A stretch of 64,000 nt of DNA from an uncultured Pelagibacteraceae bacterium (GCA_902579215.1 CACHGH010000004.1:1-64000), one strand, 5' to 3'. Positions 1-64,000 are shown, counted from the stretch's first letter. Numbers and translations are program-made. Notes: generated by a model from the letters alone, not told the origin.

Positions 1-356
1 ATGACGATATGTATAAGGGTTTTAGTGCTGGAAGTAATCCAACAGGAAAAGTAAATGAAGATGTGAAGAATTATTTATTATCAAAACATTATGATCTTTC
101 AAATTATAGATCTAAAAATTTTAACGAGTTTATTAATGGTAAAATTAAAATGGATTATGTTATTACAGTTTGTAATAATGCCAATAACGAAGTCTGTCCT
201 ATTTGGCCAAATAAAGATCAGATAATTCATTGGGATATAGAGGATCCTGCTAAATTACTTAATGAAACAAATGACTTAAATAAAAAAGACAAAATAATTG
301 AAAAAGTTTTTAACCATATTAATAAAAATATAAAGGAACTACTTAATGAAAAATAA
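1..356 (+). CDS. arsC: Arsenate reductase ArsC, LMW-phosphatase fold (5' end truncated by window edge)
   Basis: SAGSNPTGKVN and VCNNANNEVCPIWP...HWDIEDPA match ArsC/LMWPTP-type reductases; frame is open to base 1 and the catalytic N-terminus lies outside the window. Confidence 0.8.
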   Translation, partial: DDMYKGFSAGSNPTGKVNEDVKNYLLSKHYDLSNYRSKNFNEFINGKIKMDYVITVCNNANNEVCPIWPNKDQIIHWDIEDPAKLLNETNDLNKKDKIIEKVFNHINKNIKELLNEK

Positions 357-1005
357 AAATCGTTATTTTCTTGCTGAATTAATAGGAAGTTGTTTTTTAG
401 TAATGATTATTGTCGGCTCAGGTTTAATGGCTGAAAACTTAACTAATGACGTTGCTGTGATGTTAATTGCAAACACAATAGCAACAGGAGCAGGTTTATT
501 TGTCCTTATTACAGTATTTGCTGATGTATCAGGAGCTCACTTTAATCCATTTGTAAGTATCGCAATGACAATAACAGGAAAATTAAAAAAGAAACTACTA
601 CCCTACTATATCATTGCTCAACTGGTTGGTTGCTTGATTGGCGTTGGTTTAGCTAATTTCTTTTTTGAACATGAAATTTATGAATTATCTACTAAGTCAA
701 GAGATGGAATTTACATATTCACATCTGAGATAATAGCAACATTGGGGCTTATAATAATAATTTTTGGCTCCATGAAGTCAGGCAAAATTGCTGTTGCTGC
801 TAGTGTTGGTCTTTATATTACTGCTGGTTATTGGTTTACTTCCTCAACTTCATTTGCAAATCCAGCTGTAGCAATTGCTAGAACATTTACAGAGTCTTTT
901 ACTGGTATTAGTTATTTAAATACTCCTTATTATATTTTAGCAGAACTTGTGGGAATGTTAATTGCTGTATTTATTGTTAAAAAGTTATTTTTAGAGAAAA
1001 ATTGA
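346..1005 (+). CDS. MIP/aquaporin family channel (AqpS-like, ars-linked)
   Basis: Six-TM MIP protein with loop motifs HFNPF and FANPA; start overlaps arsC. Confidence 0.85.
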   Translation: MKNKNRYFLAELIGSCFLVMIIVGSGLMAENLTNDVAVMLIANTIATGAGLFVLITVFADVSGAHFNPFVSIAMTITGKLKKKLLPYYIIAQLVGCLIGVGLANFFFEHEIYELSTKSRDGIYIFTSEIIATLGLIIIIFGSMKSGKIAVAASVGLYITAGYWFTSSTSFANPAVAIARTFTESFTGISYLNTPYYILAELVGMLIAVFIVKKLFLEKN

Positions 1006-1493
1006 AAAATATAAAACTTACCAATCAAATAAGTTTGATTAACAAAAAATTTAAGAAAAAAGAGTTTTATCATTATCTTAAAACTTCTAATCTTTCATTA
1101 GTAATACCTAAGATTAAAGACAAATATATAGTAGTATCTCAAAAAAGAGTTCCGATTAACAAAATTAATTATGAGTTTCCTTCTGGGATAGTAGAAAAAA
1201 AAGAAACAACTCTGCAATCAGCTTATAAGGAATTAAAAGAAGAAACAGGGTATAAATCAAGATCAAAATTGAGTAAAATTATAACTTTTTATACTGAGCC
1301 TGGGCGATTAACTACTAAAATTACTGGTTATTTTACGAAAGACTTAATAAAAATTTCAAAGCCAGAAAAAGGTATTAAAATTCATTTATTTAATCAAAGC
1401 GATATATTTAAATTAATATTAAATCAAAAATTCAATAATAGTTCTCATATAGCAATGTTTTTATATCTAATAACAAATCTTAAAAATCAATAA
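1002..1493 (+). CDS. NUDIX hydrolase
   Basis: NUDIX box GIVEKKETTLQSAYKELKEETGY; TTG start overlaps the aquaporin stop. Confidence 0.8.
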   Translation: MKNIKLTNQISLINKKFKKKEFYHYLKTSNLSLVIPKIKDKYIVVSQKRVPINKINYEFPSGIVEKKETTLQSAYKELKEETGYKSRSKLSKIITFYTEPGRLTTKITGYFTKDLIKISKPEKGIKIHLFNQSDIFKLILNQKFNNSSHIAMFLYLITNLKNQ

Positions 1494-1572
1494 ACTACAG
1501 GTTGTATCAAATTAACTTTCAGATTTATGAATTATGTGATTAAATTAATCATCTAAAAATTTGGAGGTAGAG

Positions 1573-1782
1573 ATGGGAAAAAAATTAAAAAAAAATGAGA
1601 AGAAAAAAACAAAAATTTTAAAAGCAATTGATAGACTGAAAAACAAAATTACGGCTAAAGAAAAAAAATTGTCAAAAGTTAATATTAAAATTGCTGGTTT
1701 AGAAAAGAAGGTTGCAGAAAAAAAAGCAAAAAAGCTTGCTAAGAAAAATGCAAAGCAGTCTCCTGCATCTGTAAATAATTAA
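1573..1782 (+). CDS. Small lysine-rich coiled-coil-like protein, function unknown
   Basis: GGAGG Shine-Dalgarno at 1563 before ATG 1573; ~70 aa, very Lys-rich; followed by a hairpin. Confidence 0.65.
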   Translation: MGKKLKKNEKKKTKILKAIDRLKNKITAKEKKLSKVNIKIAGLEKKVAEKKAKKLAKKNAKQSPASVNN

Positions 1783-1797
1783 AATTCAATAAATCCT

Positions 1798-1831
1798 CTT
1801 TCTCCCTTGTTATTTAAGCAAAGGGAGAAAG
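1798..1831 (+). terminator. Stem-loop downstream of the lysine-rich ORF
   Basis: CTTTCTCCCTT (1798-1808) pairs with AAGGGAGAAAG (1821-1831); no strong U-tract follows. Confidence 0.55.
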
Positions 1832-1841
1832 TAGTTAATTA

Positions 1842-1898
1842 ACAAAATTTAAATTAAACGGAGAGGGATATAATTAGTTTAAATGCTTTAAATTTTGT
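1842..1898. other. Long intergenic inverted repeat / structured RNA candidate
   Basis: ACAAAATTTAAATTAAAC (1842-1859) pairs with GTTTAA-[ATGC]-TTTAAATTTTGT (1877-1898); loop GGAGAGGGATATAATTA. Confidence 0.45.
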
Positions 1899-1965
1899 AA
1901 TTACATTTTAAAAAAACTAAGTTACAAAAATATTTACTTATTATTAAAGTTTAATTAAATTCAGT

Positions 1966-3477
1966 TTATTTTGAATTATTTGAATAAATTACTCTTGGCT
2001 CTAAAAATAATTCTCTAGCAAGAGCTTTAAATCTTTTAGTAACTTGTTTTGAGATTATTTCTTGATGTTGTGATGGAATTTTCAAAAATACAGCATTACC
2101 TCTTTTATACAATTTAAACTCTTCAAGAAATATCGTAGATATCGAAGTCAATGATTGTGAAAATCTCAATGCAGCTCCCACTTGTTTGCTTGAAAAAATT
2201 TCATTATTATTTAGAAAAGTTAGGTACTCCATTTTTGGATTATATTTGATACTGCAGTAGCGCCAATAACATGACAAAGCTAATTGTATTCTTTCTTTGT
2301 GTGTCAGTCTAAGTAACGGAGTGTTTATCGTTTCTTGAAATACCAATTCGGCTTTTTGAAATGCTCCTAATCCCCAATCCATATGGCTTAATACACATGC
2401 TAGATATAATAATTTCTTATTAAAATGTTCATTGCCTTCAAAAACTGGCTGAATAAAATCATAATATTTTTTATAGTTCGATCCTAGATCACCTCTTTTT
2501 TTTGCAACATTCTCAAGTGCTTTGTAAAAGATTTCAGATTCTTTTACATCTTTAAAATAGTCAATTGATAAAGAACCTTCACGCAAACCACTTATAGAAC
2601 AAATTATATTTCTTGGATTTGTAACTCTCATAATTTCATCAAGTATAATGCAACTATAGGGTAAATATGGTGTTCTAGATTTTGAAATATACTCAACTGT
2701 TTTAAGTTTAGATTTATTAAAAGATGAAATTTTATCAACAAACTTAGATAAAACATTGTTATCAATACTATATTGATGAATTATATGTACCGGATGATTA
2801 TTTTGAAAAAGATGTAACTTAAATAATGCGCGCCAAGTACCTCCAACTAAATATAAATTATTAAACTTCTTTTTTGAGAGCCATTTTTCATCTCTTAATA
2901 ATTTTTTAATATATTTTGCTAAATTTCTTTTTTTAACTATAGGATTATTTAATAATCTTAAAACACCAACGGGTAATGAGGTTGTATTGGTTACAATATT
3001 GTTTTCAACTCTGGCTAACTCCAAACTACCACCCCCAAGATCAGCAACTAATCCATCAACATTTTCAAAACCTATTTTTACTCCCTCAGCTGAGCATGTA
3101 GCTTCTTCTTCGCCTGATAATATATTAATCTTAGTTTTAAAAAGTTTTTCAACTTCATCAATAAAAGGTTTTGTATCAGTTGCTTCTCTTATAACTGCTG
3201 TTGCAATAATCTTTAGATTTGTGATTTTTGAAATATTTAAAATTTCAGAAAATCTTTTTAAAACTTTTAAAGCATATTCAGTACCAGATCTGTGAAGTTT
3301 TTTCGATTTATCTAAATTTTTTCCAAGTTCACAAACAGCTTTTTCATTAAAAAAAGGCACACGAGAAGAACTGAAATCTTCATAAATTAGCATTCTTATA
3401 GAGTTTGATCCAATGTCTATTATAGCTAATTTTGCCTGTTTAAATTTTAAACTATTTTTACTTTTAATTACTTCCAC
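1966..3477 (-). CDS. ppx: Ppx/GppA exopolyphosphatase family protein
   Basis: IDIGSNSIRMLIYE, DLGGGSLELA; follows ppk. Confidence 0.9.
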   Translation of the reverse strand: MEVIKSKNSLKFKQAKLAIIDIGSNSIRMLIYEDFSSSRVPFFNEKAVCELGKNLDKSKKLHRSGTEYALKVLKRFSEILNISKITNLKIIATAVIREATDTKPFIDEVEKLFKTKINILSGEEEATCSAEGVKIGFENVDGLVADLGGGSLELARVENNIVTNTTSLPVGVLRLLNNPIVKKRNLAKYIKKLLRDEKWLSKKKFNNLYLVGGTWRALFKLHLFQNNHPVHIIHQYSIDNNVLSKFVDKISSFNKSKLKTVEYISKSRTPYLPYSCIILDEIMRVTNPRNIICSISGLREGSLSIDYFKDVKESEIFYKALENVAKKRGDLGSNYKKYYDFIQPVFEGNEHFNKKLLYLACVLSHMDWGLGAFQKAELVFQETINTPLLRLTHKERIQLALSCYWRYCSIKYNPKMEYLTFLNNNEIFSSKQVGAALRFSQSLTSISTIFLEEFKLYKRGNAVFLKIPSQHQEIISKQVTKRFKALARELFLEPRVIYSNNSK

Positions 3478-5620
3478 TTTTAATCAATCTTAAGTGCAGT
3501 TGTTTAGGCTGCATTTTTAGTTTAGCTTTACCTCTTCCAGATAAGCTCGGATTATTCATAAAATATTCATGAGCTGAAAAGGAATCGTTATTACTATATT
3601 GAATTTTTTTATAATTACCATCAGCATTGAGCTCCCAGCTCTGATTAGTATCAAGATAATTTGCTAACATTATTTGATCTAAAATTTGCTCATGAACAGT
3701 TTCATTTTCAATTGGCACTAGAAGTTCTACTCTTCTATTTAAATTTCTCGGCATTAAATCGGCTGAAGAAATATATACTTTTGCATTTCTATTAGGCATT
3801 TTTTTTGTACCATTACTAAAGCAGTAAATTCTAGAATGCTCTAAAAATCTTCCTATGATACTTTTCACAACTATGTTTTCTGATCTATCTTTAACTCCTG
3901 GTCTTAAACAACAAACACCCCTTACAAATAAATGAATTTTTACACCAGCATTCGAAGCTTCATAAAATTTATCAATAATTTCTGGATCTACTAAAGAGTT
4001 CATTTTTGCCCAAATAGCTGCAAATTTTCCATTTTTAGAATTTTTAATTTCAGCATCAATATTTTCATTTAAGGTTTGCCTCATATTTACTGGCGAAATA
4101 GATATTTTATTTAAATTTTTTGGTTTTGCGTATCCTGTTACATAATTGAAAAACTTTTCAACATCTGATGCCATTTTCTTATCACAACTAAATAAAGACA
4201 AATCAGTGTAAATTTTAGCATTTACTGGATGATAATTGCCAGTTCCTAAATGAAAATAAGTTTGTATTTTACCCTGTTCTCTTCTTAAAACTAATGATGA
4301 TTTTGCATGAGTTTTATATTTAGCAAAACCATAAACAATTTGAACACCTACTTTTTCTAAACTTCTTGATAGTTGAATATTAGCTTCCTCATCAAATCTA
4401 GCTTTAATTTCAATTAAAGCGGTAACTGTTTTTCCGTTTTCTGCTGCTGTTATTAAAGCTTTAACAATTGGTGAGTCTAGAGTTGTTCTATACAAAGTCT
4501 GTTTAATAGCTATAACTTTTTTATCATTTGCTGCTTGGTTTAGAAATTCAATTACTGAGTCAAATGTTTCAAAAGGATGATGAACAACTAAATCTTTCTT
4601 TTTAATAGTTTCAAAAAAGTTATCATTATATTCTTTTAATCTTTCAACTTCTCTAGGTGTAAAATGCTTAAATCTTAATTTTGGATTTTTTACTTTACAT
4701 ATTTGATCTATATCTTGAATTCCAACAAGGCCAGATACATCGTAAATATAATCGGGATTTATATCTAATTTATTAGTTATAAATTTTACCAATTCATTAT
4801 CGCTATTTTCGAGGATCTCTAAACGAACAATATCACCCGTTCTACGTCTTTTTAAAGCCAATTCAAAAGATCTAACTAAATCTTCCGCTTCTTCTTGAAT
4901 TTCTACATCACTATCTCTTATTACTCTAAAAATCATTTTCTTTTCTAAATCATGATCTGGAAAAATTTCATTAGCAAAAAAACTTATTACATCATCTAGA
5001 ATTACAAATTTCTTATGATTTTTTGAAGACTCTATTTCAATAAATCTAGATAATGCTTTTGGTATTACTATTATGGAGTTTAAAACCCTTTTTTTATTTT
5101 TTTTTCTTAATTTCATTACAAGTGCTCTTCCTTGATTGATTATGAATGGAAATGGGTGCGCAGGATCAATTGCTGATGGTGTTAATAAAGGGTAAATCTC
5201 TTCATTAAATATTTCTAGAAGTTTTTTTTTATCCTTAGTATTTAAATTAACAGGTTTAACTAAACTGATATTATTTTTTTTTAATTCTATAATCAGTTGA
5301 GTAAAAATTTTGTTCTGTTTTTTTAATAAATTTTTAGTTTCAAGTACTACCTCATCCATCTGTTCTTCAGGTGTCAAACCATCAGAACTTAATGAGTCAA
5401 CTTCTTGTTTTATTTGACTATATAATCCAGCAACTCGGACCATAAAAAATTCATCTAGATTAGACCCAGCAATTGATAAAAATTTTACTCTTTCATAAAG
5501 TGGATTTTCAGTATTTTGTGCTTCTAGAAGTACTCTATCGTTGAATTTTAACCAAGAAAGCTCTCTATTCAAATATTTAGATTTCAGCTCTTCTTTATGT
5601 TGTTTTTTTAAAGCAGTCAT
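3464..5620 (-). CDS. ppk1: Polyphosphate kinase 1
   Basis: YLNRELSWLKFNDRVL, FHLGTGNYHP, SSADLMPRNLNRRVE. Confidence 0.95.
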   Translation of the reverse strand: MTALKKQHKEELKSKYLNRELSWLKFNDRVLLEAQNTENPLYERVKFLSIAGSNLDEFFMVRVAGLYSQIKQEVDSLSSDGLTPEEQMDEVVLETKNLLKKQNKIFTQLIIELKKNNISLVKPVNLNTKDKKKLLEIFNEEIYPLLTPSAIDPAHPFPFIINQGRALVMKLRKKNKKRVLNSIIVIPKALSRFIEIESSKNHKKFVILDDVISFFANEIFPDHDLEKKMIFRVIRDSDVEIQEEAEDLVRSFELALKRRRTGDIVRLEILENSDNELVKFITNKLDINPDYIYDVSGLVGIQDIDQICKVKNPKLRFKHFTPREVERLKEYNDNFFETIKKKDLVVHHPFETFDSVIEFLNQAANDKKVIAIKQTLYRTTLDSPIVKALITAAENGKTVTALIEIKARFDEEANIQLSRSLEKVGVQIVYGFAKYKTHAKSSLVLRREQGKIQTYFHLGTGNYHPVNAKIYTDLSLFSCDKKMASDVEKFFNYVTGYAKPKNLNKISISPVNMRQTLNENIDAEIKNSKNGKFAAIWAKMNSLVDPEIIDKFYEASNAGVKIHLFVRGVCCLRPGVKDRSENIVVKSIIGRFLEHSRIYCFSNGTKKMPNRNAKVYISSADLMPRNLNRRVELLVPIENETVHEQILDQIMLANYLDTNQSWELNADGNYKKIQYSNNDSFSAHEYFMNNPSLSGRGKAKLKMQPKQLHLRLIKSGSN

Positions 5621-5633
5621 ATATTTAGATTTT

Positions 5634-6158
5634 ATGTATCAATTATACGTCATGAGACACGCAAAATCTAGTTGGGATGATTTAAGTATTAATGATTTTG
5701 ATAGACCACTTAGTAAAAGAGGCAAGAAAAATGCAAAAATGATTTGTGAATTTTTTGTTAAAAAAAAATTTAAATTTGATTATGCATTAATTTCATCATC
5801 AAAAAGAACAAAAAAAACTTTTCAAATTTTGTCCAAGAAAATTGATAGGCCAAAAAAAGTTAATTTTTCAAAAGATTTATATTTAGTTGATGAGAATGCA
5901 ATTACAAAAAAAATTAAAGAAATATCCAGTGAATATAAATCAATTTTGATTATAAACCATGAACCATCAGTGAAAAATTTAGTACGAAATCTTACAAAAA
6001 ATCATAATACGAATAATTTTAAACTAATGAATTATAAATTCCCAACAGCAGCATTTGCAAAAATTGATTTTGATATTAAATCCTGGAATGAAATTGAGAA
6101 AAAAGGAGTTTTAAAAGAATTTATAAGACCCAAAGATCTTCAAGATTCTAAAGAATAA
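5634..6158 (+). CDS. SixA-like histidine phosphatase family protein
   Basis: LYVMRHAKSSW; start moved to ATG 5634 (the track's start at 5541 lies inside antisense ppk). Confidence 0.85.
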   Translation: MYQLYVMRHAKSSWDDLSINDFDRPLSKRGKKNAKMICEFFVKKKFKFDYALISSSKRTKKTFQILSKKIDRPKKVNFSKDLYLVDENAITKKIKEISSEYKSILIINHEPSVKNLVRNLTKNHNTNNFKLMNYKFPTAAFAKIDFDIKSWNEIEKKGVLKEFIRPKDLQDSKE

Positions 6159-6823
6159 CCAGCTGATCTCACTGTTCTAATTAAAGGTTTTGTATTTTGT
6201 ATGTTAATTGCTTGTCTCAATCTTCTAATATGAACATCTACTGTTCTAGACTCAACATATATATTTTCCCCCCAAACATTATTTAGAAGTTGTTCTCTTG
6301 AATAAACTCTTTTTGGATTTTTGATAAAAAAATCTAATAGTTTAAATTCAGTTGGACCTAAAGTAATTTCCTTATCTTTTCTATAAACTCTTTTTGTAAT
6401 CCGATCTATTTTTAAATCAATAAATTCTACAATGTCTGATGATGATTGAGGCTTAGATCTTCTCAATAAAGATTTAATTCTAGCATTTAATTCTTTTTGA
6501 CTAAAAGGTTTAGTTACATAATCATCTGCACCTGTATCAAATGCTTTTAATTTGTCTTCTTCCTCCCCTTTTGCAGTTAACATAATGACTGGAATATCAT
6601 TAAACTTATTATCTTTTTTTAAGTTTTTACAAATTTCAACACCAGATAATTCAGGTAACATCCAATCCATTAATATCAAATCTGGCTGTTTTGATTTTAT
6701 TTGTTTAAGAGCATCTTCTCCATTTTCTGAATGACTGACTTTATAACCTTCTTTTTCAAGATTGTACTTTAACAAACTAACAATTGATGCTTCATCTTCA
6801 GCTATAAAAACATGAGCTGACAT
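6140..6823 (-). CDS. phoB: Phosphate regulon response regulator PhoB
   Basis: Receiver domain plus OmpR-type winged helix; next to phoU-pst. Confidence 0.93.
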   Translation of the reverse strand: MSAHVFIAEDEASIVSLLKYNLEKEGYKVSHSENGEDALKQIKSKQPDLILMDWMLPELSGVEICKNLKKDNKFNDIPVIMLTAKGEEEDKLKAFDTGADDYVTKPFSQKELNARIKSLLRRSKPQSSSDIVEFIDLKIDRITKRVYRKDKEITLGPTEFKLLDFFIKNPKRVYSREQLLNNVWGENIYVESRTVDVHIRRLRQAINIQNTKPLIRTVRSAGYSLES

Positions 6824-6826
6824 AAA

Positions 6827-7534
6827 TCATTTTTCTCCAGTTACAATTGGCTCGGTGCCCTTAGGTCTGTCACCTTCTAAATATTCACCTTTAGCTAAAT
6901 AATAAATTTGTTCTGCAACATTTGTAGTATGATCGCCAATACGCTCAACGTTTTTGGTCACAAACAACAAGTGAGTTCCATCCTCTAAATTTTTTTCATT
7001 TTCTTTAAGATATTTTATAACTTCTTGCATACATAGATTTGTTAGATCATCTATTTGCTCATCACCTTCCCAAACATTTACTGCCATTGGCGCAGATCTT
7101 TCTAGATAAGCGTCTAATGTTGATTTTAATTGTTTTTGAACACCGTTAGATACTCTATTTAATGAATCTACCAAATTCTTTGGAAGATTTTCATTAAGCA
7201 AAAGTGTTCTCTTGGATATATTTTTTGCTAAATCACCTATTCTTTCTAAATCTGAAGACATTTTCAAAGCTGTTACTGTCTCTCTTAAATCAATTGCCAT
7301 AGGTTGTCTCAATGCAATTAAATTTACGACTTGTTGTTCAATCAAAGTTTCATATTTATCTATTTTTTCATCGTCTTGAATTACTGCTTCCGCAAAGTCG
7401 CTATTTCTTGTGGTAATGGCTTGAATTGCTTTACCCAAAGCTTCCTCACATGCACTTCCCATTTTAATGATATTAGCATTTAGATTTTTGAGTTCTTCTT
7501 CGTAAGATTTAACTGTATGTGGTGCTTCAGACAT
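6827..7534 (-). CDS. phoU: Phosphate signalling protein PhoU
   Basis: PhoU repeats (RIGDLAKNISKR, RIGDHTTNVAEQIYYL); pst context. Confidence 0.95.
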   Translation of the reverse strand: MSEAPHTVKSYEEELKNLNANIIKMGSACEEALGKAIQAITTRNSDFAEAVIQDDEKIDKYETLIEQQVVNLIALRQPMAIDLRETVTALKMSSDLERIGDLAKNISKRTLLLNENLPKNLVDSLNRVSNGVQKQLKSTLDAYLERSAPMAVNVWEGDEQIDDLTNLCMQEVIKYLKENEKNLEDGTHLLFVTKNVERIGDHTTNVAEQIYYLAKGEYLEGDRPKGTEPIVTGEK

Positions 7535-8289
7535 TATCCAAACCTCCCGGTTATATAGTCCTGGGTTTTTTTATTATCAGGATTCTTAAATATTTTATCA
7601 GTAGATCCATGTTCTATCAATTGTCCTAAGTGAAAAAAACCTGTATTTTGAGATACACGTGCCGCTTGAGCCATAGAATGAGTTACAATTATTATTGTGT
7701 GCTCTTTTTTTAATTCATCAATCAATTCTTCAATTTGTGCTGTTGCTATAGGATCTAATGCTGAACAAGGCTCATCCATTAATATAACTTCAGGTCTTAC
7801 AGAAATTGCTCTAGCAATACAAAGTCTTTGCTGTTGCCCTCCAGATAATCCAGTTCCAGGTTCATGCAACCTATCTTTTACCTCTTCCCATAGTGCAGCT
7901 TTTTTTAAGCTAGTTTCAACAATTTCATCCATTTCTTGTTTTGATTGAGCTATACCATGAATTGTTGGACCGTAAGATACATTTTCATATAAAGTTTTTG
8001 GGAAAGGATTAGGTTTTTGAAAAACCATACCAATTTTTTCTCTTAGTCTTACTACATCACAACCTTTATCATTGATATTAAAGTCATTAATTAAAATTTC
8101 TCCTTTAACACTGCAGATATCAATTACATCATTCATTCTATTAAGACATCTTAGGAAAGTTGATTTACCACAACCAGATGGACCAATTAATGCCGTGACT
8201 TGATTTTCCTCAATATCTAAACTTATATTAAAGAGTGCTTGTTTTTTTCCGTAAAAAACATCAACATCTTTTGCTTTAATCTTTATCAT
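7534..8289 (-). CDS. pstB: Phosphate ABC transporter ATP-binding protein PstB
   Basis: [33 protein letters not shown]; start probably ATG 8289 (MIKIKAKD). Confidence 0.95.
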
Positions 8290-8290
8290 T

Positions 8291-9583
8291 TTAACTCCAT
8301 TTTTTCTCAAACTTATGTCTTATTATTTGGGCAAATAAATTCATTATTATTAAAAAGCCAAGTAAGACCATTATACATGCTGAAACTTTTTCTACAAATC
8401 CCCTTTCAGCACTTTCAGCCCAAATATAAATTTGAACTGGTAAACTTGCAGCAGGATCCATAGGTGATCCAGGTATCGTGTTAACAAAAGCAACCATTCC
8501 AATTAAAATTAGGGGTGCAGTTTCTCCTAAAGCTTGAGCTAAACCAATTATTGTTCCTGATAACGTACCAGGCATAGAAAGAGGAACTGTATGATGCATT
8601 GTGGTTTGCATTCGACTTGCTCCCATAGCAAGTGCTGCCTCTCTTATACTTGGTGGAACCGCTTTTAAAGATGCTCTAGCAGCTATAATTATTGTTGGTA
8701 AAGTCATTAAGGACAAAGTGATACCTCCAACTAATGGGGTAGACCTTGGTAGTTGAAATATAGCTAATAAAATGCCTAACCCTAATAGACCAAAAACTAT
8801 AGATGGAACTGCTGCTAAGTTATTTATATTTACTTCAATAAAATCAGTGAATCTATTTTTAGGGGCAAATTCTTCAAGATAGATTGCTGCTAGAACCGCT
8901 ACAGGAAAAGCTATCATTAAACAAACAAGTATAGAAAAAATTGAGCCCATAAATGAACTTGCTATTCCAGCTAGTTCTGCTTCTCTTGAGTCAGCATTTG
9001 TAAAAAAGCTAATATTAAATTTACTTTCAACCTTACCATTTGCAACAAGTTGATCAAAAATTTTTAATTGATAATCGCTTACTCTTCTTTGGTCTTCAGG
9101 TAAATCTCTTGGATAATTTCCTTTAAAGACTTGGTCTAAGTCATCAGATGCAGTTAGGTAAACTTCTTTGGTTTTTCCTAATAAATTTGGATCTTTTAAT
9201 AATTCTTGTTTTATCTCTCTTTCAAAGAAATAAGAAACCATTCTTTTTAATTGATTTTGTTGATCCTCATTAGCGTTAGGGTCTAAATTCCACATTGATT
9301 GAAGTGCTATTTCGTAATAGTCCGCATCTTCGATATCTTGTTTTGTTGGATTTTCATCTAACATCATTAATTCAGCATCAAAGGTTACTGGAACAATGAG
9401 CCAAGTTTTTTGAAAAGCAGAATAGCCAGTTGAAAAAATTTTAAAAATAAAGATTGTTAAAAATAAAAGTGCCATAAAAATTGCACTTTGACCGTATAAG
9501 CGAAATCTCTGCTCAGCCTTGTATCTTTTATTTAATAATTGTTCTTTATTTTTATTCATATTTCTCTCTATATTTTTTAACAA
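8291..9583 (-). CDS. pstA: Phosphate ABC transporter permease PstA
   Basis: Permease motif [29 protein letters not shown]; gene order. Confidence 0.93.
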
Positions 9584-10937
9584 CTCTTAAGGCCACAATG
9601 TTTAAACAAAGCGTTACTAAAAATAATGACATACCTAAAGCAAAAGCAGCTTGTGTTTTTGGGTCGCCAAAAGCTTGATCACCAATTAGAATAACTACAA
9701 TTTGAGCTGTAATTGTTGAAGTAGACTCTAATGGATTTAAAGTTAAATTAGCAGCTAAACCAGAGGCCATAACAACTATCATTGTTTCACCAATAGCTCT
9801 TGAAACACCAAGTAAAATAGATCCAACTATCCCCGGCAATGCTGCAGGAAAAATAACTCTCTTGATTGTTTCTGATTTAGTTGCTCCCATAGCATAACTT
9901 CCATCTCTTAAACTTTGAGGTACACTTGTAATTACATCGTCACTTAAACTTGAAATAAATGGTATGATCATAATGCCCATTACCCCTCCTGCTGCTAAAG
10001 CACTTTCAGCTGAAACTTCAAGACCCATAGAGGTTCCTAATTCTTTTAAAAATGGGCCAACAGTTAGGGCAGCAAAAAAACCATAAACAACTGTTGGTAT
10101 ACCAGCTAAAATTTCAATTAAAGGTTTTGCGTATTGTCTAACTTTATATGATGCATATTCAGCTAAATAAATTCCACTCATTAATCCAATTGGGATAGCA
10201 ACGCACATAGCAATAAATGCAATAAAAAATGTGCCTGCAAAAATAGGGACCGCTCCAAAAGTATCAGAATACATTGACGGATCTAAAGCCTCAGAAGAAT
10301 CTCTAACAAAAGCTTTTGCTGGATACCAGTGAGTTCCAAAGACAAAATCAAATAATGGAATTACTTTAAAAAAATCTATAGTTTGAAATATAAGTGAGAA
10401 AACTATTCCAACAGTAGTTAATATTGCGGCTAATGAAGCTGTAAATAAAACTGCGTTCAAAAATTTTTCAACTGGTTCTCTTGTTCTAGAATTAGATGAA
10501 ATTCTTTTATACGCATAAGCAACAGAGGCAATGATTGCAGACAATACTATAACAACTTTTGAACTTTGAGCTATTGATCGAAGACTTAAATATTTTTCAG
10601 CTGAAGCTTCAATAAAAGGTGTAATTTCTCCAGTGAATTGACCTCGAGACAATGCTTTTGTTTTTTCGTATATTAAATTTAATTCATCATCAAGATAACC
10701 TTGATTTGAATAATCACTTAAAACTAATAGTTTTACAATTGTGGGCTCAAAAATTGCCCATAAAGAAAAAATTATAAAGGCTGGTATTGCACACCAGATC
10801 GCAAGATAATAACCATAAAATTGAGGTAATGCAGTTAATCTTTTTTTGGTAGATTGAATTGTGTATGCTTTTTTACGTCCAAAATAATAACTTGTGAAAC
10901 CTAGAAGAACAATAAATGTAAACAATATTAAGTTCAA
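9552..10937 (-). CDS. pstC: Phosphate ABC transporter permease PstC
   Basis: Permease motif DGSYAMGATKSETIKRVIFPAALPGIVG; gene order. Confidence 0.93.
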   Translation of the reverse strand: MNLILFTFIVLLGFTSYYFGRKKAYTIQSTKKRLTALPQFYGYYLAIWCAIPAFIIFSLWAIFEPTIVKLLVLSDYSNQGYLDDELNLIYEKTKALSRGQFTGEITPFIEASAEKYLSLRSIAQSSKVVIVLSAIIASVAYAYKRISSNSRTREPVEKFLNAVLFTASLAAILTTVGIVFSLIFQTIDFFKVIPLFDFVFGTHWYPAKAFVRDSSEALDPSMYSDTFGAVPIFAGTFFIAFIAMCVAIPIGLMSGIYLAEYASYKVRQYAKPLIEILAGIPTVVYGFFAALTVGPFLKELGTSMGLEVSAESALAAGGVMGIMIIPFISSLSDDVITSVPQSLRDGSYAMGATKSETIKRVIFPAALPGIVGSILLGVSRAIGETMIVVMASGLAANLTLNPLESTSTITAQIVVILIGDQAFGDPKTQAAFALGMSLFLVTLCLNIVALRVVKKYREKYE

Positions 10938-10974
10938 AGAATCTCCTTTATTGAGGACTTTACTCTTATTTTAA

Positions 10975-11005
10975 AAAAAGGGGGTCTAAAAAGACCCCCT
11001 TTTTA
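10975..11005 (-). terminator. Intercistronic terminator/attenuator between pstS and pstC
   Basis: GGGGGTCT (10980-10987), AAAA loop, AGACCCCC (10992-10999), flanked by A/T tracts. Confidence 0.85.
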
Positions 11006-11028
11006 ATCATTTGTTAACTGAGGAATAA

Positions 11029-12060
11029 TTAATTACCCATAGCAACTAGTTTGGTAGCATTAGTTCTAGTTGTTTTATACAACTTAGAGTCTAATGGCAC
11101 TAAACCAATGTCTGCTAGGTAACCACCTTTTCCAATAGCTTTCTTTGTTGTGAATTCTTTCACAAACTCATGTAAGCCTGGAATTACTCCAACGTGAGCT
11201 TTTTTCACGTAGAAGAATAAAGGTCTAGCAACAGCATAACTGTAGTCTTGAATAGACTTCAATGATGGTTGTCCACCATCAATACTTGCTGCTTGTAATT
11301 TATCTTTTGCAGCTAAGAAATAACTGAAACCAAAGAAACCAAACATATCTTTATCTTGAGTTAACTTTTGGATGATTAAACTATCATTTTCTCCAACTTC
11401 AATAGCAGCACCATCTTCTCTGTAAAGTTTTTGAGGTTTTTTGTATTTTTTATTTCCAGCTTCAAAACCAGCTTTATAAAGAGCTTTAGCTTCTTTAGTC
11501 ATACCTTTTTTCATCACTAAAGAATTCCAAGCATCTCTAGTTCCTGATGTTCCTGGTGGGATCATCACTGAAATTTTTTGTTTTGGTAAACTAGAGTCAA
11601 TTTGGTCCCAAGTTTTATAAATATTTGGAACTAATTTACCATCAACAACTGTATGAGCAGCTAGTGCTAAATACAAATGTTCTTTAGTAAAGTTTACTGG
11701 TTTTGCATCTTTGCTGTAAGCTAATGTAATACCATCGTTACCAATTACGATCTCAACGATTTCATTTACACCATTTTTCTTACATAGAGCTTTTTCTTTA
11801 TCTTTCATAGCTCTTGATGCGTTTGTAATATCTGGATGTTGTTCACCTACACCAGCACAGAATAGTTTAGCTCCACCACCAGTACCAGTAGATTCGATTA
11901 CAGGAGTTTTAAATCCTGAACCACCAAATCTTTCAGCAACAACTGTTGCATAAGGGAATACCGTAGAAGAACCAACTATCTTAATTTGATCTCTTGCTTG
12001 AGCAACAGTTGCAATTGAAAGTGCAACTAAAGAAGCAATTACTATAGTTAGTTTTTTCAT
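11029..12060 (-). CDS. pstS: Phosphate-binding protein PstS
   Basis: Signal peptide, IKIVGSSTVFPYATVVAERF, GTSGTRDAWN. Confidence 0.95.
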   Translation of the reverse strand: MKKLTIVIASLVALSIATVAQARDQIKIVGSSTVFPYATVVAERFGGSGFKTPVIESTGTGGGAKLFCAGVGEQHPDITNASRAMKDKEKALCKKNGVNEIVEIVIGNDGITLAYSKDAKPVNFTKEHLYLALAAHTVVDGKLVPNIYKTWDQIDSSLPKQKISVMIPPGTSGTRDAWNSLVMKKGMTKEAKALYKAGFEAGNKKYKKPQKLYREDGAAIEVGENDSLIIQKLTQDKDMFGFFGFSYFLAAKDKLQAASIDGGQPSLKSIQDYSYAVARPLFFYVKKAHVGVIPGLHEFVKEFTTKKAIGKGGYLADIGLVPLDSKLYKTTRTNATKLVAMGN

Positions 12061-12129
12061 TATCTTTAATCCTTTCGTTATTTATTAATTAAAAGATGTG
12101 AGACTCCTATAAATTTATTGAATCTTTAA

Positions 12130-12158
12130 TATTACAAATTTGTTACACTTTTGTTAAA
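12130..12158 (-). promoter_or_regulatory. Predicted Pho box upstream of pstS
   Basis: Minus strand TTTAACA-AAAG-TGTAACA-AATT-TGTAATA, three units in 11-nt register, ~70 nt before the pstS ATG. Confidence 0.75.
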
Positions 12159-12169
12159 AAGGTAACTTT

Positions 12170-12778
12170 TTAGTTGTAATTTTTTGATATAATTATCTGA
12201 TCAGTATCAGCTTCTAGACCACCAATACATGAAACAGGGTTTACCTGTTCACTAAGAGCGAGTTCATTGCTTGGACGTAAAGTTATTTCTAGTTTTACTA
12301 AGTTTACTAATTCTTCTCTAATTTCTTCATCATATCTCCAGCTAGGCCATGAACTTGGGGTTGAAAATATAGAGGTTAAATAACTTGTAGCCATAGTATA
12401 TCTGTAATTACTCAAATTTTCATTCCTCAATAAAAAATTTCTTACAGAATTAAAAATATTCCTACATCTAAAAGAATCTGAAAAATAATTTTTCTTCTTG
12501 AGATTTTCATTCATAGGAACAGAAACAATTAAATCAATTGAATTTTTAGAATACGAGGTAACTACGTCTGTATAAAATTCAGCTTCAGTAACTTCTAAAT
12601 GATCTTTTATAGAAGGATATGAGGTTTTTAAATCTGCTTCTAATCTAAAAATTCCAATATCAAAAACTGTAAGTTGCTGATTTCTTAGTATGGTTGTGAT
12701 ATCTTTTGAAAAAGCACTTGTTATTAAAGAGCTTAAAAAAATAACATAAATCAAAATATTTTTAAATATTTTAACCAT
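12170..12778 (-). CDS. Secreted protein of unknown function between phoR and pstS
   Basis: 202 aa with N-terminal signal peptide; same strand as phoR and pstS; no family recognised. Confidence 0.8.
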   Translation of the reverse strand: MVKIFKNILIYVIFLSSLITSAFSKDITTILRNQQLTVFDIGIFRLEADLKTSYPSIKDHLEVTEAEFYTDVVTSYSKNSIDLIVSVPMNENLKKKNYFSDSFRCRNIFNSVRNFLLRNENLSNYRYTMATSYLTSIFSTPSSWPSWRYDEEIREELVNLVKLEITLRPSNELALSEQVNPVSCIGGLEADTDQIIISKNYN

Positions 12779-12868
12779 ATATAAAATTAATTAAAAGATT
12801 AACATTAATCAAGTAAAGAAATGTTAAAAAAACCTTCTAAAATTATTATAAAATAATACTTTTTAAAT

Positions 12869-14014
12869 CTAAGTTTTCGCTGGTAAATAAATTTGGATTT
12901 CAGTTCCTTTATTCTCTTCACTTAGAATCTCATAGTGTCCACGATGTTGAGTAATTATATGTTTAACAATAGCTAATCCTAAACCAGTTCCACCAACTTT
13001 ATTACTTTGTTCAAGATCTACTCTAAAAAATCTTTCTGTAATTCTAGAAATAAATCTTTGAGGAATGCCAACACCTTCGTCTTTAACACTGATCATAAAA
13101 TTTTTTTCTAACAATTTACCATCACTAATTTCACTTGATATAAAAATAGACTTATTTTCCATTGAATACTTAATTGCATTATCTAAAAGATTAGAAAAAA
13201 CAGTTTGTAATTTTTTTTTATCTCCAATAACAATTGTTGGATTTGCGAGAGATAAATTAATGTTTAATTTCTTTTTTTTTAAAATAATCTCAAAATTACT
13301 GATGATTGTTTTGAAAAGATCATTTATATCAACTAAAGTGCTTGGCCTTATATGTTCTTCTAATTCAATTCTTGTGAGTATTAAAAGATCATTAACTAAA
13401 TTTTCCATTCTATTTGATTGATCAGTGATTATTTTCATAAATTTTTTTTTAGCCTTTTCATCATCAGACGCTGGACCTTCAATAGTTTCTAAAGATCCTT
13501 TGATTGCCATTAAAGGTGTTCTTAATTCGTGACTTACATTGGCTACAAAATCAGTTTTAAATTTTTGTGCTTTTGTAATTTCAGTAAAATCTTTAAAAAA
13601 TAACACAACAGAATCTGGTTCAGTAAATAAATGAGTTGGGCCAGGGATGATATAAATCTTATAAAATTGATATGATGGCAAGTCTATTTCAACATCAATA
13701 TTTTTTGTTTTATTTTCAATTATAGCTTTTTCAATATTTTCTATTAATTCTGGTTTTCGAATTACAGAAGAAATGTTTTTATCAATTAAACTACTTCCAA
13801 ATCTTTTTAATGCACTTGGATTAGCATATTTAATTATATTAAATTTATTTAATGCAAAAAACTGATCCTCAAGCTCATCAATAATTACTCTTTTAGTTTT
13901 TTCTTCTCTTTTATTAATTATTGTGGCTGTATTTATTGGTTTGTTTTTTTTTTGATTAAGTAAATATAGAAGATAAATTATAACAACTATAAGTAGAATG
14001 ACGAAATATTCCAT
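12869..14014 (-). CDS. phoR: Phosphate regulon sensor histidine kinase PhoR
   Basis: FVANVSHELRTPLMAIKGSLE H-box, GTGLGLAIVKHI G-box, N-terminal TM and PAS-like region. Confidence 0.9.
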   Translation of the reverse strand: MEYFVILLIVVIIYLLYLLNQKKNKPINTATIINKREEKTKRVIIDELEDQFFALNKFNIIKYANPSALKRFGSSLIDKNISSVIRKPELIENIEKAIIENKTKNIDVEIDLPSYQFYKIYIIPGPTHLFTEPDSVVLFFKDFTEITKAQKFKTDFVANVSHELRTPLMAIKGSLETIEGPASDDEKAKKKFMKIITDQSNRMENLVNDLLILTRIELEEHIRPSTLVDINDLFKTIISNFEIILKKKKLNINLSLANPTIVIGDKKKLQTVFSNLLDNAIKYSMENKSIFISSEISDGKLLEKNFMISVKDEGVGIPQRFISRITERFFRVDLEQSNKVGGTGLGLAIVKHIITQHRGHYEILSEENKGTEIQIYLPAKT

Positions 14015-14078
14015 AAATTTAGATATGTTAATTTTGCATCATTAAACTTTTTAATGCAAACAAATTAAGAAAAATTAA

Positions 14079-15086
14079 CTAATGATTTGGTGAAATATTA
14101 TTAAAAAATATTTTTGCTGTTTCTTCCCAAGTGAATTTCTTTGCAAATTCAAGACAATCATTTCTGTCAACTTTTAAAGCTTTATGGGCTGAAACTTTAA
14201 GATCATTATCTAAACAATTTATTTTGGATCCTTCAAATATATCTTTAGGACCTGGAACAGGATACGCAGCAACAGGAGTACCACAATTTAAAGCCTCAGT
14301 AACTACAATTCCAAATGTATCTGTTTTACTAGGGAATACAAAAACATCAGAAGATGCAAAATATGATGCAAGTGCACCATTTGTTTTTTCTCCTAAAAAA
14401 ATATCTTTAGGGAATTCTTCTTTTAATTTTTTTAAATCGGGTCCTTTTCCTATTATTATTTTTGTACCTTCTAAATCACATTCTAAGAAAGCTCTTATGT
14501 TTTTTTCAACTGCAACTCTTCCAACATAAATCCAAATTGGTCTTTTGTGATGTAATTCAATTTTTTTAGGTTTCTTAAAGGCTCCGTGATTTCCCCCTCT
14601 GGTCCAAGTAATCATTTTATTATTATCTATACCTATATCGATTAATTCTTTTCTCATGGATTCTGTTGTTACTAAAATTCTCTCGGCCTTGTTATGAAAA
14701 TTTGCTAAGAATTTTTCAGCCCATTTTGCTGGTATAATAGGAAAGTAAAGTTTTAGATATTTATCAAATCTTGTATGGAAACTCGTAGTAAACTTTAGAT
14801 TATTTTTTAAACAATATCTTCTTGCCATCGTCCCTATAGGACCTTCGGTAGCAATATGTATTGCATCAGGTTTTATTTTCTTTATTAAACTACCAACTCT
14901 TGGCCATACATTTATAGACAACCTAATTTCGTTATATTTCGGCATCGGAAAAGTTAAAAATAAGTCTGGTGTAATATATTCTATAATATGACCTTGTTCT
15001 TTTAATACATTGCCTGTTTCATGTAAGGTTCTTACGACACCATTTACTTGTGGAAAATATGCATCTGTCGCTATTAAAATTTTCAT
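14079..15086 (-). CDS. GT4 glycosyltransferase, Agt-like (diacylglycerol glycosyltransferase candidate)
   Basis: DAYFPQVNGVVRTL..., FVFPSKTDTFGIVVTEAL; adjacent to PlcP-like gene. Confidence 0.8.
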   Translation of the reverse strand: MKILIATDAYFPQVNGVVRTLHETGNVLKEQGHIIEYITPDLFLTFPMPKYNEIRLSINVWPRVGSLIKKIKPDAIHIATEGPIGTMARRYCLKNNLKFTTSFHTRFDKYLKLYFPIIPAKWAEKFLANFHNKAERILVTTESMRKELIDIGIDNNKMITWTRGGNHGAFKKPKKIELHHKRPIWIYVGRVAVEKNIRAFLECDLEGTKIIIGKGPDLKKLKEEFPKDIFLGEKTNGALASYFASSDVFVFPSKTDTFGIVVTEALNCGTPVAAYPVPGPKDIFEGSKINCLDNDLKVSAHKALKVDRNDCLEFAKKFTWEETAKIFFNNISPNH

Positions 15087-15089
15087 TAA

Positions 15090-15902
15090 CTATGAAGCTT
15101 TTTTTAAGTCTTCAGTTTTAATTGGTTTAATTATTTCTTTAGCGTCTAAATATTGTTCTCTTATTTTGTCCCAATATAATATTTCAAAACTACCATCATA
15201 ATTTTCGGCTAATGCAGTGCAGGATTCAACCCAGTCTCCACAATTTAAATAATTGACCCCATTAAAATCTCTATCTTCAGCATGATGGATGTGGCCACAA
15301 ATAATTCCATCAAATTTTTTTCTTTTTGCATAATCTGAGACTGTTTTTTCATATTCACCAATATATTTGACTGCGTTTTTGACTTTATACTTTAAAAATT
15401 TTGCAAGAGACCAATATTCTTTTCCTCGCAACCTTCTAAAAAAGTTAATTATTACATTTAATTGTAACAATAAATTATAGGCTATTGATCCAAGTTTAGA
15501 TAACCATTTAGCATGTTTCATAACACCATCCCAAGCATCACCATGAACAACGACATATTTTTTTCCAGAATTTGTTTCATGAATAACTCTATTAACCATT
15601 TGGATGTCACCAAAATGCATTGGAATAAATTTTCTTAACATTTCGTCATGATTACCCATTATGTAGAAAACTTTAGTACCATGCCTTGCTTTTCTTAAAA
15701 TTTTTTGAATTACATCATTATGTTCTTGAGGCCAAAAAAAACTTTTTTGCATTTCCCAAATATCTATAATATCTCCTACAAGATAAAGATTTTCAGATCT
15801 TGAGTTTTTAAAAAACTCTAAAAGTTTATTTGCCTGACATCCCTTGGTACCTAAATGCACGTCAGAAATAAATATACTTTTGTATTTAAGTATATTAGGC
15901 AT
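15090..15902 (-). CDS. plcP: Metallophosphoesterase, LpxH/PlcP family (PlcP-like phospholipase candidate)
   Basis: ISDVHLGTKGCQ, GDIIDIWEMQ, MGNHDEMLRK, CGHIHHAEDR; a Pho box lies upstream; lpxI is elsewhere in the window. Confidence 0.75.
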   Translation of the reverse strand: MPNILKYKSIFISDVHLGTKGCQANKLLEFFKNSRSENLYLVGDIIDIWEMQKSFFWPQEHNDVIQKILRKARHGTKVFYIMGNHDEMLRKFIPMHFGDIQMVNRVIHETNSGKKYVVVHGDAWDGVMKHAKWLSKLGSIAYNLLLQLNVIINFFRRLRGKEYWSLAKFLKYKVKNAVKYIGEYEKTVSDYAKRKKFDGIICGHIHHAEDRDFNGVNYLNCGDWVESCTALAENYDGSFEILYWDKIREQYLDAKEIIKPIKTEDLKKAS

Positions 15903-15916
15903 TTAAAAAACTTTTT

Positions 15917-15934
15917 TTTAACACAACTGTAACA
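15917..15934 (+). promoter_or_regulatory. Predicted Pho box for the DAG-kinase-like gene
   Basis: TTTAACA-CAAC-TGTAACA, ~67 nt before ATG 16001. Confidence 0.65.
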
Positions 15935-15963
15935 CGAATCATGTAATTCTTATTTCATTTTAA

Positions 15964-15981
15964 TGTTACAAATTTGTTAAA
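15964..15981 (-). promoter_or_regulatory. Predicted Pho box for plcP-agt
   Basis: Minus strand TTTAACA-AATT-TGTAACA, ~62 nt before the plcP ATG; extended similarity to the pstS site. Confidence 0.7.
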
Positions 15982-16000
15982 AATTTTTTAAGGATTAATT

Positions 16001-16885
16001 ATGTTGTATTGTTTAATTTACAATTTGAACTCTTCTGCTGGAAGAAAATCAAAGTTCATAAATAAAGTTTTATCTAAATTAAAAAAAAACAATTCTGTAG
16101 ACTACTTTGAGACCAATACAATAAGTCAAGCTAAGAAAATTTTTAAAGATTTTAATCAAAAAAATTATGATCGACTAATAATAGCTGGTGGTGATGGTTC
16201 AGTTTCTTTTGCAATTAATGAATTAATTAAAAATAATTTTAATTTTAAAGACGATTTTGCCATAGGTTATATTCCTGCTGGCACTGCAAATTTGCTTCAA
16301 GCTGAATTATCAATGAATAAAAAAGTTGACGATATAGTCAATGTATTGATTTCTAACAATTATAAATCCTCTAATCTTGTAAAAATTAACGAGAATTATT
16401 TCTTTTTAATGGCTGGTATAGGGTGGGATGCAAAAATTGTTCATTCAATTAATTCAAAAATTAAAAAAATTCTTGGTAAAATTATTTTCGGCATTAAAGG
16501 TTTTCAATATTTCTTATTTATGAATAATAAAAAATTAAATGTAACTTTTGATGGGCAATTTTATCAAGCAGATTGGATATTATCTTCAAATACCAAATAT
16601 TACGCTGGACATCATAAAATAAATAAAACAAATATTTTTGAAGATAAATTAGTCACCTATATTTTTAAAGATTTGACTAGGGTCAGTTTATTATATTCTA
16701 TATTCTTAATAATTCTTAATGGTGATTTAAGTAAAAACAAAAATGTTATTACTACTTATTCAAAAAACATCACCATTGATGGAAATGATTTGATACCTGT
16801 TCAAATTGATGGAGATAATTTTGGTTCATATAAAAAAATTCATTTAAATCAATCAAATAAAAAAGTGAATTTTCTTATAAAATAA
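16001..16885 (+). CDS. Diacylglycerol/lipid kinase family protein (DagK/YegS-like)
   Basis: IIAGGDGSVSFAINELI, GYIPAGTANLLQAEL. Confidence 0.85.
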   Translation: MLYCLIYNLNSSAGRKSKFINKVLSKLKKNNSVDYFETNTISQAKKIFKDFNQKNYDRLIIAGGDGSVSFAINELIKNNFNFKDDFAIGYIPAGTANLLQAELSMNKKVDDIVNVLISNNYKSSNLVKINENYFFLMAGIGWDAKIVHSINSKIKKILGKIIFGIKGFQYFLFMNNKKLNVTFDGQFYQADWILSSNTKYYAGHHKINKTNIFEDKLVTYIFKDLTRVSLLYSIFLIILNGDLSKNKNVITTYSKNITIDGNDLIPVQIDGDNFGSYKKIHLNQSNKKVNFLIK

Positions 16886-16924
16886 TCATTTTATTCACCC
16901 ATAAACAGTCTTATTTTAAATCTT

Positions 16925-17263
16925 TTAAGAACTTACTTTTCCTAAATAGTTTACTAGTACCACACCTATAATTATTAAGATTATACCAATAGTTCCATAA
17001 ATATTAGGTAATTGATTATATTTTAAAATACCAAAGATTGTTACTGCAGTAATTGTTAATCCTCCATAAGTTGCATAAGTATAACCTACTGGAATTATAT
17101 TCATTGCTTTAGATAAGCAAAAAATACAAAGGACGATTGATATAATACAAAAAATTGTAGGAAAAATATTTGTAAATCCATTGGTGGTTTTTAAAAATCC
17201 ATTAGCTGAAATTCCAAGTATTATCGCTAGAAATAAATAAATATATCCAGATGTAGTATTCAT
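16925..17263 (-). CDS. Small multidrug resistance (SMR) family transporter
   Basis: 112 aa, four TM segments, GYTYATYGGLTITAV, GIILIIIGVVLVN. Confidence 0.75.
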   Translation of the reverse strand: MNTTSGYIYLFLAIILGISANGFLKTTNGFTNIFPTIFCIISIVLCIFCLSKAMNIIPVGYTYATYGGLTITAVTIFGILKYNQLPNIYGTIGIILIIIGVVLVNYLGKVSS

Positions 17264-17266
17264 ATT

Positions 17267-18130
17267 CTATTCACTATCCTCAACATAAATAAATTTCAAA
17301 CCAATTACATAGATAAAAATCACAGCATACATCAATAAACTGTATGTTGCTATTGGCACTAGATAAACAGGATCATTAAATATTAAGCCCGTTACAACAA
17401 TTGCTAAAGTTCCATTTTGTAATCCGGTTTCGATTAATATTGTTTTTTTGGCGGGTTTCTCAACTTTAAAAATACTACATAATAGGAGTGCCCCGGCTAA
17501 AACCATTACATTTAAAACAAATGTTACCATACCACTTGCTGAAAAGTATCCTAAAAGATTGTCATATTCTTGATAAATTGCCATAAACAAAAAAACTAAA
17601 AAAAGAATAAAAGATAAATTAATAAAAAATTTTTCAAATCTAGCTATTAAGTTTGGTAGCAAAATCTTTAAAATCATTCCTAGAACTACTGGCACTGTGG
17701 TTATTAAAAAGATTTGGATAATAATACTGCCAATTGAATATTCAAAAGGTAAAACTTGTCCAGTTACAATTGGATATGTAAATGAAAAAATTAGAGGAAC
17801 GGTAACAAAGCAAAGCAAGCTAATAACAGCAGTTAATGAGATGGATAGCGCGACATCACCTCCTGCAAACTTTGAAATTACATTTGTTGTAACACCACCT
17901 GGTGCAGCTGCTAGTAATATAAGCCCTACCTTTAATTCTACAGGTAAAGGGAAAATTAAAGCGATCGATATCGCTATTAAAGGAAAAATAATTACTTGAG
18001 ATAATGCTCCTACAAAGAAGTTTTTTGGCTGAGTGAGGATATTCTTAAAGTTATTAATTGAAAGACCCATTCCAAGTGAAAGCATTATAAATGCTAAAAT
18101 GATTGGTCCTGCAATTTTTACTAGTTCCAT
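17267..18130 (-). CDS. Bile acid:sodium symporter (BASS) family transporter
   Basis: LLAAAPGGVTTNVISKFAGGDVALSISLTAVIS, ETGLQNGTLA. Confidence 0.85.
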   Translation of the reverse strand: MELVKIAGPIILAFIMLSLGMGLSINNFKNILTQPKNFFVGALSQVIIFPLIAISIALIFPLPVELKVGLILLAAAPGGVTTNVISKFAGGDVALSISLTAVISLLCFVTVPLIFSFTYPIVTGQVLPFEYSIGSIIIQIFLITTVPVVLGMILKILLPNLIARFEKFFINLSFILFLVFLFMAIYQEYDNLLGYFSASGMVTFVLNVMVLAGALLLCSIFKVEKPAKKTILIETGLQNGTLAIVVTGLIFNDPVYLVPIATYSLLMYAVIFIYVIGLKFIYVEDSE

Positions 18131-18135
18131 AATGT

Positions 18136-19341
18136 TTAATTTACACGACCATAGACATCTTGATACCTAACAATATCTGTCTCTTTTAGAATTGGTCCAG
18201 TTTGTACCTCTATTATTTTAACTGGTTTTTTATATTTATTTTCTATTCTATGAATTGCGCCCCTAGGTATGAAGACTGACTCATTAGGTTTTTTCTCAAA
18301 TTTAGCTTTGTTAATTGTGATAAGTGGTTTACCATCAGTAATCATCCAATGTTCAGATCTATGATGATGTTTTTGTAGACTTATAGATGATTTAGAATTG
18401 ACTATAAGTTCTTTAACCAAGAAATTTTTTCCCTCAAACAAGTTTATATAGCGTCCCCATGGTCTATGATAAACGTTCTTTTTTTTATAAAACTTAGATT
18501 TATCTCTTTTATAAATTTTAGATATTTCTCGCCAACTTCCTAAATCTGTCCAAGGAATATCAAGCTTAATAGCGTTTATATTTTTTGATTTCTCTAAGAT
18601 TGCATAATCAAAAGATTTTTCCACGGCTTTTTTAAAGGCATTTTTATTCAAAAAGTATGTATTATTTTTAAATTTAGATTTAGATACAGCAGCAAAGCAA
18701 CTCTTATAAGTTTTAGGTTGGAATTTTTTAAAATTATTAATAATAGAGTCTTTTCTTAAGTAAAACATACCTGAGTTCCAGTATCCCTTTTTTTTAATAA
18801 CTTGCTTTGCTCTAGATAGGTTTGGTTTCTCAATAAATTTAGTAACTTTATTAATATTTTTATTTATTTTTTTAGTTATAAAATATCCATATTCGCTGGA
18901 TGGATTTGAAGGTTTAATACCAAATATAAATACATTTTTATCATCAAGATTTGTTTTATTTTTTTTAAGTGATTTATCCATTATGCCTGACTTTTCAATT
19001 AGATGATCTGCTGCAAAGAACATTAATGGCTGATCATTTGGAATTTCATTTATTAATGCAGAAGATAATATCGCTGGTGCGGTATTTTTTTTTGCAGGTT
19101 CTAATATTATTCTATAGTTTTTAATTCTTGATTTTTTCAAGGCATTTCTCACCTGTTTTAAATACTTTGAATTTGTACTTATTACAGGATAATCAAAAAA
19201 AGGTTTTTTAATTCTTTCAAGAGTTTTTTTGATTAAAGTCCATCCACCAAAATCTATAAATTGTTTGGCTTGATGGTTCTTTTGGTTTGGCCAAAGTCTA
19301 GTCCCTGCTCCACCACATAAAATAACTGGTCTAATTTTCAT
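18136..19341 (-). CDS. manC: Mannose-1-phosphate guanylyltransferase
   Basis: PVILCGGAGTRLWP, cupin C-terminus (RPWGRYINL, LQKHHHRSEHW). Confidence 0.9.
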   Translation of the reverse strand: MKIRPVILCGGAGTRLWPNQKNHQAKQFIDFGGWTLIKKTLERIKKPFFDYPVISTNSKYLKQVRNALKKSRIKNYRIILEPAKKNTAPAILSSALINEIPNDQPLMFFAADHLIEKSGIMDKSLKKNKTNLDDKNVFIFGIKPSNPSSEYGYFITKKINKNINKVTKFIEKPNLSRAKQVIKKKGYWNSGMFYLRKDSIINNFKKFQPKTYKSCFAAVSKSKFKNNTYFLNKNAFKKAVEKSFDYAILEKSKNINAIKLDIPWTDLGSWREISKIYKRDKSKFYKKKNVYHRPWGRYINLFEGKNFLVKELIVNSKSSISLQKHHHRSEHWMITDGKPLITINKAKFEKKPNESVFIPRGAIHRIENKYKKPVKIIEVQTGPILKETDIVRYQDVYGRVN

Positions 19342-21059
19342 TAAATATCAGCGTATACCTTAACTTCATTTTTACCACCTGGGTGCGTAGGTGCTCCTAG
19401 GTAAGCAGGACCAACAGTTTGTGCATACTTCCACAATGTTCCATTACCAAAATTCATTTTTTTAGGTTTCCATTTTTTTCGTCTCTTTGCTAATTCCTTT
19501 TTAGAAAGACGAACATTAATTGTTCCTTTCTTAGCATCTAAATCAATTATGTCGCCGTTTCTAAGTAATGCTATAGGACCTCCAACAGAAGCTTCTGGCC
19601 CAACATGACCAATGCAAAAACCTCTTGTTGCTCCAGAAAATCTACCGTCAGTAATTAGAGCAACTTTTTCTCCTTTTCCTTGCCCATAAATAGCTCCTGT
19701 TGTTTGAAGCATTTCTCTCATACCAGGACCACCCTTTGGTCCTTCGTATCTAATAATGATTATATCACCATCTTTGTATTTTCTATTTTTTACAGCTTTA
19801 TAGGCAGACTCTTCTGTATCAAAGCATCTTGCTTTACCTGTGAACTGTAATTTTTTTAATCCGGCAACTTTTACTATTGCACCTTCAGGAGCTAGATTTC
19901 CTTTTAAACCAACAACTCCACCATCTTGTGATAAAGGATTGTTGTGCTTTCTCATAACTTTTTGTTTTGAATTAAATTTAACTTTTTTCAAATTTTCTCT
20001 CATTGTTTTGCCAGTAACTGTCATGCAGTTGCCATGTATATAACCACCATCGAGCAAAGTTTTTAAAAGCATTGGAACTCCTCCTGCTTTCCACATATCT
20101 TTTGCTACATATTTTCCACCTGGTTTTAAATCTGCTAGATAAGGTGTTTTCTTAAATATTTTAGCTACATCCATTAAATCAAATTTAATTCCTATTTCAT
20201 TTGCTAAAGCAGGCAAATGTAATGCTGCATTTGTAGATCCACCAGTAGCAGCAACTATTGTAGCTGCATTTTCTAATGATTTACGAGTAACTATATCTCT
20301 TGGTCTAATATTTTTTGCTAATAAATTCATTACTGCTCTACCGCTTTGTAATGAGTATTTATCTCTTTGTTCATATGGAGCTGGTGTTCCCGCTGAATAA
20401 GGTAATGCTAAACCTATAGCTTCAGAAACACAGGCCATTGTATTTGCAGTAAATTGACCTCCGCATGCACCAGCACTAGGACAAGCTTTTAATTCTAATT
20501 TTCTCAATGCAGAAGCAGACATCTTTCCTGATGAATATTTACCAACACCTTCGAATACATCCACTACTGTTACATCTTTTCCATTAAATCTTCCTGGTAA
20601 TATAGATCCACCATAAATAAAAACACTCGGCACATTTAAACGAACCATTGCCATCATTAAACCAGGTAATGATTTATCACATCCTGCAACACCTACTAGA
20701 GCATCATAACAATGTCCTCTAACTGTAAGTTCGGTTGAGTCTGCAATAACATCTCTTGAAATTAATGAAGACTTCATTCCTTCGTGGCCCATAGCAATAC
20801 CATCAGTTACAGTAATTGTACAAAATTCCCTAGGAGTACCACCAGCTTGATGAACACCTTTTTTAACCGATTGTGCTTGTCTCATTAACGCTATATTACA
20901 AGGCGCCGCCTCATTCCATGTCGATACAACTCCTACGAATGGTTTAGCAACATCTTTTTCGGTTAAATTCATTGCATAATAAAATGATCTTTGAGGTGCC
21001 TTATCTGGTCCAACAGAAGTATGTCTACTAGGTAATTTTTTTTTATTAAATTTAGGCAT
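19341..21059 (-). CDS. ilvD: Dihydroxy-acid dehydratase
   Basis: [42 protein letters not shown]. Confidence 0.95.
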
Positions 21060-23686
21060 TATAAACTTTTTATTGTAAGTGATATTTTTTTTATATTGTT
21101 TTGTAGATTATTATAATTAGTTTTTTCTTGTTCAACAATATGTTTCGGTGCGCGTTTAACAAAGTCTTTATTTTTCAATTTAGACTGAATTTTATCCATT
21201 TCTGCTTGATATTTACTTTGTTTATTTAACAGATTTTCTTTTATTAAATTTAAATCAATATTTTCATCAAAATAAATTTTGAAAACCTTACCTTTAATAA
21301 CTAATGATGCAGATGGTTTGTTTATATCTTGAGGTAAAAAATTAGAAATACGACCAAGTTTTTTAAGCACAATTTCATTTTTTTTCAAAAAATCCTTATT
21401 TTTTTTATCAATTTTGGACATTGATAAATCAATGAAAGAACCTGGGCTAACGTTTAGCTCATTTTTGAATGATCTTATTTCAGATATGAAATAAATTAAA
21501 TATTCAACATCTTTACTGCTACTGTCTTTTTTAATTTTTCCATCTGGCCAATTATTAAGCATTAGGAAACTTTTACTTGATCTATCAAGCTTGTTTTTCA
21601 GCCAAATTTCCTCAGTGATGAATGGTATAAATGGATGCAATAATACAAGTATTTCTTTAAAAACATAGGCTGCCATTTCTTTAACTTCTTTAATGTCTTT
21701 TTTACTATCAGAATATAAAATTGTTTTTGATAGCTCTAAATACCAATCACAATAAGAATGCCATACAAAAGCATAAATATGTCTTGCTGCTTCATCAAAG
21801 CGATAATCTTTAATATTTTTTTCTACTATTTTTTTAGTATTGATTAATTCAAAATGTATCCACTTATTTATATTAATTTTGCTTTTGGGTGCTTTTTTAA
21901 TGTTGTTAAAACTGCATTTATTATGAATTAAAAAATTATTTGCATTCCATAGTTTGTTTAAAAAATTTCTATAACCTTTAACTCTTTCTTCAGATAACTT
22001 AACATCTCTTCCAGGTGAGGCCATTGAAAGTAATGTAAATCTTAATGCATCCGCACTATATTTATTTATTAAGTCTAAAGGATCAATAACATTACCTTTT
22101 GACTTAGACATTTTTTGTCCTTTTTCATCTCGTACTAATGCGTGAACATAAATATCTTTAAAAGGTTCTTTATTTAAAAATTCCATACCAAACATAATCA
22201 TTCTTGCTACCCAAAAGAAAATAATATCAAAACCAGTAACTAAAACTGAAGTTGGATAAAATTTTTTTAAATATTCATTATTTTTTGGCCAACCTAATGT
22301 CGCAAAGGCCCATAACCCAGATGAAAACCAAGTATCAAGAACATCTGGATCTCTTACTAAAGTAACATTTTTTTTATAAAATTTATTAGCTTTTTTTATT
22401 GCTTCTTTTTCACTAGTAGCTACAAAAATTTTTTTATCAGGTCCATACCATGCAGGTATTTGATGTCCCCACCAAAGTTGCCTAGAAACACACCATGGTT
22501 CAATATTATTCATCCATTGAAAATATGTTTTTGACCAATTAACAGGAAAAAAATTTGTTTTTTTTGATTTTACTATTTTTTTTGCTTTAACTGATAATTT
22601 TTTTGCATCAACAAACCATTGCTCAGTTAAAAAAGGTTCAATTACTGAATTTGATCTATCACCATATGGAACTTTATTTTTTGTGTTTTCTTCCTTAACT
22701 AATAGATCTAAACTTAAAAGATCTTCTAAAATCTTTTTTCGTGCTTCAAATCTATCAAGACCACTATACTTAATTGGAGCATTTTTATTAATTTTACCAT
22801 CCTCAGTAAAAATATTAATTATTTTTAGTTTATTTCTTTTTCCAACATCGTAATCATTAAAGTCGTGAGCGGGAGTAATTTTAACAGCTCCAGTTCCTTG
22901 TTCAGGATCGGCATAATTATCAAAAATAATTTTTATTTTTCTCTCTACTAAAGGAACAGTTACCTCTTTTCCTTTATATTTTTTATATCTTCCATCTTTT
23001 GGATTTACAGCTATAGCAGTGTCTCCTAGCATAGTTTCTGGTCTTGTTGTTGCTATAGTTATAAATTCGTTAGTTCCGTTTATTGGATATTTAATATGGT
23101 ATAATTTTGAATTTACTTCTCTCTGATCAACCTCAAGATCTGAAATGGCTGTTTTTAATACTGTGTCCCAATTTACCAACTTTGTTGATTTATATATAAG
23201 TTTTTTTTTATATAATTCCTCAAATACTTTAATAACACTTTGCGAAAGATTCTCATCCATTGTAAACGCATTTCGTGACCAATCACATGAACAACCAAGT
23301 TTTTTAAGTTGATTTATTATAATATCGCCATATTGCCCCTTCCACTCCCAAACTTTTTCAATAAACTTTTCTCTTCCAAGATCACTTTTTTTAATACCTT
23401 CGTTTTCTAATTTTTTTTCAACTAAAGCTTGAGTTGCTATTCCAGCATGATCCGTCCCAGGCTGCCATAAAGTTTCGTAACTATTCATTCTATGGTATCT
23501 AGTTAATAAATCTTGAATAGAGTTATTGAGAGCATGACCCATATGCAAACTTCCGGTAACATTTGGTGGAGGTATAACTATTGAAAATTTTTTTTTATTC
23601 TTCTTGGGTTTAAAAAGGTTGTTTTTTTCCCAATATTTGTAAATACGGTTTTCTACTTCAGAATGATTATATTTATCAAAACTCAT
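21059..23686 (-). CDS. valS: Valyl-tRNA synthetase
   Basis: [28 protein letters not shown]. Confidence 0.97.
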
Positions 23687-23813
23687 ATGTCTTTTTAGTT
23701 TATAAATTAATCGTTTGAATAAACAATCATCAATTTATAGCTAAAATTTATAGACTAATAAGAAAAAACAATTATATAAACATATGTTAAATTGATTTAA
23801 TATCCTTTTAGAT

Positions 23814-23887
23814 GGCAACGTGGCGGAATGGTTACGCAGAGGATTGCAAATCCTTGTATCCCGGTTCGATTCCGGGCGTTGCCTCCA
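23814..23887 (+). tRNA. tRNA-Cys (GCA)
   Basis: Acceptor GGCAACG/CGTTGCC, anticodon GCA in GATTGCAAATC, GGTTCGATTCC T-arm, encoded CCA. Confidence 0.95.
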
Positions 23888-23935
23888 AAAAAAGAGTTGT
23901 TTTAAATTAAAAAAAAAGTAAGTTGAAAATGTTAT

Positions 23936-24011
23936 TCCTCGGTAGCTCAGTTGGTAGAGCAGTTGACTGTTAATCAATTGGTCGCAGGTTCGAGTCCTGC
24001 CCGAGGAGCCA
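23936..24011 (+). tRNA. tRNA-Asn (GTT)
   Basis: Acceptor TCCTCGG/CCGAGGA, anticodon GTT in CTGTTAATC, GGTTCGAGTCC T-arm, encoded CCA. Confidence 0.95.
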
Positions 24012-24017
24012 GAAAAA

Positions 24018-24389
24018 CTAACCTACCTTTGATATACCAACGTTTGAAATCTGTAAATTTTTACTAAATTTAATTTTTTGTTCGTTATTAAGTTCAGAAT
24101 ATAATCTTACTAAAAAATTATAATTTACATTTAAATGACCTTCTTTTGATTTATCTAGATTAGCTGCGTAATCTGGAAAATCCTCAAAGAAATAATTAAT
24201 TGGTACTTTTAAATAATTTGCTAATTGAAGAAGTCTAATAGAACTTACTCCATTTGTACCTTTTTCGTATTTTTGTATTTGTTGAAATGTAACATTGATT
24301 GCTTTTGCCACTTTAGTTTGTGTTAAACCTAATGCTAGTCTTCTAAGCTTTAACTTATTACCTAAGTGCTTGTTAAAATTATCTTCCAT
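24018..24389 (-). CDS. XRE-family HTH transcriptional regulator
   Basis: LGNKLKLRRLALGLTQTKVAKAINVTFQQIQKYEKGTNGVSSIRLLQLA. Confidence 0.9.
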   Translation of the reverse strand: MEDNFNKHLGNKLKLRRLALGLTQTKVAKAINVTFQQIQKYEKGTNGVSSIRLLQLANYLKVPINYFFEDFPDYAANLDKSKEGHLNVNYNFLVRLYSELNNEQKIKFSKNLQISNVGISKVG

Positions 24390-24544
24390 TAAGACCCCTC
24401 TTAAATATATATTTTAGAAGATTGAACTATTTATTTAGAGTTAGTGCAAGCCCTAAAATAATTTTTTTTAGACCTAAAATAAGAGCTTGACTCCCTTTAA
24501 AAAAGCCTTTTTCTTATTTAGAAAAAACACCTAGTTTAGAATGA

Positions 24545-25279
24545 TTATAAAATTTGACTTAAAAAAAGCTTTGTTCTTTCGTTTTTAGGATTGGCAAAAA
24601 AATCTTTTGTACTTGCTTTTTCAACTATCATACCTTCGTCCATGAAAATAACTTCATCAGCAACCTCTTTAGCAAAGCCCATTTCATGTGTTACAACTAT
24701 CATTGTCATTCCTTGTTTAGCTAAATTAACCATGGCATCAAGTACTTCTTTAATCATCTCTGGATCTAATGCTGATGTAGGCTCATCGAATAACATAATC
24801 TTTGGTTCCATACATAAAGCTCTTGCTATAGCGCATCTTTGTTGTTGTCCACCAGATAATTGTCCTGGAAATTTTAGAGCTTGGTCAGAAATTTGTACTT
24901 TTTCTAACTGTTTCATTGCTAATTCTTCTGCTTTTTTTTTGGGATACTTTTTTACCCATATTGGTGCAAGAGTACAGTTATCTAAAATAGAAAGATGTGG
25001 AAATAAATTAAATTGCTGAAACACCATACCCACTTCAGCTCTTACTTGCTCTATATTTTTTGTATCTTCAGATAGTTCTGTACCGTCTACAACTATTGAT
25101 CCTTCTTGATGTTCTTCTAATCTATTTATACATCTAATTAAAGTTGATTTTCCAGAACCAGACGGACCACAAACTACAATTTTTTTATTTTTTTCAACAG
25201 AAAGATTAATATCTTTTAAAACTTGAAAATCACCAAACCATTTATTCATTTTTTGAATTTTAATAATAGGATCTGACAT
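24545..25279 (-). CDS. aapP: General L-amino acid ABC transporter ATP-binding protein
   Basis: [33 protein letters not shown]. Confidence 0.9.
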
Positions 25280-25281
25280 TT

Positions 25282-26553
25282 TTATCTTTCAGTTTTAAAT
25301 TTTAATTCTAAATTATAACTATACTTACTCATAGCATAGCAAATTATCCAGAATATTATAGCAGCAAAAACATAACCTTCCATAACAAAACCTAACCATT
25401 TTGGGTTCGCCTTAGCCATAGTTATCATTCCAACAAAATCGGCCAATCCTACAACAAAGATTAATGGGGTATCTTTAACTAATGCCAAAAATGTGTTTGC
25501 AATGCCTGGAATAACAAATTTTAATGCTTGAGGTAAAATAACAAATATATGCATTTTCCAATATCCCATTCCAAGAGATTTAGCAGCATCATATTGACCT
25601 TTAGGCAAAGCTTGTAATCCTCCTCTAATAACTTCTGCTACATAAGCAGCTTCAAAAAGAGATATAGCAATAATAACTCTAATTAATTTATCTATAAATA
25701 AATCATCTGGTAAAAACATAGGAAACATTACAGAGGCCATAAATAAAACTGTAATTAAAGGAACTCCTCTCCAAAACTCAATGAATGAAATTGCGATATA
25801 ACGTGTTGTTGGTAAATCAGATCTTCTTGCCAAAGCTAATATCATACCTATAGGAAAACAGAATATTAAACAGAAAAATGCAACAATGAATGTTAAGGAT
25901 AATCCACCCCACGATCCAGTATCTATCCATGCTAATCCAAATGATCCACCAGAAATTAAATAATAAATTAAGATAAATGCAATAACCGGATAAACTATTA
26001 TATAGAATAGTGGTAAAAGTTTTTTTAATTTATTACCTACAAAAAAACCTGCAAACGCTAAAGCTATCAAAACTATAAAAGCTAAATTTATTCTCCAGTG
26101 ATGTTCGTTTGGATACATTCCATAAATAAATCTTCTTAACCAAATTTTAACAAAAGTCCAACAAGCACCCTCGCCAGTGCATGCCTCTTTTGTGTCTCCA
26201 CTAATAGTTGCATCAAATATTAGCCAGTTTAAAGATGGTGGAATAGTTATAATTAAAACAAAAATTATTAAAAGTGTTAAAACTGCATTAAAATTATTTG
26301 TGTTGATATGTTTGTTTAACAAATCTAAATTTTTAATCCCAGAATAGTCTATTCTTATTAAGTATAATCCAAAACTTCCTAAAATTAATGGAAGAAAAAA
26401 GTTAAGTGTTTCAGGTAAAAAAGATGTTATATTTATTTTGAAAGATGATTTTAAAATGACATCTATGATACTTACAAAAATTAAAAAAGTACCTATCAAA
26501 AGATAAGTCTGTAAATTTTTTTTATTTGGTTTTATAAAATTTAATTTTTCCAT
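25282..26553 (-). CDS. aapM: General L-amino acid ABC transporter permease
   Basis: [39 protein letters not shown]. Confidence 0.88.
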
Positions 26554-27914
26554 TATTTCTCTTTTATTGCTATTCTTTTGTTATACCAATTCATAAACAA
26601 TGATATGACCAAGCTTATTGTTAAATAAGTAAACATAACAATCATAATTATTTCTATTGCCCTTCCAGTCTGCATTAAAGCTGTTCCAGCAAACACTAAA
26701 ACAAGATCTGGATATGCTATTAAAGCAGCAAGTGATGAATTTTTTGTTAAATTTAAATATTGGTTTGTAGTAGGTGGAATAATAATTCTTAAAGCTTGTG
26801 GCATAATTATAAGATTTAAAACTTGCTTTCTATTTAAGCCAATTGATGCAGCAGCTTCTTTTTGACCTTTGCTTATTCCTTCTATTCCTGCTCTTACACA
26901 TTCCGCAACAAATGTTGCAGTATATAAAGATAATGCAAGAACTAATGCCATAAATTCAGGTGGAATTCTTGCTCCACCTTCAAAAATAAAAGATGTTTTT
27001 GCTAGCTGTTTTAAAACAGGTATTTCGACCTCAGCACTAACACCTCCTATAAGAAATGTTATTGCAGGTAAAATTAATATTAAAGCTATCGATATATATA
27101 AAACCGGTAACTGTTTTCCTTCATTGTCTCTAAGTTTGTTTGAGTAATTTTTAATTAAAATAATTGCTACAATTGCTACTATTATTGAATAGATAAAAAT
27201 ATTTAAATTTTCCCATATTAAACCTGGTACATACAATCCTTTAAGAGACAAGAATATTACACCAAATAAAGGTTCTGTTTTTTCAGGTAATGGCATTGTT
27301 CTTAATGCAGCAAAATACCAAAAGAATATTTGTACTATCAATGGGATGTTTCTAAAAAACTCTATATAGCCAGCAGCAGTTTTTCTAATTAAGTAATTTG
27401 GCGATAATCTTGCTACACCAACTATTACACCAATCACTGTACAAAATATTATACCTGTAACAGCTACTAAAAGAGTATTTATTAATCCAACTAGATAAAC
27501 CCTTGCATATGAATGTGACCCGTCATATTCGATTAGAGAAAAATTTACATCAAAAGAGGATTCTTGGCGTAAAAAGTGGAAACCAAATTCAATTCCTCTG
27601 GTATCCATGTTTGTTTGAGCGTTAAATATAAAATACGCAAATATTAATAATGTGAAAGTAAAAACTATAAATTGTGGAGTGTAATATTTATATTTTGATG
27701 TTCCATATATCTCCACCGTATTTCTAACTCTAAATTCTTTTAAAAAGATACCTCCAATTGCAAAAAATACGAATGGGGTAAAGGTTACAAAAGGCCTTAT
27801 ATATGCATAGTAGAAATCACTATCAGACTCAAAAATAGCACCAAAAAATAACTTATAAAATAAGTCTACAGCACCTAATAAAAAGAAGAAATAAGATAGT
27901 AGTTTTAATTTCAT
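26553..27914 (-). CDS. aapQ: General L-amino acid ABC transporter permease
   Basis: ECVRAGIEGISKGQKEAAASIGLNRKQVLNLIIMPQALRIIIPP. Confidence 0.88.
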   Translation of the reverse strand: MKLKLLSYFFFLLGAVDLFYKLFFGAIFESDSDFYYAYIRPFVTFTPFVFFAIGGIFLKEFRVRNTVEIYGTSKYKYYTPQFIVFTFTLLIFAYFIFNAQTNMDTRGIEFGFHFLRQESSFDVNFSLIEYDGSHSYARVYLVGLINTLLVAVTGIIFCTVIGVIVGVARLSPNYLIRKTAAGYIEFFRNIPLIVQIFFWYFAALRTMPLPEKTEPLFGVIFLSLKGLYVPGLIWENLNIFIYSIIVAIVAIILIKNYSNKLRDNEGKQLPVLYISIALILILPAITFLIGGVSAEVEIPVLKQLAKTSFIFEGGARIPPEFMALVLALSLYTATFVAECVRAGIEGISKGQKEAAASIGLNRKQVLNLIIMPQALRIIIPPTTNQYLNLTKNSSLAALIAYPDLVLVFAGTALMQTGRAIEIIMIVMFTYLTISLVISLFMNWYNKRIAIKEK

Positions 27915-27932
27915 ATAATTTAAGACAATAAA

Positions 27933-27962
27933 AAAAAGGGCTAGAAAAATCTAGCCCTTTTT
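27933..27962 (-). terminator. Intercistronic terminator/attenuator between aapJ and aapQ
   Basis: GGGCTAGA (27938-27945), AAAA loop, TCTAGCCC (27950-27957), flanked by A/T tracts. Confidence 0.85.
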
Positions 27963-27981
27963 AAAGTTTATTTGATAATTA

Positions 27982-29022
27982 TTATCTAGCTGGAGATACG
28001 TAAAGAATTCCACCTTTTGTCCATAATTCGTTTGGACCTCTATCAGGTAAAATACCAGTATCACCTAGGTTTCTCTTATAACTTTCGCCGTAATTACCAA
28101 CTTGTTTGATAATTCTTAAGCTCCAGTCATTATCTAAACCTAAAGCTAAACCTAGCTCACCTTCTGCACCAACAAGTCTTTTGATTGCTGGGTTGTTAGA
28201 AGTTTTGCTAGCATCAGCATTTGCAGATGTAACTCCATATTCTTCAGCCTCAATCATAACGTTTAGTGACCATCTTACGATATCTTCCCATACATGGTCT
28301 CCTTGACGTACAACTGGTCCTAATGGCTCTTTAGATATTGTTTCTGGCAATGTGATATGATCATCAGGATTAGACATTTTAGTTCTTTGTGCAGCTAATG
28401 CTGATTTATCAGTTGTGTAAGTATCACATCTTCCAGCATCATATGCAGCAACAACTTCGTCTGCTTTTTCAAACGCAACAGGCTCATATTTAATTCCTCT
28501 TGAATCAAAGAAGTCTCTCATATTAAGCTCTGTAGTTGTTCCTGTGTTCGTACATGCAGAAATACCATCTTTAAACTGATTTACAGACGTAATTCCTGAG
28601 CTTTTTCTAACCATGAAACCTTGACCATCGTAAAAGTTTACTCCTACGAAAGTAAGACTTAAGTCAGCATCTCTTGAAAGAGTCCAAGTTGTGTTTCTAG
28701 ATAACATATCGATCTCACCAGCGTTTAGCGCTGTAAATCTTTCTTTAGCAGTTAATCCAGTGAATTTAACTTTATTAGCATCACCAAGTACTGCAGCCGC
28801 TACTGCTCTACAAACATCAACATCTATACCAGTCCAGTTTCCTGATGCGTCAGGATTTGAAAATCCAGGTACACCTTGAGAAACACCACATCTTAAAAAA
28901 CCTTTCTTAAGAACGTTTTTCATTGTTTTTGACTTTTTAGCAGCCATTGTTTCTGATGCAAAAACAAACATCATTAAAACCATAGCAACTAAAGAAGTTA
29001 GTTGTTTTATGTATTTTGACAT
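27982..29022 (-). CDS. aapJ: General L-amino acid ABC transporter substrate-binding protein
   Basis: Signal peptide; GVSQGVPGFSNPDASGNWTGIDVDVCRAVAAAVLGD; heads the aap cluster. Confidence 0.92.
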   Translation of the reverse strand: MSKYIKQLTSLVAMVLMMFVFASETMAAKKSKTMKNVLKKGFLRCGVSQGVPGFSNPDASGNWTGIDVDVCRAVAAAVLGDANKVKFTGLTAKERFTALNAGEIDMLSRNTTWTLSRDADLSLTFVGVNFYDGQGFMVRKSSGITSVNQFKDGISACTNTGTTTELNMRDFFDSRGIKYEPVAFEKADEVVAAYDAGRCDTYTTDKSALAAQRTKMSNPDDHITLPETISKEPLGPVVRQGDHVWEDIVRWSLNVMIEAEEYGVTSANADASKTSNNPAIKRLVGAEGELGLALGLDNDWSLRIIKQVGNYGESYKRNLGDTGILPDRGPNELWTKGGILYVSPAR

Positions 29023-29157
29023 TTTTCTTCCTCTTTATTTAGTTTATTTGTTAACAAATAATTCAAAATTAACTTTTGAATAAATGAATTTAATCATGAT
29101 CTATTTTCTGCTTCAAGCTAAATAAACCAAAAAAAGTGAGTATTTTTAGAGACTTTT

Positions 29158-29234
29158 TGGCGCGCTCTGAAGGATTCGAACCTTCGACCCTCGGTTTAGA
29201 AAACCGATGCTCTATCCAGCTGAGCTAAGAGCGC
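29158..29234 (-). tRNA. tRNA-Arg (TCT)
   Basis: Minus strand GCGCTCTTAGCTCAGCTGGATAGAGCATCGGTTTTCTAAACCGA...AGAGCGCGCCA; anticodon TCT. Confidence 0.95.
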
Positions 29235-29272
29235 AAAATATTATATAAATATAGTATATTTATATTATTAAT

Positions 29273-30682
29273 TTAATTTTTAAAAAGAAATTTTTTTATA
29301 ATAATTAACAAAGTCAATAGTTCAACCCTGCCGATAATCATAAATATAATCAAATATAATTTATTAATAAATTGCAAATCAACGAAATTGAAATATGACA
29401 ACCCATACATAGATGAATTAACAGTATTCATTAAGGTTAATATTGATAGTTTAAAAGAAGTTTCAAATTCTATTCCTGAAATAGACAATAACATAGTTAA
29501 GATAAAAAGTGATATTATGAATATTAATACTGTTAAAAAATATTTGTTAACTTCACCACTTTTAATATTAATGTCAGAAAAATAGTTTTTATTTGTAAAA
29601 ACATTTTTTGGCCTTGAATGTGATAATAAATCATTAACAGAAAATTTGAATAGGGAGTATAATTTCAAAAATCTGATGCCAGAGCTTGTGGATAAAAAAG
29701 AGCCACCAATTATAACTAAAATCAAAAAAATAAATGATAGATTTTGTGGAGCATTATCCAGAGAAATTCCTATGTTAGATATACTGCTTGTTAATGATAA
29801 AAATATTGAACTAAAATTATAATCTACATTAAATAATAAAAAGAATAAAACAATTATGAATATTAGGTAGAATAAAAGGTATATATCTTCTTGAAAAAAA
29901 TTTATATTTTTATTTTTTATAAATATTAAATTATAAGATAAAAAAATACTGAAAAAAGAAATTAACATTGTTAGTGAAAAAATAATTACTTTTACATTAG
30001 TATTTAGTATACCAACTAAGTTATCAGTTGGTAAAAATCCACCTGATGAAATAAGACTCATTGCTAAATTAAATGATATAAATGATCTTATGTCGATAAA
30101 GTAAAAAATAAGGAATATAATAAATGTTAGAGAAACATAGAGAAATAAAATTTTGAATGATTGTTTTAGTGTCTCTGATGTATCAAATGATAAAAAATTT
30201 GTTACTGATTTTTTTAAGTTATTATCGAAAATATCAATTAACAAAACAATTGAAAATAAAAAATACAAACCCCCTACCCACTGTGATGAAGATCTCCACA
30301 AAATTAAACTTTCATCTATGTACCTAATATTATCAAAAATTGTGAAGCCTGTAGATGTGAAACCAGATATGGCTTCAAAATATGAGTTTACAAAAGATAA
30401 ATTATATATACTAAAATAATACGGTAAAGAAATTATCAAGGGTAATATCAGATAACCAATAATTACTGTCAAAATTTTACTATAAATAGTTATTTTAAAA
30501 ACATCTTTTTTTTTTATTAAAAATGTTAGTCCAAAAATTAAACTAATTATTAGCGTATAAATGTAACTATTTAAATTAAGAAAAATATTAAAGTAATAAG
30601 AATATAAAATATTAAAAAAAGATAAAATTGAAATAATTAAAAAAAAAATTCCGATATAAGTTAAGCTAAATCTGCTCATCAA
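29273..30682 (-). CDS. trkH: TrkH-family potassium transporter
   Basis: SGFTSTGFTIFDNI, SSQWVGGLYFLF, SSGGFLPTDN; next to trkA. Confidence 0.88.
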   Translation of the reverse strand: MMSRFSLTYIGIFFLIISILSFFNILYSYYFNIFLNLNSYIYTLIISLIFGLTFLIKKKDVFKITIYSKILTVIIGYLILPLIISLPYYFSIYNLSFVNSYFEAISGFTSTGFTIFDNIRYIDESLILWRSSSQWVGGLYFLFSIVLLIDIFDNNLKKSVTNFLSFDTSETLKQSFKILFLYVSLTFIIFLIFYFIDIRSFISFNLAMSLISSGGFLPTDNLVGILNTNVKVIIFSLTMLISFFSIFLSYNLIFIKNKNINFFQEDIYLLFYLIFIIVLFFLLFNVDYNFSSIFLSLTSSISNIGISLDNAPQNLSFIFLILVIIGGSFLSTSSGIRFLKLYSLFKFSVNDLLSHSRPKNVFTNKNYFSDINIKSGEVNKYFLTVLIFIISLFILTMLLSISGIEFETSFKLSILTLMNTVNSSMYGLSYFNFVDLQFINKLYLIIFMIIGRVELLTLLIIIKKFLFKN

Positions 30683-30684
30683 AT

Positions 30685-32058
30685 TTACATTGAGCTTATT
30701 CTAAACATATTTTCCACAAGTGATATTTGATCTTTTTTGGAAACAAAAACAACTACATCATTTTTTTCAAAAACAAAATTTGATCTAGGTATAATTATGT
30801 CTTTATCTCTTAAAATTGCACCAATTTTAATTTCTTCTGGTAAATTAGAATTTTTAAGTTCTTTGTTGATCAGTTCTGAAGTTTCAATTATTTCAGCTTC
30901 AATAACTTCGTATTCACCATCTAAGATACTATAAGCAGTTTCTATTGTTCCTTTATGAACATGTTTCAATATACTAGAAACTGTATTCATTCTTGGATCT
31001 ATTAAATCATCTATTTTTAAAGATGATTGAAGCAAGGAATAATTTGGTTTGTTAATTAATGCCATAGTTCTTTTGTCTTTTGAAAATTTTTCAACCAAGA
31101 CACTAACCATTAGATTGTCTTCATCATCATTTGTTAAAGCTAAAACTGTTTCAATCTCTTCTAAATTTGCTTCGGTTAAAACATCTTCATCTAATCCATT
31201 TCCATTTATAATTATTGAATTATTAAGTTGACTTGCAATAAATTCTGCTCTTTCTTTATTTTTTTCTATTATTTTAATTCTTACAGAATCCAAAGAATTT
31301 TCTATATTTTTTGCTAAATTAAAACCTATGTTTCCTCCACCAATTATTAAAATTTTGTTTGCGATTTTTTCATTATGTCCAAAAGCTGAAAGTGTTAATT
31401 CCATTTGTAAAGAATTTATAATCACATATGCTTTATCATTTTCTTTTAAAACATCATTTTTTTTTAAATAAATAAATTTTTCATTTCGGATTACACCTAG
31501 AATGTTTGCTTCTAGTTTTGGGTATTTTTTTGTTAAATCATTTAGTTTAATGTTTATTAATGGACATGATTTATTTACTGATATTTCTAATAGCCTTATT
31601 TTATTATCGGCAAAAGGAACATTGTCCATAGCACCTGGTGCTTCTAGTTTCCTTTGAACGGATTTAGCGATTTCAAGTTCTGGAGAAATAATCACGTCAA
31701 TAGGTAAATTTTCTTTACTATAAACCTTTGAAAATTTCGGGTTAAGATAATCTTGAGATCTAATTCTTGCAATTTTTTTTTGAATTTTAAAAATGGAGTA
31801 AGCAATTTGGCATATTAGCATATTAATTTCATCATTACGTGTTACTGCTATTATCATATCGGCATCTTTGGCGTTTGCCTGCTCTAATACCGACGGATAA
31901 GTAGCTTTTCCAACTATTGCTTTTACATCGAGACTATCATTTATTTTTTGAATATCCTCACTAGATTGATCTATAACAGTTATAGAGTGATTTTGTTCGC
32001 TCAATAATTTAGCTATTGTAAACCCTACTCTTCCAGCTCCACAAATTATAATATTCAT
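30685..32058 (-). CDS. trkA: Trk potassium transport regulatory protein TrkA
   Basis: Two Rossmann domains (IIICGAGRVGFTIAKLLSEQNHSITVID; ILIIGGGNIGFNLAKNIE). Confidence 0.92.
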   Translation of the reverse strand: MNIIICGAGRVGFTIAKLLSEQNHSITVIDQSSEDIQKINDSLDVKAIVGKATYPSVLEQANAKDADMIIAVTRNDEINMLICQIAYSIFKIQKKIARIRSQDYLNPKFSKVYSKENLPIDVIISPELEIAKSVQRKLEAPGAMDNVPFADNKIRLLEISVNKSCPLINIKLNDLTKKYPKLEANILGVIRNEKFIYLKKNDVLKENDKAYVIINSLQMELTLSAFGHNEKIANKILIIGGGNIGFNLAKNIENSLDSVRIKIIEKNKERAEFIASQLNNSIIINGNGLDEDVLTEANLEEIETVLALTNDDEDNLMVSVLVEKFSKDKRTMALINKPNYSLLQSSLKIDDLIDPRMNTVSSILKHVHKGTIETAYSILDGEYEVIEAEIIETSELINKELKNSNLPEEIKIGAILRDKDIIIPRSNFVFEKNDVVVFVSKKDQISLVENMFRISSM

Positions 32059-32061
32059 ATT

Positions 32062-33417
32062 TTAATTTAAATCTTTAACACCAAGGCCTTTTAATTTTCT
32101 ATGTAAAGCAGATCTTTCCATGCCCACAAACTTGGCAGTTTTTGATATATTTCCACCAAATTTTTTCAACTGTGTTGTTAAATACTCTTTTTCAAAATTT
32201 TCTCTAGCTTCTTTTAGTGGTACCGATAAAGTATTTTCAACTTTAAAATTAGTATCATCATAAGTTTTTAAAGACTCTTTAATTATATTGGAAATTTTCT
32301 CACTATTTCCAGGAGAAAGAATTCCTATTCTCTCTATTAAATTCCTTAACTCTCTAACATTACCAGGCCACTGATAATTAATTAAATACTGATTGTTTGT
32401 ATCAATAAAAAATTCCTTTAAATTATAAATATCAGATATCTTTTTAGAAAAATATTCGATTAATAAAGGAATATCCTCAACTCGATTTGCTAGAGGTTCT
32501 ATATCAATTTGAAAAACATTTAGCCTATGAAACAAATCTTCTCTAAAATTACCTGCTTTAATTTCATTTTTGATGTCTTTACTTGTTGAACAAATTATTC
32601 TTACATCAACATTTATATCATGATCACCATTAATTCTTTTAAACTTTTGGTCTATTAAAACTCTTAATATTTTTGATTGTGTTTCTAAAGGTATTTCAGA
32701 AACTTCATCTATTAAAAGTGTACCACCTGAAGCTTTTTCTAACGAACCATATGAAATAGAACCATTGTCCTTTTCTTCACCGAATAATTCTTGTTCGTAT
32801 TTTTTTACATCAAGTAACGCACCATTTAAAATAACAAAAGGTCCCTTTTTTCTTTTTGAGAGTTTATGTATTTTACGAGATATTAATTCTTTTCCCGAAC
32901 CAGTCGGTCCATTGATGAATATTCTGCTTTCTGAGGATGAACATTTAGAAATTTGATCTTTAATTTTTTCTATATTTGAACTTTTTCCTACTAAATCAAA
33001 AGAGTGAAAAAGTTTATTTTCAAGTTCTTTATTTTTATTTTTTAAATTAATATTTTCAACTGCTCTGTTTATAAAATTTAATAATCTTTCTTGATCAAAA
33101 GGTTTTTGTATAAATTCAAATGCTCCTGATTTTAATGATTTTATCGCCATTTCTATATTTGCATGACCAGAAATCATTATAACAGGAATGTCTTTATTTT
33201 TAGTTTTAATATGATTAAGTAATTCAATACCATCATTATCACCTTTGTCTAATTTTACATCTATAATTGCAACGTCTGGTAAATTTTTATCAATTTCTTT
33301 AAGTGCTTGGTTATAGTTTGCAGCTACTCTAGTTTTGTAACCAGCATCTTTAATTAAATCGTTCAGGATATTTCTTATATCCACGTTATCATCTATAATT
33401 AATATTTCACTGGACAT
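32062..33417 (-). CDS. ntrX: Nitrogen regulation response regulator NtrX
   Basis: Receiver + AAA sigma54-type domain + Fis-type HTH; next to ntrY. Confidence 0.9.
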   Translation of the reverse strand: MSSEILIIDDNVDIRNILNDLIKDAGYKTRVAANYNQALKEIDKNLPDVAIIDVKLDKGDNDGIELLNHIKTKNKDIPVIMISGHANIEMAIKSLKSGAFEFIQKPFDQERLLNFINRAVENINLKNKNKELENKLFHSFDLVGKSSNIEKIKDQISKCSSSESRIFINGPTGSGKELISRKIHKLSKRKKGPFVILNGALLDVKKYEQELFGEEKDNGSISYGSLEKASGGTLLIDEVSEIPLETQSKILRVLIDQKFKRINGDHDINVDVRIICSTSKDIKNEIKAGNFREDLFHRLNVFQIDIEPLANRVEDIPLLIEYFSKKISDIYNLKEFFIDTNNQYLINYQWPGNVRELRNLIERIGILSPGNSEKISNIIKESLKTYDDTNFKVENTLSVPLKEARENFEKEYLTTQLKKFGGNISKTAKFVGMERSALHRKLKGLGVKDLN

Positions 33418-35191
33418 TATTTGGGAAATTTAAAATTACTTTAGCTCCTTGGTCATGGGTGATAAATTTAATAGTACCATTGTGATCATTTATAATTTTA
33501 TTAACTATCGATAAACCTAATCCGCTTCCGTATGATTTTGTAGTAAAATAAGGTTTAAAAATATTTTTTATATTTTTTTCAGAAAATCCTGTTCCATTAT
33601 CGGTTATTATAATTTCTATATAATCACTTTTAGACTGTATTTCTATATCAATTTTTTTAGCTAAATCAGGGGTTTTTATAAATTTTTCTTGAATACTTTC
33701 AATTGAATTTTTAATTAAATTAAAAAATACTCTACTTAATTGTTCGTTGTCACAGTTTAAATATATCGATTCTTTATTTGATTTAAATAATATTGAAATT
33801 GTTGCATCTATTTCTTTAAGTAATTTTATGTTTTGAGTCAAAATAATACTAATATTATTTTTTTTAAATATAGGTTTTGGCATTCGAGCAAAATCTGAAA
33901 ATTCGTTGACGAGACTTTCTATTTGATTTATTTGTTTTAAAATAATTTTTAAATTTTCATTAAAATTTTCTTTTTCAGCATCGTTTAATAAGTTGTTGTA
34001 CTTATTTTTAAGTCTATCAATAGTTAACTGAATGGGGGTTAAGGGGTTTTTAATTTCATGCGCTAATTTTCTTGCAATTCCTTCCCAAGCCTCATGACGT
34101 TCATTTATTAGTAATTTATCTTGCTGCGATTTAAGTCTTTCAGTCATTAAATTAAAATTTTTATTTAACAACTCCAATTCTTTATCAGTTTTTACTTCAG
34201 GGACTTTTATATCTAGATTTCCACCACCTATACTTTTTGATGCTGAAATTAAATTATTTATAGATCTAAAGAATCTTGATGAAAATCTGATCGCTATAGT
34301 TACTGATAAAAATAAAAGTAAAGAAACTACTATTAAATAAATTATGATAAAAGAAATCTTAATACCTGTTCTTTTATTTTCAACTGTATAGTAAAAGCTT
34401 AATGCTTCTTGTGACTCTGTTAAATACTGAGAAATATCTTCTTCTAAAAATTTCACCACGTATAAAAAAGAATTATCAAACGAATTTAACTTAATAATTG
34501 CAGCAGATTTATTCTCAAATGCATTAATTATTTTCAAAGGCCTATCATCAGTAAGAACTAATTTTAAAGCTCTGTCAGCCGGTGGAACATATTCGTTATT
34601 GTCCTCTAATGTTGTGAAAATTAGTTCTCTGTCATTGTTTATGACATGAATTTCATCTACGTCTCTAATTATTTTTTGTGTTGTAAGAAATTTTTTAAAG
34701 TTTTTAGGATTGTTGTTTAAAAAGTTTACACTTTTGTTAATATCAAATGATATCAAAACAATATCAGATTCAATTTTATTTCTTACTTCTTCAACATAAT
34801 TTTTTGCAAGTTCATAAGAATTGTTTACAGCAGTTGTGATTTTTTTATCAAAGTATTTTTCTAATGCAAAAGAAAATAAAAATAATGAAAAAGCGGATAT
34901 TAATATTGATGGTATTAACGTAAATAGAGAAAAAAAGGTGATATATTTAGAGTTGGATTTTGACCCATCTACATCGATATCATTTCTAATAGATTTTTTA
35001 ATTTCAATAAAAATTAAGAAAAAGAAAAATAAAAGTAAAATAATGTTTACAATTAGTAGATTTTGAAGATTTTCGTCATTTAACTGAATTATACTTTTGT
35101 CTATGAAAGTTAAAAATGTTAAAAAACCGACAAATAGTGTTACAAAGAAAATTATAATTATAAATATATTTTTTTTGATTAATTCAAGCAT
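33407..35191 (-). CDS. ntrY: Nitrogen regulation sensor kinase NtrY
   Basis: TM segments, HAMP, ARKLAHEIKNPLTPIQLTIDRLKNKY, GSGLGLSIVNKI. Confidence 0.9.
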   Translation of the reverse strand: MLELIKKNIFIIIIFFVTLFVGFLTFLTFIDKSIIQLNDENLQNLLIVNIILLLFFFFLIFIEIKKSIRNDIDVDGSKSNSKYITFFSLFTLIPSILISAFSLFLFSFALEKYFDKKITTAVNNSYELAKNYVEEVRNKIESDIVLISFDINKSVNFLNNNPKNFKKFLTTQKIIRDVDEIHVINNDRELIFTTLEDNNEYVPPADRALKLVLTDDRPLKIINAFENKSAAIIKLNSFDNSFLYVVKFLEEDISQYLTESQEALSFYYTVENKRTGIKISFIIIYLIVVSLLLFLSVTIAIRFSSRFFRSINNLISASKSIGGGNLDIKVPEVKTDKELELLNKNFNLMTERLKSQQDKLLINERHEAWEGIARKLAHEIKNPLTPIQLTIDRLKNKYNNLLNDAEKENFNENLKIILKQINQIESLVNEFSDFARMPKPIFKKNNISIILTQNIKLLKEIDATISILFKSNKESIYLNCDNEQLSRVFFNLIKNSIESIQEKFIKTPDLAKKIDIEIQSKSDYIEIIITDNGTGFSEKNIKNIFKPYFTTKSYGSGLGLSIVNKIINDHNGTIKFITHDQGAKVILNFPNNVQ

Positions 35192-35225
35192 TATGTAATA
35201 AATTCAAAATCTATAATAAGTTGAT

Positions 35226-36332
35226 ATGAATAATTGTTTTATATTACTAGCTGCAGGACAAAGCAAAAGGTTTAAATCCAATAAGCCTAAACAATTCATA
35301 TCGTACAAAAACAAACCTTTATATGAGCATTCTATAGATAAAATTTTAAAATCAAGTCTTTTTAAGCATATTATACTCGTTGTAAATAATAAAAAAAATA
35401 TATTAAAAAAGTATCCTAAATCAGTCAAAATAATTAAAGGTGGTAAAGAAAGAAGTGACTCATCATTTCTAGCTTTAAAATATATAAAAAAACACAATGT
35501 AAGAAATGTTCTGATTCATGATGCGGCGAGACCAAATTTTTCAATAAATCTAGTCAAAAAATTATTAAAAGAATTAAAAAAAAATAAAGCAGTAGTTCCT
35601 TATATTAATTCAAGAGACTCGATTAAATACAGTTATAAAAATAGTATATATAATCTTTTTCGAAAAAATTCTCTTTTAACTCAAACTCCACAAGCATTTA
35701 GATTTAGGGATTTATATTTACTGGCGAAAAATAATAAAAAAATAATTCAAGACGAATCATCATTATTTATAGATAGAAATATAAAGTTAAAGTTTATAAA
35801 AGGTGAAAATAGAAATTCTAAAATAACTTATTCTGAAGATATTAAAAAATTTAATATAAGATATGGAATAGGTTTTGATGTTCACAGATTAGTACCTAAA
35901 AGAAAACTTTATTTAGGAGGTATAAAGATTAAATCTCATTTAGGAACTCTGGGACATTCTGATGGAGACCCTGTCCTTCATGCCATCACAGACTCAATTC
36001 TTGGTGCTTGTAAAATGGGAGATATTGGTCAAAAGTTTTCTGATAAAAATAAAAAATTTAAAAATATAAGATCTACTATACTTTTACAAAATATAATAAA
36101 TGAAGTTAAAAAAAAGGAATATTTTATAAATAATCTTGATATAAATATAATTACTCAAACACCAAAAATTTCCAAATATAGAAATAAAATCATAAAATGT
36201 ATTTCTGATATTTGTGATATATCCGCAAATCAAATAAATCTAAAAGGAAAGACTACTGAAAAATTAGGTTTGATTGGAAAAGAAAAAGCTATAGCATGTG
36301 AGGTAATAACTTCAGTAATAAAATATGATTAG
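35226..36332 (+). CDS. ispDF: Bifunctional MEP cytidylyltransferase / MECDP synthase
   Basis: IspD (LLAAGQSKRFKSNKPKQF) fused to IspF (GIGFDVHRLV, GHSDGDPVLHAITDSILGA). Confidence 0.95.
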   Translation: MNNCFILLAAGQSKRFKSNKPKQFISYKNKPLYEHSIDKILKSSLFKHIILVVNNKKNILKKYPKSVKIIKGGKERSDSSFLALKYIKKHNVRNVLIHDAARPNFSINLVKKLLKELKKNKAVVPYINSRDSIKYSYKNSIYNLFRKNSLLTQTPQAFRFRDLYLLAKNNKKIIQDESSLFIDRNIKLKFIKGENRNSKITYSEDIKKFNIRYGIGFDVHRLVPKRKLYLGGIKIKSHLGTLGHSDGDPVLHAITDSILGACKMGDIGQKFSDKNKKFKNIRSTILLQNIINEVKKKEYFINNLDINIITQTPKISKYRNKIIKCISDICDISANQINLKGKTTEKLGLIGKEKAIACEVITSVIKYD

Positions 36333-36819
36333 TCAAATTAATTTTTTATTTGTTACTTTATTTGGTATAGGAAAGATTGGAAAAATACCAGGTAGTATAG
36401 CATCGTTAGTTACAACATTATTTTTATTTTTTATATTCCATGTTTTAAAAATTTCTCCAAATATTGTTTTAATTTTTATAATTATAATTTTTTTTTTTTC
36501 TCTTTATTCTGTTAATATTTTTATAAAAGATATGGATAATAAAGATCCTAAAGAAGTAGTAATTGATGAATTTATAGGTCAATCAATTCCTATTTGTCTT
36601 TATGAAATTGCACACGAAGGATTGAATGAACCTAAGCAGGTATTAACTTTTTATTTTATTATGTTCATTTTGTTTAGAATTTTTGATATCACTAAACCCT
36701 ACCCTGTTAGCTACTATGATAAAAACTTTAAAAATAGTTTTGGTGTTGTCATGGATGATGTCTGTGCTGGTTTATATGTTGTGGCTGTACTTGTTTTATA
36801 TATGGTAATCACCTCATGA
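36325..36819 (+). CDS. pgpA: Phosphatidylglycerophosphatase A
   Basis: GKIPGSIASL, VIDEFIGQSIP, FRIFDITKPYPVSYYDKNFKNSFGVVMDDVCAG. Confidence 0.9.
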   Translation: MISQINFLFVTLFGIGKIGKIPGSIASLVTTLFLFFIFHVLKISPNIVLIFIIIIFFFSLYSVNIFIKDMDNKDPKEVVIDEFIGQSIPICLYEIAHEGLNEPKQVLTFYFIMFILFRIFDITKPYPVSYYDKNFKNSFGVVMDDVCAGLYVVAVLVLYMVITS

Positions 36820-37289
36820 AAAAACTTGCTCAAAAGGTTGTTAAAATATTAAAAAAAAAAAAAATTAAAATATCTTTTGCAGAATCTTGTACTGGAGGTT
36901 TGCTTTCGAGTTCTATTACATCAATAAGCGGCTCATCTAAAGTATTTACTATGGGATTAGTTACTTACTCAAATCAATCTAAAGTAAACATTCTTAAAAT
37001 TCCTAAAAAAAAAATAATGAAACATGGTGCTGTAAGTTATGAAACTTGTTTATATATGGTAAAAAATTTGAATAAAATTAGCAAAACCAATATTTCTGTA
37101 TCAATAACTGGTATTGCTGGACCCAAAGGTGGGACTAAAAAAAAACCTGTCGGTCTAGTTTTCATCGGTATAAAAAAAGGAAACAAAGTTTTAGTTATAA
37201 AAAACTACTTTAAGAATAATAAAAGAGACTTAATTCAAAAAGCTGTAGTAAATAAGGCTTTAAATTTAATTTTAAGTTTTATTAAATAG
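36816..37289 (+). CDS. CinA C-terminal domain nicotinamide-nucleotide amidase
   Basis: SFAESCTGGLLSSSITSISGSSKVFTMGLVTYSNQSKVNIL, GIAGPKGGTKKKPVGLVFIG. Confidence 0.9.
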   Translation: MKKLAQKVVKILKKKKIKISFAESCTGGLLSSSITSISGSSKVFTMGLVTYSNQSKVNILKIPKKKIMKHGAVSYETCLYMVKNLNKISKTNISVSITGIAGPKGGTKKKPVGLVFIGIKKGNKVLVIKNYFKNNKRDLIQKAVVNKALNLILSFIK

Positions 37290-37721
37290 ATCTTCTGCTC
37301 TTTTTTGAAAAGAATCAGCAATTTTATCTAAACCAAATTGAAATGATTTAGTCATAACTATATTTAAAAAATGGTTTTTTAATTCAAAATCAACCTCGAA
37401 TAAAACTTCTGTAATCTTGTTATCTTCTCTAAATTTCCATTTATTTTCTAAATATTTTAATGGCCCATCGAGATTTGTAACATAAATAGAGTCTTCTTTT
37501 TTGTTGAATTTAACATCACTTTTGTAGGTATCTTTAAATGGTCCTTTTCCTATTGTTAAATCTGCAACTATTAATAAAAGTTCACCTTGTAGTTTTTTTT
37601 TATGTACTTTTGCGTCTAAACAAAAAGGAACAAAAATTGGATATTTTTCTATATCAAGAACTAAATCGATTAACTGATCCTTGTTACATTCAATAGATCT
37701 TTTAACTGATGCTTTGGGCAT
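37272..37721 (-). CDS. COQ10/RatA-type START-domain protein
   Basis: [29 protein letters not shown]. Confidence 0.85.
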
Positions 37722-38640
37722 TAGTTTGATCTATTCTATTTTTTTGTAGTTTAGCAAAATCTTCATCTGCATGGTAAGAAGATCTTGTAAGTGGTGATGA
37801 AGAGACTAATAAAAAATTTTTTGATTTAGCTATTCTTTCTAATTCTTCAAATTCTTCTGGTCTATAATATCTATCTAAAGGATGGTGCTTAACAGATGGT
37901 TGAAGGTATTGACCTATTGTTAAAAAATCAACCTCAGCAGATTTTAAATCATCCATAACTTGTAAAATTTCATCTTTTTTTTCTCCTAGCCCAACCATTA
38001 TTCCAGATTTAGTAAAAATATTTTTATCAATTTTTTTTGCATTTTTTAAAAGTTCAAGCGAGGCAAAGTATCTTGATCCTGGTCTAACTTTTCTATAAAG
38101 GCTAGGAACTGTTTCGATATTATGATTAAAAACATCAGGTTTAGCTTCTATAACTTTTTTATATGAATTACCTTTTCTTAAAAAATCTGGAGTTAAAACT
38201 TCAATAGTTGTGTTTGGATTATATTTCCTAGTTTCTTTAATTACATCATAAAAATGGTTAGCACCACCATCATCAAGGTCGTCTCTATCTACAGATGTTA
38301 TAACGGCATGTCTTAAGTTTAATTTTTTCACTGCATTTGCAATTTTTAAAGGCTCTAGGCTATCAAGTGCTTTTGGTTTTCCAGTAATAACATCGCAAAA
38401 GGCACATGCTCTGGTACATGTATCTCCCATAATTAGAAAAGTCGCATGTCTCTTACTCCAACACTCAGTGATATTTGGACAATTAGCTTCTTGGCAAACG
38501 GTTTTTAAATTATGTTTATTAACTATTGTTTTAGTTAAAAAAAATTCTTGGCTATTAACTAGTTTAGCTCTAATCCAATCAGGTTTTTTTTTAATTGGAT
38601 TTATTGGTTTGTTTACTTTTTCTGGATGTCTAGCTTTCAT
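37702..38640 (-). CDS. lipA: Lipoyl synthase
   Basis: [31 protein letters not shown]. Confidence 0.97.
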
Positions 38641-38932
38641 CTTTTTTTAATATATAGATAGTTTCGTTATCCCTACCATATAAAAATTTTTTTCTTATTA
38701 AAGTTTCTATATAATCTAGGTCAATTTTATCTACTAATAATGAATTTTTAAACTCTAAATCAACAATTTTTTTGGTTAATTCATCTTCTTCATTTTTAAG
38801 ATTAGTAAGTTCATGTTTTTTTTTAAAATATGAAAATAAACCTCTTTCACCACCAAATAAGTTAATTAAAAAATAGATCATTAAAAATGAGAATAGATAT
38901 ATAAGTAAATTTTTTTTAATTTTTAATAGCAT
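38630..38932 (-). CDS. ftsB: Septum formation initiator FtsB/DivIC-like
   Basis: 100 aa; TM plus coiled coil; sits between eno and lipA. Confidence 0.75.
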
Positions 38933-38934
38933 AT

Positions 38935-40191
38935 TTAAAGTTTATTCATTTTTGATTTATTTCCTAGTTCTTCTTCTATACGTAATAATTGGTTATATTT
39001 AGCAACTCTTTCTGATCTTGATAAAGAACCACTTTTTATTTGATTTGAATTTGTTCCAACTGCCATATCAGATATAAATGTATCCTCTGTATCACCAGAT
39101 CTATGAGAAATTATGGTCTTAAAACCTGCTAAATGTGCAAACTTTATAACTTCAAGAGTTTCAGTGACAGTTCCTATTTGATTTAGCTTTATCAATATTG
39201 AATTAGATGAGTTGTTAAGAAATCCTTTGTTTAGTCTTTCTAAATTAGTAACATAAAGATCATCCCCGACAATTTGAATTTTTGAGTCGATTTTGTTCAT
39301 GAAATCTGACCAAGAGGACCAATCGTTTTCAGAAAAAGGATCCTCGATTGACTTTATCTTAAATTTTTTAATTAATTGAACATACTTTTTAATTGTTTGT
39401 TCGGTAGATAATAATTTTTTTGAATGAATAGAATATTTTTTATTTTTATATAATTCATTGGCGGCAACATCAAGACAGATAGATATATCTTTTCCATTTA
39501 TAAATCCTGAAACACTTATAGATTTTAATATTAATTTCAAAGCTTCTTCATTGCTATTTATCATTGGAGCAAAGCCACCTTCGTCTCCTACTGATGTTGA
39601 TAAACCTTTTTTTTTAATAATTTTTCTTAAATTGTTTATAACTAAAAAGCACATTCTTAGAGATTCTGAAAAAGATTTAGCACCATCAGGTCTGATCATA
39701 AATTCTTGAATTCTCAAGCCATTATTTGCATGAGATCCTCCATTAATGATGTTCATCAAAGGATACGGTAATTTGTAATTATTTTTAAGTAAAAATGACT
39801 TATATAATGGAATCTTTCTTAATTTTGCTGAAAGTTTTTTAACAGCCATTGATACAGCTAATGTGGTATTGCCTCCAATTTTACTTTTTTGTTTTGTTCC
39901 ATCTAATTTAATTAATATATGGTCTATTTTTTCTTGATTATGAACAAATTGATTTTTTATTTTTTTTGATATTTTTTTATTAATTATTTCTACAGATTTA
40001 AATACACTTTTTCCTAAATATTTTTTATTGTAAATGTCCCTTTTTTCAAAAGCTTCAAATGTTCCAGTTGATGCACCAGAGGGAGAAATTGCTATAGAAC
40101 TTATATTATTTGAAAATACTTCTGCTTCAACTGTTGGGTTGCCTCTACTATCAAAAACTTGTCTTCCAACAACTTTTGTAATTTTATGCAT
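38935..40191 (-). CDS. eno: Enolase
   Basis: RQVFDSRGNPTVE, SIEDPFSENDW, ISHRSGDTEDTFISDMAV. Confidence 0.97.
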   Translation of the reverse strand: MHKITKVVGRQVFDSRGNPTVEAEVFSNNISSIAISPSGASTGTFEAFEKRDIYNKKYLGKSVFKSVEIINKKISKKIKNQFVHNQEKIDHILIKLDGTKQKSKIGGNTTLAVSMAVKKLSAKLRKIPLYKSFLLKNNYKLPYPLMNIINGGSHANNGLRIQEFMIRPDGAKSFSESLRMCFLVINNLRKIIKKKGLSTSVGDEGGFAPMINSNEEALKLILKSISVSGFINGKDISICLDVAANELYKNKKYSIHSKKLLSTEQTIKKYVQLIKKFKIKSIEDPFSENDWSSWSDFMNKIDSKIQIVGDDLYVTNLERLNKGFLNNSSNSILIKLNQIGTVTETLEVIKFAHLAGFKTIISHRSGDTEDTFISDMAVGTNSNQIKSGSLSRSERVAKYNQLLRIEEELGNKSKMNKL

Positions 40192-41017
40192 TATTTTTTT
40201 TTACTAAGCTATCAATTTCAACAATTTGATTTAATAAATTTTCTAATTTACTTAGAGGTACCATATTTGGTCCATCTGAAGGTGCATTATCAGGATCTTG
40301 GTGTGTTTCAATAAAAATTCCTGCGACACCCACTGCTGAAGCTGCTCTTGATAAATGCTCTACAAATTCTCTTTGGCCTCCACTTTTTTCTCCCATGCCA
40401 CCTGGTTGTTGCACTGAGTGAGTTGCATCAAAAATTACTGGGTAACCATTTTTTGCCATAATAGGAATAGATCTCATATCCGAAACCAAAGTATTATAAC
40501 CAAAGCTAGCACCACGTTCTGTAACTAAAATTTGATCATTTCCTGAATCAGATATTTTTTTTGTAACATTAATCATATCCCATGGCGCTAAAAATTGTCC
40601 TTTTTTGACATTTATAATTTTTTTTGTTTTGGCAGCTGCAATCAGTAGATCTGTTTGTCTGCACAGAAAAGCTGGAATTTGAAGTACATCAACATGGTTA
40701 GAAACAATTTTACATTGTTCTTCATTATGAATATCGGTTAAAATTGGAGTATTTAAATCTTTTTTAATTTTATCAAAAACTGGTAATGATTTTTCTAAAC
40801 CAGCGCCCCTCTTACCTTTAATGCTTGTTCTATTAGCCTTATCAAAAGAAGTTTTATAAATAAAACCTATGTTTAATTTACTAGAAATTTCACTTATTTT
40901 ACCAGCCATATCCATAGCATGCTGTTCAGACTCAAGCTGACATGGTCCAGCAATTAAGGTTATCTTATTATTATTAGATATTTTAATACCATTACAATTT
41001 ACTTCTTTATTTTTCAT
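40184..41017 (-). CDS. kdsA: 3-deoxy-8-phosphooctulonate synthase
   Basis: LIAGPCQLES, SFDKANRTS, FDATHSVQQPGG. Confidence 0.95.
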   Translation of the reverse strand: MKNKEVNCNGIKISNNNKITLIAGPCQLESEQHAMDMAGKISEISSKLNIGFIYKTSFDKANRTSIKGKRGAGLEKSLPVFDKIKKDLNTPILTDIHNEEQCKIVSNHVDVLQIPAFLCRQTDLLIAAAKTKKIINVKKGQFLAPWDMINVTKKISDSGNDQILVTERGASFGYNTLVSDMRSIPIMAKNGYPVIFDATHSVQQPGGMGEKSGGQREFVEHLSRAASAVGVAGIFIETHQDPDNAPSDGPNMVPLSKLENLLNQIVEIDSLVKKNNA

Positions 41018-42630
41018 TTGTAGAATTTTGCAGCTTTGATAAATGATGAGAATAAAGGATGTGGAGTTAAAGGTCTAGATCTAAATTCTGGATGAAATTG
41101 AACTCCTATAAACCATGGATGGTTTTTAAGCTCAACTATTTCAGGCAGTTTATTATCTGGTGACATTCCAGAAAAAAGCATGCCTTTATTTTCAAATTTT
41201 TCTTTTAAATTACTATTCACTTCGTATCGATGCCTATGTCTTTCAAATATAGATTTTGATTTATAAATTTTTTGTATCAATGAATTATGTCTTAATTTAG
41301 CTTCATATAAACCTAATCTCATTGTACCCCCGAGATCTATGTTTGTTCCTTTTATTAACCTTCCATCTTTATTCCACTCATTTAATAAACCAACTACGGG
41401 AAAGCATTTTTTATCAAGTTCACTAGAGCCAGCATTTTTGATCTTTAAAGTATTTCTTGCAAATTCAATTACTGCCATTTGCATTCCAAAACATATGCCT
41501 AAAAAAGGTATTTTATATTTTCTTGCATATGTAATGGCAGATACTTTTCCTTCTGTTCCTCTTTTTCCAAATCCACCAGGAATTAAAATTCCAGATACAT
41601 TTTTTAAAACTTGTTTAATTTGATTAGATTTTAATTTATCAGATTCAATTCTTACTAAATTTACTTTTATATTATTGCTTATTCCTCCATGAATTAAGGC
41701 TTCATCCAATGATTTATATGCATCTTTCAAATTTACATACTTACCTATAATCGCAATATTTACTATTTTTTTTGTATTTAAAACAGTTTTAGTAATTTTC
41801 TTCCATGGTAATAAATTCACTTTCTTTTTTGGTTTTAACTTAAAGTACTTTAAAACCTGCTTATCTAATTTTTCATTATAAAAGCTTATGGGTGCTTCAT
41901 AAATTGTTCTAACGTCAACAGTTTCTATAACATTTTCAATTGATACATTGCAGAATAAAGATATTTTTTTTCTTTGATCAAGGGGAATACTTTTTTGAGA
42001 TCGACAAATAATTATATTTGGTTGAATGCCAAGACTTCTTAATTCTTTAACTGAGTGTTGTGTTGGTTTTGTTTTAATTTCATCTGAAGATTTTAAAAAT
42101 GGTACAAATGTTAAATGAATAAATAAACTTTTATCTCTACCAACCTCATTTGAAAATTGTCTTATTGCCTCTACAAATGGTAAACTTTCTATATCACCTA
42201 CGGTTCCGCCAATCTCACAAATAACGAAATCTTCGTTAGTTATATCACCTCTTATAAACTCTCTTATTCTATCAGTAACATGTGGTATAACTTGAACTGT
42301 TTTTCCTAAATAATTACCTTTACGTTCTTTTTTAATTATATCGCTATAAATTTTTCCAGTTGTAATATTGTCTGATTTTTTTGCTGAAATATTTGTAAAT
42401 CTTTCATAGTGACCAAGATCAAGGTCTGTTTCTGCGCCATCATTAGTTACAAAAACTTCACCATGTTGAAATGGACTCATGGTCCCTGGATCTACATTTA
42501 GATATGGATCCATTTTTCTTATTCTAACTTTATAACCTTGAGATTTTAAAAGATAAGCTAATGAAGCAGAAGATAATCCCTTGCCTAAAGATGAAACCAC
42601 GCCGCCAGTAACGAATATATATCGCGCCAT
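41014..42630 (-). CDS. pyrG: CTP synthase
   Basis: YIFVTGGVVSSLGKGLSSASLA, PGGFGKRGTEGK, LGICFGMQ. Confidence 0.97.
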   Translation of the reverse strand: MARYIFVTGGVVSSLGKGLSSASLAYLLKSQGYKVRIRKMDPYLNVDPGTMSPFQHGEVFVTNDGAETDLDLGHYERFTNISAKKSDNITTGKIYSDIIKKERKGNYLGKTVQVIPHVTDRIREFIRGDITNEDFVICEIGGTVGDIESLPFVEAIRQFSNEVGRDKSLFIHLTFVPFLKSSDEIKTKPTQHSVKELRSLGIQPNIIICRSQKSIPLDQRKKISLFCNVSIENVIETVDVRTIYEAPISFYNEKLDKQVLKYFKLKPKKKVNLLPWKKITKTVLNTKKIVNIAIIGKYVNLKDAYKSLDEALIHGGISNNIKVNLVRIESDKLKSNQIKQVLKNVSGILIPGGFGKRGTEGKVSAITYARKYKIPFLGICFGMQMAVIEFARNTLKIKNAGSSELDKKCFPVVGLLNEWNKDGRLIKGTNIDLGGTMRLGLYEAKLRHNSLIQKIYKSKSIFERHRHRYEVNSNLKEKFENKGMLFSGMSPDNKLPEIVELKNHPWFIGVQFHPEFRSRPLTPHPLFSSFIKAAKFYK

Positions 42631-42676
42631 GGAATTATCTTATAACTATTTAATTTGCAAATTGAAAGTATTAATT

Positions 42677-42973
42677 TTAATTTTCTGGAATTTCCGGTGT
42701 ATCGCCAGATTCCTCTTCTATTTTATCAATTACTGATATTTCTGGTTTTAAATCCCCTCTAGATACTATTGTAAGGCTTAAACTGCAAATAATAAATAAT
42801 GCTGCCACAATAGATGTTGCTTTAGTAAAAAAATCACCTGCTGTTCGAGAAAACATAAAACTATCTTGTGATACACCAATACCTAAGGCTCCACCCTCAG
42901 ATTTTTGAATCAAAACTAAACATACCAATACTAAGGCAAGAACTACATTGATGACTAATAGAATGTTTTCCAT
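42677..42973 (-). CDS. secG: Preprotein translocase subunit SecG
   Basis: VLVCLVLIQKSEGGALGIG; adjacent to tpiA. Confidence 0.9.
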   Translation of the reverse strand: MENILLVINVVLALVLVCLVLIQKSEGGALGIGVSQDSFMFSRTAGDFFTKATSIVAALFIICSLSLTIVSRGDLKPEISVIDKIEEESGDTPEIPEN

Positions 42974-42978
42974 AAGGT

Positions 42979-43731
42979 CTAGATAAAGGTTTTTTTGACT
43001 ATATCAATAAAATTTTTAGATTTTTGCGAAGCGCCACCTATCAAAAAACCATCTATAATTTTAATTTCTTTAAGTTTTTGTATATTGTTTGAATTTACAG
43101 ATCCACCGTATAAAACTTTAGGGAATTTTAATCTAAAGTTATTTTTTAATTTGTTTTTAACAAAATTTATAGTTTGACTTAAATCTTTTGATTTGGGTAT
43201 TAATCCTGTTCCAATGGACCAAATAGGCTCATAAGCAAAAAGAATTCTATCTTTCTTTTTAACACCTTTAAGTGCTCTTGAAATCTGTCTTATTAAAACA
43301 CGATTAGTATCTTTTTTTCTTTTTTGTTTTAACGTTTCTCCAAAACAAAAAATTATATTTAAATTATTTTTAATTGATGATTTTATTTTTTTATTTATGT
43401 CATCATCAGTTTCACCTGTGGATCTATTTTCTGAATGTCCAATAATTACGTATTTAACACCAATTTTTTTTAGCATTTTAGAACTTATAGATCCAGTATA
43501 GGGACCACTTGACTCTTCATGGTGACAGTTTTGAGCGCCTAAAATTATTTTTGAATTTTGTATTTTTTTATAGAAAGTGTTTAGAAGTGTATATGGGGGA
43601 CAGTATATTAACTTAAATTTTTTATTTTTACTCAATTTTGAAAATTTAATAACATTATTTATTGAATTTAGTGATTTTATATCACCAAACATTTTCCAAT
43701 TTGCTATAAAATACATATATTTATTTGTCAT
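42979..43731 (-). CDS. tpiA: Triosephosphate isomerase
   Basis: IANWKMFG, YVIIGHSENR, YEPIWSIGTG, YGGSVNSNN. Confidence 0.96.
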   Translation of the reverse strand: MTNKYMYFIANWKMFGDIKSLNSINNVIKFSKLSKNKKFKLIYCPPYTLLNTFYKKIQNSKIILGAQNCHHEESSGPYTGSISSKMLKKIGVKYVIIGHSENRSTGETDDDINKKIKSSIKNNLNIIFCFGETLKQKRKKDTNRVLIRQISRALKGVKKKDRILFAYEPIWSIGTGLIPKSKDLSQTINFVKNKLKNNFRLKFPKVLYGGSVNSNNIQKLKEIKIIDGFLIGGASQKSKNFIDIVKKTFI

Positions 43732-43789
43732 AATGAAAATTTTAATCTATAGGTTTGTCATTTAGAGATCAATATCTTAAAAAATACCA

Positions 43790-45217
43790 ATGTTAAATAA
43801 TATTCGAAATTTTTCCAAAACTGTGTTTGCCAAAATAATACTGGTGATAATTATTATTCCTTTTGTTTTTTGGGGTATGGGAGGCGTTTTTAATACAGGA
43901 AACACAAACAACATAGTTAAAATAGATAATCAAAATATATCTACACAAGATTTTATGGATCATTTAAATGACATGAGATTAGATCCAGATACTATTAGAG
44001 ATAATATTGACAATAATTTAATTGAGGAAATTTTAGCGGGTCTAATATCAAAAGTATTGCTTGATATGGAGATTAAAAATCTAGATCTTCAACTATCAGA
44101 AAAAAATTTAGGAAGAACAATTAAAAATAATAAAAATTTTTTAGATGATGATAAAAAATTTTCTAGGGTAAAATATGAAAAATTCTTAATATTAAATAAC
44201 ATAGATGCTCCAAGTTTTGAAAAAAGAGTTTATGAAAATGAATTAAAAAAAAGGTTGTTTAATTATATAAGTGGTGGAATTAAATCGCCTTTATTTTTAA
44301 CAAATCAAATTTTTGAAGAAGAGACGAAAAATATTGATGTAGAAGTGCTGGAGTTAAACGGTATTTATAAGTCAAAAAAAAGTTTCACAACAGTTGAGAT
44401 TAATAAATTTATTGATGAAAACAAAGAAATATTAGAAGTAGATTATATTGATTTTAGTTATGTAAAACTTAACCCAAAAAATTTAACTGGATCAAATGAA
44501 TTTAGTGATCTTTTCTTCAATAGAGTTGATGAAATTGAAAATAAAATTTTAAATGGAGAAAGTTTTGAAAGTATAGTTTCTCAATATAAATTGAAAGCAC
44601 TAAGTAAAAAGGATTATACACATAATTCTGGAGACGATATAGATAAGTCCATCTATAGTAAAAGAAATGAAACCAAAATACAACTTATTGATAAAGATGA
44701 CTTTTATTTAATGTATGAAATTAAAAATATTAAAAAAATTCTTCCAGAAATAAATAATAATAATTTTAAAAGTAAAGTTGTAAATCTTATTTATGAAAAA
44801 AATAAATATGATTATAATAAAAAATTAATTGAGGAGATTAATAGCAAAATTTTTGATAATAATTCTTTTATAAAGTTATCAAACAATAAATCTATTCCAA
44901 TAAAAAAAATAAAGATAAGCTCTATTCAAGATGACAAAAAATTTACTAGTGACTCCATAAAGCTTTTATATTCTTTACCGATAAACTCATTTACTTTGGT
45001 AACGGATGATAAAAATAATATATATTTAGCTAAAATATTAAAACAATATACCAGAAATATTAAAAAAAGTTCGGATGAGTATAATAAATATTTTATAAAA
45101 TCAAATGTTAAGATTAAAGAAAACATTTACTCGTCGTATGATGTTTTAATTAATGGTAAATATAAAGTGAAAATTAATGAAAAAACAATTGAAAGAGTAA
45201 AAAACTATTTTAGATGA
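43790..45217 (+). CDS. PpiD/SurA-N-like periplasmic folding factor
   Basis: N-terminal TM (ILVIIIIPFVFWGMGGVF) and SurA_N-like helices; 475 aa; ahead of trpE. Confidence 0.75.
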   Translation: MLNNIRNFSKTVFAKIILVIIIIPFVFWGMGGVFNTGNTNNIVKIDNQNISTQDFMDHLNDMRLDPDTIRDNIDNNLIEEILAGLISKVLLDMEIKNLDLQLSEKNLGRTIKNNKNFLDDDKKFSRVKYEKFLILNNIDAPSFEKRVYENELKKRLFNYISGGIKSPLFLTNQIFEEETKNIDVEVLELNGIYKSKKSFTTVEINKFIDENKEILEVDYIDFSYVKLNPKNLTGSNEFSDLFFNRVDEIENKILNGESFESIVSQYKLKALSKKDYTHNSGDDIDKSIYSKRNETKIQLIDKDDFYLMYEIKNIKKILPEINNNNFKSKVVNLIYEKNKYDYNKKLIEEINSKIFDNNSFIKLSNNKSIPIKKIKISSIQDDKKFTSDSIKLLYSLPINSFTLVTDDKNNIYLAKILKQYTRNIKKSSDEYNKYFIKSNVKIKENIYSSYDVLINGKYKVKINEKTIERVKNYFR

Positions 45218-46678
45218 TGATTAATAGAAACTTTAAAGATTTCAAGTTTCAACATAAAAGAAATCAAAACCAAATTTTATTTACATCAAAAAAAGTAAAA
45301 GGAAATAATCAAATTTTAAATTTAATAGATAATTTTCTTAATGAAAAAAATAGCTTTGTTTTTGAGTCAGTTGAAAAAGGTGTTATTAGAGGTAGATACA
45401 CTATATTTGGGAGAAAGCCTGACAAAATATGGGAATTTAATGATAAAAATTCATACACTGTTGATAAATTTAATAAAAAGAAAAAAATAGAAGGAGATCC
45501 AAAAAAAAATATTGAAAAAATTATCGAAGACTTCAAGTTTAAAACACCTAAAAGTTTACCTCCAATATGCTCATTAATATCAGGATATTTTTCATACGAT
45601 ATAATAAGATATTTAGAGAAAATACCAAATACATGTAAAGATGATCTTAAGCTGCCAGATGTAAGAATTATAAGACCTAGAGTTTTAATTATTCACGATA
45701 ATCTACGAAAGAAAATTTTTTATATAGTTAATGTTTTTAAAGATGAAAAGATTAATGATTATAAGAAAAAATACTTTGATATTAAAAGTGAATTAAATTT
45801 TTTAATGTCATTATCTGAAATTAATTCAATAAAAAAAAATAAATAAAAATAAGAAAATAAATCTTCTTATTAAATCAAATACTTCAAAAGAAAAATTTAT
45901 ATCAATAGTTAATAAAGCTAAAAAATACATTAAAATAGGCGATATATTTCAAGTAGTTTTAAGTCAAAGATTTGAATCGAAATTAACAAAGGAACCTTTA
46001 GAAATATATAAAAAACTTAGAGTCACTAACCCATCTCCATTCATGTACTTTTTTAATTTTGAAGATTTTCAAATTATTGGTGCAAGTCCTGAAATTTTGG
46101 TTAGGCTTAGAAACAATCAAATAACCATACGTCCAATTGCTGGAACAAGACCTAGAGGTAAAAATAATAAACAAGATAAATTTTTAGCTAAAGATCTATT
46201 AAGTGATAAAAAAGAACTATCAGAACACTTAATGTTACTAGATCTTGGCAGAAATGATGTTGGTAAAGTTGCTAAAGTTAACTCTGTTAAAGTAACTGAA
46301 AAATTTAAAATAGAAAAATATTCGCATGTTATGCACATTGTTTCTAACGTTATTGGAATATTTAATAAAAAATACTCAAAATTCAATTCTCTGTTATCAG
46401 GATTTCCTGCTGGAACAGTTTCTGGCGCACCAAAAATAAGGGCAATGGAAATTATTGATGAATTAGAAAAAACAAAAAGAAAAATTTATGCGGGTGGAAT
46501 CGGTTATTTTTCTGCGAACGGTGAGTTTGATACGTGTATAGCATTAAGAACTGCATTGGTTAAAAATGATAAATTTTATGTTCAGGCTGGTGCTGGCATT
46601 GTAGCTGATAGTAAACCTGAAAATGAGTATAAAGAAACAATTAATAAAGCTAAAGCATTGTTAAGTGCATTGAAATAA
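45214..46678 (+). CDS. trpE: Anthranilate synthase component I, interrupted by a +1 frame break
   Basis: 45214..45846 encodes the N-terminal part; the other frame continues ...KEKFISIVNKAKKYIKIGDIFQVVLSQRF... through 46043..46678; break at A9 (45831-45839). Confidence 0.88.
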
Positions 46679-47250
46679 TGAAAATACTTTTAATAGATAA
46701 CTACGATAGTTTTACATTTAATCTTTATCACTACATATCCTCACTGAAAGTAAAAGTTGATGTAGTTAGAAATGATAAAATTAACACTAAACAAATTTTA
46801 AAAAAAAAATATAATAAAATAGTAATTTCTCCTGGTCCTGGAAATCCCAATCAAGCTGGTAACTGCATAAAAATAGTTAATTCACTTTATAAAAAAATAC
46901 CAATTCTAGGAGTTTGCCTAGGGCACCAAATAATAGGCCAAGTATTTGGATCAAAAATAATTCAAGCAAAAAAACTGATGCATGGCAAAACAAGTATAAT
47001 TTTTTCTAAAAATTTAGGCATTTTAAAAAATATTCCAAGTAAATTTGAAGCTACAAGATATCATAGTCTTATTATTGATAAAAAAACCTTAAATAAAGAT
47101 CTTATTCTTACAGCAAAAACTTCAGATGGAATAGTAATGGGAATTGAACATAAAAAATATAATATACATGGTGTTCAATTTCATCCAGAAAGCATAAAAA
47201 CACCTATTGGTATTAAAATATTAAAAAATTTTATAAATTATAAAAAATGA
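46678..47250 (+). CDS. trpG: Anthranilate synthase component II (glutamine amidotransferase)
   Basis: LLIDNYDSFTFNLYHY, ISPGPGNPNQAG, GVCLGHQ, VQFHPES. Confidence 0.94.
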   Translation: MKILLIDNYDSFTFNLYHYISSLKVKVDVVRNDKINTKQILKKKYNKIVISPGPGNPNQAGNCIKIVNSLYKKIPILGVCLGHQIIGQVFGSKIIQAKKLMHGKTSIIFSKNLGILKNIPSKFEATRYHSLIIDKKTLNKDLILTAKTSDGIVMGIEHKKYNIHGVQFHPESIKTPIGIKILKNFINYKK

Positions 47251-48242
47251 TAGAAAAGTTTTTAAATAAACTAAAAGCTAAAGAGAATTTAACTTTTGAT
47301 GAAACTAAAGAAGTATTTGAAATTTTAATGAGCGGCAATGCTACTGATCAAGAAATATATAATTTTCTTATACTGCTTTCAGCAAAAGGCGAAACTGCAG
47401 ATGAAATCGCTGGTGGTGTGTACGTTCTAAGAGAAAAATCTAAAAGAGTTAACATTAAAGACTGTATAGATACGTGTGGAACCGGTGGAGACGGAAAAAA
47501 CACATTAAATATATCAACCGCTTCTGCTTTATTGTTATCAAGTATGGATATTAAAGTTGCAAAGCATGGAAATAAAGCAGTATCTTCAAAATGTGGTTCA
47601 GGTGATGTTTTGGAAGCTTTAAATATAAAAATTAATTTAGAACCAAATGATATTGAAAACCAGATTAATAAAAATAATTTTGGTTTTATGTTTGCTCCAA
47701 ATTATCATAGTGCCATGAAACATGTTGGTCCAACAAGAAAAAAGATAGGCAAAAGAACGATATTTAATATGATTGGTCCATTAAGTAGTCCAGCGCTGGT
47801 TCAAAGGCAAGTTGTAGGTGTTTTTGATAAAAAGTTACTTAATGTATTTGCAAATGGACTTAAAAATTTAACTATTAAATTTGCATGGATTGTAAATAGT
47901 GAAGATGGATTAGATGAAATTTCACCATATGCTAAAACAAATGTCATGCAATTAAAAAATGGCCAGATAACAGAAATTTCAATTGATCCAAATGAATTAA
48001 ATATTAATGCAGATAAATTCGATAACTTGTTAGGTGCTGATGCAAAATTTAATGCTGAAAAAATTATCAACATATTTAAAGGAGAAGATAACGATTTTTC
48101 AAAAGCCGTATGCTTAAATGCTGCTGCAGGTTTAATTGTTAAAGAAAATCACACGCAGTTTGCAGAGGCTTATAAAGATGCGAGAAATCATATATTATCA
48201 GGTAAAGCTATACAACATTTAAATAAAATTCAAAATGGCTGA
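47247..48242 (+). CDS. trpD: Anthranilate phosphoribosyltransferase
   Basis: DTCGTGGDGKNTLNIST, KHGNKAVSSKCGSGDVLEAL. Confidence 0.96.
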   Translation: MIEKFLNKLKAKENLTFDETKEVFEILMSGNATDQEIYNFLILLSAKGETADEIAGGVYVLREKSKRVNIKDCIDTCGTGGDGKNTLNISTASALLLSSMDIKVAKHGNKAVSSKCGSGDVLEALNIKINLEPNDIENQINKNNFGFMFAPNYHSAMKHVGPTRKKIGKRTIFNMIGPLSSPALVQRQVVGVFDKKLLNVFANGLKNLTIKFAWIVNSEDGLDEISPYAKTNVMQLKNGQITEISIDPNELNINADKFDNLLGADAKFNAEKIINIFKGEDNDFSKAVCLNAAAGLIVKENHTQFAEAYKDARNHILSGKAIQHLNKIQNG

Positions 48243-49026
48243 AAACATACTTGAAAAAATTATAAAGAATAAAGTTATTAAAATTAACAATCTAAAAAAA
48301 AATATAAATTTGGATTCTCTTATTGATAAAATTAAAGAAGTTAAATCATTTATTAATTTTAAAGAGAAAATCGAAAATAACTCTTATAAAGACAAAATAT
48401 CAATTATAGCTGAAATAAAAAAAGCAAGTCCCTCTGCAGGTATTATTGTAAAAAATTATGATCCAGTAAATATAGCAAAAATTTATAATGATAATAATGC
48501 TACATGTTTATCAGTACTTACGGAGGAAGATTTTTTTTTAGGAAACTTAATACATATCAGTAAAATTAAACAAAAAGTTAAATTGCCAATTTTATGTAAA
48601 GATTTTTTCATTGATAAATTTCAAATACCTTTGGCAAAAAGTTACGGAGCCGATGCAATTTTAATTATTCTTGCAGGAGTTTCGGATAATTTGGCAAATG
48701 ATTTATACGAAGAGGCGTTAAAATTTAATATGTCTGTAATTATTGAGGTCCATACAGTGGATGAAGCCAAAAGAGCTTTAAAGTTTAATGAAGCTTTAAT
48801 TGGGATTAATAATAGAAACCTCAAAACTTTAAAAACCGAAATAAATACAACTTACGATATTTATGATTGTTTAATTAATCATAAAGGTCCTTTAATTTCC
48901 GAAAGTGGAATTAAAACAAAAGAAGAACTTTTAGAAATAAATAAAAAAACCAAAATTAATACTTTTTTAATTGGTGAATCATTATTAAAAAATTTAGAAA
49001 AAAATTCTATTTTTTCTGTTCTTTAA
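48235..49026 (+). CDS. trpC: Indole-3-glycerol phosphate synthase
   Basis: IAEIKKASPSAGII, CKDFFIDKFQI, GINNRNLKT, SESGIKT. Confidence 0.95.
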   Translation: MAENILEKIIKNKVIKINNLKKNINLDSLIDKIKEVKSFINFKEKIENNSYKDKISIIAEIKKASPSAGIIVKNYDPVNIAKIYNDNNATCLSVLTEEDFFLGNLIHISKIKQKVKLPILCKDFFIDKFQIPLAKSYGADAILIILAGVSDNLANDLYEEALKFNMSVIIEVHTVDEAKRALKFNEALIGINNRNLKTLKTEINTTYDIYDCLINHKGPLISESGIKTKEELLEINKKTKINTFLIGESLLKNLEKNSIFSVL

Positions 49027-49076
49027 ACAAAAAAAACCGCTATTTTGTTGATTTTTAAGCTATTGTTAATCTATAA

Positions 49077-49091
49077 GAACTTTTGTAGAAC
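49077..49091 (+). promoter_or_regulatory. Predicted LexA (SOS) box upstream of lexA
   Basis: GAAC-TTTTGTA-GAAC = GAAC-N7-GAAC, reverse complement of the alphaproteobacterial GTTC-N7-GTTC box; ~25 nt before the lexA ATG. Confidence 0.85.
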
Positions 49092-49114
49092 AGAATCTGT
49101 ACGATATTTGTTCT

Positions 49115-49798
49115 ATGTTAACAAAAAAACAAAAAAACCTGCTTTTATTTATCAACAAGAAGTTGAGATCTTCTGGTGTGTCTCCATCTTATGAAGAAAT
49201 GAAAGATTCTTTAAACCTAAAATCGAAATCAGGAATTCATAGATTGATAAGCGCTTTGGAAGAAAGAGGCTTTATTAAAAGACTTGCGCATAAAGCCAGA
49301 GCTTTAGAAGTAATTAAGCTTCCCGAGACTGCATCAGCCAATGATATTTACAACAATTTTTCTCCAAGTGTTATTAAAGGTGGTTTAGATGATGATAATA
49401 AAAACACTATTGATTCTACAGAAATACCTGTTCTAGGTAAAATAGCTGCAGGTACTCCTGTAGAAGCAATTCAGAATGAAGTTGATAGAATTCCTTTGCC
49501 CGAAAATTTAGAGAAAAATGGTGAATATTTTGGTCTTAAAGTACAAGGTGATTCAATGATTGAAGCTGGGATTAATGAAGGAGATACTGTTATAATCAAA
49601 AAAACAAACATTGCAGATAATGGCAAAATCATTGTAGCTTTAATTGATGATCATGAAGCAATGCTAAAAAGAATTAGAAGAAAAGGAAAAACTGTAGCAT
49701 TGGAGAGCGCTAATAGAAATTACGAAACAAAAATTTTTGGTCCTGATAGAGTAAAAGTTCAAGGAATACTTGTATCTTTATATAGAAACTTCCAATAA
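49115..49798 (+). CDS. lexA: LexA repressor
   Basis: [36 protein letters not shown]. Confidence 0.95.
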
Positions 49799-49817
49799 AA
49801 TAGTCTAAAAATTATTA

Positions 49818-51218
49818 ATGACAAAAGTAGCAACTAGATTTGCTCCATCGCCAACAGGTCCTTTACATATCGGAGGCGTTAGAACGGCTTTGTTTAATTG
49901 GTTGTTTTCAAAAAATAATAAAGGTACTTTTCACTTAAGAATAGAAGATACAGACAAAGAAAGATCTAAAAAAGAGTATCAAAATCAAATAATAAAATCT
50001 CTCAGATGGATCGGCATTCAGTATGATGGCGAAGAATATATTCAATCTACTAAAATCAAAAAACATGTAGATGTAGCTAATGAATTATTAAAAAGTGGTA
50101 ACGCATATAAATGTTACTGTTCAAGTGAAGAAATAGATGAACAAAAAAAAAGAGCAAGACAAAAAAAAATTCCTTACGTCTATGATAGAAAATGGAGAGA
50201 TAAAAAAGACTCTGATGCTCCTAAAGATATCAAGCCAGTAATTCGATTTAAAAGTAAAATAGATGGAACATCTGTATTAAAAGACTTAGTACAAGGTGAT
50301 GTTGAAATAGATAATAATACTATTGAGGATTTTATTATTTTAAGAAATGATGGAACTCCAACATATAACTTATCAGCATCCGTCGATGATCATCAAATGA
50401 ATATGACACATATAATTAGAGGTGATGACCATAAAATAAATACCTTTAAACAAATACAAATTTATCAAGCTATGAAATGGGAGTTGCCATCATTTGCACA
50501 TATACCTTTAATACATACTATTGAAGGAAAGAAGCTATCAAAGAGAGACAAAGCTTCTACGTTAGATGATTACTCTAAAATTGGTATTATGCCCGATGCT
50601 CTTAGAAACTATCTTCTTAGATTAGGATGGTCTTATAAAGATAAGGAAATATTCACTTTAGACGAAAGTATTAAACATTTTAATCTTGAAGGAATTGGTA
50701 AATCTCCCTCAAAACTAGATATGAGTAGAATTTTATCAATGAATGAACACTACATTAAAAATATCGATGAAAATGATTTATTCAAACAACTTACTGAGTA
50801 TTGCAAATTATATAAAAGTGAAATTAAATCAGATAAAAAAGATAAGATTAAAAAATCCCTTAGCTTCCTAAAAAACAAAGCTAAAACCCTGGAAGATATA
50901 TTTAATAATGGTCAATATATAATAGTTGATGAGATTAATTTTAATCAAGATGATATTAAGTTAATTGATGAAAAGGCCAAAAAAGTCATTTCTGATTTCA
51001 ATACTCAATTTGCTAGTATTGATAAACTTAGTAAAGAAAAATTAGAGCCAATAGTGAATAAGTTGATTAAATCAAACGATACTAATTTTAAAGGGGTTGG
51101 GCAGCCATTAAGAATAGCTTTAACAGGTTCAAAATTTGGACCTGGCATATATGATATAATTATTTCACTTGGAAAAGAGGAAGTAACAAAAAGATTAACC
51201 AATAAGAAACTTGGTTAA
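49818..51218 (+). CDS. gltX: Glutamyl-tRNA synthetase
   Basis: RFAPSPTGPLHIGGVRTALFNWLF, KLSKRDKA. Confidence 0.96.
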   Translation: MTKVATRFAPSPTGPLHIGGVRTALFNWLFSKNNKGTFHLRIEDTDKERSKKEYQNQIIKSLRWIGIQYDGEEYIQSTKIKKHVDVANELLKSGNAYKCYCSSEEIDEQKKRARQKKIPYVYDRKWRDKKDSDAPKDIKPVIRFKSKIDGTSVLKDLVQGDVEIDNNTIEDFIILRNDGTPTYNLSASVDDHQMNMTHIIRGDDHKINTFKQIQIYQAMKWELPSFAHIPLIHTIEGKKLSKRDKASTLDDYSKIGIMPDALRNYLLRLGWSYKDKEIFTLDESIKHFNLEGIGKSPSKLDMSRILSMNEHYIKNIDENDLFKQLTEYCKLYKSEIKSDKKDKIKKSLSFLKNKAKTLEDIFNNGQYIIVDEINFNQDDIKLIDEKAKKVISDFNTQFASIDKLSKEKLEPIVNKLIKSNDTNFKGVGQPLRIALTGSKFGPGIYDIIISLGKEEVTKRLTNKKLG

Positions 51219-52331
51219 TACTGCAGAAGCTTCATCAGAGGATGAGGTTTTTGATCTGATTTTAGTTAAAGTTTCCTCACAATCATTAATTTGTTTTTTC
51301 ATTAATTCTGGATTTTTTAAAAAATAGACAACTGAATTAAAAATTTCTTTAGCATTACATTCTTTTTGTATTAATTCTGGAATTATTTCTTTGTTATTAA
51401 TAATATTAATGATGTTAGCAAATTTAATTTTAACTAACATTTTGACAATTAAAAAATTCAAAAAATTCATTTTATAGATAATTATAGAGGGAACTTTTGC
51501 ATTACAAATTTCAAGAGAAACTGTACCAGATTTAGAAACTGCAAAAATAGATTTATCTAGTATTTGTTTTTTAATATTTTCGTCATAAATGACCTCAGCA
51601 TTTTCAACATTTGTATTATTTATTTTTTCACTTATTAAATTCTTATTCTCATCAGTTGCGTGAAAAACAAAAGTGAAATTATCAAATTTTTTATTCATCA
51701 TATTTATAAAATCTATCAAAATAGGTAATAGTAAATTTACTTCAGATAATCTACTGCCAGAAAAAAGAGAAATAATTTTTTTATCATTTGATATGATGCT
51801 AGATAGATCTATTTTATTTTTTGACTCTTGTTCTAATAATGGATGTCCGACGAAAGTATTTGGAATATTTTCTTTATCAAAATATTTTTTTTCAAAATCA
51901 AATAATAATAAAATATGATCTAAGAACTTCTTAAACTTTTTAACCCTTCCCTCTCTCCAAACCCAAACTTGAGGAGCTACATAATGTATTGTTTTAATAT
52001 TAGGATTAATGCTTTTTACTTTTTTAGCAACTCTCAAAGTAAAATCTGGACTATCTACACTAAATAAAATATCTGGATTAAATTTTATTATTTCTTCAAC
52101 AGTTTTGTTTATTTTATTTTTTATCTTCAAAATATTTAAAAAAACACTTGTGAAACCAATGTAAGTAATTTCTTTAAGGTCAAAAATAGATTTTATTCCT
52201 AACGAATTTAAATGTGTTCCACCAACACAAGAATACTCAACGTTAGGGTTATTTTTTTGAAGTTTAGATATCACTTTTGAAGCAAGTTTATCTCCTGAAG
52301 GTTCACCAGTTAATATAAAAATTTTTTTCAT
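51195..52331 (-). CDS. lpxB: Lipid-A-disaccharide synthase
   Basis: ILTGEPSGDKLASKVI, HYVAPQVWVWREGRVK, FVGHPLLE. Confidence 0.93.
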   Translation of the reverse strand: MKKIFILTGEPSGDKLASKVISKLQKNNPNVEYSCVGGTHLNSLGIKSIFDLKEITYIGFTSVFLNILKIKNKINKTVEEIIKFNPDILFSVDSPDFTLRVAKKVKSINPNIKTIHYVAPQVWVWREGRVKKFKKFLDHILLLFDFEKKYFDKENIPNTFVGHPLLEQESKNKIDLSSIISNDKKIISLFSGSRLSEVNLLLPILIDFINMMNKKFDNFTFVFHATDENKNLISEKINNTNVENAEVIYDENIKKQILDKSIFAVSKSGTVSLEICNAKVPSIIIYKMNFLNFLIVKMLVKIKFANIINIINNKEIIPELIQKECNAKEIFNSVVYFLKNPELMKKQINDCEETLTKIRSKTSSSDEASAVLTKFLIG

Positions 52332-53122
52332 ATAACTGAGATAAACATCCTATTTTTATTAGCAAATTTAATACATTTGCTTTTATCTAAAAAAACATGT
52401 TGTTTGTTTTTAACTACAATACCCTTTAATCCAGCTGTTTTACTTTGTTTTAAAGTTTTTAATCCAATGGTAGGTAGATCTACCCTCAAGTCTTGTTTCT
52501 TTTTTGGAAACTTGACTAAAACACCATGGTTCCTTAATTTTTTACTTCTGCTTTTTTCAAGCATTTTTTTAGTTCCACCTTTTCCTTCTATAGAAACTAC
52601 TTTTTTATTTCTAACTACAGCTCCTTGGCTAAAATTATATTGTCTTAAATTATTTAAAGTTTTTATTGCTATTTTTATATCTAATTGATCTTGTTTGTTT
52701 GGTTTAATCTTTGAATAGTTACCTTTCTTTAAGGATAGTTCAGGATTAAATATAAGTGAATTTTCAGTTTTGATTTTATTTTGAACTAATATTTTAATAA
52801 TTTCTTTAAGTATTGCTGCATCTCCAAGTTTAGATGCTTTGATTATTCTAGGGATATAATAAATACCTTTGAAGTCTAATTTCAGTTTAGAAAAGTTAGG
52901 TTTATTTACTTTTCCGGCAAATAAGACTTTTTTACAGTTATTCTCTTTTAGAATATTAATAATTTTACCGAATTGACCTATGGAAACTGAATAAGACTTT
53001 GTATCCTTTTTAAACTTCTTTGATTTTGACAAATCAATTATCAAATATTTAATTTTTCTTTTTTTGACAGTTTTTACAATTTCCTTTGGAAATTCAGTAT
53101 CACCAAAAATTAATCCTATCAT
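52328..53122 (-). CDS. lpxI: UDP-2,3-diacylglucosamine diphosphatase LpxI
   Basis: IGLIFGDTEFPKEI, FAGKVNKPNF, ALLSEGxxRSKxxxGVLVK-like C-terminus; between lpxA and lpxB. Confidence 0.88.
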   Translation of the reverse strand: MIGLIFGDTEFPKEIVKTVKKRKIKYLIIDLSKSKKFKKDTKSYSVSIGQFGKIINILKENNCKKVLFAGKVNKPNFSKLKLDFKGIYYIPRIIKASKLGDAAILKEIIKILVQNKIKTENSLIFNPELSLKKGNYSKIKPNKQDQLDIKIAIKTLNNLRQYNFSQGAVVRNKKVVSIEGKGGTKKMLEKSRSKKLRNHGVLVKFPKKKQDLRVDLPTIGLKTLKQSKTAGLKGIVVKNKQHVFLDKSKCIKFANKNRMFISVI

Positions 53123-53123
53123 T

Positions 53124-53921
53124 TTACGAAAATGGTGTGCAAATAGATCTTTTTTTATCTTTTGTTATAAAATCAATTACATTTTTAACTAATGGATTTT
53201 CTTTAAATGAGCCATTCAATTTACTGATATTTTCGTTGATATTCTTTGTAGCAAAAATTTCCTTATAAGCTTCGCTAAGTCCTAAAATATCTTTATTTTC
53301 AAACTTGGCTCTTCTTAAACCTATTAAGTTCAATCCTTGTAATGAGTTTCTATTTCCTGTTGATAATCCATAAGGAATTACATCATGCAGTACACCAGTC
53401 ATTCCGCCAATCATTGCCATTTTTCCAATTCTTGTAAATTGTTGAACTGCTGAGTTTCCGCCAATGACTACATTATCTTCAATTGTAACATGCCCACCTA
53501 AAGGGACATTATTAGCTATGATTACATTATTTCCCACTCTACAATCGTGAGCAACGTGTGAAGAAATCATAAATAAACAATTATCTCCAATTTTTGTTAA
53601 TCCTCCACCACCTTCTGTTCCAGGGTTTATTGTTACATATTCTCTTATAGAATTATTTTTTCCAATTTCTAATTTAGTATTTTCACCTTTATATTTTAAA
53701 TCTTGAGGATCATTTCCAATACTAGCAAAAGGGAAAATTTTTGTACCTTCGTCAATTTTTGTATTGCCTGAAATATTAACATGAGAATAGATTTTTACAT
53801 TATCATAAATCTCAACATTAGGTCCTATTACAACGTACGGGCCTACTTCCGCAGTTTCAGCAATTTTTGCATTTTTATGAATTACAGAATTTTTATCAAT
53901 CATTGATATCTTTATTATCAA
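53124..53921 (-). CDS. lpxA: UDP-N-acetylglucosamine acyltransferase LpxA
   Basis: Hexapeptide repeats; VIHKNAKIAETAEVGPYVVIGPNVEI, NVPLGGHVTIED. Confidence 0.93.
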   Translation of the reverse strand: MIIKISMIDKNSVIHKNAKIAETAEVGPYVVIGPNVEIYDNVKIYSHVNISGNTKIDEGTKIFPFASIGNDPQDLKYKGENTKLEIGKNNSIREYVTINPGTEGGGGLTKIGDNCLFMISSHVAHDCRVGNNVIIANNVPLGGHVTIEDNVVIGGNSAVQQFTRIGKMAMIGGMTGVLHDVIPYGLSTGNRNSLQGLNLIGLRRAKFENKDILGLSEAYKEIFATKNINENISKLNGSFKENPLVKNVIDFITKDKKRSICTPFS

Positions 53922-53957
53922 AGTTGAAGTTATTTTCTTATCAATAAATATTGCTAA

Positions 53958-54407
53958 TTATTTCCTATCAACAATAGTTGCAGACCACATGGCATCTGCC
54001 ATTTTTTTTTCTCCTACAATAGCTTCACCTTTATATTTCCAAACCCTTCCATGAGATCTAATAGCCTCAATATTAAGCTCTAAAGTACAATCTGGTACAA
54101 CAGGATTTCTAAATCTTGCTTTTTCAATATTCATTAGAAAAACAAGTTTATTTTCATATGTTGATTTGTCTAATCCATGTGCTGTTAGAGCTGCTGCGGC
54201 TTGACCAAAAGCTTCAACAATCAGAACTCCTGGCATAACTGGTTGTCCGGGAAAATGACCTTGAACAAAAAAACTATCTTTTTTTACATTTACAATAGCT
54301 GTAGCTGAAAATAATTTTTTTATATTTTTGAGCTCATTAATTAGTAACATTGGCTCTCTATGTGGAAGGAGATCCATTATATCTTGTTTGTTTAATCTAT
54401 CTTTCAT
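53958..54407 (-). CDS. fabZ: 3-hydroxyacyl-ACP dehydratase FabZ
   Basis: LLPHREPMLLI, FFVQGHFPGQPVMPGVLIVEAFGQAAA. Confidence 0.95.
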   Translation of the reverse strand: MKDRLNKQDIMDLLPHREPMLLINELKNIKKLFSATAIVNVKKDSFFVQGHFPGQPVMPGVLIVEAFGQAAAALTAHGLDKSTYENKLVFLMNIEKARFRNPVVPDCTLELNIEAIRSHGRVWKYKGEAIVGEKKMADAMWSATIVDRK

Positions 54408-55398
54408 TTTTATAATCTTTAATAAATTCTTTCAAATCTCTAGCTGGATAACCCATAACTTTGCTGTTGTCAGGTATATTTTTTATAACTCCACTACCCC
54501 CTCCAATTTGCACATTATTACCAATTTTAATATGTCCAGAAACTCCAGCCTGACCACCTATCATAACATTATTTCCTAATGATGCACTTCCTGCAATACC
54601 AACTTGTCCAGCAATAATACAATTATTACCAATTTTTACATTGTGGGCAATATGGACTTGGTTATCTAAATAAGTATTTTCACCAATAACAGTTAAAGAC
54701 AAAGATCCTCTATCAATTGTTGAACCTGAACCAATTTCACAATTTTTCTTAATATGTACATACCCAATATGAGGATATCTATAGTTTTTAGATTGTATAG
54801 GAATAAAACCAAAACCTTTTTTTCCTACAATAGCAGAATCTAGAATATGAACATCATCTTCAACATAGGTATTTCTCAAAATTACATTTGAACCAATATA
54901 ACAATTGCTACCTATGGTAACATTTTTTTCAATTATAGTGTTATGACCTATTTTAGTATTATTTCCAATTTTAACATTTGGGCCAACAAGAGTATTTTGT
55001 CCTGAAATAATATTTGTAAAAATTTCATTAATAGGTTTGAGGTTAAAATTGTTATCATCAACTATTGAGTCTGGATAAAATTGCTCCGTAACTTTGGCAG
55101 TTATCAAAAGAACATTATCAACAAATATTTTTTTACAATTTTTGGGTAGATATTTATCTAATGTTTCTTTTGTAATACATGCATAAGCCTTAGTCGATTG
55201 TGCTGCTTCTTTATAATTTACTGAATTGAAGAAAGTAATATCCTTTTGGGTTGCATCATTTAAACTCTTAATATCAGAAATTAAAATCTCTTTTGATAAT
55301 AAATTAGAATCCTGTGTTGGCTTTAAACCAGTTTTACTATTATATACAAGATTAGTTAATTTAAATGGTCCTTTATTTTCAAAAAAAGGATTATTCAT
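54397..55398 (-). CDS. lpxD: UDP-3-O-acylglucosamine N-acyltransferase LpxD
   Basis: Hexapeptide repeats; IGHNTIIEKNVTIGSNCYIGSNV; FGFIPIQSKNYRYPHIG. Confidence 0.92.
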   Translation of the reverse strand: MNNPFFENKGPFKLTNLVYNSKTGLKPTQDSNLLSKEILISDIKSLNDATQKDITFFNSVNYKEAAQSTKAYACITKETLDKYLPKNCKKIFVDNVLLITAKVTEQFYPDSIVDDNNFNLKPINEIFTNIISGQNTLVGPNVKIGNNTKIGHNTIIEKNVTIGSNCYIGSNVILRNTYVEDDVHILDSAIVGKKGFGFIPIQSKNYRYPHIGYVHIKKNCEIGSGSTIDRGSLSLTVIGENTYLDNQVHIAHNVKIGNNCIIAGQVGIAGSASLGNNVMIGGQAGVSGHIKIGNNVQIGGGSGVIKNIPDNSKVMGYPARDLKEFIKDYKNER

Positions 55399-55402
55399 TA
55401 AT

Positions 55403-55930
55403 TTAATTTATTTTAATTTTGTTTATTTTTGAGTCTACAATTTTAAGAATTTCATTAGTAATATCTAAATTAGATTTTCCTATTATAATGTTCTTTTTTT
55501 GAAAGATCATTGATATAGAGTTTTTGTCGGAATACTCAACTAATATTGGATTTATAGTATTCAAAAGTTTATTTGTTGCATCAATTTTTTTTTTATTGAA
55601 TGAATTAATATCTTTATTTCTTTCATTTCGATATTTATTTGCTTTATTTTTCAGTTCAATAATTTTTTTTTTGTATTCATTCTCATCTAATATATTTTTT
55701 TGTGATTTTATTTTTAATTCATCCTCTTTTAGGTTAATTTCAATTTGTTTATATTTTTTAGTAGTTTCAGAAAGTAAATTTTCCAACTGTTTATTTATTG
55801 ATTTTCCAGCTTTAGACTGTCTCATTATTTTATCAATATCTATATAAGCAAATTTTTCATTTGAATTAGCTGATGAATAACACAAAGTAACAACAAATAT
55901 TAAGACAACAAAATTTACAAAATATTTCAT
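55403..55930 (-). CDS. OmpH/Skp-family periplasmic chaperone
   Basis: Signal peptide plus Skp-like coiled coil; located between bamA and lpxD. Confidence 0.8.
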   Translation of the reverse strand: MKYFVNFVVLIFVVTLCYSSANSNEKFAYIDIDKIMRQSKAGKSINKQLENLLSETTKKYKQIEINLKEDELKIKSQKNILDENEYKKKIIELKNKANKYRNERNKDINSFNKKKIDATNKLLNTINPILVEYSDKNSISMIFQKKNIIIGKSNLDITNEILKIVDSKINKIKIN

Positions 55931-58170
55931 TAAAAAGTTGTGCCTAAATTAAATCTAAACTTTTCTGTTTTATCTGTAGATGCTTTGGTTATAGGTTTGG
56001 CGAAAGAAAAGTTAAGAGGTCCTATTGGTGTAAACCAATCTATGGCTATACCCGTTGCAGATCTTATTTTATTTGAATCGTCAATAGTATCACTATAATC
56101 AACACCCCATACATTCCCTGCGTCAATGAAAAAGCTAAAATCAGTATTTTCTAATTCTTTTAAAAGATTTGGCAGTGTTGCGCTAGCATTTATTGAGGAT
56201 GAATAATTACCACCTACAAAGTCATCGTTTTCTACCGGTCCAACCCTTCCAGACTCAAATCCTCTTAATCTTTTGGCAGGTAAGTATAATCTTTTTGATA
56301 CTCGAACATCATCGTCTGATAGAGAGTTTATTGTTGATAGATAAAAACCTAACTTACCAATAGTATCAGGTAAAATTTCTTTATACGTTGTAAATGTGTA
56401 GAGATTTGATAGAGAAGCGTTATCAGATACTAAAGGTATGGATTGGCTAAATCTGCTTATAAAACCATCTGAAGGTTGCCATGACTGATTTCTTTTATCG
56501 TAAGAAATTCTATATTGAAAAGTTGTATCAAAATAATTACCAGCTTGTTTTTTATAGCTATCAGAGGCCGAATCAGAAGTGCTCAACTTTTCTGAAAAAA
56601 TTGATATCTCTGGAGATACATAAAAATCTGTATATTGTTCAAATCCAGTTCCAATTGAGAAACCAGTTTTTGTAGTTTTGTATCCAAATCTAGCTAATTT
56701 GTCTGTTTCAGTAACCTCTAATGAAGTCTTCAAAGATTTATCTGAGTAATTATAATTTGGATTTGTGACAGAAAAAATTCCTTTAATTTTTTCTTCTGAA
56801 AGTGCAAGTGCAGAATTTAACTTTATACCTTTGCCTATAAAATTATTTTCTTTCACACCAAAAGAAATTGTACTACCGCTTGTTGTACCAACTCCAGCAC
56901 CAGCTGATATTTCACCCGTTGCTTTTTCTTCAACCTCGATATTAATTATTTTCTGACTTGGGGTTGATCCATCAACTACCTCTGATTTAACAAAACCAAA
57001 AAGATTTTTAGCTCTAAGGTTATTTACTGATTTATTATGTAATATTTGATTAAAGGCATCACCCTCATCTACTATCAAGGAATTCCTGATTACGCTTTCA
57101 ACTGTAATATTATTTCCTAAAATATTAACTTTTTCTACATAGAATTTTTCAGTCTCTTCAACGTTAATTGTAAAATTTAATTTGTTATTATTTACAATTT
57201 CCTCAGTGACGGATGCATTTATAAATTCATATTGTTTATTAAGAGCAATTAAGTCTATTTCATCTAAAATTTTTTCTATTTTATTATAAGAATAGATTTC
57301 GTCTTTTAAATCTTCAAACATTTCGTTTATTTCTTTAAAATTACTAGTTTCGTAATCAGCAGGAAGAACAAGATTTATATTATTAAAGTAATATTTTTTA
57401 TCAGCGTTAATATTAAAAATTAGTTCAAATTCATTTTTATCAAGTAATTTTGCTGATGCATTTTGGACTTTAACGTCATAAAAACCTTTGTTTTTATAAA
57501 AATTTGATAATAATTTTATATCTAGATTTATTCTATTCATGTCTAAATATTTTCTTTGAGATATAAACTTCCAAAACTTAGCTTCTTCGGACACGATAAT
57601 GTTTCTTAAAACTCTGTCTTTAAATACTTTGTTTCCAGTGAACTTGATTTTTTTTATTAAAACTTTTTTGCCTAGAGAAATATCATATTTTAAATTTACA
57701 GTATTATTATTGTTTTCTATTAGAGTAGTTTTAACATCAGCAAAATAGTAACCATTTGATTTAAGTACAGATTTAATAAAGTTTAAATCTTGTTTAGCTA
57801 AATAATCAACATATGAAGTTTTTTCCTTAAGTTTAAGATTTTCGGTGATTTTTTCAGTTAAAGGTTTGGATTTAATACCATTAATTTCAACCAATTGAAT
57901 TATAGGATTTTCAACAACTGTAATTTTTAAAACACCATTGACTAAGACAACATCTATATTTTTAAAAAAATTAGTTTCGTAAAGTTCTTTAAGTAATTTA
58001 TTTAAATCTTTACTTGAAAGGTCATCGCCAACTTTAAAACTACCGAATACAGAAAATGTTTCGTTTGAAATTCGTTTATTTCCTTTAATTTCAATTTTAC
58101 TAATAACTTCAGAATTTGAAGGTGTAAAAAGAGTGAGCAAAAAAAGAATCAAAGTTATTATTTTAATCAT
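55930..58170 (-). CDS. bamA: Outer membrane assembly factor BamA
   Basis: POTRA repeats and C-terminal barrel (RLRGFESGRVGP, FRFNLGTTF). Confidence 0.94.
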   Translation of the reverse strand: MIKIITLILFLLTLFTPSNSEVISKIEIKGNKRISNETFSVFGSFKVGDDLSSKDLNKLLKELYETNFFKNIDVVLVNGVLKITVVENPIIQLVEINGIKSKPLTEKITENLKLKEKTSYVDYLAKQDLNFIKSVLKSNGYYFADVKTTLIENNNNTVNLKYDISLGKKVLIKKIKFTGNKVFKDRVLRNIIVSEEAKFWKFISQRKYLDMNRINLDIKLLSNFYKNKGFYDVKVQNASAKLLDKNEFELIFNINADKKYYFNNINLVLPADYETSNFKEINEMFEDLKDEIYSYNKIEKILDEIDLIALNKQYEFINASVTEEIVNNNKLNFTINVEETEKFYVEKVNILGNNITVESVIRNSLIVDEGDAFNQILHNKSVNNLRAKNLFGFVKSEVVDGSTPSQKIINIEVEEKATGEISAGAGVGTTSGSTISFGVKENNFIGKGIKLNSALALSEEKIKGIFSVTNPNYNYSDKSLKTSLEVTETDKLARFGYKTTKTGFSIGTGFEQYTDFYVSPEISIFSEKLSTSDSASDSYKKQAGNYFDTTFQYRISYDKRNQSWQPSDGFISRFSQSIPLVSDNASLSNLYTFTTYKEILPDTIGKLGFYLSTINSLSDDDVRVSKRLYLPAKRLRGFESGRVGPVENDDFVGGNYSSSINASATLPNLLKELENTDFSFFIDAGNVWGVDYSDTIDDSNKIRSATGIAIDWFTPIGPLNFSFAKPITKASTDKTEKFRFNLGTTF

Positions 58171-59343
58171 CTATTTTGATAATACACTTAAGGCACGAGT
58201 TTTCAATCTAACATATTCATCTAGGCTTAAAATTTGCTTATAATTATTAGGAGTTATTTGCTGATATCGTTTATATTTTTTATTATTTAAAATTTTTATT
58301 AAAATTCTTGTAATATCTGTAAATTTTATCTTACCTTTTAAAAATAAATCAACTAGTTCATCATTTGCACTAACTAAAACTGTTTCAAAAAGAGTATTTT
58401 TGTTATTTAGTTTATTTAAGATTTTTATTGAAGGAAATTTATTTGAATCTACTTTATTAAAATCTAAATTATTTATTTTTTTATAATCTAATTTTTTAGT
58501 TTTTAAATGATTGTTATAATTATTAAATATTGAATTAAAAATTGGAATTTTCATATCAGTATCGTGAATAAGAATTTTGGTTAGGCCATTTTTAAATTTT
58601 ATAATAGCATGTACATATGATTTTGGATGAGTTAATACTTTAAATTTTTTAAAATCGATTCCAAATATTTTTTGCGCTTCAATAACTTCAAAAACTTTGT
58701 TCATTAAAGTAGAAGAATCTATTGATATTTTTTTTCCCATTCTCCAATTAGGGTGTTTTATTGCATCTTTGGGTTTGATTTTATAAAATTTATTTTTTGG
58801 AATATTTAAAAAAGGACCTCCTGAAGCAGTAATAATAATTTCATCGACGCTAGATATTGGTTTGTTTTCTAATAGACTCTTTATTGAAAAGTGTTCTGAG
58901 TCCACGGGTATAAATTGAGTTTTATGTTTAGTTAATTTTTTTTGAATTATATTCCAAGCACAGATTATTGACTCTTTGTTAGCAATAGCTATGGTTTTTG
59001 TAAATTTAATACAATCTATAGTTGGTTTTAGACCAGCTAAACCTGTAATTGAACACATAGTATAGTCAAGTTTTTTTCTAATAATTTTATTTAGATCGTT
59101 AAAATTATTAAAAATTCTTATATTTTTATTTTTCAATTTTTTTTTTAAGTTTAGGTAGTGTGGTTTACTACAAACTAATATATTTCTTACTTTAACTTGA
59201 CGAGTTTGTTTTATAATTTCTTTTATATTTTTGTTTGTTGTTAAAAGTAAAACTTCAAAATTATTTTTATTTTTTTTTATAATATTAAAAGTTGTTTTTC
59301 CTATAGATCCAGTTGATCCAATTATAGCAATTTTTTTTTTCAT
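58171..59343 (-). CDS. dxr: 1-deoxy-D-xylulose-5-phosphate reductoisomerase
   Basis: IIGSTGSIGKTTFNII, IANKESIICAW, DSEHFSI, ASGGPF. Confidence 0.95.
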   Translation of the reverse strand: MKKKIAIIGSTGSIGKTTFNIIKKNKNNFEVLLLTTNKNIKEIIKQTRQVKVRNILVCSKPHYLNLKKKLKNKNIRIFNNFNDLNKIIRKKLDYTMCSITGLAGLKPTIDCIKFTKTIAIANKESIICAWNIIQKKLTKHKTQFIPVDSEHFSIKSLLENKPISSVDEIIITASGGPFLNIPKNKFYKIKPKDAIKHPNWRMGKKISIDSSTLMNKVFEVIEAQKIFGIDFKKFKVLTHPKSYVHAIIKFKNGLTKILIHDTDMKIPIFNSIFNNYNNHLKTKKLDYKKINNLDFNKVDSNKFPSIKILNKLNNKNTLFETVLVSANDELVDLFLKGKIKFTDITRILIKILNNKKYKRYQQITPNNYKQILSLDEYVRLKTRALSVLSK

Positions 59344-59966
59344 CTGCTTAAAACACCCATTAATTCAATTATGTAAAAAGTTGGAAATGCAAAAATCATA
59401 CCATCAATCCTATCAAGTAAGCCTCCATGTCCGGGGATAATTTTTCCTGTATTTTTTATTTTTGATAGTCTTTTAAAATAAGAAATAATTATATCTCCAA
59501 TCTGACTAATGGTAGAAAGTAAAATAGTTGCTATAAACCAATTGATTGATATTTCATGATTAATCCAGCTCATAAAATACGACAAAGATATTAACGATAA
59601 AAAATATCCTCCTACCATTCCTGAATATGTTTTATTTGGACTTATTTTAGTTAATTTTGGTCCCTTAAAAATTTTACCAAAAAGATAGCCGCCAATATCT
59701 GTTGCTACACAAACTAAAAGAACAAATATACCTACATAAAAATTGGTTAAACTTTCATAAAAAGTAAAAAATGAAAAAAGTAAAAAAGTAAATCCTAAAA
59801 GTTTATAATTCAATTTTTTTGTCATCTTATGCCACTCATATGAAGCAACTAAAAAACAAATAGTTGTAAAAAATATAAAATAGAAAGAGCCTGCAAATAT
59901 AAAATAAAGTGTTAATGGTATTAGTATTATTGAACTCAATATTCTTTTAATTAACTCTTTACTCAT
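59340..59966 (-). CDS. cdsA: Phosphatidate cytidylyltransferase
   Basis: CVATDIGGYLFGKIFKGPKLTKISPNKTYSGMVGG, PGHGGLLDRIDGMIFA. Confidence 0.92.
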   Translation of the reverse strand: MSKELIKRILSSIILIPLTLYFIFAGSFYFIFFTTICFLVASYEWHKMTKKLNYKLLGFTFLLFSFFTFYESLTNFYVGIFVLLVCVATDIGGYLFGKIFKGPKLTKISPNKTYSGMVGGYFLSLISLSYFMSWINHEISINWFIATILLSTISQIGDIIISYFKRLSKIKNTGKIIPGHGGLLDRIDGMIFAFPTFYIIELMGVLSR

Positions 59967-60640
59967 TAAATATTACCGTAGTTCCTTTTTATTTTTTTAA
60001 ATTTTTCTAATATTTTATTGTAATCGTTTTCCTTGAAATCCGGCCATAGTTTCTTTTCAAAAAAGATTTCTGAATAAGCAATTTGCCATAACAAAAAATT
60101 ACTTAGCCTTTTTGTATTTCCAGTTCTAATTAAAAGATCTGGATCAGGTGTATTATTGGTAAATAGATATTTAGAAATGTTTTTTTCGTTAATTTTTACT
60201 TTATTTTTTTGAATTAATTTGAATGCATTTATTAATTCACTCTTAGAACCATAATTTAAAGCCAGGTTTATTTGCAAGCGTTTGTTCTTCATAGTTTTTT
60301 TTTCAGATACACTTAAAAGATTGTTTATTTTCCTTGAAAAATTCTTTTTTCCAATAATCTTAAGTTTAATATTTTGTTTGTTAAGATCTGTTATTTTGTT
60401 TAAAAGAAAATTTTCCAATAAATTAAATAAAAAATTAATTTCTTTTTTTGGTCTTTTCCAATTTTCTGTTGAAAAGGCGTATAAGGTTAAAAATTTAATT
60501 TTATTCTTGATGGTGGTTTTAATAACTTGTTCTACAATTTTTAAACCTTCTCTATGACCCAAGTTTCTTGATTTTTTATGTTTAATTCCCCAACGTCCAT
60601 TACCATCCATAATGATGGCGACATGTCTAATATGATTCAT
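59966..60640 (-). CDS. uppS: Isoprenyl transferase (undecaprenyl diphosphate synthase)
   Basis: HVAIIMDGNGRWGIKH, TLYAFSTENWKRP, DLLIRTGNTKRLSNFLLWQIAYSE. Confidence 0.96.
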   Translation of the reverse strand: MNHIRHVAIIMDGNGRWGIKHKKSRNLGHREGLKIVEQVIKTTIKNKIKFLTLYAFSTENWKRPKKEINFLFNLLENFLLNKITDLNKQNIKLKIIGKKNFSRKINNLLSVSEKKTMKNKRLQINLALNYGSKSELINAFKLIQKNKVKINEKNISKYLFTNNTPDPDLLIRTGNTKRLSNFLLWQIAYSEIFFEKKLWPDFKENDYNKILEKFKKIKRNYGNI

Positions 60641-61188
60641 ATCGTCATTATTTCTTTTTCTTTAGAAATAATTTTTTCGTCAATTTTTTTTATATGATTA
60701 TCTGTAAATACTTGAACTTTTTTTTCAAAAGACTTTTCAATATCTTCGCTTATTTCTTTAGATTTAAGTAATCTTTTTAACTCATCATTTGCTTCTCTTC
60801 TTATGTTTCTAATTGAGACTTTACATTTTTCACCCATAGTCTTAATCATTTTTTTAATTTCACTTCTTCTTTCTTCGTTTAAATCGGGAATGGGTAATCT
60901 TATTAACTGTCCATCAATTTGTGGATTCAATCCTAACTCTGATTTTTTAATTGCTGAGTCTATTAAATTAACATTGTTTACATCCCAAACTTGAATATTT
61001 ATTGTTCTTGGCTCAGGGACAGTTATGCTGCCAAGTTGATTAATAGGCATTTTTTGTCCATAAACATCTACCTTAACTATGTCCAACATATTAGAATTAG
61101 CTCTTCCTGTTCTTAATGAAGATAATTCTTTTTCAAAAACACCAAAAGTTTTATCCATTTTTTGATTGTAATTATTTTCTTCGAACAT
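60637..61188 (-). CDS. frr: Ribosome recycling factor
   Basis: LRTGRANSNMLDIVKVDVYGQKMPINQLGSITVPEPRTI. Confidence 0.97.
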   Translation of the reverse strand: MFEENNYNQKMDKTFGVFEKELSSLRTGRANSNMLDIVKVDVYGQKMPINQLGSITVPEPRTINIQVWDVNNVNLIDSAIKKSELGLNPQIDGQLIRLPIPDLNEERRSEIKKMIKTMGEKCKVSIRNIRREANDELKRLLKSKEISEDIEKSFEKKVQVFTDNHIKKIDEKIISKEKEIMTI

Positions 61189-62041
61189 CTATTCCCCAAT
61201 TTTTAATCTAAAAAAATCTTTAATTTTTAAATCTTTGATATCCAATTCCTTTAAAATATCTCTAACTTTTTTCTTTGGTTCCATTACCCAATCCTGAGTT
61301 AGTAATGCATTTTCTTCTTTAAATTTATTCATTTTACCAATGCTAATTTTTTTTACAATATCATCAGGTTTACCTGTATTACTTAATTCTTCATTAATTA
61401 AATCAGATTCCTTATCAATAATGTCTTTATCTATCAAATCTGTGTTTAAAGCTAATGGATTAGATGCTGCAATATGCATTGAAAGTTGTTTTCCAAAATT
61501 TTTTAAGTTTATCGGAATTATCGCCAGATTCTAAAGATGTTATAACAACTAATTTGGATAAATTATCTTTAACAATTGTATGAGAGTATTTAAATTTTAT
61601 CGAGCCGTCTTGAGCAAATGTTTTTGCTCTTCCTATTGTTATTTTTTCACCTACTTTAGAAATTAATGCAATTAAATTATCATCTACAGATTTTGAATTT
61701 TTCATTTTTGTTTTTTTTAAAGTTTCAATAATTGAGTTTGTTGAATTATTTATTTCACTTAGTTCTTTAACAAAATCAACGAAATCATTATTTTTCGCAA
61801 CAAAATCGGTTTCACAATTCACCTCGATAACTGAGATTTTTTTTTCATCTCCGCTTACTGCAACAACACCTTCTTTTGCAGTTCGTGACATTTTTTTAGA
61901 TGCCTTAGATATACCTTTAACACGTAAAATTTCTGCAGCTTTATCTAAATCACCATTTGACTCTTCTATTGCAGCACTACAGTCTTTAAAACCTGCACCT
62001 GTAGACTGTCTCAACTGCTTAATCATTTCAATATCACTCAT
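61189..62041 (-). CDS. tsf: Elongation factor Ts, interrupted by a +1 frame break
   Basis: 61460..62041 is the N-terminal part ([24 protein letters not shown]); 61189..61479 is the C-terminal part ([11 protein letters not shown]); frames join as [17 protein letters not shown] if one A of the A6 tract is skipped. Confidence 0.92.
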
Positions 62042-62049
62042 TATTATTT

Positions 62050-62841
62050 TTAATTAGCTTTATCTTTAACAGCTGTTTTTTTTTTAATTATTTTTTTCGT
62101 TATTTTTTTTTCTTTTTCTTCGATTGGAGGTTTTGTTTCTTCTGTAGTATTAACTATTTCTTTTGAAGCATTTTCAATGGTTTCTTTCAAAAGCGAACAA
62201 TATAAATCTATTGATCTTCTTGCATCATCGTTACCTGGTATTGGAAAATTAATACCTTCTGGATCTGAGTTTGTATCAAGTATTGCAATTATAGGTATAT
62301 CTAGTTTTATTGCTTCTTTGATAGCTAAAGACTCATAATTTGTATCAATAACAAAAATAAGGTCAGGTATTTTTTTCATTTCAGCTATACCACCTAATGA
62401 TCTTTGTAATTTATCTCTTTGCACACTCATTTTTAGTAATTCTTTTTTAGTAAAACCTCTATTTTCAGAAACAAGATCAATATTGATTTTGTGAAGTTTT
62501 TTTATAGAGTTTGAAATTGTTCCCCAATTAGTTAACATTCCACCTAACCATCTATAATTTACGTAATACTGTCCTGTATTTTTTGCAAGTTCTGCAATTG
62601 CCTCGGAAGCTTGTTTTTTTGTTGAAATAAATAAAATCTTACCATTATTTTTGATTGTTTCATAAACTTTTTCTAAAGCAGTATTCGCAAGTTCTAATGT
62701 TTTTGTTAAATCAATAATATGAATTGAATCTCTTTTGCCAAAAATATAGTTTTTCATTTTTGGATTCCATCTTAGGGTTTTATGCCCTAAGTGTACGCCT
62801 GCTTCTAATAGCTGTTGTATTGTTAAATTTGGTATCTTCAT
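62050..62841 (-). CDS. rpsB: 30S ribosomal protein S2
   Basis: [38 protein letters not shown] 62841 (MKIPNLT) preferred over the track's GTG at 62877. Confidence 0.95.
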
Positions 62842-62849
62842 ATTTTTTC

Positions 62850-62910
62850 CCGGTTGTTCCACCACGGTAATTTCCACTTAAGGACCGGAGGTTTAAAACC
62901 AAATACCGTG
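62850..62910 (-). promoter_or_regulatory. rpsB 5' leader with possible pseudoknot (S2 autoregulation candidate)
   Basis: Minus strand CACGGTA (62910-62904) pairs with TACCGTG (62869-62863); CCGGT (62888-62884) can pair with ACCGG (62854-62850) just upstream of the ATG. Confidence 0.6.
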
Positions 62911-62963
62911 TGCGTTTTTTATGAGCTTATTTACAAAGAAATATCAAAATAAACAAGTTTTTT

Positions 62964-64000
62964 TTAAATTATATTTGTCAAAATATCTTGATTTTTAAGG
63001 GTATTTAACAATTTTCTATCAACTAATCTCTTATTTTTTAACTGAAAAACTAAGTTTTTATTTTTTTTCTGAACTTTTATTTTAATTAATGTATTTCCCT
63101 CTTTGCTAAAAAGTTTTGAAATTTGTTCAATTTTATCCTCATCACTAATTTTAAATTCTACCTCGGAAATTGGTTTATTTAATAAATCGCTCAATAATGT
63201 TAGTTTTTTTACATTTATTCTTTTAAATCTATTTGATTGATCAGTTATATATTTGCTTAAAGTGATTATTAAAGAGTTTCCTTCTATTAATATTTTTCTA
63301 TTAAGTTCTAGTGTGTCTGAAAAAATAAATAATTCAAATACACTACTAAGATCAGTTAGTTTTAAAATTGCATAAGAATTTCCTTTTTGAGTCTTTTTTT
63401 CCTGAATTTTTAAAAGAGTAGCTGCAATATTGGTTTCTTCTACTTCTTCATTATTATTAAACTTTAAAAATTCAGTTATTTTATATTCTTTAAAAATTTC
63501 TTTATATTGATTAAGGGGATGATCAGAAATAAAAAATCCAATAGCTTCAAACTCTTTTGAAAGTCTATCTTCAAATTTCCAATCTTCTGATTTTTCTAAT
63601 ATATTATCTTCGTTGCTCTTGTCAGTCAAAAACAAATCAATTTGGTTTGTGACTTTATTATCAAATATGCTTTTTGATTTTAAAATTAAGTTTGGTATAG
63701 AATCAAACAAAGACTTTCTATTAATATTTATGCTATCAAACGCTCCCGCTTTCACGAGACCTTCTAATTGAAGCTTATTAATATCTTTTGGATTCACTCT
63801 ATTTACAAAATCAGTAATAGAATCAAATTTGCCATTTGTTTCTCTTTCTTTAACAATATTCGACACTGCTTCAAAACCTACATTTTTGATTCCTCCAAGC
63901 GCGTAATAAAAATTATAATCATCAGAAATAAATTGAGCAAAACATTGATTAATGTCTGGTCTTATAATTTTTATATTTAGTCTTTTTAATTCTTCATAAA
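62964..64000 (-). CDS. dnaE: DNA polymerase III alpha subunit, C-terminal part (5' end beyond window)
   Basis: YYALGGIKNVGFEAVSNIVKERE..., GLVKAGAFDSI, FISDHPLNQYKE; frame open to the window end. Confidence 0.92.
   Translation of the reverse strand, partial: YEELKRLNIKIIRPDINQCFAQFISDDYNFYYALGGIKNVGFEAVSNIVKERETNGKFDSITDFVNRVNPKDINKLQLEGLVKAGAFDSININRKSLFDSIPNLILKSKSIFDNKVTNQIDLFLTDKSNEDNILEKSEDWKFEDRLSKEFEAIGFFISDHPLNQYKEIFKEYKITEFLKFNNNEEVEETNIAATLLKIQEKKTQKGNSYAILKLTDLSSVFELFIFSDTLELNRKILIEGNSLIITLSKYITDQSNRFKRINVKKLTLLSDLLNKPISEVEFKISDEDKIEQISKLFSKEGNTLIKIKVQKKNKNLVFQLKNKRLVDRKLLNTLKNQDILTNII

Follow-up and report, generated by a model that had tools for sequence, protein, structure and literature searches.

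Putative Pho boxes link pstS with lipid-remodelling genes in a SAR11 genome

Gene content of the pst and plcP regions

The window analysed here, a stretch of 64,000 nucleotides, is part of contig C4 (CACHGH010000004.1:1-64000) of an uncultured SAR11 bacterium (Pelagibacteraceae; GCA_902579215.1), the genome of which comprises 1,010,242 bp and is about 83% complete. The minus strand of the window contains a pst region with the gene order pstSCAB-phoU-phoB. The first gene, pstS (11029..12060), encodes a phosphate-binding protein (PF12849) for which TIGR02136 is the best NCBIfam match, with a score under the cut-off, and which is 99-100% identical to PstS of named Pelagibacteraceae (SAR11) single-cell genomes. 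It is followed by the open reading frames of pstC, pstA, pstB and phoU (6827..10937), the first three named from gene order and sequence and the fourth scoring above the cut-off of TIGR02135. The final gene, phoB (6140..6823), encodes the presumed regulator and matches TIGR02154 with 329.9 bits (cut-off 296.2). In E. coli PhoB, the base contacts are made by T194, V197, R201 and R219 (PMC3973317). All four residues are kept in the PhoB of the window according to an alignment with 1gxp and the SAR11 relatives, in which the residue numbering was assigned within this analysis, and D192 of the E. coli transactivation loop corresponds to a serine or threonine. The gap between pstS and pstC contains a strong GC hairpin that is flanked on either side by T-runs (AAAAAGGGGGTCTAAAAAGACCCCCTTTTT, 10975-11004), which is likely to be an attenuator that holds the expression of pstS above that of pstCAB.

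A second group of genes on the minus strand has the order plcP-agt-phoR-orf202. The product of plcP (15090..15902) is a metallophosphoesterase (PF00149) that scores well under the LpxH cut-offs, and the gene is directly followed by an agt-like glycosyltransferase gene (14079..15086; PF13439, PF00534), which is the arrangement of the PlcP-Agt cluster. The phoR-like histidine kinase gene (12869..14014; PF00512, PF02518) has its best matches to the PnpS and PhoR models, both under cut-off. Located between phoR and pstS, orf202 (12170..12778) codes for a presumably secreted protein of 202 amino acids that has homologues at the same location in many SAR11 genomes. It matched no family in Pfam or NCBIfam, and a fold search with a usable model (pLDDT 80) gave no PDB match with E <0.1. 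Divergent from plcP, on the plus strand, dagK (16001..16885) encodes a YegS/DAG-kinase-like lipid kinase (PF00781) with a GGDG motif, for which TIGR00147 and PRK13337 are the best matches, under cut-off. In marine bacteria, PlcP and Agt convert phospholipids to glycolipids, and Sebastian et al. (PMC4796936) report phospholipase C activity for the PlcP of MED193 and glycosyltransferase activity for the Agt of SAR11 strain HTCC7211, where plcP also directly precedes agt. The same two activities are predicted for the PlcP and Agt of the window.

Tandem direct repeats in three promoters

The promoters of pstS, plcP and dagK share the motif TTTAACA-N4-TGTAACA. The pstS site (12130..12158, minus strand) consists of three half-sites, TTTAACA-AAAG-TGTAACA-AATT-TGTAATA, of which the third (12136-12130) is in 11-nt phase with the 18-nt box formed by the other two (12158-12141). 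The plcP site (15964..15981, minus strand) reads TTTAACA-AATT-TGTAACA, and the dagK site (15917..15934, plus strand), upstream of the DAG-kinase-like gene, reads TTTAACA-CAAC-TGTAACA. All three are built from tandem 7-nt direct repeats with 4-nt spacers, that is, from 11-nt units, and the 18-nt box is placed 80 nt before the start codon of pstS, 61 nt before that of plcP and 66 nt before that of dagK. The sequence-only reading of this DNA had reported the three sites, their 11-nt unit spacing and a distance of roughly 60-80 nt to the start codon, and its positions and spacing were exact.

These are also the only exact copies of the motif in the 1,010,242 bp searched, from which about 17% of the host genome is missing. 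Under a first-order Markov model of this genome, 0.05 copies would be expected in the whole genome and 0.003 in a 64-kb window, compared to the three found. To score degenerate sites, we built a half-site matrix exclusively from the promoters of pstS and plcP in other SAR11 clades, with the closest relatives excluded, and scanned 1.003 Mb of the host genome with it. The four best matches, at 18.9-20.3 bits, were all located in the pstS (18.9-20.3 bits), plcP (20.3 bits) or dagK (20.3 bits) promoter, and the runner-up in the 1.003 Mb, at 15.3 bits, was intragenic. The mirrored matrix, used as a control in the same scan, gave a single match of at least 17 bits. The gap in score between the three promoters and the rest implies that the motif marks exactly three promoters in the visible genome. 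A chance origin in AT-rich DNA is ruled out by the excess over expectation together with the specificity of the matrix. One further site in the host genome with a single mismatch, at C2:103954, lies inside rpoB and is a coding coincidence.

The repeats could alternatively be mere -35 elements of sigma-70 promoters, given that TTAACA resembles TTGACA, in which case the three genes would share strong promoters and no regulator. At pstS, TTAACA and TAATAT are indeed found 17 nt apart and match the consensus at 9 of 12 positions. However, such sigma-70-like matches are no commoner than in shuffled sequences (18 vs 25.9), the first half-site is followed by two conserved repeats of it in 11-nt phase, and the motif marks three promoters rather than the many in the genome, all of which makes this explanation very improbable. 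A search for a -10 position shared across the promoters established none, and neither -10 elements nor start sites could be assigned. A search of the window against Rfam for leader RNA elements returned only tRNAs. In most SAR11 clades, GANTC sites, of the type recognized by CcrM, recur between the box and the start codon of pstS, plcP and dagK (12061-12169 and 15903-16000 in the window). Since their intergenic density of 2.4 per kb is only 1.5 times the 1.6 per kb expected from the Markov model, their presence in these promoters is weakly special.

Conservation and association with PhoB

PstS was identified in 61 and PlcP in 37 of the 121 genomes of the genus. Tandem half-sites in 11-nt phase were present upstream of pstS in every distinct SAR11 promoter examined, down to a protein identity of 63%, including all 13 distinct promoter types. 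In an alignment of 54 pstS promoters, the identity of the half-sites averaged 0.87-0.92, as compared to 0.68 in other upstream DNA. Upstream of plcP, the tandem half-sites are kept down to 59% protein identity and are weaker in some clades.

Scans of relatives with the motif alone led to the same genes. The exact 18-mer occurs 72 times in 147 genomes of the family, compared to 8 times for the backward control, and 29 of 30 loci examined from other genomes precede plcP, pstS or an arsC-aquaporin-phoR operon. The remaining locus (L056) lies inside rpoB and is a coding coincidence. Exact matches at L156, within a pirin-like gene, and at L154, upstream of small unknown open reading frames, were excluded from the support. 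A degenerate pattern of three half-sites was found 73 times in 115 genomes of the genus, with 9 occurrences in the control, and all 30 loci examined were placed before phosphorus-related genes (28 pstS, one phnX and one arsC-like/aquaporin pair). Both in the host and in its relatives, the density of the motif thus exceeds that of random or control sequence. Furthermore, the motif is present in 23 of 35 PhoB-positive genomes and in 1 of 13 PhoB-negative genomes (p=7e-4, a value that ignores relatedness). The statistics given here are inflated by the presence of related sequences.

Taken together, these results suggest, with a probability of about 0.9, that the three sites are PhoB binding sites, i.e. 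Pho boxes of a SAR11 Pho regulon. Good support for the proposal that such boxes connect pstS and the lipid-remodelling genes comes from their conservation, specificity and gene content, from the intact set of DNA-contact residues in PhoB and from the co-occurrence of motif and PhoB. It might be argued that the repeats are instead read by another response regulator of the OmpR/PhoB type, as these often bind tandem repeats and as the host genome encodes others, for example on contigs C13 and C6, with 31-34% identity to PhoB. We consider this unlikely because the targets are exclusively phosphorus genes, the motif goes with PhoB, and PhoB is itself encoded within a target operon and has kept its DNA contacts.

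With PhoB as the regulator, PhoR would phosphorylate PhoB when phosphate is scarce, and PhoB dimers would bind the 11-nt direct repeats head-to-tail and recruit RNA polymerase. This would activate pstSCAB-phoU-phoB and plcP-agt-phoR-orf202, each presumably transcribed as an operon, and in the host clade also the divergent dagK, so that a single regulator may switch on both high-affinity phosphate uptake and the exchange of phospholipids for glycolipids. The two main target operons include phoB and phoR themselves, and for this reason the loop should amplify itself by positive feedback. The SAR11 bacteria are among the most abundant cell groups in the ocean and have few regulators. A box with near-zero background could be used to predict phosphate-starvation genes in SAR11 genomes and metagenomes, including those for lipid renovation, phosphonate use and arsenate handling.

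Two loci outside the pst and plcP operons deserve mention. In several SAR11 genomes, a three-half-site box is found together with phnX, which encodes a phosphonoacetaldehyde hydrolase (phosphonatase; TIGR01422, 277.5 bits, cut-off 220); at L380:1501-1529 (minus strand) the box is placed 111 nt before the gene. The window itself starts with an arsC-like/aquaporin pair (9-1005, plus strand), for which any box would fall past the end of the contig. In relatives (L051, L055, L153 and L392), a Pho box precedes this pair, which suggests that it is tied to phosphate-linked arsenate handling.

The plcP-dagK intergenic region

The box upstream of dagK has a narrower distribution. While conservation upstream of orthologues, which the sequence-only reading had proposed as a check, extends across the family for pstS and plcP, the dagK box is confined to the near clade. 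It occurs in relatives with at least about 73% dagK identity and is absent before more distant dagK genes of the family, although dagK stays divergent there. Within the near clade, its spacer and second half-site show almost no variation, and one group of near relatives has the form TGTAACA-CAAC-TGTAACT. Box and flank differ little in conservation here, since in the clade this short gap is well conserved over its whole length. The plcP and dagK boxes face each other with their inner edges 29 bp apart, which implies that both start regions share one stretch of DNA. Competition between the two promoters for polymerase, or their mutual exclusion, is therefore probable.

This face-to-face placement and the lack of a dagK box in much of the family raise the possibility that only the pstS and plcP boxes activate in the manner outlined above, and that the box facing dagK is either an auxiliary PhoB site for plcP or a site at which dagK is repressed. 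A DAG kinase would moreover work against the synthesis of glycolipids from diacylglycerol. Yet the orientation of the dagK box and its 66-nt distance fit those of the other boxes, and neither the spacer nor the second half-site varies much within the clade. We therefore regard an auxiliary or repressing role as doubtful, if less so than a different regulator, and retain activation of dagK by PhoB as the preferred reading for the host clade.

Comparison with other Pho boxes

The Pho box of E. coli is a tandem of CTGTCAT in two 11-nt units (review PMC4415409). The SAR11 sites resemble it in having 7-nt direct repeats with 4-nt spacers, in their location before pst and in being associated with a PhoB that has the same tested base-contact residues. 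They differ in that position 4 is A for C and position 6 often C for T, and in the three half-sites at pstS. The SAR11 half-site T[G/T]TAA[C/T]A does not match the enteric CTGTCAT, but since the consensus of the Pho box varies between species (PMC4415409), such a match is no required feature.

The pstS promoters of other Alphaproteobacteria contain the same 11-nt tandem at the same position, with half-sites of the form TGT[C/A]A[T/C]A that mix TGTCATA, TGTAATA, TGTCACA and TGTAACA. Half-sites were picked irrespective of the bases at positions 4 and 6, using 39 upstream regions from outside SAR11, and the ratio of A to C at position 4 was 37:2 in SAR11 compared to 30:35 in the other Alphaproteobacteria. 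Outside SAR11, the more AT-rich the upstream region is, the higher is the fraction of A at position 4 (rho -0.71, p=3e-4, n=21 promoters), and base composition explains much of the shift; p-values overstate independence in this comparison as the SAR11 sequences are related to each other. Judged from these promoters, the SAR11 half-site is the extreme of a trend in AT content and no discrete, lineage-specific invention. The suggestion that the variant is lineage-specific is therefore only partly upheld: it differs from CTGTCAT and lies at an extreme in SAR11, but TGTAACA and TGTAATA occur in the same phase in several other alphaproteobacterial promoters. The three sites would represent ordinary Pho regulation in an AT-rich dialect, unusually specific and apparently restricted to very few promoters, and they indicate that a binding site can shift with base composition without any change in the tested contact residues of its regulator.

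Direct repeats with a TTAACA-like core are also known from the PhoP box of Bacillus subtilis. This box and the SAR11 sites are alike in core and 11-nt period, but the regulators differ in lineage; as the SAR11 regulator is identified as PhoB by TIGR02154, the likeness is probably convergent.

The genes downstream of the plcP box resemble the type 2 plcP-agt cluster of Sebastian et al., in which plcP lies beside agt, and Pho boxes were predicted in marine plcP clusters as early as 2015 (PMC4796936). The phosphate islands of HIMB59 combine pst, phoBR and polyphosphate genes with a diacylglycerol kinase gene and a gene annotated as LpxH (PMC10734472). The available portions of these two papers contain no sequence of a SAR11 box, and the literature searched yielded no SAR11 Pho-box sequence either. 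What the present analysis adds is a definition of the boxes, of how specific they are across the genome and of the link between phoR and plcP.

A conserved dyad beside the pstS box

A side finding that is new to this analysis is a dyad, CAACTAAAAAGTT (12164..12176, minus strand), which adjoins the pstS box 5-6 nt upstream of the half-sites. Its SAR11 form is CAACTA[A/T]AAAGTT, with a mean identity of 98.6% across 54 SAR11 pstS promoters, and it is thus more conserved than the boxes themselves. In the host clade, the dyad overlaps the stop codon of orf202. It is also present in genomes where phoR, another gene or a divergent dagK is located upstream of pstS, and since it is kept whatever the gene upstream, coding constraint does not explain its conservation. 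No copy of the dyad was seen in the promoter of plcP or dagK, and the 13-mer has one further copy in the host genome, inside a coding region. We consider it a candidate operator of a second regulator. It is conceivable, if rather tentative, that pstS is a two-input switch, where the Pho box is read together with a dyad recognized by this second regulator, and that the dyad-less lipid-remodelling operon answers to PhoB alone. If so, phosphate uptake in these bacteria would also answer to another signal.
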